Shown: positions 1 through 43,165 of the stretch, one piece after another
Layout: each line of letters begins with the position of its first letter
Position numbering within the stretch: position 1 is the first letter of the stretch
Assembly: GCF_937138205.1 (NCBI RefSeq)
Contig: NZ_CAKZOT010000049.1
Span: forward strand, 1 to 43,165
Direction: 5' to 3'
Length of the DNA: 43,165 nt
From: an uncultured Rhodospira sp.
GTDB lineage: Bacteria > Pseudomonadota > Alphaproteobacteria > Rhodospirillales > Rhodospirillaceae
Position numbers and translations under genes: made by a program
The notes under the pieces: model-generated
Seen by the model: only the letters and a program-made list of their open reading frames with translations
Told to the model about the DNA's origin: nothing
Databases searched by the model: none

Positions 1-97
1 TAATTTCCAGTTATCATCGCCCTCCAAATGTGGCCGACATCGCCCGCCTTCTGGCCGCAGCAGAAAACGGGGGTTTTCCCATCTATCCGGCCGCCCC

Positions 98-1087
98 CTA
101 CCCCCCCGTGACACTCATGTGCCGGGCGATGGCCGGGCGGTTGTCGCGGTCGATGGCGAAGTCGTGGCCCTTGGGCTTGCGGGCGATGGCGGCGTCGATG
201 GCCTCCGACAGCGGGCCGTCGTCGTTTGGGAAGGCCCGCAGCGGCGCGCGCAGGTCGGCGGCGTCCTCCTGGCCCAGGCACATATACAGCGTCCCCGTGC
301 AGGTCAGCCGTACGCGGTTACAGCCCTCGCAGAAGTTATGCGTCAAGGGCGTGATGAAGCCGATGCGCCGGCCGGTCTCGGCCACCTCGACATAGCGCGC
401 CGGGCCGCCGGTGCGGTGGGTGCTGTCGCGCAGGGTCCAGGTTTCGGCCAGACGCTCCCGCACCACCGACAGCGGCAGATAGTGGTCCACGCGGCCGGCA
501 CCGATGTCGCCCATCGGCATGGTCTCGATGAAGCAGAGATCCAGGCCGCGCTCGCCGCACCAGGCGATCAGACGGTCGTATTCGTCGTCGTTGATCCCGC
601 GCAGGGCAACGGTGTTGATCTTGACGTGCAGGCCGGCCGCGCGGGCGGCGGCGATGCCTTCCATCACGCGGTCGAAGTCGCCACGTCGGGTGATGGCCCG
701 GAACCGCTCGGGATCCAGCGTATCGAGCGAGACGTTGAGGCGCCGCACGCCACAGGCGGCCAGTTCCGGCGCGAAGCGGGCCAGTTGGGTGGCGTTGGTG
801 GTCAGGGTCAGTTCGTCCAGGCCGCCGCCGTCGAGCATCCGCCCCAGGCGGCGGAACAGCACCATGATGTCCTTGCGCACCAGCGGCTCGCCGCCGGTGA
901 TGCGCAGCTTGCGGACACCCTTGGCCACGAAGGCGCGGCAGACACGGTCCAGTTCCTCCAGCGTCAGCAGGTCGCGCTTGGGCAGGAAGGTCATCTCTTC
1001 CGCCATGCAGTACTGGCACCGCAGGTCGCAACGGTCGGTGACCGAGACGCGCAGATAGGTGATATGGCGGCCGAAGGGGTCGATCAT
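98..1087 (-). CDS. moaA: GTP 3',8-cyclase MoaA (molybdopterin biosynthesis)
   Basis: Radical-SAM enzyme that, with MoaC, turns GTP into cyclic pyranopterin monophosphate, the first step of molybdenum cofactor synthesis in the cytosol. The 329-residue product has the family's usual length. The radical-SAM cluster motif is CxxxCxYC at C20, C24 and C27. A second cluster is formed by C253, C256 and C270 in the MoaA spacing CX2CX13C. The protein ends in the double glycine that MoaA needs for activity. The frame stays open upstream to 1270, but the start at 1087 ([13 protein letters not shown]) matches the family N-terminus, so the longer form was rejected. The DUF2478-DUF364 gene two genes upstream may be a molybdenum partner (inference). 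A short hairpin at 63-78 lies downstream but lacks a clear T-run. Confidence 0.96.
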
Positions 1088-1300
1088 CCCGGACGGTTCC
1101 CTGTGTCGATGTGTTTGTTTTTGTTTCGGTGTTGTGACCCCAACATAGCGATCCGGGGCCGCACCGACCAGGGGCGCCGCGCGTGACACCGACAGCGACC
1201 CGTTGGTGCGCCGGCGGGCGTGCAACCGCGAGCAAAGGCCCCATTCATGGGGCCGTTTCTGGCCGTCCAAATTACAGGCCTTTGGGAGACGCAGCGGCGA

Positions 1301-1729
1301 CTATGCCTGTTTTTTGCTGATCCGGGACGCGATCAACAGGCACAATGCCAACTCAAGACCGATGATGCCGGCACCAACAATCAAACCGACAGCGGACCAG
1401 TACGCATCTCCCGCGGCAATCGTATAGGCACAAAGCGACATCAAGGGCGGGACGAGAAGCGCGAAAACAGTACTAAAAATATCGGAACCACGCTTTGTTT
1501 TATCGGCCATCTTGGCTAGCGTCAAGAAGCACAGCGTCAGCCCAAGCCCAAGCAAAGTCAAACCCATAATCAGGCCGATGCCAGACCAGTACTCATTCGA
1601 CCCCGCAACAAGGTAAGCGCTGAGCGTCAATACTGGCAGCATCAATATTGCGACGATTCGATTCAATGGACCGCTAGAACCTTTTTGAATCTCAAACCGA
1701 AGCCTCCACTTCTCGTTATCTTTAGACAT
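1301..1729 (-). CDS. small membrane protein with an internal duplication, family unknown
   Basis: I do not recognise this 142-residue protein. It has about four hydrophobic helices in two similar halves: each contains a P-x-L, A-Y, Y-W-S, G-L-I and L-x-L-C pattern about 55 residues apart (AYLVAGSNEYWSGIGLI versus AYTIAAGDAYWSAVGLI). This suggests duplication of a two-helix hairpin. The N-terminus is charged and cytoplasmic-looking. The start at 1729 is chosen because a GGGAG lies 7 nt upstream; a GTG at 1789 is open but falls inside the arm of a palindromic repeat. Base composition is visibly more AT-rich than the neighbouring moaA and DUF2478 genes, which fits horizontal acquisition. An ion-channel or transporter-like role is possible, but nothing in the sequence shows it. 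Confidence 0.7.
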   Translation of the reverse strand: MSKDNEKWRLRFEIQKGSSGPLNRIVAILMLPVLTLSAYLVAGSNEYWSGIGLIMGLTLLGLGLTLCFLTLAKMADKTKRGSDIFSTVFALLVPPLMSLCAYTIAAGDAYWSAVGLIVGAGIIGLELALCLLIASRISKKQA

Positions 1730-1778
1730 AAACGATCTCCCGAAGGCTGTGATTGCAAAGCGGTTATTAATATCTACC

Positions 1779-1875
1779 GGCTTATTCACGTGGCTCAGGC
1801 GAACTCAACATGTTGTACCAGAGAGCTGTCCCAGGGTACCAGACCGCGCCTCTCCCGGAGCCACGTGAATAAGCC
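1779..1875. repeat. 97-bp palindromic dispersed repeat, copy A
   Basis: The 18-bp arms GGCTTATTCACGTGGCTC (1779-1796) and its exact reverse complement (1858-1875) enclose about 61 bp. A second copy of identical length lies at 16627-16723; ungapped comparison by eye gives roughly 76 of 97 identical positions. The arm difference G/T at position 12 is matched by C/A in the opposite arm, so pairing is preserved in both copies. It has no coding capacity and is probably a small non-autonomous palindromic element. It lies just upstream of the small membrane-protein gene and could form a hairpin in its leader. Confidence 0.85.
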
Positions 1876-1939
1876 TTTTCCGGGCACGGTCAACGGCGGC
1901 ACATGGGCTGCTGAGGGAGACGCATAGGCCCATCTTGAG

Positions 1940-3202
1940 CTATAGGCCCGCTGGCGCGCCCAGCACGACATCCCGGCCGAACCGCCGGAGGGCGCGGGCG
2001 CCGCAGCCCTCGGCCACCGCGCGGGCCAGGCCTTCGGCGTCGGTCACCACCAAGCCCGCCAGCGTGGTCACACCGTGGTCGAATAGCATCGGCGACAGCG
2101 GTGTGCCGGGACCGACCACCGTCACCTCGGCATCCGGCCGCGTCAGCGCCAGCAGCCCGGGCAGCGTGCCGTTGGCGAAGGTCGAGGCGGTCAGCAGCAC
2201 CGCGTCGGCATCCGGGATCAGCGCGGCGGCGGCGTGCTCCGGGTGGCGGTCGGGACCGGGCGTGCGCTCGATCACGCGCACGTGCGGGGCACGCTCGCGC
2301 ACGCCCGGGAAGGCGCCGACCATCACCGGCGTCTCGGCCGTGGCGGCGGCCTCGGCGAACAGGTCGAGGCCGTTGGCCGTCTTGCCCGCCAGATCGCCCC
2401 GGTTGAGGTCGGCGTTGAGGGCGGCATTCAGCGCGGCGGCGCCGATCGCCTGGGCCATCGGGCCGTGCCCGCGTGCGCCGACGGCGAGTTCGGCCAGGGG
2501 CCGCCCGGTCAGATCGCCCGCGCCCGGCGGCGGCCGGCAGCCATGCCCGTCCCGCGTCGGCGTCTGCGCCAGGCCGACGCCGTCCGGCCCCTCCACCAGC
2601 GTCCAGTTGAGGCCGACGACGACGCGGCGCGCCGTCGCGTCGGCCGGGACCGCGCTCAGCAGCTCGTCGTACAGGCCATGCGGCCCCCACCAGCGCCAGC
2701 AGGCCTCCAGCGTTGGCGCCAGCAGCCGCCCCACCGGCGCGGTGGCGTGCAGCCAGTCCAGCGCGTGCGACTCCGGCACCAGGGTCAGCACCGGCACGCG
2801 CTCGGCCAGGGCGGCGAACATCTCGTGCGCCAGCCCCTGGCCCTCGGCCTCCAGGTGCGAGAACTTGGAGACGATCAACAGATCGACGCCCCGCGCCAGG
2901 GCCGCGCGCAACACGGTGCTGGCCCCGGCGAGGCCCTGGGTGTCGATGGAGCAGGCCTTCGAGTCCGGGCCGAGCTTCTGCATGATGTCGTGCGGCGCGC
3001 CGGACGCCACATCGATCACGTCCATGCGCACCTTGCGGCCGGCGGCGTCGCGCTCGGTGACCTGGGCCAGCCCGCCGACCCGCACGCCGCGCGCCCGCAA
3101 CGCGGCGGCAAAGGCGCGCAGGTGTGTTTCCGCCGCGCCCTCACCGGAGCGGTAGAGCATGGCCGCCGGGCCGGGGCGGGGTGTTCGTGGATCAGGCATC
3201 AT
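1940..3202 (-). CDS. DUF2478 - DUF4213/DUF364 fusion protein
   Basis: The 420-residue product appears to join two uncharacterised modules. Residues about 15-170 resemble DUF2478 (pattern AMLYRSGEG, a conserved CSIDTQGLAGAS at 84-95, and a terminal W-R-W-W-G-P). Residues about 175-262 resemble DUF4213 (GLNWTLVEG, GLAQTP). Residues about 275-415 resemble DUF364, a Rossmann-like domain proposed for heavy-metal chelation. DUF2478 proteins are typically seen near molybdate or molybdenum-cofactor genes, and moaA lies downstream on the same strand, so a role in molybdenum handling is a reasonable inference. No signal peptide or membrane segment is seen, so it is probably cytosolic. The start could be 3202 or the ATG at 3199; no strong ribosome site is visible. 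Domain names are from memory and need a profile search. Confidence 0.82.
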   Translation of the reverse strand: MMPDPRTPRPGPAAMLYRSGEGAAETHLRAFAAALRARGVRVGGLAQVTERDAAGRKVRMDVIDVASGAPHDIMQKLGPDSKACSIDTQGLAGASTVLRAALARGVDLLIVSKFSHLEAEGQGLAHEMFAALAERVPVLTLVPESHALDWLHATAPVGRLLAPTLEACWRWWGPHGLYDELLSAVPADATARRVVVGLNWTLVEGPDGVGLAQTPTRDGHGCRPPPGAGDLTGRPLAELAVGARGHGPMAQAIGAAALNAALNADLNRGDLAGKTANGLDLFAEAAATAETPVMVGAFPGVRERAPHVRVIERTPGPDRHPEHAAAALIPDADAVLLTASTFANGTLPGLLALTRPDAEVTVVGPGTPLSPMLFDHGVTTLAGLVVTDAEGLARAVAEGCGARALRRFGRDVVLGAPAGL

Positions 3203-3248
3203 GCTCGCCGGACACCAGCCCTAGCCGCTCGTGCCAGTCGGCCAGGGA

Positions 3249-3695
3249 CTAGTCGGGGTAGCCGTCGAAGTGCCGGTCGGCCGGGCCGTCGGGGCCGGCC
3301 ACCCAGTCGGGCTTGCCGGCCAGCATCAGGTGGAGCCGCTCCGGCGGCACCGGCAACGGCGTTTCGATGGCGCCCGCGTGGGGATGGATGAGGTCGGGCC
3401 AGCGCGGATCCCACACCCACAGCGCCGTGCCGCAGTGCTTGCAGAAATGGCGCTCGCCAGGGCTTTCGCCGCCGTCCTCCAGCCGGGCGTGATAAACCGT
3501 GACGTGTTCCCGGCCCGTCACGGCCAACGACGCCGCCTCGGCCCCCAGATTGATGGCGAAGCCGCCGCTGCCGGCCGTCTTGCGGCAGATCGAACAGTAG
3601 CAGAGGTTGAACGGCACAGGGTGCGCGGACTCGACGCTGAACGTGACCGCGCCGCAATGGCAGGATCCGGATAGCTGCATGGGCGAGGCTCCCAT
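3249..3695 (-). CDS. GFA/CENP-V fold zinc-binding protein
   Basis: A 148-residue protein of the family named after glutathione-dependent formaldehyde-activating enzyme. The zinc-binding cysteines are in the expected places: GSCHCG (C12, C14), CYCSICRK (C32, C34, C37) and FCKHCG (C85, C88). The length suits a single-domain member. Most members have no proven reaction, so glutathione or formaldehyde specificity should not be assumed. It lies 46 bp upstream of the DUF2478 fusion gene on the same strand and may share its transcript. It is GC-rich like the surrounding chromosome. Confidence 0.88.
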   Translation of the reverse strand: MGASPMQLSGSCHCGAVTFSVESAHPVPFNLCYCSICRKTAGSGGFAINLGAEAASLAVTGREHVTVYHARLEDGGESPGERHFCKHCGTALWVWDPRWPDLIHPHAGAIETPLPVPPERLHLMLAGKPDWVAGPDGPADRHFDGYPD

Positions 3696-3707
3696 TGGCG
3701 AGCGTTG

Positions 3708-4346
3708 CTACGCGGTGCCGCCGTCCGACGCCGGGTAGGCTTCGTCCCCCGGTCCGCCGGGCGCTGCCGGCGGCGGGGAATAGCTTTCATTGAGGCTGAC
3801 TGCTTCGTCGCTCCACTGCTTTGCTACAGCTTGGTAATTTTCGAACAATGCTGCGTGGTAAATCCACCTGCCGGTGCGTGCGTCCCACCTCCAACGCTCC
3901 CGCTGGATGAAATCAGCGGCAGTATTCCAATCCCGTACAAATGGCCCACGCATCCAGCGTTTATAAAGCGCATCGCTAAACACACCTTCTTGGATGCCGA
4001 TCGCGATCAACTCATAATGGTTCAAATACTGCTGCACATCACTCCTCATCCTTCTGAACTCAGTGGAACTGGGAGAATGTAGTCTATCAAATAGCCCTTC
4101 TTGTTTTACGAAGCTAAACGTTCTGTGAATGCCGCTGTAATGCTCTCCTTGCTCAATCTCGAATATACGAAGCATCGTGTTAATTCTTCTGTTCCGCTCA
4201 GAAGAGTTATAATTCAGGACAACCAAGAGGATCGCCGCCGAAGCAGATATAAATAGAATAATGGGAGAAATAAGGAGGGCCCACAGAGGCGGCCATTGTT
4301 CAGACGTGGCAACCGCTACCAACTCAGGGTTAGGCGCCATATCCAT
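3708..4346 (-). CDS. DUF4760-like single-pass membrane protein
   Basis: A 212-residue protein with one N-terminal transmembrane helix (about residues 23-45) followed by a soluble helical region. The central part (LNHYELIAIGIQEGVFSD, then WMRGPF and FIQRERWRWD) resembles DUF4760, a family of unknown function often found in accessory regions; this assignment is from memory. The tail is proline- and glycine-rich. The start at 4346 has GAGG 7 nt upstream. The gene is clearly more AT-rich than the flanking GFA and cobS genes, suggesting transfer. It sits directly downstream of cobS, where cobT is often found, so it may have displaced part of a cobalamin operon (inference). Confidence 0.75.
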   Translation of the reverse strand: MDMAPNPELVAVATSEQWPPLWALLISPIILFISASAAILLVVLNYNSSERNRRINTMLRIFEIEQGEHYSGIHRTFSFVKQEGLFDRLHSPSSTEFRRMRSDVQQYLNHYELIAIGIQEGVFSDALYKRWMRGPFVRDWNTAADFIQRERWRWDARTGRWIYHAALFENYQAVAKQWSDEAVSLNESYSPPPAAPGGPGDEAYPASDGGTA

Positions 4347-4390
4347 CGCGGGCCCTCAAATCTACGACCACATCCAACGCTATCTATGCT

Positions 4391-5377
4391 TTACGCCACC
4401 GTCAGGTTGACCGCGCTTTCCTTCAACTCGGCGCCGAAGCAGCGCTGGTAGTACTCGGCGATCAGCGGCCGTTCGGTCTCGTCGCACTTGTTGAGGAACG
4501 TCACCCGGAAGGCGAACGCCACATCGCCGAAGATGGTGGCGTTCTCGGCCCAGGTCAGCACGGTGCGCGGGCTCATGACGGTGGAGATGTCGCCGTTGAT
4601 GAAGCCGTTGCGGGTCAGGTCGGCGACCGCCACCATCTGGCTGATCAGCTTGCGGCCCTCGGGCGTGTCGTACTCGGGGCGCTTGGCGACCGAGATCTCG
4701 ACCTCGGCGTCGTGCTCCAGATAGTTCAGGGTGGCGACGATGTTCCAGCGGTCCATCTGCCCCTGGTTGATCTGCTGCGTGCCGTGATAGAGGCCGGTCG
4801 TATCGCCCAGACCGACCGTGTTGGCGGTCGAGAACAGGCGGAACGAGGGGTGCGGCCGGATCACCTTGTTCTGGTCCAGCAGGGTCAGGCGCCCTTCGAC
4901 CTCCAGCACGCGCTGGATCACGAACATCACGTCCGGGCGGCCGGCGTCGTACTCGTCGAACACCAGGGCGCAGGCGTGCTGCAACGCCCACGGCAGAATG
5001 CCCTCACGGAACTCGGTCACCTGCAGGCCGTCGCGCAGCACGATGGCGTCCTTGCCCACCAGATCGATGCGGCTGACGTGGCTGTCCAGGTTCACCCGGA
5101 TGCAGGGCCAGTTGAGGCGGGCGGCCACCTGTTCGATGTGGGTGGACTTGCCGGTGCCGTGGTAGCCCTGGATCATGACGCGGCGGTTGTGGGCAAAGCC
5201 GGCCAGGATCGCCAGCGTCGTATCGCGGTCGAAGCGGTAGTTGGGGTCGAGGTCGGGCACGTGCTCGGTCTTCGTCGAGAAGGCGGGCACCTGCTTGTCC
5301 GAATCGATGCCGAAGACCTCGCGCACCGAAACGGTGGTCTCGGGTGTCGTCAGAGGTGGCTCGGCGGAGATATCCAT
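4391..5377 (-). CDS. cobS: cobaltochelatase subunit CobS
   Basis: AAA+ ATPase subunit of the aerobic cobaltochelatase CobNST, which inserts cobalt into hydrogenobyrinic acid a,c-diamide during cobalamin synthesis. Walker A is GYHGTGKST at residues 71-79 and Walker B is ALVFDEYD at 137-144, with sensor sequence [11 protein letters not shown] further on. The 328-residue length is normal. The start at 5377 ([10 protein letters not shown]) has GAGGA about 5 nt upstream; the frame extends to 5458 but that extension has no family character. The usual partner cobT is not next to it; downstream comes an AT-rich DUF4760-like gene. cobB of the same pathway is 18 kb away. No cobalamin riboswitch signature was found upstream. 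Confidence 0.96.
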
Positions 5378-5869
5378 GGGGTCCTCGTACGGGTTCTGGA
5401 AACGTGGGCGGAGCGTACTGCAAAGCGCGGCGCCGTGAAAACGGCTTTCACGACTCATCGGCCGACGGACCGCTGGTGATGGGCCGCGCGGCCGGCCGCT
5501 TTGGGCGGGGGCGTTTGCCGGCGCGTGCGCAGGCCTGAGCGTTCAGCGCGGTGTTTCCGGTCCGGCGGTCGGTCGGACTGACGCGGCGACTCTTCCACAC
5601 GGCCCCAGACATGGGGGCGAACGCCCCCAGTGTCCACTGCGGGTCCGATGCACCGCCGCGTCAAGCCCGCGCCACCATAGGGGGTCCGCCGCTTGTAGGT
5701 GTAGCCGGGGGAGACAAGCGCCCATTCGGATTTGAGCGTGTCGAGACCACGGAGGCGTAATAACAGCGGGTCTGCGGGAACCAAGTGAATAGGTAGGCGA
5801 CCCACAAGAGTCCATATCCGAACGGATGGCCTCTGTGGGACCGAGCCGCGCGCTTGGACATCCGCGCCC
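5378..5869. other. 492-bp intergenic region without a credible gene
   Basis: This gap lies between thiC and cobS. Short open frames exist in several phases, but none has a ribosome site and a recognisable product. A 66-residue frame at 5661-5861 on the minus strand looks like repeat-derived sequence. A 7-bp inverted repeat CGTGAAA/TTTCACG (5434-5452) lies 57 bp upstream of the cobS start and could be an operator or hairpin. A stretch at 5776-5793 resembles one arm of the 97-bp palindromic repeat. No cobalamin riboswitch motif is visible. Confidence 0.5.
5776..5793. repeat. possible degraded arm of the 97-bp palindromic repeat
   Basis: GGAACCAAGTGAATAGG matches the right arm of copy B (GGAGCCAAGTGAATAAG) at about 15 of 17 positions. 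No convincing second arm is seen about 97 bp upstream. It may be a decayed third copy or a chance match. Confidence 0.35.
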
Positions 5870-7917
<2,048 letters not shown>

Positions 7918-8062
7918 TGAAGGCACCACGATGGTCGCCCTTGCGGACGATGTCAATCCGGTGACATCCGGCGCAACACGCCACAGGATGGACCTTGCCC
8001 GTTCCGGTTTTTGGTTTGGTGCGTTCCGCCCCGCCGGCAGCGTTTTGGTTGCACGCCCGCCG

Positions 8063-8692
8063 TCATGGCGAAGCGTCACCGCCCGGCGCCGCCTCCTCCG
8101 CCGCCCGGGCCGCGCGGTGCAGCGCCATCAGGTGGCGCAAGCGATCCCGCGCATCCGCGCTGGCCGGATCAAGCCGACAGGCCCGCGCCAGCGCCCGGCC
8201 GGCGGCCAGGGTGTCGCCGGCGGCGGCCAGGGCGGTGCCAAGGCCGATCCACGCCGCCACCGCCTCGGGACGCAGCGCGACCACCCGCCGCGCGGCCGCC
8301 AGAGCCGTTCGGTGGCGCCCGGCCAGACGGGCCACGTCGGCCCACTGGCGCCAGGCCTCCACCGACACGGGACGCACCCGCACCGCGCGCCGGCAGGCGG
8401 TCTCCGCCTCGGCGAACGCGGCCAGCGCGCCCAGGACCGCCCCCAACGCCACCAGTGCCTCCGGGTGGGCGGGCTCCGCCACCAGGGCGCGGCCGCACAG
8501 CTCCAGCGCCTGCCGGGGGCGGCGCCAGGCCAGCGCCACGCGGGCCAGCAGGGTCCACGCATCGGCATCCAGCGGATCGGCCCGCGTGCGCTCGCGGCAC
8601 AGCGTGGCGGCCGTTTCCAGGTCGCCGTTGCGCCAGGCGGCGATCGCCGGCGCCAGCGGCGGCGGCGGTGGTGGGTCCGCGTCGGTCGTCAT
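8063..8692 (-). CDS. tetratricopeptide-repeat protein
   Basis: A 209-residue alanine- and arginine-rich protein built from about five helix-pair repeats with TPR spacing (LCRRA-type helices, A-x-P and G-x-x-L-A-A-x-G patterns, for example ALVAEPAHPEALVALGAVL). TPR folds bind other proteins; no enzyme motif is present and no signal peptide is seen. Its ATG overlaps the stop of the upstream hybrid histidine kinase gene by an ATGA quartet (8689-8692), so the two are probably translationally coupled. The protein may be an accessory partner of that kinase (inference). The proline run near the N-terminus is low-complexity. Confidence 0.85.
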   Translation of the reverse strand: MTTDADPPPPPPLAPAIAAWRNGDLETAATLCRERTRADPLDADAWTLLARVALAWRRPRQALELCGRALVAEPAHPEALVALGAVLGALAAFAEAETACRRAVRVRPVSVEAWRQWADVARLAGRHRTALAAARRVVALRPEAVAAWIGLGTALAAAGDTLAAGRALARACRLDPASADARDRLRHLMALHRAARAAEEAAPGGDASP

Positions 8693-11106
8693 CGTATCGC
8701 CCCTCCGTTCGCCGAGGCGGTGGCGTCCCCGCCCTGGTGAGCCCGGATGAGTTCGGCCAGCTTCAAGCGCAACTGGTCGGGCCGCACCGGCTTGCGCAAC
8801 ACCGGCAGGCCACCCCGGCTGGCGTCGCGCAGCTTTTGGCTTTCGGTGTCACCGGTCAACAGCAGCGCTGGAATCGCGTGCCGGAAGTGGCCGCGCGCCA
8901 GGGCCACCGCCTCGACCCCGGTGCGGCCGCTCGGCAGGCGGAAATCCACCAGCATGACGTCGGGGCGCGCCAGCGTGTCGGTCAGCAGCGCCTCGGTCAG
9001 GTCCGACAGGCCGGCAAAGGCGGAGACCCGGTGCCCCCATCCGTCCAGCAAGAGCGTGAGGCTCTCGCGGACCGGCGCCTCGTCGTCCACCACCACCATG
9101 TGCAGCCGCCCGCGCGCCGCGCTGCCGGCCTCGGCGATCAGCGCGGACACGCCGTCCGCGCCCGGCTCCAGGCGCGCCGGCCCGGCCGTGTCGTCGAAGC
9201 CCGCCTCGTCCTCGGCGTCGATGTGGCACGGCACGGTGACCGAGAACCGCGAGCCGCGTCCGACCACCGAGTCCACGCTCACCGTCACCCCCAGCAGGCG
9301 CGCCACCCGGGTCACGATGCCCAGCCCGAGGCCCAGGCCGCCGCGCTGCACCCCACCGCCACCCGGCGCCGCCGGAACGCGGTGGAAGTCCTCGAAGATC
9401 AGCCGGCACTGGTCCTTCGGAATGCCCTGACCGGTATCGAGCACGTCCAGACGCAGCCAATGCCCGCCATCGACGCGCCGGGCGCCGATCAGCACCTGAC
9501 CGCCTTTGGGGGTGTACTTCAGAGCATTGCCGATGAGATTGCGCAGGATGATCTCCAGCAACGCCGGGTCGCTGTACAGCGTCACCGTGGGCGCCACCAC
9601 GCGAAGCGTGAGTCCCGCCTCGGCCGCCACCGGCGCGAACTCGTCGGCCAGCCGCGTCAACAGGGAGCGGGCGCCGAACGGCCGCTGATCGGGCAGGATC
9701 GCCCCGCCTTCCAGCTTGGAGATGTCGAGCAGGGTGTTCATCAGCTCGGCCAGCCCCTCAAGCGAGCGCTCGACCTTGCCCAGAATATCCTTCTTGGCCG
9801 GATCGTCCTCACGGTTGGACAGGACCGAGACGAAGAGGTTCAGGGCTTGCAGGGGCTGGCGCAGGTCGTGGCTGGCCGCCGCCAGGAAGCGGGTCTTGGC
9901 CAGCAGCGCCTGTTCGGCGGTGGCGATGGCCTCGTGCAGGCGGGCCTCGGCCTCGACCTGCCGCGTGATGTCCTGAACGTGGGTGATGAAATGGTGCGGC
10001 CGGCCCATGCCATCGCGGGCCAGCGCCAGGCTGACAAAGGCCCTCACGACCGCCCCATCCGGCCGCAGGAACCGCTTCTCGCCGGAAAAGACGCGCACGT
10101 CGCCCGCCAGCAGGCGGCGGGCGGCCTCCAGTTCCAGGTTGTGGTCCTCCGGGTGCGTCACCACCGTCACGTCGAGCGCCACCAGGGTGGCCTCATCACG
10201 GCCGAGAATCGTGCACAGCGCCGGATTGACGTCCTGGAAGTGGCCATCCAGCGACAGGATGGCCATGCCGTGCGGCGCGGCGGTGAACGTCTCGCGAAAG
10301 CGGCTCTCGCTGGCCCGCAGGGCGTCCTCGGCGGCGCGCTCCCGCGTGATGTCGGCGATCTGCGCGACGATTTCGTGCGGCGTGCCGTCGGCGGCGCGCG
10401 CCATGGCACAGGTCACCCGCGCCCAGACGATGGTGCCGTTGGGTCGCAGATAGCGCTTTTCGGCGTCGAACGACGCGGCGTTCCCCTCCTGGGCCGCGTC
10501 GAGCCAGGCGATATCGCGCGACCAGTCCTCGGGATGGGTGACCGCGAGCATGGACTGGCCGACCAGGGCCTCCACCGGCCGGTCCAGGATGCGGACCAGG
10601 GCCGGATTGACGCGGCGCCAGCGGCCCTCGGGATCAAGCAGCGCCATGCCGTGCGGCGCCTGGTCGAAAGCGTTGCGGAAGCGGTTCTCGCTGCGCCGCT
10701 CGCGCGGGCGTTCGGCGGGCTGGTCGTCGTCATCCGCGCTCGCGTCATCCTCGAACACGGCCACGGCCGGGCCGTCATCCGCGCCCACCCGCGTCATGCA
10801 GCAGCGCACCACGCGGACACCGCCGTCCGGCGTCGGGATGCGTTCGGTGAGGCGGCGCGGCTCGTCCGCGTCAACGGCGCCGTCACCGCCGGCCTCCAGC
10901 AGGGCGTCGAAGCGGGCGCGGCGGCGTTCGGCCAGTTCCGGCGCCAGGGCCTGGAAGTAGTCTGTACCGATCAGGGACCGCACCTCATCGGCGCCCAGGG
11001 CCGTCGCGGCGGCCCGGTTGGCGTCGACAATCCGGCCGTCCCGATCCAGCAGCAGCACGGCCTGGGGCGACAGATCCAATACCCGATCAAGTCCCTCGCC
11101 CCGCAT
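8689..11106 (-). CDS. PAS-PAS-PAS hybrid histidine kinase with receiver domain
   Basis: An 805-residue soluble sensor kinase. Three PAS-type sensor segments (about 1-110, 140-265 and 266-392) are followed by a HisKA dimerisation domain with phospho-accepting histidine in SHDLRQPLQ near residue 413. A HATPase domain (about 500-635) carries NLIGNALKYTP, DTGQGIP and GLGLGLGIV boxes. A C-terminal receiver (about 680-800) has aspartate in LVDFRLPSG. No transmembrane helix is seen, so it senses a cytosolic signal; PAS domains often bind haem, flavin or small ligands, but none can be assigned here. The two later PAS segments are similar to each other (QAPHGMALL and AAPHGMAIL), suggesting duplication. 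It lies 60 bp downstream of pepA and overlaps the TPR gene by 4 bp. Confidence 0.95.
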   Translation of the reverse strand: MRGEGLDRVLDLSPQAVLLLDRDGRIVDANRAAATALGADEVRSLIGTDYFQALAPELAERRRARFDALLEAGGDGAVDADEPRRLTERIPTPDGGVRVVRCCMTRVGADDGPAVAVFEDDASADDDDQPAERPRERRSENRFRNAFDQAPHGMALLDPEGRWRRVNPALVRILDRPVEALVGQSMLAVTHPEDWSRDIAWLDAAQEGNAASFDAEKRYLRPNGTIVWARVTCAMARAADGTPHEIVAQIADITRERAAEDALRASESRFRETFTAAPHGMAILSLDGHFQDVNPALCTILGRDEATLVALDVTVVTHPEDHNLELEAARRLLAGDVRVFSGEKRFLRPDGAVVRAFVSLALARDGMGRPHHFITHVQDITRQVEAEARLHEAIATAEQALLAKTRFLAAASHDLRQPLQALNLFVSVLSNREDDPAKKDILGKVERSLEGLAELMNTLLDISKLEGGAILPDQRPFGARSLLTRLADEFAPVAAEAGLTLRVVAPTVTLYSDPALLEIILRNLIGNALKYTPKGGQVLIGARRVDGGHWLRLDVLDTGQGIPKDQCRLIFEDFHRVPAAPGGGGVQRGGLGLGLGIVTRVARLLGVTVSVDSVVGRGSRFSVTVPCHIDAEDEAGFDDTAGPARLEPGADGVSALIAEAGSAARGRLHMVVVDDEAPVRESLTLLLDGWGHRVSAFAGLSDLTEALLTDTLARPDVMLVDFRLPSGRTGVEAVALARGHFRHAIPALLLTGDTESQKLRDASRGGLPVLRKPVRPDQLRLKLAELIRAHQGGDATASANGGAIR

Positions 11107-11166
11107 GGGTCACTCGTCCTCGCCCTTGAGAGAACCGGGCCGGGGCCGGATGCCCCGGGGCGGCGC

Positions 11167-12750
11167 CTACTTCTTCTTGCCGTCCTTGCCCTTGCCGCCT
11201 TTGCCCTTGCCGTCCTTACCGTTCTTGCCCTTGCCCTTGGCGGCGCCGCCGTCGGACTCGATGACATCGGCGACCAAGCGGTCGAGCAGGCGCACGCCGA
11301 AAGCCGTGGCGCCCTTGGGCACCGTCGGCTTGTCCTTCTTTGACCACGTCACGCCGGCGATGTCGAGGTGTGCCCAGGGCGTGTCCTTGTCGCGGATGTA
11401 GCGTTGCAGGAACTGAGCGGCGGTGATGGAGCCGGCCTCGCGGTTGCCGACGTTCTTCATGTCGGCGATGTCCGAGCGCAGCATCTTGTCGTAGGCCTCG
11501 CCCAGGGGCAGGCGCCACACCTTCTCGCCCACGCCGCCGCCGGCCTCGGAGAGGGCCTCGGCCAGGTCGTCGTTGTTGGAGAACAGCCCGGCGTGCTCGC
11601 CGCCCAGGCTGATGATGATGGCCCCGGTCAGGGTGGCCAGATCGATGATGTGGCTGGGCTTGAAGCGGTCCTGCGCGTACCAGAGCACATCGGCCAGCAC
11701 GAGCCGGCCCTCGGCGTCGGTGTTGATGACCTCGACGGTCTGGCCCGACATGGTCTCCACCACGTCGCCGGGCCGCTGCGCGGTGCCGGAGGGCATGTTC
11801 TCCACCAGCCCGCACAGGCCGACCACGTTGGCGTTGGCCTTGCGCCCGGCCAGGGCCTTCATCAGGCCGGCGACGACACCGGCGCCGCCCATGTCCCACT
11901 TCATGTCCTCCATGCCGGCGGACGGCTTGATGCTGATGCCGCCGGAATCGAAGGTCACGCCCTTGCCGACGAAGGCGATGGGCGCCGCGTCCTTGTCCTT
12001 CGCGCCCTTGTATTCCATCACCAGCAGGCGCGGCGGCCGGGCCGAGCCCTGCGCCACGCCGAGCAGCGCGCCCATGCCCAGCTTGCGCATTTTCTGCTCG
12101 TCCAGCACCTCGACCGTGATGCCCAGGTCGGCCAGGTCCTTGACCTGCTCGCAGAAGCTTTCGGGGTAGACCACGTTGGCCGGTTCGCTGACCAGGGTGC
12201 GGGTCAGGTCGACGCCCTCGGCCACCGCCTCCAGCGGGGCGAAGGCCTTCTTGGCCGCGTTGGGATCGTCGCACAGCACCGACAGCTTGCGCAGCGCCGG
12301 CTTCTCGTCCGGCTTTTCCTTGGTCCGGTAGCGGTCGAAACGGAAGCCGGCCAGGGTCGCCCCCAGGGCGGCATGGGCGGCGGCCTCGACGTCAGACAGC
12401 GGCGCATCGCCGGGCAGGTCGGGCACCAGCGCCGCCGTCTCGTCGCCCAGCGCGCCGAGCCGGCCAACGGCTGTGCCGCCGAAGGTTTCCAGGGTGGTGG
12501 CGGTGATCGCCTCGGGCTTGCCGAGCCCGATCAGGACCACCCGATCCAGGGTGACGCCGTGCGGCGCGTTCAGCACCAGGCACTTGCCGCCCTCGCCCTT
12601 GAACCGCTCGGCCTTCAGCGCGCGCCCGATCTGGCCCCCGGTCAGTTCGTCAAGCTCGGTGGCGACGGCACCCAGGAGGTTCTCCTCCCGAACACCCAGG
12701 ACCAGGGCTCCCTTGTCGGGGATGGCGGGCTTGGCGAACGACACTTTCAT
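11167..12750 (-). CDS. pepA: leucyl aminopeptidase PepA, M17 family, with a Lys/Gly-rich tail
   Basis: Two-metal cytosolic aminopeptidase that removes N-terminal residues from peptides. The active-site signatures are present: VGKGVTFDSGG (261-271, with K263 and D268), K275 in SIKPS, and NTDAEGRL (343-350). The 527-residue product is somewhat longer than typical because the last 27 or so residues form a low-complexity tail of lysine and glycine with a few aspartates, encoded by an imperfect triplet-rich repeat at about 11167-11250. That tail is unusual for PepA and may bind nucleic acid or be a slippage product (inference). The start at 12750 has AGAAGGA 7 nt upstream. An M17 paralogue lies 119 bp upstream. 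Confidence 0.95.
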   Translation of the reverse strand: MKVSFAKPAIPDKGALVLGVREENLLGAVATELDELTGGQIGRALKAERFKGEGGKCLVLNAPHGVTLDRVVLIGLGKPEAITATTLETFGGTAVGRLGALGDETAALVPDLPGDAPLSDVEAAAHAALGATLAGFRFDRYRTKEKPDEKPALRKLSVLCDDPNAAKKAFAPLEAVAEGVDLTRTLVSEPANVVYPESFCEQVKDLADLGITVEVLDEQKMRKLGMGALLGVAQGSARPPRLLVMEYKGAKDKDAAPIAFVGKGVTFDSGGISIKPSAGMEDMKWDMGGAGVVAGLMKALAGRKANANVVGLCGLVENMPSGTAQRPGDVVETMSGQTVEVINTDAEGRLVLADVLWYAQDRFKPSHIIDLATLTGAIIISLGGEHAGLFSNNDDLAEALSEAGGGVGEKVWRLPLGEAYDKMLRSDIADMKNVGNREAGSITAAQFLQRYIRDKDTPWAHLDIAGVTWSKKDKPTVPKGATAFGVRLLDRLVADVIESDGGAAKGKGKNGKDGKGKGGKGKDGKKK

Positions 12751-12869
12751 CGACGGATCCTTCTCTCTTGGCTCTGGTGGGCGTCCGGCGCCTCACGCAA
12801 ACGTCAGGGTTCGGCCGGAACTTTACAAGGACGTGACCGGAGGGGAAAGCGCAGTGGACCGATAAGCCG

Positions 12870-14288
12870 CTACGCCGCGCCAAACCGCCGCTCCACCAGG
12901 CCGAACAGCGCCGCCAGGGCCTGCGCCTCGCCGCCCTCGGGCCGGCCGGGCCGGCTTTTCTGGGTCCAGGCGAACATGTCCACGTGCAGCCATGGCGTCT
13001 CGGGCGAGACGAACTCGGCCAGGAACAGCGCGGCGGTGATGGCGCCGCCGAAGCGGTTGGTCCCGGTGCTGTGGATGTCGGCCACCGTGCTGTCCAGCAT
13101 CGACCGGTAGGGCGCGTGCAGCGGCAGGCGCCAGACCGGCTCATCCACCGCCGTCGCCGCGTCCATCAGGTCCGCCGCCAGGGCGTCGTCGCGGGTGAAC
13201 ACGGCCGGCACGTCCGGCCCCAGTGCCGCGCGCGCCGACCCGGTCAGCGTCGCCATGTCGAGCAGCAGGGCCGGGGTCTCTCGATCCGCCTCGGCCAGCG
13301 CGTCGGCCAGCACCAGCCGGCCCTCGGCATCGGTGTCGCCCACCTCCACCGTCAGGCCTTTGCGGGTGCGGATCACGTCCAGCGGCCGGAAGCTGTCGCC
13401 GGAGACCATGTTCTCCACCGCCGGGATCAGCAAGCGCAGGCACACCGGCAACCCGGCGTCCATGATCATGTGCGCCAGCCCCAGGGCGTGGGCGGCCCCA
13501 CCCATGTCCTTCTTCATCAACAGCATGGCCGAGGACGGCTTGAGGTCCAGGCCGCCGGAATCGAACACCACGCCCTTGCCCACCAGGGTCACGCGCGGTT
13601 GGGCGGCGTCGCCCCAGCGCAGGTCGAGCAGGCGCGGCGCGCGGGCGCTGCCGCGTCCGACCGCGTGCACCGCCGGCCAGTCCTCGGTCAGCAAGGCATC
13701 GCCGACGATCTCGGAAAAACGCGCGCCGTGGTGCTCGGCCAGGGCGCGGGCGACGCCGGCCAGCTCGGACGGCCCCAGGTCGGCCGCCGGCGTGGTGACC
13801 AGATCGCGCACCAGCGCCATGCCCGCCACGCGCCGCCTGACGCGCGCCCGGTCGCAGCCCTCGGGCCACACCAGCCGGGCCGGTGGCTCGGCCGGCTCGC
13901 CCTTGTAGCGGTCGAACCGGTAGGCCCCCAGCGCCCAGGCCAGCGCCACCGCGTCACCGTCTCCTGCGCCATCCAGCGCGAACACGCCGGGGGAGAGCGC
14001 CCGTGGCAGGCCGGCCAGCGCCCAGCGGTCGCGGCCGTCGCCCAGCCCGGCCAGCATCCCGGCCAGCGTGCCGTCCGGCCCCGGCAGGGGACAGGTCTGG
14101 CCGATCTTGGCGGAAAAGCCGGTGGCGCGCACCCAGGCGGCGCGGCCCGGATCCTGGGCGGCCAACCAGTCGTCGAGGCCATCGGCGCGCACCGGGATCA
14201 GCGGCACCACGGGGGTGCCGTCTGTCGGGGGCTCGATCAGGGAGTCAAGGCAGGGCGGGGACGGCCGGAAGGCGGGCGCGTCGACCAT
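12870..14288 (-). CDS. second M17-family leucyl aminopeptidase
   Basis: A 472-residue paralogue of the adjacent pepA product, belonging to the shorter M17 branch. It keeps the metal and catalytic residues in VGKGVVFDSGG (236-246, K238 and D243), K250 and D261, and DTDAEGRL (318-325), where the first Asn of the usual NTDAEGR motif is Asp. The N-terminal domain differs from that of PepA, so substrates may differ. The frame is open to 14846, but everything upstream of 14288 overlaps gmd in another phase and lacks family character. The ATG at 14288 starts MVDAPAFRPS, just before a normal N-terminal domain. Tandem M17 genes suggest divided substrate ranges (inference). Confidence 0.93.
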   Translation of the reverse strand: MVDAPAFRPSPPCLDSLIEPPTDGTPVVPLIPVRADGLDDWLAAQDPGRAAWVRATGFSAKIGQTCPLPGPDGTLAGMLAGLGDGRDRWALAGLPRALSPGVFALDGAGDGDAVALAWALGAYRFDRYKGEPAEPPARLVWPEGCDRARVRRRVAGMALVRDLVTTPAADLGPSELAGVARALAEHHGARFSEIVGDALLTEDWPAVHAVGRGSARAPRLLDLRWGDAAQPRVTLVGKGVVFDSGGLDLKPSSAMLLMKKDMGGAAHALGLAHMIMDAGLPVCLRLLIPAVENMVSGDSFRPLDVIRTRKGLTVEVGDTDAEGRLVLADALAEADRETPALLLDMATLTGSARAALGPDVPAVFTRDDALAADLMDAATAVDEPVWRLPLHAPYRSMLDSTVADIHSTGTNRFGGAITAALFLAEFVSPETPWLHVDMFAWTQKSRPGRPEGGEAQALAALFGLVERRFGAA

Positions 14289-14385
14289 GGGCGGGGGATC
14301 TCCGGCAGGACGGGAACGCGGGTCTTTGGAGTTATATAGCGTGGAACGCGCCGACTGCAGCCGGATCTCGTCTGCGGCTGGGCGG

Positions 14386-15456
14386 TCACTCGGCGCAGTT
14401 CCTGCATTCCGTTTCCTTGCGCACGATGTCAAGGTCGGCGGCCACCATCTCGCGCACCAATTCCGGAAACGTCGTGTGGTGGCGCCACCCGAGGCGGTCA
14501 TGGGCCTTTGACGGATCGCCCCGCAGCAGGTCGACCTCTGTCGGGCGGAAATAGCGCGGGTCGATCTTGACCAGCACCTCGCCCGTGGCGGCACAGACAC
14601 CCGTCTCGTCGACGCCCTCGCCGTTCCAGACGATCTCGCGCTCGACGCATTGAAACGCCAACTCCACGAAGTTTCGCACCGAATGGGTCTCGCCGGTAGC
14701 CAGGACATAGTCGTCCGGGGTGTCCTGTTGCAGAATGCGCCACATCCCGTCGACGTAGTCGCGCGCATGGCCCCAGTCGCGTTTGGCGTCCAGATTGCCG
14801 AGGTACAGGCGCTTCTGGAGGCCGTGTGAAATGGCGGCGACGGCACGCGAAATCTTGCGTGTCACGAAGGTCTCACCCCGGATCGGGCTTTCGTGGTTGA
14901 ACAAGATGGCGTTCGAGGCGTGCATTCCATAGGCCTCGCGGTAGTTCACCGTGATCCAGTAGGCGTACAGCTTGGCGGCGGCGTACGGAGACCGGGGATA
15001 GAACGGCGTGGTCTCGCGTTGGGGCGTCTCCCGCGCCTTCCCGTACAACTCCGAGGTCGAAGCTTGGCAGAACCGCGTCGTCGTCTCCAGGCCGAGGATG
15101 CGCAATGCCTCCAGCAGCCGCAGGGTTCCGATGGCGTTGGCGTCGGCCGTGTACTCCGGCGTCTCGAAGCTGACCTGGACGTGGCTCTGGGCCGCCAGAT
15201 TGTAGATCTCGTCGGGCTGGACCTCCTGCACAAGGCGGATCAGGTTGGTGGCGTCGGTCAGGTCCCCGAAGTGCAGAAAAAACCGCACATCGCTGTCGTG
15301 CGGATCCTGGTACAGATGATCCACGCGCTCTGTGTTGAAGGACGACGAGCGCCTCTTGACTCCGTGAACCGTGTACCCCTTACCCAGGAGAAGTTCCGCT
15401 AGGTAGGCACCGTCTTGGCCAGTGACGCCCGTGATGAGGGCGGTTTTCGCTGTCAC
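14386..15456 (-). CDS. gmd: GDP-mannose 4,6-dehydratase
   Basis: Converts GDP-D-mannose to GDP-4-keto-6-deoxy-D-mannose, the precursor of GDP-L-fucose and related deoxysugars. It is an extended SDR enzyme of 356 residues with the NADP-binding GVTGQDG (10-16), the catalytic S/T-E region STSELYG (133-139, E136) and Y158xxxK162. The start codon is GTG at 15456 with AAGGGGG 9 nt upstream. It follows fcl by 46 bp on the same strand, so the two form an operon in the order fcl-gmd. No glycosyltransferase lies beside them, so the sugar is presumably used by a polysaccharide locus elsewhere. Confidence 0.97.
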
Positions 15457-15502
15457 GGTATCGCGCCCCCTTGATTGTTGTGTCCCGCCCAGTCGGCCAT
15501 GC

Positions 15503-16450
15503 TCATTGCCGAATGCGGTCGAGATTGTCGAGGAACCACCGGTAGTATAACCACAACCCGGCTTCCAGCGGCGTGGCCGCCTGCCACCCCAGGTCGGTCA
15601 GAGTGGTGACGTCGAGGACCCTGCGCGGCGTGCCGTCCGGCCGGGTCTCATCGTAACGCAAAGCCCCGGTATACCCCACGGCATCCCGCACGGCCGCTGC
15701 GAACTCCGCAATGGCGATGTCCTCGCCGGTGCCGACATTGACGTGCCCCTCGGCGGAATAGTGCTTCATCAGGAACACGCAGGCGTCAGCCAGATCGTCC
15801 ACGTACAGGAATTCACGCCTTGGGCGGCCGGTTCCCCATACCACCACCTCACCGGCACCGGAGTCCTTGGCGTCGTGGAAGCGTCGCAGCAAGGCGGCGG
15901 GTACGTGGCTGTTTTCCGGGTGGAAATTGTCGCCGGGCCCGTACAGGTTTGTCGGCATGGCGGAAATGAAATCGTGGCCATGCTGCCGGCGATAGGCTTG
16001 GCACAGCTTGATGCCGGCGATCTTGGCGATCGCGTACCACTCGTTGGTTGGGTCCAGCGGGCCGGTCAGCAGCGCGTCCTCGCGCATGGGCTGGGCGGCG
16101 TCGCGCGGGTAGATGCACGACGACCCAAGGAACAACAGCTTCTCCACGCCCCGGGCGGCGGCGGCGTGGATGATGTTGGCCTCAATCATCAGGTTGTCGT
16201 AAAGGAAATCGGCTGGGTATGTGTTGTTGGCGTGAATGCCGCCGACTCTTGCCGCTGCCAAGAACACAGCATCCGGTCGTTCACTGGCGAAAAACGCCTC
16301 AACGTCGGCCTGACGCCTCAAATCGACACGACCCCGAGCGTCGCCAATGAGCGTACATCCCTCATCCGCCAGCCGGCGCATCAACGCGCCGCCAACCATG
16401 CCACGGTGCCCCGCCACCCAAACCCGCTTGCCCGCCAGAGCGTAGTCCAT
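15503..16450 (-). CDS. fcl: GDP-L-fucose synthase (epimerase/reductase)
   Basis: Carries out the C3/C5 epimerisation and NADPH reduction of GDP-4-keto-6-deoxymannose to GDP-L-fucose, the step after Gmd. The 315-residue protein has the nucleotide-binding GHRGMVG (14-20), the active-site SSC at 110-112 and Y139xxxK143, all typical of the family. The ATG at 16450 has GGAGG 5 nt upstream. It is the first gene of a co-directional run that continues through gmd and two aminopeptidases. About 180 bp further upstream lies copy B of the 97-bp palindrome. Confidence 0.96.
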
Positions 16451-16626
16451 GTTGCCTCCTGCGTGTCACCCTCACTCCAACCGTCACGCCAAGCGCTCAC
16501 GTCGGAACAGAAAATAAGACTGACCGCCAAAGACACTGCGGCAATTCGGGCCTTGGTTCCAGGATGGATGCAGACCATCTGAACGGGAGGCTTTCAATGG
16601 GCCGGCCACGACCCAATTCAGGCACC

Positions 16627-16723
16627 GGCTTATTCACTTGGCTCCGGTAACCCCAACATGGGTTGCTGGACAGGTGTTTCATCGTACCAGATCGCGCCTC
16701 TACCGGAGCCAAGTGAATAAGCC
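16627..16723. repeat. 97-bp palindromic dispersed repeat, copy B
   Basis: The arms are perfect over 23 bp: GGCTTATTCACTTGGCTCCG and onward at 16627-16649, and the reverse complement at 16701-16723. It has the same total length as copy A at 1779-1875. Internal blocks CAACATG and GTACCAGA-CGCGCCTCT are shared as well, so the similarity is not limited to the arms. The arm change relative to copy A is compensated on the other arm. Confidence 0.88.
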
Positions 16724-16947
16724 TTCTGGCCGAAATGGCTTGGACACGGGACTCGGGATCTGATTCACACTCCGGGTGAGCTTCCGCGTCCGCCCGCCGA
16801 CCGTCGCGCCAAGGCGGCGCGTGTTAGCGCGCGATCCCGCACACCCTCGGCATGACCGCGCGGACGATCCGGTCAGGGCGACCCGCGCGAGGTGTTGCCC
16901 GATTGAAACGCTCGGCCAGCCCTGTTGCTCCACGGCCTCACCCGGTT

Positions 16948-16976
16948 TTGCCGCTTTTGCCAAATCCGGGTACCAT
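16948..16976 (+). promoter_or_regulatory. candidate sigma-70-type promoter for the asmA-like gene
   Basis: TTGCCG (16948-16953), a 17-bp spacer, then TACCAT (16971-16976), about 70 bp before the chosen GTG start. Spacing is ideal and both boxes are near consensus, but this is a visual prediction only. Confidence 0.4.
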
Positions 16977-17044
16977 CACCGCCAGGTCACGCACGCCACC
17001 CCGGCGCCATTGCCGCCGTCAGGGCCTTGCGGGAGACGGTGTCG

Positions 17045-20000
17045 GTGAAAAAGCTGCTTCTGATCCTGGCCTTTCTGCTGATCGTGGTGGTCGGCGCGGC
17101 GCTGGTGCTGCCGTCGTTCATCGACTGGAATCCCTACCGCGACGAGATCGCCGCCCGCATCGAGGCGGCCACGGGACGGCCGGCCGCCATCGACGGCGAC
17201 CTGTCCCTGCGCGTGCTGCCCTCGCCGACGCTGTCGGTCGAGGGGGTGCGCCTGGCCAACATTCCGGACGGCAGCACCCGCGACATGGCCCGCATCGGCG
17301 CCCTGGAGGTGGCAGTCGATCTGGCGCCCCTGCTCCGGGGCGAGGTGCGGGTGCGGTCGGTGCGGGTGGTCGAGCCGGTGGTCTTGCTGGAACGCCTGCC
17401 GGATGGCCGCGCCAACTGGGCGTTCCAGGCCCGACGATCGGTCGGCGATGGGCGCTCGGTGTCGGGGCCGCTGCCGGGAACCGACCCGCCGCCGCCACCG
17501 CCTCCGACCCGGGACGACACCGGCGCCGGCCTGACGGTGCGGCTGGACGATGTAAGGATCGAGGCCGGCCTTGTCGTCTACCGCGACCGGGCGCGCGGCA
17601 CGGACCTGCGCATCGAGGCCATCGAGACCACCCTGTCGGCCGAGAGCCTGCGCGGTCCCTTCCGCGTGCGTGGCGACGTGCGCGTGGGCGACGTGGCGGT
17701 GGCCCTCGATGTGGCCACCGGGTCCGTCGAGACCCGCCGCTCCACGCCCCTGGACGCCAACCTGTTCCTGCCGGCGACCGGCGACACCCTGGCCCTGTCC
17801 GGCACGGTGGCCGGCCCCCTGGGGGACCCGACGTTTTCGGGGCGTGTCGAGGGGACCGCCGGCCGCCTGTCCGCGACCCTGGCCCTGCTGCTGGGGCGGG
17901 AGGGCGGCGCCCTGCTGGCCCGCCCCGCCACGATCTCCGGGCAGGTGGCGGCCACCGTCGCCGACGTCGCGGTGTCGGACCTGCGGCTGGGGGTGGGCGA
18001 GGCCGAGGTGCGCGGGCGCGTCGCGGCCACATACGGCGCGGACGCCCCCCTGGACGTGCAGGCCACGCTGCGCGTGCGCGCGCTGGACCTCGATGCCTGG
18101 CTGGCCTCTGTTCCCCCGGCCCAGGGGGCGGACGACGCGACAGACGACGCGACAGACGACGCGACAAACGACGGGGGCGGCCCACTTAGGCCGGGCCTCT
18201 CGTGGCCCACGGACCTGACCGCCACCCTCGACCTGTCGGCCGAGGCGCTGACCTGGCGCGGAGAAGTGGTGCGGCGGCTGGCGGTCGCGGCGCGCCTGGA
18301 AGACGGTCGCCTGACGGTCGAGAGCGCCAGCGCCGCCCTGCCCGGCGCCTCGCAGGTGACGGTGTCCGGGGCCGTGGACGCGCGTGAGGGCCTGCCCCGC
18401 GTCAGCGGCAGCGTCCAGGCCCGCTCCGGCAATCTGCGCGAGGTGCTGACGTGGCTGCGGGTGCCGGTCGGCGACGTGCCGGCCGACCGGCTGCGGGCCT
18501 TTGACGCATCGGCCCGCCTGGATGGCACGGCGGAGACCCTGAACATCCGCGACATCGACCTGACGCTCGACACCACGCGGGCCACCGGAGCGGTGGTCAT
18601 GCGTCCCGGGGCTCGCCTGGGCCTGGGCCTGAACGTGAGTCTGGATTCGGTCAACCTGGACGCCTATTGGCCGGGCGGCGGCGGCGCCGGCGCCGGCGAT
18701 ACGGGGGGCGGGGACACGGCGGCGGCCGCCGGGGGCCTGCCCGCGTGGCTTGAGTCCGTGGACGCCAATTTCCGCGTCGCCGTCGGCCTGCTCACCGCCG
18801 ACGCCCTGCCGTTCCGCGCGGTCCGGGCCGAGGGATCGCTGGTGCGCGGCCGCCTTGCCCTGAAGCAGGCCGGTGTCGACCGGGTCGCCGGCCTGCGCCT
18901 CACCGCCCGGGGCGGTCTGTCCCGCGTCGACGGCCGGCCCCGGGCCGACCACCTGACGATCACGGCCGAGGCCGACGACCTGTCACGCACGGCGCGGCTG
19001 TTGCGGCTGGACCTGCCGGCCTCGGCCCACGCCGCCTTGCAGGCCCTGGGGCCGGTCACCCAAACCGTGACGCTGAGCGGCACCCCGGACGCGCTGGACG
19101 TGACCACGGCGGCACGGTTCCAGGAGGGCGGCCTGGACAGCACCGGGCGCCTGACGGACCTGCTCGGGCCGGCACCGGCCTACGACCTGGCGGTGGACCT
19201 GCGCCATCCCGACGCCGAGCGGCTGGTCCGGCTGCTGGTGCCGGACTACGTGCCGCGTGGTTCGCCGCTGGGGGGCATCGCCCTGGCCAGCCAGGCGCGC
19301 GGCGAGGCCGGAGAGATTATTCTGGAGGGCTTCGGCCTGCGTCTCGGCGATATCCAGATGACCGGGCAGGCCCGCCTGGCGCTGGATGCAGAGCGGCCGC
19401 ACCTGACGGCGGATGTGAGAACGACCGCCGTGCCGCTGGACGCCTTCCTGCCCCTTGTGCGCGAGGCACGCCGGCAGCCGGTCCCGCCGCGTCTCATGAT
19501 TCCGGCGGCGGTCACGCCCCCGGCCGCGTGGTCTGCAACCGCCGTCGACCTGTCCGCCCTGGCCCTCCTGGATGCCGATGTCACGCTGCGCGCGACGGCC
19601 CTGGGCTTCGGGCCGCACACGCTGGAGGATGCCAAGATCACCGCCCGCCTGGCCGACGGCACGATACGCCTGGAGCGCCTGAGCGGCCTGCTGTACGGGG
19701 GCCAGGCCGAGGGCACGGCCACGGTGGCCGCCGGCGCCCCCGCGCGCGGCGATCTGACCCTGTCCGTGACCGGGTTCAGCGTCGCCCGCCTGCTGGGACA
19801 GGACGGCGATGACGGCGCGGCCGGCACCGGCACGCTGAAGCTGGATCTGGCCGGCACAGGGGCGAGCGCCGACGATCTCGTGGATGGCCTGACCGGCACG
19901 GCGCGCCTGACCCTGCACGGGCTCGACGTCAGCACCGCGCAGGTGCGTGGCACCGCCCTGGCCGGCCTGCTGGAGCCGGTGGCGGCGCTGAACGACCTGA

Positions 20001-20452
20001 CCGACTCGTTGGTCGGCGGTCTGGACCGCGCGCAGCGGCTGGTGGACGTCGACGGCTGGTTCGTGATCAACGACGGGGCCGTCGGCTTCGACCCGCTGCG
20101 GCTGGCCAGCGCGCTGTACGAGGCCGACGTCGCCGGCACCGTCGACCTGCGGGCCTGGACCATCGACGCGGAGGGGGTGGCCGACCTCGCGCAGGGACCG
20201 TTGCGGCAGGCCGTGGGACGCGTCATCCGGTTGCCGGAGCGCGTTCCGATCGCCCTGAGCGGCGCCCTGGACGCCCCCAGCGTGACCCTGCGCACCGCCA
20301 GCCTGCCCGCCGAGGCCGCCGGCGCGGCGAACGACGACGATCCGGCGCCGGGCGATGATGACGCCGCCGCGTCGCCGGCCGACACCACGACCGGGCCGCC
20401 GGACACGCCGGACGCCGACGTCGACGACCTGTTGCAAGGTGTGGAGCAATAA
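17045..20452 (+). CDS. AsmA family protein (TamB/AsmA-like envelope protein)
   Basis: A 1135-residue protein anchored by one N-terminal transmembrane helix (about residues 3-25), with the rest predicted to lie in the periplasm as repetitive beta-structure. The AsmA N-terminal signature is clear: FIDWNPYRDEIAARIEAATG followed by a GDLSLRVLPSPTLSV-type stretch. AsmA-like proteins are linked to phospholipid transport to, or assembly of, the outer membrane. Two low-complexity linkers interrupt the protein: a proline run near residue 148 and a D-D-A-T repeat at about 362-375. The C-terminus is acidic and disordered. GTG at 17045 is chosen because GGGAG lies 9 nt upstream; GTG at 17039 is too close to it. 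It is transcribed opposite to its neighbours. Confidence 0.9.
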   Translation: MKKLLLILAFLLIVVVGAALVLPSFIDWNPYRDEIAARIEAATGRPAAIDGDLSLRVLPSPTLSVEGVRLANIPDGSTRDMARIGALEVAVDLAPLLRGEVRVRSVRVVEPVVLLERLPDGRANWAFQARRSVGDGRSVSGPLPGTDPPPPPPPTRDDTGAGLTVRLDDVRIEAGLVVYRDRARGTDLRIEAIETTLSAESLRGPFRVRGDVRVGDVAVALDVATGSVETRRSTPLDANLFLPATGDTLALSGTVAGPLGDPTFSGRVEGTAGRLSATLALLLGREGGALLARPATISGQVAATVADVAVSDLRLGVGEAEVRGRVAATYGADAPLDVQATLRVRALDLDAWLASVPPAQGADDATDDATDDATNDGGGPLRPGLSWPTDLTATLDLSAEALTWRGEVVRRLAVAARLEDGRLTVESASAALPGASQVTVSGAVDAREGLPRVSGSVQARSGNLREVLTWLRVPVGDVPADRLRAFDASARLDGTAETLNIRDIDLTLDTTRATGAVVMRPGARLGLGLNVSLDSVNLDAYWPGGGGAGAGDTGGGDTAAAAGGLPAWLESVDANFRVAVGLLTADALPFRAVRAEGSLVRGRLALKQAGVDRVAGLRLTARGGLSRVDGRPRADHLTITAEADDLSRTARLLRLDLPASAHAALQALGPVTQTVTLSGTPDALDVTTAARFQEGGLDSTGRLTDLLGPAPAYDLAVDLRHPDAERLVRLLVPDYVPRGSPLGGIALASQARGEAGEIILEGFGLRLGDIQMTGQARLALDAERPHLTADVRTTAVPLDAFLPLVREARRQPVPPRLMIPAAVTPPAAWSATAVDLSALALLDADVTLRATALGFGPHTLEDAKITARLADGTIRLERLSGLLYGGQAEGTATVAAGAPARGDLTLSVTGFSVARLLGQDGDDGAAGTGTLKLDLAGTGASADDLVDGLTGTARLTLHGLDVSTAQVRGTALAGLLEPVAALNDLTDSLVGGLDRAQRLVDVDGWFVINDGAVGFDPLRLASALYEADVAGTVDLRAWTIDAEGVADLAQGPLRQAVGRVIRLPERVPIALSGALDAPSVTLRTASLPAEAAGAANDDDPAPGDDDAAASPADTTTGPPDTPDADVDDLLQGVEQ
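18128..18172. repeat. 12-bp tandem repeat inside the asmA-like gene
   Basis: The unit GACGACGCGACA occurs about three times in a row, with a slightly altered last unit, and encodes Asp-Asp-Ala-Thr repeats in a linker. In-frame gain or loss of units would change linker length without a frameshift. Confidence 0.8.
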
Positions 20453-20777
20453 GACCGCCCGAAGAAAAGGGTGACCGGTCCTGCCGGCCGGCCATTATAC
20501 CGCCCGGTGATTGGATTGACTCGTCCGGCTGGTCGCTTCGGGGCGCCGGTGATGCCGAGTCCTTGTTTTTTGGCCGCAGCGCCCCTTCGGGGCGCGCGGC
20601 TCCGCAGCCCCATTTTGGTTAAAGCTGGCATCGCGAAGCAATGCCAGGGGCGCGCCGACAGGGGCGGAGGGATCTCGGGAAAAGGCAAGACGTCAAAGCC
20701 CTGCGTTCTGATCACGCGGTCAACTGCGGTTTTTTGGGATTGAACACGCCCGACGGGGCACAGACACCGAACTCTGC
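20453..20777 (+). ncRNA. structured intergenic region, possible small RNA or repeat
   Basis: About 325 bp separate the asmA-like stop from a strong terminator, with no credible gene. Two clean hairpins are visible: GCGCCCC-TTC-GGGGCGC (20579-20595) and CTGGCAT/ATGCCAG (20625-20647). T-runs occur near 20565 and 20730. The distance to the terminator suggests either a long 3' untranslated region or an independent small RNA. It does not match tmRNA, RNase P or SRP RNA signatures that I know. It could also be a dispersed repeat. Confidence 0.3.
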
Positions 20778-20811
20778 CGGCCGGGTCCCAGACCCGGCCG
20801 CTTTTTTTTTA
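20778..20811 (+). terminator. intrinsic terminator, plus strand
   Basis: A perfect stem CGGCCGGGTC / GACCCGGCCG with loop CCA is followed by nine T residues (20802-20810). It sits about 325 bp beyond the asmA-like stop and overlaps the stop end of the convergent YgjP-like gene. The T-tract makes it functional on the plus strand only. Confidence 0.9.
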
Positions 20812-21570
20812 CCCCACCCGGTGCAGCGCCGTGCCGTGCTCGCGCAGCCAAGCGCGGGCCGGGCCGCGCAGGCCGGGCGCCAGCGTTTCCACATGGCGCC
20901 AGAACGCGGGGGAATGGTTCATCTCGCGCAGGTGGGCCACCTCGTGCGCGGTGACGTAGTCGACCACCCACCCCGGCGCCATCACCAGCCGCCAACAGAA
21001 CGCCAGTCCGCCCGACGGCGAACAACTGCCCCAGCGCGAGCGCGTGTCGCGCAGCGTGATGCGCCCCGGCGTCACCCCCAGGCGCTCGGCGTGGACGGCG
21101 ACGCGCGCGGCGATCTCCTCTCGCGCCCGTGCCCGCAGCCAGTCGCACACCCGGCGCGGCAAGTGCTCGGCGCGGCCGGACACACAGACCGCCCCGCCCT
21201 CGACCCAGACGCCACGCCGTGCGTCCGGGCAATGGCGGATGGTGTGGGGCGTGCCGAGGACCGACACCGTCGCCCCATCGGCCAGCGCCAACGGCGGCGG
21301 CAGGCGGTCCAGACGCTCGGCCACCCAGTCCGTCTTGCTGTCCAGGAACCGCCGTGCCGCCTTTTCATGGCGGCGGTGCGGAATGACCAGCACGACGCGG
21401 TCGGCGATCACGTCCACCTTCAGGGCGATGCGCCGCGCCCGGGGATTGACGCGCGTGACCACCGGCACCTCGCGCCCGGCCACCTTGACCGGCGGCGCCG
21501 GGGACTCGCCCGCCGCGACCGGCGGCGGCCCCGGGACCGCGCGCGAGCGGCCGCCAGCGCCGGGCCTCAC
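20809..21570 (-). CDS. YgjP/SprT-like (DUF45, M48-type) metalloprotease
   Basis: A 253-residue protein with the zinc-protease motif HEVAH at 209-213 followed by a further histidine (H219) in the YgjP arrangement, and the conserved RSRWGSC at 177-183. Members of this DUF45 group are predicted peptidases of unknown physiological substrate. No signal peptide or membrane helix is evident, so it is probably cytosolic. The N-terminal 25 residues are proline/alanine-rich and poorly conserved, so the true start may be internal. The GTG start overlaps the stop of the upstream YcgN-like gene as GTGA, suggesting translational coupling. Confidence 0.9.
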
Positions 21571-22100
21571 AAGTCCTCCCAGTCGATCACGTGGTCCTCC
21601 AGGTCATCCACGTCCTGCTCGCTGACGACCCGCCCGCGCACCGAGATCCCGGCGCGATGCACGCTTTCCGGATCGCCGCTGACCAGCGGATGCCACGCCC
21701 GCAACGGCTGGCCCTCGGCCAGCAGCCGATAGGCGCAGGTCGACGGCAGCCACTGCAGGCGCCGCACCATCGACGGCACCAGCTTGACGCAGTCGGGCAC
21801 GTGGTCCCACCGGTTGGCATAGTCCGAACAGCGGCAGGCGTGCAGGTCCAGCAGCGTGCACGCGACGTTGGTAAAGGCCAGCGCGCCTGTGTCCTCGTCC
21901 TGCAGCTTGTTGAGGCAGCACTTGCCGCAGCCGTCGCACAGGCTTTCCCACTCGGCGTCGGTCATCTGCCGCAGGGTCTTGCGCTGCCAGAACGGGCGCG
22001 CGTCGTCGGCGTCCGCCACCGCTGGCTCCTCGGGGGCGGCGTCATCGGCGCCCTGCCCGGCTCGGAGCAGGTCACGCAGGCGTCTGGCGGCGGCCTTCAT
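21567..22100 (-). CDS. YcgN-like (UPF0260) cysteine-cluster protein
   Basis: A 177-residue protein of the YkgJ/YcgN cysteine-cluster class. The cysteine pattern is C55, C58, C61, C62, then C81, C89, C91 and C104 (CDGCGKCC, then ACRCSDY), which suggests a zinc or iron-sulfur site. The first 35 residues are a variable alanine-rich extension. The biochemical role of this family is not established. It lies 6 bp after the upstream gene of unknown family and overlaps the downstream metalloprotease by 4 bp, so the three genes 22769 to 20809 are probably one operon. Confidence 0.92.
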
Positions 22101-22106
22101 GAGACC

Positions 22107-22769
22107 TCACCGGACCCGATAGGCGAAATCGAGCATGGTCTTGATCCCTTGCGCCGACTCGCCCGGGTCGAGCCCGTGGTTGCGGAAGAACAGCGCCAGC
22201 CGGTGCAGGCCGGCCATGTCCCGGGGGCCGGTGGGCGGCATCTGTCCGCCCAGCTTTGCGACGATGGGATAGCTCATGGTGCGCCGGGTGCGATGCTGGT
22301 TGGCCCAGAACACCTTGTCGCTGGCCACCTTCTCGAACAGGCGGCCCCAGGCCTGGTTGACCTCGGAGCGCACCGCCTCCACCCGGATGAACACCGAGGA
22401 CTGCGGGCTACGCGCCCGGTTCAGCAGGTGGTCGACGTCGTAGCCGCTCAGGTCGACGCCATCGAGCTCCGTGTCGTAGGTGGCGGCCAGAAAGGCGGTG
22501 TAGGCGCCCCGATACGAGGCATAAGGCGCGCGCACCCACACGCTGGCGTTGGCGTCGGGCGGCCCCGGCCGCTTCACCACCGCCACGTTCTTGAGCGAGC
22601 GGCGGCCCAGACGGTCGACGGATGCGCCGGCCCCATGCGTGTCCAGGAACACCAGGCCGGGCAGCGCGTCCACCCGGTCCGCCAGCACCTGGATCAGGGG
22701 ATCCTTGACCCAGGCCCGGATCAGGGCGTCGTTGCGGCGGCGGATGATGACATGCGTGGGCACGGCCAT
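22107..22769 (-). CDS. unrecognised protein, paralogue of the product at 22990-23691
   Basis: I do not recognise this 220-residue family. It is clearly homologous to the next upstream gene: both share IIRRRN, NAS-WVR, YR-AY--FL---Y, VDHLLN, VF-RVEAV, VN-AWG--FE-V-S and AKLG-QMPP in the same order. It is rich in arginine and charged residues and has no signal peptide or membrane helix. The VDHLLN block recalls the DH of HNH nucleases, but the rest of that motif cannot be found, so no function is claimed. The start at 22769 follows GGAGA by 7 nt. It is GC-rich like the chromosome and heads an operon with the YcgN-like and YgjP-like genes. Confidence 0.8.
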   Translation of the reverse strand: MAVPTHVIIRRRNDALIRAWVKDPLIQVLADRVDALPGLVFLDTHGAGASVDRLGRRSLKNVAVVKRPGPPDANASVWVRAPYASYRGAYTAFLAATYDTELDGVDLSGYDVDHLLNRARSPQSSVFIRVEAVRSEVNQAWGRLFEKVASDKVFWANQHRTRRTMSYPIVAKLGGQMPPTGPRDMAGLHRLALFFRNHGLDPGESAQGIKTMLDFAYRVR

Positions 22770-22808
22770 GGGGTGGTCTCCGGGAACGACGGTACGTCGC
22801 TGCATCGC

Positions 22809-22837
22809 ATTCTAGCTTGCCCGACGCATCGGGACTA
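22809..22837 (-). promoter_or_regulatory. possible promoter with overlapping inverted repeat
   Basis: On the minus strand TAGAAT (22814-22809) resembles a -10 box about 40 bp before the start at 22769, but the -35 region (TAGTCC at 17 bp) is poor. The spacer contains the inverted repeat CCCGA/TCGGG (22820-22833), where a repressor could bind. Weak visual prediction. Confidence 0.25.
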
Positions 22838-22989
22838 CCGCCGAGTCGTTCCAGCGCAGTCGGCCATCGGCGCCGTGGCCTTCCACAGCCCGTACGTTGC
22901 GTTCAATACGCGCGTAACGCGCTCTTCGGCAGCCCGACAAACCAAAAGATGCGGCAGATGGGGGGCGAGGGTGTAGAAGGATGGTAAAA

Positions 22990-23691
22990 CTATTCTTGCC
23001 CCCCCTTCGTGAACTGGTAGTGATGCGAAAAATGTTTTTCAATATTTGCAACCTTGTTGGTCAACTCCAACTCGGAGATTCCCATACCCTTAAAAAATAT
23101 TTTGAGACGCTCCAATCCGTCTTTATCATACTTGTTGCGAGGGGGCATCTGATCACCAAGCTTCGCTGCGATGCTCCATGAAATTATTCTTTTAGATCTA
23201 GAATTTGAGACCGAAAAATGGTCTGAGCTTGACACGCGCTCAAAACCACCTCCCCATGCGCGATTAACTCTAGTTTTTACAGCTTCTACCCGAACAAAAA
23301 CACCCTCTGTTTCTGCCCGCCCTAAGTTGAGTAGATGGTCCACCTCTCTGCCTTCTGGGTCTTTTTTTTCAATTTTAATATTGTATGCTTGCTCCAAAAA
23401 TTTTCGGTAAGCCGCTCTATATTCCGTATAGTGGCACCCCTTTTTTCCGCATCGGACCCAAATGCTTGCGTTATAGTCTGGGTTTCCTTCACTTTTTAGC
23501 ATGAACGCATTGTTTAAATCGATGTTTCCTAGTGCCATTATCTTTGGCTTTGAGTTGTGATTGTACAGGGATACGAGGAGCGGAAGTTCAGTCACATCCA
23601 CCGCCGATACGATCATATTCGAGTTCTGCACCCATTGGCTGATAATGGCGCGGTTGCGCCTAATGACTAAATCCTCAACTTCCTTCGCCAT
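22990..23691 (-). CDS. AT-rich paralogue of the unrecognised protein at 22107-22769
   Basis: A 233-residue protein of unknown family sharing ordered conserved blocks with its downstream neighbour (VIRRRN, NASIWVR, YRAAYRKFLEQAY, EVDHLLN, VFVRVEAV, AKLGDQMPP). It differs in a lysine/asparagine-rich composition, an extra cysteine pair in RCGKKGC, and far more A and T than any neighbour, including AAA, AAT and TTT codons rare elsewhere here. This points to recent acquisition from a low-GC source beside a resident homologue. AGGGGAG lies 8 nt before the ATG at 23691; the frame extends to 23751 without a better start. A role as host-specificity or defence gene is only a guess from this pattern. 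Confidence 0.8.
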   Translation of the reverse strand: MAKEVEDLVIRRNRAIISQWVQNSNMIVSAVDVTELPLLVSLYNHNSKPKIMALGNIDLNNAFMLKSEGNPDYNASIWVRCGKKGCHYTEYRAAYRKFLEQAYNIKIEKKDPEGREVDHLLNLGRAETEGVFVRVEAVKTRVNRAWGGGFERVSSSDHFSVSNSRSKRIISWSIAAKLGDQMPPRNKYDKDGLERLKIFFKGMGISELELTNKVANIEKHFSHHYQFTKGGQE

Positions 23692-23811
23692 ACGTTGAAC
23701 TCCCCTATGGCTAGACAAGATAATTGCCGACTCAAGGTTATCGGTACCCATATCTCCTACTATAGCGCACCGGCGATGCTCTCGACACTAAGGATTTGCT
23801 GCACACCACTT

Positions 23812-25209
23812 TCATCCCGCGATCAGGTGAATGAACGATCCCGCCACGCGTCCGGCGCGGCGGCCCACCCGCCCCAGGTCGTCCCCGCGTGCGGTGCGGA
23901 CGCCGAACAGGGCCTCGCCCGGCCCCTCGTCCAGCACGGTGGCGTAGTGGAACTCGTGGCCCCGAAACGCCTGACCGGCCGGGCCGAACGCGGTGGGGCC
24001 GAGCGCCGTGGCGTGGCGGTACCCCAGGTGCAGGCGTCGCTGGGCGAAGCTGGTCTCCACCGGCAGCAGGCCCGCCATGGCGTGGCGATGGCCGTCGGCG
24101 TCGGTCAGGCCGTGGCCGAGGACCATATAGCCGCCGCACTCGCCGAACACGGCGGCGCCGCGCGCCGCCGCCGCGCGCAGCCCGTCGAGAAAGCGGCCGG
24201 CCCCGGCCAGACGGCCGGCGTGCAGTTCCGGGTAGCCGCCGGGCAGCACCACGGCGTCGGCGTCGGCCGCCGGGGCTTCGTCGGCCAGGGGGGAGAACGG
24301 CACCACCGCCGCGCCGGCAGCGCGCCATCCGTCCAGAGTCGCCGGGTAGCTGAACGCAAACGCCTCGTCGCGCGCCACGGCGATGCGCTGCCCCGGCGGC
24401 GGCAGCGGCACCGGCGGCGTGTTGGGCGGCGGCGGGACCCGGCCCGGCCGCGCCAGCGCCAAGAGCGCGTCCAGGTCGATGTGTCGCGCCGCCAACGCCG
24501 CCGCGCCGTCGAGAAAGGCGGCCAAATCCGGGTGCTCGCCCGCCTGCACCAGCCCCAGGTGGCGCGACGGCAGCGTCAGCGCCTCATCGCGCGGCAGGGC
24601 GCCCAGCACCGCCACCCCCGGCGCCAGCGCCTTCGTCGCCGCGCGCAGAGTCTCCGCATGGGCCGGCCCGCCGATGCGGGTGAAGATCACGCCGGCCACA
24701 TCGACGTCCGCCCGCGCGCCCACGAACCCGCGCACCAGCGCCCCGGCCGACGCCGCCATGCCGCGCGCGTCCACCACCAGCACCACCGGCCAGCCCAGGC
24801 GGGCGGCCAGCGCCGCCGTCGAGCCGTCGGTCACGGGATCGTGCCCCGGCTGGCCCGGCGCAACGGCGCCGTCCAGCAGGCCCATGACGCCCTCGCACAG
24901 GATCACGTCGGCGTTGCGCGACAACCCGGCGGCCAACGCCTCCAGCAGGGGCGGCGCCATGGCCCAGCCATCGAGGTTGACGCAGGCGCCGCCCCTGTTG
25001 GAGGCCCTGGCGGCGGCGGCGTGAAAGGCGGGGTCGATGTAGTCCGGGCCGACCTTGGCCGTGGCCACGCGCAGCCCGCGCCGGACCAGGGCTCGGACCA
25101 GCGCCAGGGTCATCGTGGTCTTGCCGGAACCACTGGCCGGCGCCGCCAGGATCAGGCCCGGCGTCGGGGCCACCGGCCGTGGAGAGACTTCGGGCCGAGG
25201 GTCGGGCAT
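23812..25209 (-). CDS. cobB: cobyrinate / hydrogenobyrinate a,c-diamide synthase
   Basis: Glutamine-dependent amidotransferase that amidates the a and c side chains of the corrin ring, the step immediately before cobalt insertion by CobNST in the aerobic route. The N-terminal ATP-binding domain has APASGSGKTT (23-32) and KVGPDYIDP. The C-terminal class-I amidotransferase domain carries the nucleophile region GECGGYMVLG near residue 355 and the typical GYRHA and GHEFHY segments. The 465-residue length is normal. It lies 10 bp after the receiver-domain gene. Given CobS in the same window, hydrogenobyrinic acid is the likelier substrate (inference). Confidence 0.95.
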   Translation of the reverse strand: MPDPRPEVSPRPVAPTPGLILAAPASGSGKTTMTLALVRALVRRGLRVATAKVGPDYIDPAFHAAAARASNRGGACVNLDGWAMAPPLLEALAAGLSRNADVILCEGVMGLLDGAVAPGQPGHDPVTDGSTAALAARLGWPVVLVVDARGMAASAGALVRGFVGARADVDVAGVIFTRIGGPAHAETLRAATKALAPGVAVLGALPRDEALTLPSRHLGLVQAGEHPDLAAFLDGAAALAARHIDLDALLALARPGRVPPPPNTPPVPLPPPGQRIAVARDEAFAFSYPATLDGWRAAGAAVVPFSPLADEAPAADADAVVLPGGYPELHAGRLAGAGRFLDGLRAAAARGAAVFGECGGYMVLGHGLTDADGHRHAMAGLLPVETSFAQRRLHLGYRHATALGPTAFGPAGQAFRGHEFHYATVLDEGPGEALFGVRTARGDDLGRVGRRAGRVAGSFIHLIAG

Positions 25210-25219
25210 GGCGCGGCCG

Positions 25220-26320
25220 CTATCGCCGCCGCTGCGGCGGCTTGTGCCCGGGCCGCAGGCGATGGTCGCCGCCGTGGCGGGTGATGGCGTCGCGCAGGGT
25301 GTCCATCAGGGCGCGCCCCACCGCGCCGCCGTCCCCCTTGACCTGGTCGCGCACCACCGCGCGGATGGTGTCGATGTGCGCTCGCACGATCGCCACGGTC
25401 GCATCGTCGTCAGAGCACCCGGGCGCCGTGGCCTCGAACAGCGACAGGGCCAGGGTTGTCACCAGGGGGTACCCGAACAGGCCACCCTGCCCGCGCAGTT
25501 CGTGCGCCAGGCCGTTGATCTCGCGGAACAGCCGCCGGCGCGCCTCCGGCTTGGCCTCGGCCGTCTCGATCATGCGGCCCAGGCGCACCAGGTAGTCCCG
25601 CGCCCACACATGGAAATCGAGCGCGACCCGGTCCAACTCCTTCTCGGCCTTCTCCAGCACCGCGACCGGCAGTTCGAACACCACCTGACTGCCCCGGCCC
25701 AGCTTTTCCTTCAGCGTGTTGGGCAGATAAAAAATCCAGACATCGGCCTCGCCCGGGTGGTCGTCGATCCGCTCGGCCGAGTAGACGGACTTGACCGGGC
25801 GCTTCGGATCGCGCCGCTCGCCCGGTTTGCGGGGCGCGCCCAGGACCTGCCGGCGGCGGTCCGGCCCGAAGTAGTCCCGGGTGAGGATATACGGGCGCGG
25901 GTGTTCGATCAGCTCGCGCAGGTGCTCGTAAACCGAGGTGATCGAGAACGGCTTGGCCAGGAACTCGTTCACGCCGAGTTGGCGGCTGGCCTCGACGTAC
26001 TCCTCGTCGGCGGCGCCGGACAGCATGACGAAGGGCATGAAGCGGTTGGGGCTGTCCTTGTTGGTGCGCACCCACTGCAGCAGCAACAGGCCATTGATGG
26101 GCGACATCAACAGGTCGGAGATGATCAAGTCGACGCCCGTGGTGCCGACGGTCTCGGGACGGCGCTTGACCTGCCGCAGGAAGCGGATGGCCTCCTCGCC
26201 GTTTTGCGCCTTGTGAATCCGCTCGAACCCCAGATGGTGCAGCACCCGCGCGAGCAGGTTCAGCATGAAGGCGTTGTCCTCGACCAGCAGCAGGGTCAGG
26301 TTCTCCAGGCCGCTTTTCAT
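25220..26320 (-). CDS. receiver-domain protein with C-terminal HPt-like domain
   Basis: A 366-residue signalling protein. Residues about 8-140 form a CheY-type receiver with acidic pair E14/D15, phospho-accepting D69 (ISDLLMSP), S101 and K123 (AKPF). A basic linker (about 141-190, with FGPDRRR) follows. The C-terminal half contains HELRGQGGLFGYPLV with H273 in a helical setting that resembles a histidine phosphotransfer site. There is no DNA-binding or output enzyme domain, so it may relay phosphate within a phosphorelay (inference). The ATG at 26320 is chosen over the GTG at 26344 because it avoids overlapping the upstream stop and has AGAGGAG just before it. Confidence 0.85.
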   Translation of the reverse strand: MKSGLENLTLLLVEDNAFMLNLLARVLHHLGFERIHKAQNGEEAIRFLRQVKRRPETVGTTGVDLIISDLLMSPINGLLLLQWVRTNKDSPNRFMPFVMLSGAADEEYVEASRQLGVNEFLAKPFSITSVYEHLRELIEHPRPYILTRDYFGPDRRRQVLGAPRKPGERRDPKRPVKSVYSAERIDDHPGEADVWIFYLPNTLKEKLGRGSQVVFELPVAVLEKAEKELDRVALDFHVWARDYLVRLGRMIETAEAKPEARRRLFREINGLAHELRGQGGLFGYPLVTTLALSLFEATAPGCSDDDATVAIVRAHIDTIRAVVRDQVKGDGGAVGRALMDTLRDAITRHGGDHRLRPGHKPPQRRR

Positions 26321-26330
26321 CGCACTCCTC

Positions 26331-27104
26331 TTACCGTCCGCCACTGACCGTCAGCGTCGTCCCGGTCACATAGGACGCCGCCGGAGACAGCAGCCAGGTC
26401 ACGGCCTCGGCCACCTCCTCGGCCGTGCCCGCCCGGCCCATGGGCACCAGCGGTCCCAGGCGGGCCACCCGGTCCGGCGCCCCGGCGGCAGCGTGCAGGC
26501 CGGTGTCGATCAGGCCGGGGGCGACGCCGTTGACGCGGATGCCCTGGCCGGCGACCTCGCGCGCGAGGCCCACGGTCAGGGAGTCGATGGCCCCCTTGGT
26601 GGCCGCGTAATGCACCCACTCGCCGGCCCCGCCCAGGCGGGCCGCGGCCGAGGACATGTTGACGATGGTTCCGCCGTGCCCGCCGCGTGCGGTCGACAGG
26701 TGACGCACCGCTTCGCGCGCGCAGAGGATGGCCCCGGTCACGTTGACGGCGATCACCCGCTCCAGATCGGCGCCCGGCAGGTCGGCCAGCGGGCACAGCG
26801 GCCCGGTGATGCCGGCGTTGTTGACGAGCCCGCCCAGCGGTCCAAGCCGGGCGATCACGGTGTCGAACAGGGTCACCACCTCCGCCTCGTCGGCCACGTC
26901 GGCGTGGATGGCGAGCGCGTGGCCGCCACCCTCGACGAGGCCCTTGGCCACCGTCTCGGCGCCGGCGGCGTCGGCATCGTAGGCGAGGGCCACGGCCCAG
27001 CCGTCGCGCGCGGCGCGCCGGGCCACGGCGGCGCCGATGCCCCGGCTGCCGCCGGTGACGATGAGGGCACCCGGATGCGGTCCGGTCGAGGTGCTGGCAG
27101 CCAT
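26331..27104 (-). CDS. short-chain dehydrogenase/reductase, FabG-like
   Basis: A classical SDR of 257 residues using NAD(P)H. It has the cofactor motif TGGSRGIG (17-24), NNAG, the catalytic Ser in NMSSAA, and YAATK with the active Tyr and Lys, plus the typical C-terminal VTGTTLTVSGG. The substrate cannot be told from sequence; the closest resemblance is to FabG and sugar-type reductases. AAGGGA lies 9 nt before the ATG at 27104; the frame continues to 27146 without family character. It is 10 bp before the receiver-domain gene and about 100 bp after the ABC permease gene on the same strand. Confidence 0.9.
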   Translation of the reverse strand: MAASTSTGPHPGALIVTGGSRGIGAAVARRAARDGWAVALAYDADAAGAETVAKGLVEGGGHALAIHADVADEAEVVTLFDTVIARLGPLGGLVNNAGITGPLCPLADLPGADLERVIAVNVTGAILCAREAVRHLSTARGGHGGTIVNMSSAAARLGGAGEWVHYAATKGAIDSLTVGLAREVAGQGIRVNGVAPGLIDTGLHAAAGAPDRVARLGPLVPMGRAGTAEEVAEAVTWLLSPAASYVTGTTLTVSGGR

Positions 27105-27206
27105 GCGGCGCGGTCCCTTCGCGGCGGGAGGATGGCCCCCCACCATCGCGGAAACAGTCCGGCTTGAAAAGGCGCGCGTGCGTGCGGCCGGTCGGCAACG
27201 GGGGTG

Positions 27207-28061
27207 TTAGCCCGGCGTCACGCCCCGCAGGCGCTCGCCCCGGCGGCGCAGCAGCTCCAGCGTCACCAGCAGCAGCACCGACACACAGATCAGCAGCGTC
27301 GCCACCGCCAGGATGGTGGGGCTGATCTGCTCGCGGATGCCGGCCCACATCTGGCGCGGGATGGTGCGTTCCTCGAACCCGGCCAGGAACAGCACCACCA
27401 CCACCTCGTCAAAGCTGGTGATGAAGGCGAACAGCCCGCCCGAGATCATGCCGGGCAGGATCAGCGGCATGGTGACGTTGAAGAAGGTGAAGGTCGGCGT
27501 CGCCCCCAGGCTGCTTGAGGCGCGGATCAGGTTGGTGTCGAAGCCGGACAGGGTGGCGGTCACGGTGATGACGACGAAGGGCGTGCCCAAGGCGGTGTGC
27601 GCCAGGATGATGCCGGGCAGGGTCTGGGCCAGGCCGATGTCGGAATAAAAGAAGTACATGCCGGCCGCCGTGATGATCAGCGGCACGATCATGGGCGAGA
27701 TCAGCAGGCTCATGAACAGGGTGCGGGCCGGCATGTGCGCGCGGCTGAGGCCCAGCGCCGCCAGCGTCCCCAGGCTGGTGGCCAGGATGGTGGCGCTAAT
27801 CGCGACGATGAAGCTGTTCTTGATCGAATGCAGCCACTGTTCATTTTCGATGATGTCGCGGTACCAGCGCAGGGAATACGCCTCGGGGTTCAGGTTCAAC
27901 ATCCCCTGGGTGAAGGTGAAATAGGGTTCGGCGTTGAACGACAGCGGCACGATCACCAGCAGCGGCATGATCAAAAAGAACAGGATCAGGCCGCAGATCA
28001 CCCGGAAGGCATAGAACCAGACCCGTTCCAGCGGACTGGCATAGGGCGGCAGCGTGGACAT
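27207..28061 (-). CDS. ABC transporter permease, PotC-like
   Basis: Inner-membrane subunit of a binding-protein-dependent importer of the spermidine/putrescine (PotC) type. The 284 residues contain about six transmembrane helices and the EAA-type loop RASSSLGATPTFTFFNVTMP that docks on the ATPase. It is the last of four co-directional transporter genes, 25 bp after the PotB-like gene. The substrate may be a polyamine or another small cation or organic compound; sequence alone does not decide. It is followed by the SDR gene after about 100 bp. Confidence 0.93.
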   Translation of the reverse strand: MSTLPPYASPLERVWFYAFRVICGLILFFLIMPLLVIVPLSFNAEPYFTFTQGMLNLNPEAYSLRWYRDIIENEQWLHSIKNSFIVAISATILATSLGTLAALGLSRAHMPARTLFMSLLISPMIVPLIITAAGMYFFYSDIGLAQTLPGIILAHTALGTPFVVITVTATLSGFDTNLIRASSSLGATPTFTFFNVTMPLILPGMISGGLFAFITSFDEVVVVLFLAGFEERTIPRQMWAGIREQISPTILAVATLLICVSVLLLVTLELLRRRGERLRGVTPG

Positions 28062-28086
28062 GGCGGGTCTCCTGGCCTATCCGAAC

Positions 28087-29361
28087 CTATCCGAACTTCA
28101 TCTTGTCGACGCCGATCAACCGGTTGTACAGCCAGTACAGGATCAGCACGCCGATCAGCAGCAGCGAGCCCAGGGCGGCCGCGAGCCCCCAGTTGAGCGA
28201 CTTCTGCATGTGATAGGCGATGAAGTTGGAGATGAGCTGGCCGGTGCGCCCGCCGACCAAGGCCGGGGTGATGTAGTAGCCGATCGACAGGATGAACACG
28301 AGGATCGACCCGGCACCCACCCCGGGCAGCGTCTGCGGCACATAGACCTCGCGGAAGGCCCGGAAGGGCGTCGCCCCCAGGGACCGCGCCGCGCGCATGT
28401 GGCTGGGCGAGATGGTCCGCATGACGGAGTAGATCGGCAGCACCATGAACGGCAGCAATATGTGCGTCATGGCGATGATGGTGCCGAACTGGTTGTAGAT
28501 CATCTGCACCCGGTTCTCGTCGCCGATCAATCCGATCCACACCAGCACGTCGTTGATCACGCCCTCGGTCTGCAACAGCACGATCCATGACGTCGTGCGC
28601 ACCAGCAGCGAGGTCCAGAACGGCAGCAGCACCAGGATCATCAGGATGTTGGACTGGCGCATGGGCAGCGTGGCCAGCAGGTGGGCCACCGGGAACCCGA
28701 GCAGCAGGCACAACGCCGTCACCAGCCCGCTGATCCACAGCGTGCGGCCGAACATCATGACGTAGATCTGTTCGCGCTCGGGCTGCTCGATGATGTTGCC
28801 CTGCCAGTCATAGCGCAGGTCGAGCGCGGCCAGGAAAAACGAGAGGGTATAGCGCGGCGACGCCTGCTGGATGATGCCCCACGTCTGCGGCTCGCCCCAG
28901 CGCTCGTCGATGGCGATGAAGGTTTCCTTCCACGGCGGCTCGCCGCGCCGGGCGACATTGCGGGCCGTCTGGGTGATCAGGCTGCGCAGGCCGCCCTGCT
29001 CGTAGTTCAGGCGCGTGCCGACCTTGGCGATCTCGCGCACCTTGTATTGCTGGATCATTTCCTCGGCGAGCACGGCGAACACCGCCTCGTCGGGCACGCT
29101 TTCGCCGTCCCAGGTCTCGTTGAGCAGCGCGACGGTGCGCGGGATCTGCTCCTGCAGCACCGGGTTGTCCACGGCCCGGAACAGCATCATGCCGATGGGG
29201 CCGACAAAGGTGACCATGATGAAGGCGAACAGCGGCATGACCAGGGCCAGCGCGATCAGCTTCTGGCGCCGGGTGACGCGGCGCAGCGTCACCTTCAGCG
29301 GCACGCCGTCGTTGGTGCGCAGGATGTCGTCGTCGGAGGCGGCGGTGGGCGTGTCGGTCAT
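28087..29361 (-). CDS. ABC transporter permease, PotB-like, with large N-terminal insertion
   Basis: A 424-residue permease partner of the PotC-like subunit, with the EAA loop MRAARSLGATPFRAFREVY. It is over 100 residues longer than E. coli PotB because a hydrophilic segment of roughly 130 residues lies between the first and second membrane helices (about residues 65-195), probably in the periplasm. Similar inserts occur in some alphaproteobacterial PotB-like permeases (from memory). The insert may contact the binding protein. A palindromic repeat at 29492-29593 lies in the gap between it and the upstream binding-protein gene. Confidence 0.93.
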   Translation of the reverse strand: MTDTPTAASDDDILRTNDGVPLKVTLRRVTRRQKLIALALVMPLFAFIMVTFVGPIGMMLFRAVDNPVLQEQIPRTVALLNETWDGESVPDEAVFAVLAEEMIQQYKVREIAKVGTRLNYEQGGLRSLITQTARNVARRGEPPWKETFIAIDERWGEPQTWGIIQQASPRYTLSFFLAALDLRYDWQGNIIEQPEREQIYVMMFGRTLWISGLVTALCLLLGFPVAHLLATLPMRQSNILMILVLLPFWTSLLVRTTSWIVLLQTEGVINDVLVWIGLIGDENRVQMIYNQFGTIIAMTHILLPFMVLPIYSVMRTISPSHMRAARSLGATPFRAFREVYVPQTLPGVGAGSILVFILSIGYYITPALVGGRTGQLISNFIAYHMQKSLNWGLAAALGSLLLIGVLILYWLYNRLIGVDKMKFG

Positions 29362-29491
29362 GGTCGGACCCCTGTCGGGTCGTGGGAAAGCGGGCGTCGG
29401 TGTCAGGTGCCATGCCGCCGACGGTCCCGGACCTCCTCCGTGTCAACTCGTAGCCATCAGCGTTGGCGAAAGCCGACCGGAAAAACGAACT

Positions 29492-29593
29492 GTCATTGCG
29501 AACCCTCGTCGAAAGACGAGGGTGAAGCAATCCAGAGCGTAAAGTGCAAATAGCCGCTCTGGATTGCTTCGTCGCTGCGCTCCTCGCAATGAC
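29492..29593. repeat. CATTGCGA/GAAGCAATCC palindromic repeat, copy 1
   Basis: The 102-bp element opens with GTCATTGCGA and closes with TCGCAATGAC. Inside are a perfect hairpin CCCTCGTC-GAAA-GACGAGGG and a 16-bp inverted repeat GAAGCAATCCAGAGCG. It belongs to a widespread bacterial palindrome family that is often mistranslated as 'VIARSEATKQS'. It lies in the 350-bp gap (29362-29711) between two genes of one transporter operon and could form a strong mRNA structure there. The rest of the gap shows nothing I can identify. Confidence 0.9.
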
Positions 29594-29711
29594 GAGATGG
29601 AGAAGCAGTATGTGACTCCAATCGCCGGGATGGAGCGGCGGCGGCGTCATGGCTTCGCGTCGGGAAGCCATGACGTGACGCCCCGGCGCGGTGGCGTCGG
29701 ATCGCCCGCCG

Positions 29712-30812
29712 CTACTGCGCCAGCCAGGCGTTGAACCGCTCGTTCATCTCGTCGGCGTGGTCGGCCCACCAGTAGTGATCGACCTGCACGGCGGTCTCGA
29801 AGTTCTCCGGCGCCGTCGGCATATGCGGACCCATCTCGATGCCCGCCTCGGCGTGCTTGCCGATCAGCGGCACGGAGGACTGGCGCACCGGGCCGTAGGA
29901 GATCCAGGCCGCCTGATCGGCCAGCGGCTGGGTGCCGGTGGCGAACTTGATGAAGTCCCAGGCCAGGTCCTTGTTGGGCGCGCCCTTGGGGATCACGAAC
30001 AGGTCGATGTAGAACACCTGGCCGTCCCAGATGATCTTGAACGGCTTGTCCTCGACGGCGATGGCGTTGAAGATGCGGCCGTTGTAGGCGCTGGTCATGG
30101 ACACCTCGCCGTCCGCCAGCATCTGCGGCGGCTGCGCGCCGGCATCCCACCACACGACGTCGTCCTTGATCTTGTCGAGCATGGCGAAGGCGCGGTCCAC
30201 GCCCTCGGGCGTCGACAGCACGTCGTAGACGTCGCCCGGCGCCACGCCGTCGGCGATCAGGGCGAATTCCAGATTGGCCTTGGCGGTGTTGCTCAGGCCG
30301 CGCTTGCCCGGGAAGGTTTCAACGTCGAAGAAGTCGGCCATGGACGACGGCGGATTGTCCGGGAACTGGCTTTCGTCATAGGCGATGGCCGTGGACCAGA
30401 CGATGTTGCCGACGCCGCAGTCCATCAGCGAGCCGTCGATGAAGTCCTCCTCGGCCGGGGTGCCGTCGGCGGCCGGCGGCAGTTCCTCCAGCGGCAGGAT
30501 TTCCAGCAGGCCCTCGTCGCACAGGCGCACGGCGTCGGACAGTTCGACGTCGACCACGTCCCAGGTGACATTGCCGGACTCGACCTGCGCCTTCACCGGG
30601 GCGACGTTGCCGTCGTAGTCGATGGAGTTGATGTTATGGCCGGTTTCCTCCATCCAGGGCTCGTAATAGGCCTTCACCTGGCTCTTGGTGTAGGCCCCAC
30701 CCCAGGAGACGACGTTCAGGTCCTCGGCCAGGGCCGGCGACGCGGCACCGGCCAGCGCCAGGGCGCAGGCCGCCGCCAGCGGCGCGCGGAAGCGTTGGGT
30801 CGCGGAGATCAT
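29712..30812 (-). CDS. periplasmic substrate-binding protein, PotD-like
   Basis: A 366-residue extracellular solute-binding protein. A signal peptide is clear: a basic start, then an alanine-rich hydrophobic core and a probable cut after ALA near residue 29 (ALA-EDLNVVSWGG). The mature protein has the PotD/PotF-type opening NVVSWGGAY and a long C-terminal region ending in FNAWLAQ. It would capture the ligand and pass it to the permeases. AGGGAGGA lies 8 nt before the ATG at 30812; the longer frame to 30956 was rejected because the signal peptide starts here. It lies 70 bp after the ATPase gene. Confidence 0.94.
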   Translation of the reverse strand: MISATQRFRAPLAAACALALAGAASPALAEDLNVVSWGGAYTKSQVKAYYEPWMEETGHNINSIDYDGNVAPVKAQVESGNVTWDVVDVELSDAVRLCDEGLLEILPLEELPPAADGTPAEEDFIDGSLMDCGVGNIVWSTAIAYDESQFPDNPPSSMADFFDVETFPGKRGLSNTAKANLEFALIADGVAPGDVYDVLSTPEGVDRAFAMLDKIKDDVVWWDAGAQPPQMLADGEVSMTSAYNGRIFNAIAVEDKPFKIIWDGQVFYIDLFVIPKGAPNKDLAWDFIKFATGTQPLADQAAWISYGPVRQSSVPLIGKHAEAGIEMGPHMPTAPENFETAVQVDHYWWADHADEMNERFNAWLAQ

Positions 30813-30882
30813 TGGATGTGTCCTCCCTGTTCCAGGTTCATGGTGAACGGACTCCGCCCGTGTCGTGGCATTCGGCGGGCGG

Positions 30883-31974
30883 TCAGGCGTCCAGGGCCCG
30901 GCAGTCCTCGGCGTGCCAGCCCACGCGCAGGGCTTGGCCCGCCTGCAGGTGGACATGCCCGGACCAGTTGGGCACCTTGACGATGAAGTCGTCGTGGTCG
31001 CCGACCCGCATCCGCGAGCGGATGTGGTCGCCGACGTAGATGACCTCCAGCACCTCGGCGTCGAGGATGTTGGGCATGGTGCCGGGGTCGGGGTTGATCG
31101 ACACGCGCTCCGGGCGCAGCGAGGCGAGCGTGCGGCTGCCGACGCCGCCGGTCCTGACGTTCAGGGCCTGGATCAGGTCGCCGCTGTCCGCCCGCACGGC
31201 GCAGCGGTCGCCGTCCAGCCCCTCGACGTGACCCATCAGCCGGTTGTTCTCGCCGATGAACTGGGCCACGAAGGCGTTGGCCGGGCGCTCGTACAGTGTC
31301 GCCGGTTCGTCCAGTTGCTGAATGATGCCGTCGTCGAACACGGCGATGCGGTTCGACATGGTCAGCGCCTCGGTCTGGTCGTGCGTGACGTAGACCATGG
31401 TCACGCCCAGGGTTTCGTGAATGTGCTTGAGCTCGTACTGCATCTGCTCGCGCAGGTTCTTGTCCAGCGCGCCCAGGGGCTCGTCGAGCAGCACCAGGCG
31501 CGGCTCGAACACCAGCGCGCGGGCCAGGGCGACGCGCTGCTGCTGGCCGCCGGAGAGCTGGCCCGGGCGGCGCCGGCCCAGGTGGCCCAGTTCCACCATG
31601 TCCAGCGCGCGCTGGATGCGCCGCTCCATCTCCTCGCGGCCGATGCCGCGCACCCGCAGGGGATAGCCCACGTTCTCCGCCACCGTCATATGCGGGAACA
31701 GGGCGTAGTTCTGGAACACCATGCCGATGCCGCGTTTGTGCGGGGGGACATGGGTGATGGGCTGGCCATCGACAAGGATCTGGCCGAAGGTGGGGGATTC
31801 GAACCCGGCCAGCATCATCAGGCAGGTGGTCTTGCCCGACCCCGAGGGGCCCAGCAGAGTCAGGAACTCGCCCCTGGCGATGTCGAGATGGAGGTCTTTG
31901 ACGACCAGCGTTTCGCCGTCATAACTCTTCTGGACGTCCTGGAACCGAACGAACGGATCCTTCGTCTCGGTCAT
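30883..31974 (-). CDS. ABC transporter ATP-binding protein, PotA-like
   Basis: The energy-coupling ATPase of the transporter, 363 residues. Walker A is GPSGSGKTT, the signature is LSGGQQQR, Walker B is [12 protein letters not shown], and the switch is VTHDQ. A C-terminal TOBE-type regulatory region (after about residue 280) is typical of the PotA/FbpC group. It is the first gene of the operon ATPase, binding protein, PotB-like, PotC-like. The frame is open to 32295, but the ATG at 31974 ([11 protein letters not shown]) matches the family start. A candidate promoter lies at 32067-32094. Confidence 0.95.
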
Positions 31975-32066
31975 GCCTGTCCCACCCTCTCCCCGGTGAT
32001 GCGCGATGGGTCCGCGCGGACCCGCGCAGGTCGGTCCGGCCCCGGAACCACGCCATTGGTGGCCCA

Positions 32067-32094
32067 ACGGTAGCACGGGCACACAAAAAGACAA
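32067..32094 (-). promoter_or_regulatory. candidate promoter for the ABC transporter operon
   Basis: On the minus strand TTGTCT (32094-32089), a 16-bp spacer, then TACCGT (32072-32067), about 93 bp before the ATPase start. Visual prediction, moderate match to a sigma-70 site. Confidence 0.3.
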
Positions 32095-32176
32095 CAGGCC
32101 AATCCGGCGTCCGCGAAGTAGAATGGCAGAACCCGGTGAAATCATGAATGCGACGGAGTCAGATACCGGGTGGGAA

Positions 32177-32218
32177 CACCGATGCATCCTTTCGAGTGCG
32201 CCTCTGAATGCATCGGTG
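32177..32218. promoter_or_regulatory. 11-bp perfect inverted repeat in the divergent spacer
   Basis: CACCGATGCAT (32177-32187) and ATGCATCGGTG (32208-32218) are separated by 20 bp, between the transporter operon and the amidase gene. The arms could be an operator for a dimeric regulator or the stem of a hairpin. No T-run follows on either strand, so a terminator is unlikely. The remainder of the 382-bp spacer (31975-32356) holds only the candidate promoter. Confidence 0.45.
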
Positions 32219-32356
32219 CCGGCGGCAATGCTGCTTGAGTATAAGACCGGGCGTTTGTGGAACCGCTGCCAAGTGTCCGGGGGGCGTCCGTTCAAGCCTT
32301 GACTTCGCCGCCGCCGCGCCTGCCCATATCACAGGCACAGTGCCCGAGGATTTGTT

Positions 32357-33187
32357 ATGCAACGCCTCAATTTCATGCAGGTATGGACAGTCCGGACCAA
32401 GCGCGGCCTCCTTCGAACGATGGGGGTGCGACACCGCGCCGGCCTCGCCGTCGTGGCCGTGGCGGCCTGGATCGGCCCTGTCGCGGTGGGCGACTCGGGC
32501 GCGGGGGCGTGCGACCGCGACCGTCTGGTGGTGGCGCTGGACATCGGCCACACCCCTTCCTCATCCGGCGCCACCAGCGCCCGGGGCCGGCCGGAGCACG
32601 CCTTCAACGTCGATCTGGCGCGGCGGGTGCTGGCGCACATGCACGCCGCCGGGCTGGACAAGGCGGCGCTGATCGCCGAGCCCGACGCCGAACCGGACCT
32701 GTGGGACCGGCCGCGCCGGGCGGCGGCGCTGGGCGCGCATGTGCTGCTGTCGATCCACCATGACTCGGTGCAACCGCGGTATCTGGAGCACGGCACGCTG
32801 GAGGGCCGCCCCGCCCGCTTCAGCCGCCACGCCGCGGGGTATTCCCTGTTCGTTTCCGGCAAGAACCTGTTCTTCGAGCAAAGCCTGGCCGTCGCCCGGG
32901 CCATCGGCGGGGCGCTGGGCGAGTGGGGCCTGTCGCCCACCCTGCACCACGCCGAGCCCATCGCCGGCGAGAACCGTCCCCTGCTGGACCGCGACCTGGG
33001 GATTTACGACTTCGCCGACCTGGTGGTGCTGAAGGCGGCGGCCATGCCGGCGGTGCTGATTGAGGCCGGGGTGATCGTCCACCCGGAGGAGGAGGCGCGC
33101 CTGCGCGACCCCTTCCACCAGGACATCCTCGCCGACGCCATCACCCGGGGCGTGGTCGAGGCGTGCGGTGTGCTGATGGGGGGGTAG
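32357..33187 (+). CDS. N-acetylmuramoyl-L-alanine amidase (Amidase_3 type)
   Basis: Zinc amidase that cleaves the bond between MurNAc and the peptide stem of peptidoglycan. The 276-residue protein has an N-terminal hydrophobic export segment (about 27-50), then the Amidase_3 zinc ligands H65 (DIGH), E80 and H134 (SIHHDS), with catalytic E236 (LIEAG). It has no extra SPOR or cell-wall-binding domain. GAGGA lies about 7 nt before the ATG at 32357; a shorter form from M22 would place the signal peptide closer to the start but has no ribosome site. A diverged second copy of its 3' end lies 780 bp downstream, beyond higBA. Confidence 0.9.
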   Translation: MQRLNFMQVWTVRTKRGLLRTMGVRHRAGLAVVAVAAWIGPVAVGDSGAGACDRDRLVVALDIGHTPSSSGATSARGRPEHAFNVDLARRVLAHMHAAGLDKAALIAEPDAEPDLWDRPRRAAALGAHVLLSIHHDSVQPRYLEHGTLEGRPARFSRHAAGYSLFVSGKNLFFEQSLAVARAIGGALGEWGLSPTLHHAEPIAGENRPLLDRDLGIYDFADLVVLKAAAMPAVLIEAGVIVHPEEEARLRDPFHQDILADAITRGVVEACGVLMGG

Positions 33188-33287
33188 GCCTGCGCGCCCC
33201 AAACACCCTTCCCATGCGATGCGGTTTGCAAGCCGCGACGGTTGTCCACCCCGTCTCCCGCGAGAGTGTCTCACATTGATTTACGGT

Positions 33288-33308
33288 CTGTCGCATAGTG
33301 CGCTACAG
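33288..33308. promoter_or_regulatory. probable HigA operator upstream of higB
   Basis: The imperfect palindrome CTGTCGC / GCTACAG (33288-33308) lies 8 bp before the higB start and overlaps the likely promoter (TACAGT at 33304-33309). HigA-type antitoxins usually repress their own operon from such a site. Confidence 0.45.
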
Positions 33309-33316
33309 TCTCCGGC

Positions 33317-33592
33317 ATGATCCGGAGCTTCCGGCATAAGGGGCTCAAGGCCCTGTTCCTGGATGGCGCGACGCCGAGGATCGCGCCGGCCCTGCACGCC
33401 CGGTGCCTGCCGATCCTGGACGCGCTTGATGCCGCCACCCGGCCCGAGGACATGAACATCCCCGGCTGGAACTTCCATGGTCTCCGGGGATCGCCGAAGC
33501 GGTGGTCGGTCCACGTCAACGGGCCGTGGTGTGTGACGTTCGAGTTCGAGGACGGCGACGCCTGGCGTGTCGACCTCGAGAATGATCACTGA
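33317..33592 (+). CDS. higB: HigB-family toxin (RelE/ParE superfamily)
   Basis: Ribosome-dependent mRNA interferase of a type II toxin-antitoxin module. The 91-residue protein has the HigB/PIN-like consensus: MIRSFRHKGL at the start, the I-P-G-W-N-F-H-x-L stretch around residue 50, and the end WSVHVNGPWCVTFEFEDGD. The toxin gene precedes the antitoxin, as is usual for higBA. The short leader lacks a strong ribosome site. The pair is inserted between an amidase gene and a second amidase-like 3' end. Confidence 0.95.
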   Translation: MIRSFRHKGLKALFLDGATPRIAPALHARCLPILDALDAATRPEDMNIPGWNFHGLRGSPKRWSVHVNGPWCVTFEFEDGDAWRVDLENDH

Positions 33593-33604
33593 AGGAGACG
33601 CGCG

Positions 33605-33943
33605 ATGCCCGAGGAGTTGCCCGAGGAACTGATCTTGTCCGGCCGCCCGCGTCGCTGCCCCAGCCACCCCGGGCTGGTCCTGCGCGACACCGTGCTGCCG
33701 GCGCTTCGCCTGAGCGTAACGGCCGCCGCCCGGGAACTGGGCGTCTCCCGCCAGACTCTGCACCGCATCCTGGCCGGGGAGGTCGCGGTCACGCCCGCCA
33801 TGGCGGTCCGTCTCGGCCACTGGTGCGGCAACGGACCGGAGGTTTGGTTGCGGATGCAACAGGCGCACGACCTGTGGATCGCCGCGCGGGACCTGGAAGA
33901 CGACCTGACCCGCATTCCCCGGCATACCGACGCGGTGGCGTGA
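33605..33943 (+). CDS. higA: HigA-family antitoxin
   Basis: A 112-residue antitoxin with an Xre-type helix-turn-helix (VTAAARELGVSRQTLHRILAG) and the HigA-specific tail with WLRMQQAHDLW. It neutralises HigB and should repress the operon by binding the upstream palindrome. It starts 12 bp after higB with GGAGA 7 nt upstream, so production is coupled to the toxin. Confidence 0.95.
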   Translation: MPEELPEELILSGRPRRCPSHPGLVLRDTVLPALRLSVTAAARELGVSRQTLHRILAGEVAVTPAMAVRLGHWCGNGPEVWLRMQQAHDLWIAARDLEDDLTRIPRHTDAVA

Positions 33944-33966
33944 TCGCCGGACCGGAGCGAAGGAGG

Positions 33967-34029
33967 CATCCTCACCACCTCCATCACCCGGGGCGTGGGC
34001 GAGGCGTGCGGGGTATTGTTGGGGGGTGA
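33967..34029 (+). pseudogene. remnant of an amidase gene 3' end
   Basis: About 63 bp match the last 63 bp of the amidase gene at 33124-33187 at roughly 51 of the first 60 positions. In the same frame it reads ILTTSITRGVGEACGVLLGG and then stops, against ILADAITRGVVEACGVLMGG in the intact gene. No upstream amidase coding sequence is present; higA ends 23 bp before. It is a fragment left by duplication or by insertion of higBA at the gene end. Confidence 0.75.
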
Positions 34030-34175
34030 CGACCACGACCGTGGGGCACCCCTTCAGGTGGGCCGTCGAAAAGTTGCGAACACACGCAAAAGATTTTTTC
34101 TCACGAAATACACTTTTCGCGAGGCTTCTTTTCCGCTAACCTCCGCCGATCAACATGAGCCCGGGAGGAACACCG

Positions 34176-35240
34176 ATGCCGAAGTCTCTTGTGGTCCTGT
34201 GCGATGGAACCTGGCAGAGCGCCGACCGCGAGTACCCGACCAATGTCCGGCTGTTCTACAATGCGCTGCGAAAGCGCGACCCCGACGGCGCGCTGCAACT
34301 GGCCTACTACCAGGACGGCGTGGGGACGGACGGGCTGCTCGACAAGCTGCTCGGGGGCGGCTTCGGCGTCGGACTGTCCGACAACGTCAAGGAGGCCTAT
34401 CGCTTTGTGGTGGACAACTTCGCCCCGGGCGACCGCCTGTTCCTGCTGGGCTTCAGCCGGGGCGCCTACACCGCCCGAAGCCTGGCGGGGTTCATCGGAT
34501 ACGCCGGGATCCTCAAGCGCGAGGCCTACCGGACCGACCCGTCCTTCTTTGTCGACCTGGTGACGACCGACCGCGCCGAAGCCATCGATGCACTCTATGA
34601 TCTGTACAAGATTGGCGACGATCGGCCCGACATCGCCGACACCCGGTTCGCCGACGAGGTCCACCGCGAAACGCCGGTGGAGTTTCTCGGGGTCTGGGAT
34701 ACCGTCGGCGCCCTGGGCATTCCGGTGCTGAACCCGGACGCCCCGGTGAACCGGCTGTACCAATTCCACGACGTCACGCTGGGTGGCCACATCAAACGGG
34801 CTTACCACGCCGTCTCCATCGACGAGCGGCGCGGCACCTTCCGCGCCACCCTGTGGAAGAAGCGCGACGACGCCCCGGACGATCAGGTGGTCGAGCAGGT
34901 CTGGTTCGCCGGCGACCACGGCGGCGTTGGCGGCGGGAACTTCGTCGACGGGCTGTCCAACATCGCTTTTCAGTGGATGTGCGAAAAGGCGATGGCCTGC
35001 GGCCTGACGCTGAACACGGCGTCGGACACCCCGGACGGCATCGGCCATCCCGACCGGCAGGGATACATCCTGGATCCGGCGGGGGACGGGCTGCACGGCT
35101 TTTTCGCCCGCCTGCCGCAGTATGCCCGCGACGTGATGTACCCGGGATACGCGGGCCAGTCGGTCCACCCGTTGGTCGACAAGAAAATCCAGGAGGACCC
35201 GACCTACGAGCCGGAGAACTACACGCCTTCGGCCCCGTGA
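34176..35240 (+). CDS. DUF2235 alpha/beta hydrolase (phospholipase-like)
   Basis: A 354-residue protein of the DUF2235 family, which includes the Tle1 phospholipase effectors of type VI secretion and many free-standing hydrolases. The likely catalytic triad is S94 in GFSRGAYTAR, D175 in VWDTVGA and H248 in GDHGGVGG. No signal peptide is seen, and there is no VgrG, Hcp or immunity-like gene nearby, so an effector role is not supported here. GGGAGGA lies 6 nt before the ATG at 34176. The leader (34070-34150) is AT-rich. It converges on the PD-(D/E)xK-like gene across a perfect hairpin at 35258-35282. Confidence 0.9.
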   Translation: MPKSLVVLCDGTWQSADREYPTNVRLFYNALRKRDPDGALQLAYYQDGVGTDGLLDKLLGGGFGVGLSDNVKEAYRFVVDNFAPGDRLFLLGFSRGAYTARSLAGFIGYAGILKREAYRTDPSFFVDLVTTDRAEAIDALYDLYKIGDDRPDIADTRFADEVHRETPVEFLGVWDTVGALGIPVLNPDAPVNRLYQFHDVTLGGHIKRAYHAVSIDERRGTFRATLWKKRDDAPDDQVVEQVWFAGDHGGVGGGNFVDGLSNIAFQWMCEKAMACGLTLNTASDTPDGIGHPDRQGYILDPAGDGLHGFFARLPQYARDVMYPGYAGQSVHPLVDKKIQEDPTYEPENYTPSAP

Positions 35241-35257
35241 TCATCGGGAAACCGCCC

Positions 35258-35282
35258 GGGACGGGAGGACACCTCCCGTCCC
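35258..35282. terminator. hairpin between convergent genes, probable bidirectional terminator
   Basis: A perfect 11-bp stem GGGACGGGAGG / CCTCCCGTCCC with loop ACA fills the 56-bp gap between two convergent stop codons. The T-tracts on both sides are short, so termination strength is uncertain. Confidence 0.5.
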
Positions 35283-35296
35283 TCAGTGCCTGCGCC

Positions 35297-35977
35297 CTAC
35301 TCTGCCGCGTCGGCCGGCGCGTGCTCCAGCAGCAGATGGACGGCGTGCGTAACAGCCGCGACATCGGCCTCACTGACCGTCACCTCAAGATCACCGTGGA
35401 CCACCCGATTGCGCAGGTTCTGGACCTCGCGCAATCGCCGTTCCTCGTCCAGCATGAGGTATCCCTCCGAGGCCAGCAATCCGACGAGATGGGCCGGCAT
35501 CTGCGGCTGCGCCAGGCGCTCGGGCCAGCGCCAGCGCGCCGCCGCCTCCAGCGTCGCCCAAGCTGAGACAAGGGCCATGTCGGGACCCGTGGCGCGAAGG
35601 ATAGAGTCGATCCGGGCCAAGCGATCCTCGACCGTTCTACGGTCCGTCGCGGTCAGGTCGGGATCCAGACTGTCCGGTGACACCGAGACAAGCTGGTACT
35701 CCCACTCGGGATGATCCGCGAGCGCCACCTGTGCCTGCCGAGCCCGCTCCGACAGGTTAACGCCTCCGGGCCGGGCCACGCGCCGCTCCTTGATATCGAT
35801 CGCCAGGTTTCGACCGGCCTTCATGGCGATCAGATCGGGGCGGACGTTCGCCAGGAACGTCGGCAGAAGGGAGCCGTCGCGACCCGTGAACACCTCGTAT
35901 CCCTCGTCCTTGAGGCGAGCCGTCACGAGCGCCGTCATGGCCCGTTCCCGATCGCGTCTGCTGTGGTCGCCTGTCAT
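35297..35977 (-). CDS. PD-(D/E)xK nuclease-like protein with HEPN-like C-terminus
   Basis: A 226-residue protein not recognised by name. The N-terminal half has a restriction-nuclease-like pattern: E25, then RPDLIAM (P47-D48) and LAIDIKER with D61-x-K63, spaced as in the PD-(D/E)xK fold. The C-terminal half is helical and ends with LRNRVVHG, where R189 and H194 give the Rx4H signature of HEPN ribonuclease or nucleic-acid-binding domains. Its ATG overlaps the stop of the upstream RusA-like gene (ATGA, 35974-35977), so the two are translationally coupled. A DNA-targeting defence or repair function is inferred from these motifs and the accessory surroundings; domain assignments need structure prediction. 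Confidence 0.75.
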   Translation of the reverse strand: MTGDHSRRDRERAMTALVTARLKDEGYEVFTGRDGSLLPTFLANVRPDLIAMKAGRNLAIDIKERRVARPGGVNLSERARQAQVALADHPEWEYQLVSVSPDSLDPDLTATDRRTVEDRLARIDSILRATGPDMALVSAWATLEAAARWRWPERLAQPQMPAHLVGLLASEGYLMLDEERRLREVQNLRNRVVHGDLEVTVSEADVAAVTHAVHLLLEHAPADAAE

Positions 35978-36396
35978 TCCGCCACCTGCCGAAGAGGCTG
36001 ATCGTCGATTCGGACGTAAAGGATCGGCCGATCCCCTTGCTGGGCTTGCGTGAGGAGGGAACTTGGCTTGAGGAACTGGATGTCATCATCCGGTTCGAAC
36101 CGCTGAACCAAGAGTCTGGCTACCTGCTTGTCGTCCCTATAGATGTGCCGACTCATGGCATCCAGGATCGGTTTGATGATGTTGTCCAGGTCTCCCGAAC
36201 CGGATCCATCGGTGAAATAGTACACGGTCACGGCGACCAACGCATCGGTGGCGAAATGCCCCTCGGGCAAGGCGGATCGGCTGGCCTCACGCACAGTGCC
36301 CTTCCAGTCGGCCAGGGCATCGCGCCGCGCCGACTGATGTGACGGCGGTGTTCCCAACACAAGAAACTCGACCGGGAACACGATCACCACACCCAT
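35974..36396 (-). CDS. RusA-like Holliday-junction resolvase
   Basis: A 140-residue endonuclease-type protein matching RusA. The acidic catalytic residues sit where E. coli RusA has them: D69, D71 and K75 in GDLDNIIKPILDAM, and D88/D89 in YRDDKQV. RusA dimers cut four-way DNA junctions; many copies are phage-derived. The start at 36396 has GGGAC 9 nt upstream and directly precedes the domain; ATG at 36423 is also possible. It is followed without a gap by the PD-(D/E)xK/HEPN-like gene. No phage genes surround it, which makes a chromosomal defence or repair cassette plausible (inference). Confidence 0.9.
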   Translation of the reverse strand: MGVVIVFPVEFLVLGTPPSHQSARRDALADWKGTVREASRSALPEGHFATDALVAVTVYYFTDGSGSGDLDNIIKPILDAMSRHIYRDDKQVARLLVQRFEPDDDIQFLKPSSLLTQAQQGDRPILYVRIDDQPLRQVAE

Positions 36397-36482
36397 GCCC
36401 GCAACGTCCCGGCAGCCCCTCATCCTGGAAACGCGAGACTAACAGGTAGCCGCTATCCATGCGAAGGCTGTTCGCAGACCCC

Positions 36483-39400
36483 CTACTCCGCCGCCATGCT
36501 CGGCGCGGGGGTGCGGAAGGTTTCCAGCAATGCGGCCTCCTTGGCCTTGGCGGCGGCGACGTTGGCCTCCAGAACGTGGCCGAAGCCGCGCATGTCCAGC
36601 GGCAGGCGGGCGAGGTCGACCGCCACGGCGTGGTTGTCCCGCGTCAGGCCCTCGATCAGCGTGTCGACCAGGGTCCTGTAGTCCGCCGCCAGCCGCCGCT
36701 GCATCCGCCGTTCCGCCGTGCGGCCGAAGGGGTCGAGCGGCGTGCCGCGCAGGCCTTTCAGCGCCGCCAGCGCCCGGAACGCCCCGAACACCCACGGGCC
36801 GTAGTCGCGCTTCACCAGATGGCCGGTGACCAGATCGCGTTTCGCCAGCAGCGGCGGCGCCATATGGAAGGTCGGGCGCGGCGTGCCCGTGAACCGGTCC
36901 TCCAGCATGGCCTTGAACCGGCCGTCGGTGTACAGCCGCGCCACCTCGTATTCGTCTTTGGTGCTCATCAGCTTGAACAGCGCCCGGGCCACGGCGTCGG
37001 TCAACGCGGTCTCGCCCGCGCCCATCACCCGCGCCTCGGCGGCGCGCACGCGCGCCACGGCCTTGCGGTAGCGTTTCGCATACCGACCGGTCTGGTAAGC
37101 CCGCAGCGACGCCGCGCGCCGGTCGATGGCCTCGTCGAGGGAGTCCGACAGCCGCCGGTCGCCCGCTGTCTCCGCCTCGGGTCCCACCAGGGCCAACACC
37201 CGGTCGGGGTGTTCGGCCATGCGCCGGCCCCACAGGAAGGCATCCAGGTTGGCCTGCACCGCCGCGCCGTTCAGCGCCACCGCCCGTTCCAACGCGGCCC
37301 GGCCGATGGGGATCAGCCCTGCCTGCCACGCGTACCCGACCATGAACAGGTTGGCGGCGATGCTGTCGCCCAGCAGAGCCGTGGCAATGCGCGTGGCGTC
37401 GACATACCGCGCCTCCTTCGCCGCGTCGGCGATGGTCTCGCGCAGCCGCCGGTCCGGATAGGCCAGGTCCGGGTGTTGCGTGAAGTCGGCCGTCATCACC
37501 TGTTGCGCGTTCATCACCGCCACCGTCAGGCGCCGGCGCATCTTGGCCAGCACGTCCGCGCCCGCCGCCGTGACCATGTCGCAGCCCAGCAGCAGGTTGG
37601 TGTTGCCGGCGGCGATGCGCACGGCGTGGATGTCCTCCGGGGCGCGCGCGAGCCGCACATGACTGACCACCGCCCCGTTCTTCTGCGCCAGCCCCGTCTG
37701 GTCGAGCACCGACACACCCTTGCCCTCCAGTTGCGCGGCCATGCCGAGGATGGCGCCGATGGTCACGACGCCGGTACCGCCGATCCCCGTGATCAGGATG
37801 TCATAGGGCACGGCCTGGGTGATGTCCGTGGCCGGCTCGGGCAGCGGCGGGAAGGCGTCGACGCCGCCCAGGGCGCTGGCCCGCGCGCTGGCCCGTTTCG
37901 GGGTGGCACCGGAGACGGTGACGAAGCTGGGGCAGAAGCCTTTGACGCAGGAGAGGTCCTTGTTGCAGGTGGACTGGTCGATGGCCCGCTTGCGGCCGAA
38001 CTCGGTCTCCACCGGCACGATGGACACGCAGTTGGACTGCACGCCGCAGTCGCCGCAGCCCTCGCACACCGCCTCGTTGATCACCACGCGGACGTCGGGG
38101 TCCTCCATCAGGCCGCGTTTGCGGCGACGCCGCTTCTCGGCGGCGCAGACCTGGTCATAGATCAGCACGGTCACGCCCTTGATCTGGCGCAGGTCCCGCT
38201 GCACCGCGTCCATCTCGTCGCGGGGGTGCACGGTGGCGCAGGCGGGCAGGTCGGCGTCGGCGTGCCGGACCGGGTCGTCGGCGACGATGGCGATGCGCTT
38301 CGCCCCCTCGCCCTCCATCTGGCGAGCGATCTGCGGCACGGTCAGGGTGCCGTCCACCGCCTGCCCGCCGGTCATGGCCACGGCGTCGTTGTACAGCACC
38401 TTGTAGGTGACATTGACCCCGGCGGCCACGGCCTGCCGGATGGCCAGCGAACCCGAGTGAAAGTACGTGCCGTCGCCGATGTTGACGAACACGTGCTCCA
38501 TTTCGGTGAAGGGTGACAGGCCGACCCAACTCGCCCCCTCGCCGCCCATGTGGGTGAAGGTGCGGGTGTTCCGCTCCGGCATCCAGGTGACCATGTAGTG
38601 GCAGCCGATGCCGGCCAGCCCGACGCTGCCCTCGGGCACCTTGGTCGACGTGTTGTGCGGACAGCCGGAGCAGTAGTACGGCAGGCGCTTGGTGGGCGCC
38701 GTCTTTTCCGACAGCTCCGCCTCCTTGCGCTCCAGCCAGGCGAGGCGCTGTTCCATGGTGTCCAACGTGACGAACCGGCGCAGTTGCCCGGCGATGGCGC
38801 GGGCCACCATGGCCGGCGTCAGTTCCCCGTGCGACGGCAGCACGACCGCGCCCGTCTCGTCGAACTTGCCCACGACACGCGGCCGCACGTCCTCGCGCCA
38901 GTTGTAGAGCTGTTCCTTGAGCTGGTTCTCGATCAGGGCGCGCTTTTCCTCGACCACCAGGATCTCGTCCAGGCCCTCGGCGAAGCGGCGGATGCCCTCG
39001 CGCTCCAACGGCCAGGGCATCCCCACCTTGTACAGCCGCAGGCCGAAGTCGCGGGCGATCTGTTCCGTGATGCCCAGGTCGGCCAGCGCCTGGCGCACGT
39101 CCTTGTAGGTCTTGCCGGAGGCGACCAGGCCCAGGCGCGGCTGCGGGCTGTCGAAGACAACACGGTCGAGCCGGTTGGCGCGGGCGAAGGCCAGCGCGGC
39201 GTAGATCTTGTGCCGCATCAGCCGCTGTTCCTGGGCCAGCGGGGTATCGGGCCAGCGGATGTGCACGCCGTCCGGGGGGAAATTGAAGTCGGTCGGTGTG
39301 ACGATCTCCAAGGCCAACGGATCGACGTCGACCGACCCGCCGCTGTCGCACATCTCGCTGATGGCCTTCATGGACACCCACAGGCCGGCGAAGCGGCTCA

Positions 39401-39983
39401 TGGCGATGCCGAGAAGGCCGAAATCGACCACTTCGTCGACGCCGGCCGGGTTGAGCACCGGAATATGGGCGCCGGCCAGGGCGTGTTCCGACTGATGCGC
39501 GATGGTCGAGGACTTGGCGGCGTGGTCGTCGCCGGCGATCACCAGCACGCCGCCGTGCGGCGCCGTGCCGGCCATGTTGGCGTGCTTGAACACGTCGCCG
39601 CTGCGGTCGACACCCGGCCCCTTGCCGTACCAGAGGCCGAACACGCCGTCGACCTTGGCGCCCTCGAACAGGCCGGTCTGTTGGGTGCCCCAGATGGCGG
39701 TGGCGGCCAGGTCCTCGTTGACGCCCGGCTGGAAGCGGATGTTATCGGCGTCGAGGTAGGTCCGCGCCCGCCACAGCTCCTTGTCATAGGCGCCCAGGGG
39801 GGAGCCGCGATAGCCGCTGATGAACCCGCCCGTGGTCAGCCCGGCGGCCTTGTCCCGCTGGCGCTGGGCCAGGGGCAGGCGGGTCAGCGCCTGAATGCCG
39901 GTCAGGTACACCCGGCCGCGCTCCAGGCGGTACTTGTCGTCCAGGGTGACCTGGTCCAGGGGCAAAGGGGCGAGATGCGTCAT
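36483..39983 (-). CDS. indolepyruvate:ferredoxin oxidoreductase, single-chain (fused IorA-IorB type)
   Basis: Oxidises aryl pyruvates such as indolepyruvate to acyl-CoA using thiamine diphosphate, iron-sulfur clusters and ferredoxin. The 1166-residue chain combines what are separate subunits in archaea. The N-terminal part has the pyruvate-oxidoreductase domains, then a TPP site (YYCSGCPHN, then NIGDGTYFHSG). A ferredoxin-like cluster region follows (CEGCGDCGVQSNC, then CNKDLSC). The C-terminal catalytic gamma-type domain begins ITGIGGTGVVTIG. GGAGG lies about 6 nt before the ATG at 39983; the frame continues to 40037. It would act in aromatic amino-acid or phenylacetate metabolism (family knowledge). 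No partner gene is adjacent. Confidence 0.94.
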   Translation of the reverse strand: MTHLAPLPLDQVTLDDKYRLERGRVYLTGIQALTRLPLAQRQRDKAAGLTTGGFISGYRGSPLGAYDKELWRARTYLDADNIRFQPGVNEDLAATAIWGTQQTGLFEGAKVDGVFGLWYGKGPGVDRSGDVFKHANMAGTAPHGGVLVIAGDDHAAKSSTIAHQSEHALAGAHIPVLNPAGVDEVVDFGLLGIAMSRFAGLWVSMKAISEMCDSGGSVDVDPLALEIVTPTDFNFPPDGVHIRWPDTPLAQEQRLMRHKIYAALAFARANRLDRVVFDSPQPRLGLVASGKTYKDVRQALADLGITEQIARDFGLRLYKVGMPWPLEREGIRRFAEGLDEILVVEEKRALIENQLKEQLYNWREDVRPRVVGKFDETGAVVLPSHGELTPAMVARAIAGQLRRFVTLDTMEQRLAWLERKEAELSEKTAPTKRLPYYCSGCPHNTSTKVPEGSVGLAGIGCHYMVTWMPERNTRTFTHMGGEGASWVGLSPFTEMEHVFVNIGDGTYFHSGSLAIRQAVAAGVNVTYKVLYNDAVAMTGGQAVDGTLTVPQIARQMEGEGAKRIAIVADDPVRHADADLPACATVHPRDEMDAVQRDLRQIKGVTVLIYDQVCAAEKRRRRKRGLMEDPDVRVVINEAVCEGCGDCGVQSNCVSIVPVETEFGRKRAIDQSTCNKDLSCVKGFCPSFVTVSGATPKRASARASALGGVDAFPPLPEPATDITQAVPYDILITGIGGTGVVTIGAILGMAAQLEGKGVSVLDQTGLAQKNGAVVSHVRLARAPEDIHAVRIAAGNTNLLLGCDMVTAAGADVLAKMRRRLTVAVMNAQQVMTADFTQHPDLAYPDRRLRETIADAAKEARYVDATRIATALLGDSIAANLFMVGYAWQAGLIPIGRAALERAVALNGAAVQANLDAFLWGRRMAEHPDRVLALVGPEAETAGDRRLSDSLDEAIDRRAASLRAYQTGRYAKRYRKAVARVRAAEARVMGAGETALTDAVARALFKLMSTKDEYEVARLYTDGRFKAMLEDRFTGTPRPTFHMAPPLLAKRDLVTGHLVKRDYGPWVFGAFRALAALKGLRGTPLDPFGRTAERRMQRRLAADYRTLVDTLIEGLTRDNHAVAVDLARLPLDMRGFGHVLEANVAAAKAKEAALLETFRTPAPSMAAE

Positions 39984-40144
39984 GACGGAGCCTCCGGGCG
40001 GCGTAGGGCGGCCACAGGGGATATGTGGGGACGCCAAACGGGCCGGGCCAATCCCAAAGCCGCATGTCCAACCTTGGGGCTCAGTCTAACGCCGATCGGG
40101 TTGGCGCGCAAATGGGGCAGCAGAGCTGACGTTTTTGCGGCACA

Positions 40145-40162
40145 GCAGGGCAATCGGGTGAA
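40145..40162. repeat. 18-bp direct repeat, copy 1
   Basis: GCAGGGCAATCGGGTGAA occurs here and at 43112-43129, so the two copies bracket uvrD in direct orientation. It may be part of a dispersed repeat whose remainder is not conserved. Confidence 0.7.
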
Positions 40163-40224
40163 CGACGCCTGTGGGAGCGAAAATCCGCATGAGTGGTATA
40201 TTAAGCACCAAAGACACGCACTCC

Positions 40225-40326
40225 GTCATTGCGAGGAACGAAGTGACGAAGCAATCCAGGGCGACTACATCATGAACAAGCCCTGGATTGCTTCGCCGGC
40301 GTCCAAAGACGCCGGCTCGCAATGAC
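40225..40326. repeat. CATTGCGA/GAAGCAATCC palindromic repeat, copy 2
   Basis: A 102-bp element, the same length as copy 1 at 29492. It opens GTCATTGCGAGG and closes TCGCAATGAC, with inner arms GAAGCAATCCAGGGC / GCCCTGGATTGCTTC and a perfect hairpin GCCGGCGTC-CAAA-GACGCCGGC in the right arm. In copy 1 the extra hairpin is in the left arm. Confidence 0.92.
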
Positions 40327-40354
40327 GGGTTTTGTGCGGGCCTCTCGCCCAGCC

Positions 40355-40465
40355 CGTAGGGTGCGTCTGACCGCCGCGAACGCGGCGGGCGACGCACCGC
40401 CTCGCGGCCGTCGCGGCCATCCGGTGCGTCGTCGGCGGCGTCGCCGCCTCCAGACGCACCCTACG
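40355..40465. repeat. GTAGGGTGCG palindromic repeat
   Basis: The perfect 15-bp arms CGTAGGGTGCGTCTG (40355-40369) and CAGACGCACCCTACG (40451-40465) enclose further GC-rich inverted repeats, including ACGCACC/GGTGCGT. This resembles a second widespread palindrome family. It lies between copies 2 and 3 of the CATTGCGA family. Confidence 0.88.
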
Positions 40466-40490
40466 ACGGCTGCGAACAGGATCATGACTC

Positions 40491-40604
40491 GTCATTGCGA
40501 ACCCTCGTCGCAAGACGAGGATGAAGCAATCCAGGGCGTAGGACACCAGTATTCGCCCTGGATTGCCCCAGTTTTGGTTTTTGGGCCTCGCTCCTCGCAA
40601 TGAC
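40491..40604. repeat. CATTGCGA/GAAGCAATCC palindromic repeat, copy 3
   Basis: A 114-bp element opening GTCATTGCGA and closing TCGCAATGAC, with a left-arm hairpin CCTCGTC-GCAA-GACGAGG and inner arms GCAATCCAGGGCG / CGCCCTGGATTGC. The right arm carries extra sequence with GTTTTGGTTTTT not present in the other copies. Confidence 0.9.
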
Positions 40605-40695
40605 GAGAATAAGTGAAGATGTGTGAATCGGATAGCCCCGCCCCCCCACGGGCAGAGGCGCGCAACTCCCGTCGCGCCGATCCCGCCCGTCGCCC

Positions 40696-43002
40696 TCACG
40701 CCGCCTCGACGAACCCGGCCACCACGGTCTTGCGGCCGGCCTTTTCGAAGTCCACGGCCAGTTTGCCGCCGTCGTTGGACAGCACCTGGCCGTAGCCGAA
40801 CTTCTGGTGAAACACCCGCTGGCCGACCGTGATGTCCGCGCCTTCGCCGGAGCGGTCGCGCGCCTTCCAGCCGCCGGTGCCGGGGGACACCCCACGCCCG
40901 CCATTCCCGGTCCCGTTCAGCGTCCGCCGCGCGTGGCGCGTGCCCCAGCCGCCCGGCTCCTCGGCGAAGCCGGCGGTGACGGCGCCGTACAGGCCGGTGT
41001 CGCTCGCCTTCTCAACGAACGTGTCCGGCAGTTCGTCCACGAAGCGGCTGGGCAGCGAGGCCTGCCAGTTGTTGAAGATGCGCCGGTTGGCGGCGAACGA
41101 GATGAACGCCCGCTTGCGCGCCCGCGTCAGGCCGACGTAGGCGAGGCGGCGTTCCTCCTCCAGCGAGGCCTGGCCGCCTTCCTCCAGCGCGCGGCGGTGG
41201 GGGAACAGGTCCTCCTCCCAGCCCGGCAGGAACACCACGTCGAACTCCAGCCCCTTGGCGGCGTGCAGGGTCATCAGGGTGACCCCGGCGGCCGCGCCCT
41301 TGCTCTCGGTCTCCATCACCAGGGCGATGTGCTCCAGAAAGGCGTCCAGGGTCTCGAACTCGGCCACCGCGCCGACCAGTTCCTCCAGGTTCTCCACCCG
41401 GCCGGGGGCGTCGGGGCTCTTGTCGGCCTTCCACATCGCCGCGTAGCCGGACTCCTCCAGGATGGTGGCGCACAGCTCGGCCGGCGGCATCCCGCCCAGC
41501 AGTCCGCGCCAGCGGTCGACGTCTTCCACGAAGCCGGCCAGGGCCTTTTTCGCGCGCGGCTTCAGGTCGTCGCCGGCCACCAGCTCTCGCGCCGCCGCCA
41601 GCAGCGAGACCCCGTCGGCACGCGCCAGTTTCTGCACCAGTTGCACGCTGGCCTCGCCCAGGCCGCGCTTGGGCGTGTTGACGATGCGTTCGAACGCGAG
41701 GTCGTCGTCCGGCTGCGCCACCAGCCGCAGGTAGGCCAGGGCGTCGCGGATCTCCAGGCGCTCGTAGAAGCGCGGGCCGCCGATCACTTGATACGGCACG
41801 CCGCAGGTCATCAACCGGTCCTCGAACTCGCGCATCTGGAAGGTGGCGCGGACGAGAATGGCGGTGCCGGCGGCGGGCAACCCCTCGTGTCCCAGGGCCT
41901 CGATCTCCTCCACCACCCAGCGCGCCTCGGCCTCGCCGTCCCACAGGCCGCGCACCTTGACCGGCGGCGTGTCGGGGTCGTTGGCGTTGGCCCCGGCGGC
42001 GATCAGGTCCTTGCCCAGGCGGCCGGCGTTGTGGCGGATCAGGCCCGACGCCGCCCCCAGGATGGGCGAGGCGGAGCGGTAGTTGCGCTCCAGGCGGATG
42101 ACAGCCGCGCCCGGGTAGTCGGTCTCGAAGCGCAGGATGTTGCCGACCTCCGCCCCGCGCCAAGAGTAGATCGACTGGTCGTCGTCGCCGACGCAGCACA
42201 GGTTCTTGTGCCGCGCCGCCAGCAGACGCAGCCACAGATACTGGGCGACGTTGGTGTCCTGGTACTCGTCGACCAGGATGTAGTCGAAGCGGTTTTGATA
42301 CTGCTCGGCCACGTCGGGGTGTTTTTGCAGGATCCCCAGGGTGTGCAGCAGCAGATCGCCGAAGTCGCAGGCATTGAGTTCCAGCAACCGCGCCTGATAG
42401 CGGACGTACAGGTCGCGGGCGCGGCGGCCGGCGGCGCTCTTCACGTCGTCGTCGGGCACGCGGTCGGGGGTGAGGCCGCGATCCTTCCAGCGCTGGATGC
42501 GGCCCATCAGGCCCTTGGGCGGCTCGCGCTTGGGGTCGATGTTGGCGTCCGCCATGAGTTGCTTCAGCAGACGAAGCTGGTCATCGGCGTCCAGGATCGT
42601 GAACCCGTCGCGCAGCCCGACCAGTCCGGCGTGCCGGCGCAGAATCTTCAGGCTCAAGGCGTGGAAGGTGCCGAGCCAGACGGTCTCCGCCACCGGGCCG
42701 ATCATCGAGCCGAGTCGTTCCCGCATTTCACGGGCCGCCCGGTTGGTGAAGGTCACCGCCAGCACCCGCCACGGCCGCGTCAGGCGTTGGTGCAGGATGT
42801 AGGCGACACGGGTCGTCAGCACCCGCGTCTTGCCCGTGCCGGCACCGGACAGCACCAGGACCGGGCCTTCCGTGGCCTCGACCGCGCGCCGCTGCTCCGG
42901 GTTCAGGTCGGACAGCCAGGGCGGCGGTGGGGCGTCCGCCGGGGCCGGTCCGGGGGTCGGATCCTCCGGGGACTCGTCGGTCAGGTCGAAGGGGTCGATC
43001 AT
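40696..43002 (-). CDS. uvrD: UvrD/PcrA-type DNA helicase
   Basis: A superfamily 1A 3'-5' DNA helicase used in nucleotide-excision and mismatch repair and in clearing recombination proteins. The 768-residue protein has the complete motif set: GAGTGKTRVLTTR (Walker A), VDEYQDTN (motif II), DDQSIYSWRGAE (motif III), RLERNYRS (IV), TLHAAKGLEFD (V) and YVGLTRAR (VI). A C-terminal Tudor-like segment (VGQRVFHQKFGYGQV) that binds RNA polymerase in PcrA/UvrD closes the protein. The N-terminus has a proline-rich extension of about 30 residues. GGGGA lies 5 nt before the ATG at 43002. It is flanked by 18-bp direct repeats. Confidence 0.96.
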   Translation of the reverse strand: MIDPFDLTDESPEDPTPGPAPADAPPPPWLSDLNPEQRRAVEATEGPVLVLSGAGTGKTRVLTTRVAYILHQRLTRPWRVLAVTFTNRAAREMRERLGSMIGPVAETVWLGTFHALSLKILRRHAGLVGLRDGFTILDADDQLRLLKQLMADANIDPKREPPKGLMGRIQRWKDRGLTPDRVPDDDVKSAAGRRARDLYVRYQARLLELNACDFGDLLLHTLGILQKHPDVAEQYQNRFDYILVDEYQDTNVAQYLWLRLLAARHKNLCCVGDDDQSIYSWRGAEVGNILRFETDYPGAAVIRLERNYRSASPILGAASGLIRHNAGRLGKDLIAAGANANDPDTPPVKVRGLWDGEAEARWVVEEIEALGHEGLPAAGTAILVRATFQMREFEDRLMTCGVPYQVIGGPRFYERLEIRDALAYLRLVAQPDDDLAFERIVNTPKRGLGEASVQLVQKLARADGVSLLAAARELVAGDDLKPRAKKALAGFVEDVDRWRGLLGGMPPAELCATILEESGYAAMWKADKSPDAPGRVENLEELVGAVAEFETLDAFLEHIALVMETESKGAAAGVTLMTLHAAKGLEFDVVFLPGWEEDLFPHRRALEEGGQASLEEERRLAYVGLTRARKRAFISFAANRRIFNNWQASLPSRFVDELPDTFVEKASDTGLYGAVTAGFAEEPGGWGTRHARRTLNGTGNGGRGVSPGTGGWKARDRSGEGADITVGQRVFHQKFGYGQVLSNDGGKLAVDFEKAGRKTVVAGFVEAA

Positions 43003-43111
43003 GGCGGTCCCCGAGGGCTGAGGGCGGACGGCGGCGACATATGGTACAGGATTTTAAGGCTTCCACTATATCGAGGCCGGCCCGAGCGGGCAACCGTCGA
43101 ACCCGGCGGCG

Positions 43112-43129
43112 GCAGGGCAATCGGGTGAA
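43112..43129. repeat. 18-bp direct repeat, copy 2
   Basis: Exact copy of GCAGGGCAATCGGGTGAA found at 40145-40162, here about 110 bp upstream of the uvrD start. The last 163 bp of the window contain no other feature I can support. Confidence 0.7.
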
Positions 43130-43165
43130 TTAGGGCGTGACAACGCGCGAAAGTTCTGAATCGAT

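Follow-up and report, generated by a model that had tools for sequence, protein, structure and literature searches.

A RusA-family nuclease gene coupled to an AHJR-like/HEPN gene: a candidate mobile defence module

The closest described systems and the gene pair in the window

The domain survey of Anantharaman et al. (2013, PMC3710099) states in its main text that HEPN-M is "occasionally fused" to a previously undetected archaeal Holliday junction resolvase-like REase, and these HEPN-M/AHJR-like REase fusions (PF18743) have the same two-domain arrangement, an REase with a DUF86/HepT-type HEPN domain, as the protein described here. The name RusA occurs 0 times in that main text, which thus does not describe a RusA operon; it is also absent from the available text of two recent defence papers (PMC12839542 and PMC13092281), and no description of a RusA/AHJR-HEPN pairing was found in the open-access literature that we searched. 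A sequence-only reading of this locus had considered the pair undescribed, which holds, within that literature, for the pairing with RusA but not for the REase-HEPN combination, already known from PF18743 and the main text of PMC3710099.

The HepT-MntA (MNT-HEPN) toxin-antitoxin system (PDB 7bxo, 5yep, and 7ae9) has in common with our pair the HEPN fold (a weak match), an R-x4-H motif, and a two-gene operon. It differs in that our HEPN domain is fused to an Hjc-like domain and has RusA, not a nucleotidyltransferase, as its partner. Further, the HepT motif is R-x4-H-x-Y, whereas in AHJR-HEPN the residue two after the histidine is not tyrosine. As for membership of the HepT-like/MNT-HEPN group, PF01934 scores below its cut-off, and the overlapping partner is RusA, not MntA, in 22 of 23 loci. 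Archaeal Hjc (PDB 2eo0, 1hh1, and 2wiz) shares its fold and an alignment over PD...(D/E)xK with the N-terminal domain of AHJR-HEPN, but the latter is fused to HEPN, and its lysine is not conserved in the family. The RusA Holliday junction resolvase (PF05866; PDB 1q8r and 2h8c) has the same fold and catalytic residues as our RusA, which, however, is tied to an AHJR-HEPN partner and whose junction cleavage is putative.

We analysed a stretch of 43,165 nucleotides from an uncultured Rhodospira sp. (the window), in which the following features concern the pair.

35974..36396, minus strand: RusA-family nuclease of 140 aa (P0002), first gene of the pair (PF05866, PHROG, AF2, Foldseek, conserved residues)
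35297..35977, minus strand: AHJR-like PD-(D/E)XK plus HEPN protein of 226 aa (P0001), second gene (PF18743, PF01934, Hjc profile, AF2, Foldseek)
35663..35950, minus strand: AHJR-like nuclease domain, about residues 10-105, with D48, D61, and K63 (Pfam match to residues 10-102; family alignment)
35318..35641, minus strand: HEPN domain, about residues 113-220, with E144, R189, N190, and H194 (five model helices; conserved R/H/E; Foldseek)
33949..36480, no strand assigned: segment missing from congener G002, carrying a PF09994 gene, RusA, and AHJR-HEPN (blastn/tblastn against four congeners; G002 junction sequence)

The RusA and AHJR-HEPN genes (35297-36396) were found on the minus strand, with the coordinates, residue positions, and ATGA overlap given in the sequence-only reading. 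We took the ATG at 36396 as the RusA start, as the family alignment begins there and not at the longer ORF start at 36423. No Rfam match for a cis RNA was present in 33000-37000, and no sigma-70-type promoter was seen in 35200-36600 in a simple consensus scan, which makes the latter weak evidence. We note that a 14-nt near-repeat with 1 mismatch (35295-35308 and 36481-36494) brackets the pair and lies at the 3' ends of the AHJR-HEPN gene and an oxidoreductase gene.

The first gene encodes a RusA by profile and by fold. Its product matches PF05866 (E 1e-9, 39.5 bits, above the curated cut-off of 22.8) and PHROG RusA-like families, and its AF2 model (pLDDT 84, pTM 0.82) has E. coli RusA, 1q8r, as the best PDB match in Foldseek (E 1.2e-4, TM 0.81 by target length); no match came from searching PDB sequences with the RusA alignment, although the fold search matched. 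Residues D69, D71, and D89 are kept in 20/20 aligned homologues, K75 in 19/20, and D88 in 18/20, and the assignment and the catalytic positions proposed from the letters alone are thereby borne out.

The second protein consists of an N-terminal PD-(D/E)XK domain of the archaeal Holliday junction resolvase type and a C-terminal HEPN domain with an R-N-x3-H motif. Its N terminus matches PF18743 (AHJR-like) with E 6e-11 and 42.4 bits against a cut-off of 26.1, a family that also matches 21 of 21 members of the AHJR-HEPN alignment at E <=0.01 (L056 scoring below the cut-off), and it aligns over the PD and (D/E)xK parts with the profile of Hjc 2eo0 (E 0.0018). The C terminus matches HepT-like PF01934 with E 6e-4, below the curated cut-off (20.0 versus 23.5 bits); 16 of the 21 alignment members match that family at E <=0.01. 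The AF2 model (pLDDT 78, pTM 0.54) shows an alpha/beta domain at the N terminus and, in the C-terminal half, a helical region of five helices; archaeal Hjc resolvases are its best PDB matches in Foldseek (E 4e-3), and the HEPN matches are AF0298 (2hsb; E 0.015, TM 0.61 by target) and HepT (E ~0.02). Because Foldseek gave 0 matches with E <1e-3, we regard the model evidence as supportive, not strong; the structure prediction suggested by the sequence-only reading returned a model that is compatible with both folds, at weak scores. Both AF2 alignments had 5 rows each (the window and loci L008-L011).

Active sites and conservation of the pairing

Active-site residues were counted over 20 rows of the AHJR-HEPN alignment, from which the divergent row L044 was excluded. 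The RNase motif of HEPN domains is Rx4-6H with a polar residue after R (PMC3710099, main text), and R189, H194, and E144 are present in 20/20 rows, the residue after R being N in 19 and D in 1; the Rx4H motif noticed earlier is thus kept throughout, in a supported domain. In the AHJR domain, D48 is found in 20/20 rows and D/E61 in 19/20, but position 63 is K in only 10/20 rows, R in 4, and V or L in 6, with K63 present in the window protein. Hence the PD-(D/E)xK core claimed for the second gene stands as a domain (PF18743 above cut-off), whereas its lysine is not conserved in the family (10/20). On the best tree (21 rows, L089 added), which was built with the lysine column itself included, there are 4 changes of the K label, 2 of them forced by well-supported branches. 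Together, these counts indicate constraint on the RusA site and on the RNase-type site, whereas part of the family can do without the Hjc-like lysine. Because catalytic residues can migrate in the PD-(D/E)XK superfamily (available text of PMC1189080), a loss of AHJR activity is something that we infer from the loss of the lysine.

The two genes occur together far more often than expected by chance: a RusA gene lies directly upstream, on the same strand, in 22 of 23 AHJR-HEPN loci, which come from two classes of one phylum. The genome survey of adjacency thus agrees with the coupling proposed from the window, and 21 of the 22 paired loci are the window itself or were found through the second protein alone. 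Further, when tblastn was run with each protein separately, the same 6 plasmid records were matched, with the genes adjacent, and a single-peptide-pattern scan of genome contigs, a method that reaches near relatives, gave 4 further loci. Near-relative loci are present in the sample (L002/L008/L038, L004/L006, and L005/L010), so that independent cases of pairing are fewer than 22; two of the 22 are broken copies (L043 and L055), and we note that L043 (G240; 5837-6749) is a decayed copy of the pair with split frames in both genes. The counts leave out L045 and L046 (21-23 bits with A1), whose fetched flanks hold no RusA, and 17 genomes scoring <=28.5 bits.

We searched 385 genomes of the class with both profiles; AHJR-HEPN was matched in 10 of them and RusA in 15. 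The 6 genomes with full-length AHJR-HEPN, together with G240 (partial), are exactly the 7 genomes with strong RusA matches, and the two genes adjoin in all 7. The remaining 3 AHJR-HEPN matches are weak, one of them G305 (L044), which is divergent and lacks RusA, and two covering the HEPN half only; the other 8 RusA matches are weak and partial. Across the phylum, the Pfam AHJR-like family was found in 6 of 398 genomes, with RusA adjoining in 6/6, so the module is rare and sporadic. A broader AHJR-HEPN profile matched 23 of the 398 genomes. Six of these score >=189 bits, and all six have RusA; the other 17 score <=28.5 bits, match chiefly in the HEPN part, and show no RusA in the flanks fetched. 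In a single-sequence search, the second protein had no match in 59 other genomes near the host. The AHJR-like family was also seen above cut-off in Caulobacter vibrioides (1/14 control genomes).

The sole unpaired locus among the 23, L044 (G305; 5455-6099), holds a divergent AHJR-HEPN with a degraded nuclease site and the HEPN R..H kept, and there is no RusA in the 12 kb fetched. It scores 30 bits with A1 and 47 with A7, was counted as the exception, and is perhaps a lone relative of the system.

Of the 18 loci in which the gene junction was measured, 16 show an overlap of 1 or 4 nt; in L054 the genes are 1 nt apart, and in L056 another in-frame ATG would give an overlap of 4 nt. Distances between RusA proteins follow those between AHJR-HEPN proteins: with L008 and L055 excluded, 18 loci give a Mantel r of 0.93, which 0/20000 permutations reach. 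Common genome descent contributes to this correlation. In the protein tree, members of family f95 fall into two groups and a third, unresolved place, which only suggests horizontal transfer because the groups are not strongly supported.

Insertion sites and neighbouring genes

The pair behaves as a mobile unit, being present or absent as ~1.1 kb in one genus, that of G785, in which it lies alone between cytochrome c and HTH-cupin genes. At the 15 congener loci (L075-L089), the flanks lie within ~50 nt of each other in five (L077, L078, L079, L081, and L082), the pair is at the site in one (L089), other cargo of 0.5-1 kb is found in five (L075, L076, L083, L087, and L088), and no right flank was present within the fetched 1.5 kb in four (L080, L084, L085, and L086). 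Among this cargo, L076 has RES and Xre toxin-antitoxin genes, L087 has an Xre-type antitoxin, and L083 has a DUF1835/DUF3658 gene; because the site also takes unrelated cargo, it looks like a general hotspot. In congener G002, ~195 nt separate HigA from the ferredoxin-oxidoreductase gene, versus 2.5 kb in the window, where the PF09994 gene and the pair intervene. In G001 and G003, no HigBA was present beside the oxidoreductase gene in the stretches fetched, and the G004 contig stops ~640 nt beyond that gene. The GC content of the pair is below that of its flanks in 17 of 19 loci, by a mean of 6.4 points over rows that are not independent. Short dispersed repeats, which we take to be REP-like, occur in the window at 29488-29594, 40223-40331, and 40485-40605 and also in the HigA/oxidoreductase junction of G002.

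In the window, the pair has as neighbours HigB (PF05015), an HTH protein, and a PF09994 gene (Pfam), and HigBA and a hydrolase of DUF2235 (presumably the former name of PF09994, T6SS_Tle1-like_cat) do adjoin as first described. HigBA had been taken as the sign of a defence patch, which did not stand: it adjoins the same flanking gene in the pair-less congener G002, and its proximity is therefore weak evidence. The sequence-only reading placed the pair outside a prophage, which may hold: Pfam found no phage structural families among the four neighbouring genes. The PF09994 gene (T6SS Tle1-like catalytic domain; 34155-35240) is convergent with the pair; it was found in no locus outside its own genome, nor in five congeners, and was rejected as a third module gene.

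Elsewhere, ten proteins near L004, L006, and L007 were scanned by PADLOC, and Pfam was applied to ten near L004, L006, L007, and L010; three related Rhizobium plasmid loci have Mrr-type restriction genes, and one of them also has AbiE and another PD-Lambda-2. At 11 loci outside the plasmid records, Pfam found no known defence families in the 20 nearest genes, and neighbours there include release factor 1, ribosomal protein L21, cobalamin genes, and ThiC. PADLOC-DB 2.0.0 gave 0 families at E <=1 for RusA, AHJR-HEPN, and the PF09994 neighbour and has no model of the pair. We also note that, in L005 (Agrobacterium pTi_CFBP2177, 1-7831), the pair is located between a stretch with ImuA, DNA polymerase Y, error-prone polymerase, and LigD and an ATP-binding protein gene; other Agrobacterium plasmids match only the polymerase/LigD stretch, among the matches listed (25 of 219 records).

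Proposed function and rival explanations

We put at about 50% the reading that the pair is a mobile two-gene nuclease module that forms a small defence (abortive or dormancy) system organised in the manner of a toxin-antitoxin operon. Of the readings considered, it is the most likely; the function is one that we infer from structure. The RusA and AHJR-HEPN products would act together: the AHJR (Hjc-fold) domain, and perhaps RusA, would recognise branched DNA, such as the intermediates formed when an invading phage or plasmid recombines or replicates, and the junction would be cut by RusA. The AHJR domain may be mainly the DNA-binding or sensing part, because the catalytic lysine is often lost. 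Engagement of branched DNA would then release the HEPN RNase, which would cleave RNA and stop growth or phage production. Put in its strongest form, this means that two unrelated Holliday junction resolvase folds watch the branched DNA of invaders, with RusA cutting and the Hjc-like domain sensing and activating the HEPN RNase, a form that we offer tentatively, at well under even odds. Just as tentative is its corollary, that the Hjc-like domain has often been stripped of its own nuclease activity and that DNA-junction sensing is tied directly to RNA destruction.

Pointing to a defence module are the pairing (22/23), the recovery of the same 6 plasmid records by separate tblastn searches, the gene overlaps, and the Mantel correlation of 0.93; the near-invariance of the RusA catalytic residues and of HEPN R/H/E, in contrast to an AHJR lysine present in 10/20 rows; the GC content below that of the flanks (17/19) and the exact presence or absence at a site where a congener carries RES-Xre; the three Rhizobium plasmid loci among Mrr, AbiE, or PD-Lambda-2 genes; and the 12 viral RusA-like loci without AHJR-HEPN. 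On the other side, the 11 non-plasmid loci have no known defence family in their 20 nearest genes, and the three defence-rich loci are close relatives and the sole loci whose neighbours were scanned by PADLOC. Further, PADLOC has no model, the HEPN match of the window protein falls short of the Pfam cut-off, no RusA was present in the 12 kb fetched for L044, and loss of the lysine need not equal loss of activity, given the migration of catalytic residues reported in PMC1189080 (available text).

The main rival is a plain toxin-antitoxin pair, in which the HEPN protein would be an RNase toxin, RusA an antitoxin (by binding or enzymatically), and the pair would be kept by addiction and not by immunity. 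Two small overlapping genes that are sporadic and swapped with RES-Xre toxin-antitoxin genes at one site fit this, as do the PDB matches to HepT and the role of HEPN as the toxin of known MNT-HEPN toxin-antitoxin pairs (PMC3710099, main text). However, nearly all homologues keep the RusA nuclease site, for which an antitoxin has no obvious need; the partner is not an MNT, and the Hjc-like fold on the toxin goes unexplained. We consider this rival unlikely.

Next comes an accessory DNA repair or recombination operon, in which two junction-processing enzymes would resolve Holliday junctions and HEPN would be structural; this we regard as less likely again. Both nuclease folds are resolvase folds, and on one Agrobacterium Ti plasmid the pair adjoins the ImuA, DNA polymerase Y, error-prone polymerase, and LigD genes, but other Agrobacterium plasmids match only the polymerase/LigD stretch, among the matches listed (25 of 219 records). 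Against such an operon, half of the rows have lost the AHJR lysine but none the HEPN motif, and the distribution is sporadic (6/398 genomes), with the second protein unmatched in the 59 other near-host genomes by single-sequence search.

It is very improbable that the pair is a self-moving element of a homing-endonuclease-like or transposon-like kind, in which RusA or the AHJR nuclease would cut empty sites. The insertion is small, comes without another mobile gene, occupies many different sites, and in the window has the 14-nt near-repeat; however, we found no shared terminal repeats or target duplication across 19 loci, where only the window (1/19) exceeds all its random controls, and the site in the genus of G785 takes unrelated cargo. 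A transposon or homing element was therefore rejected.

That an ordinary phage-derived RusA stands beside a HEPN gene by chance in one lineage is hardly credible: phages commonly carry RusA-like proteins (PHROG matches; the 12 weak IMG/VR loci), but the conserved adjacency in 22/23 loci of two classes contradicts it, the IMG/VR loci score 28-43 bits with the module RusA profile and have AHJR-HEPN in 0/12 fetched stretches, IMG/VR holds no relative of AHJR-HEPN, and tblastn of phage records matched neither protein, on which grounds a phage origin of the pair was rejected.

If the defence reading is true, the pair would be a compact defence or toxin-antitoxin-type module triggered by DNA structure (branched intermediates) and not by sequence, modification, or a nucleotide signal. 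Together, the two genes span only ~1.1 kb and are easy to express. The AHJR-like/HEPN fusion, a description of which we found only in a domain survey, would then gain a partner and a testable function.
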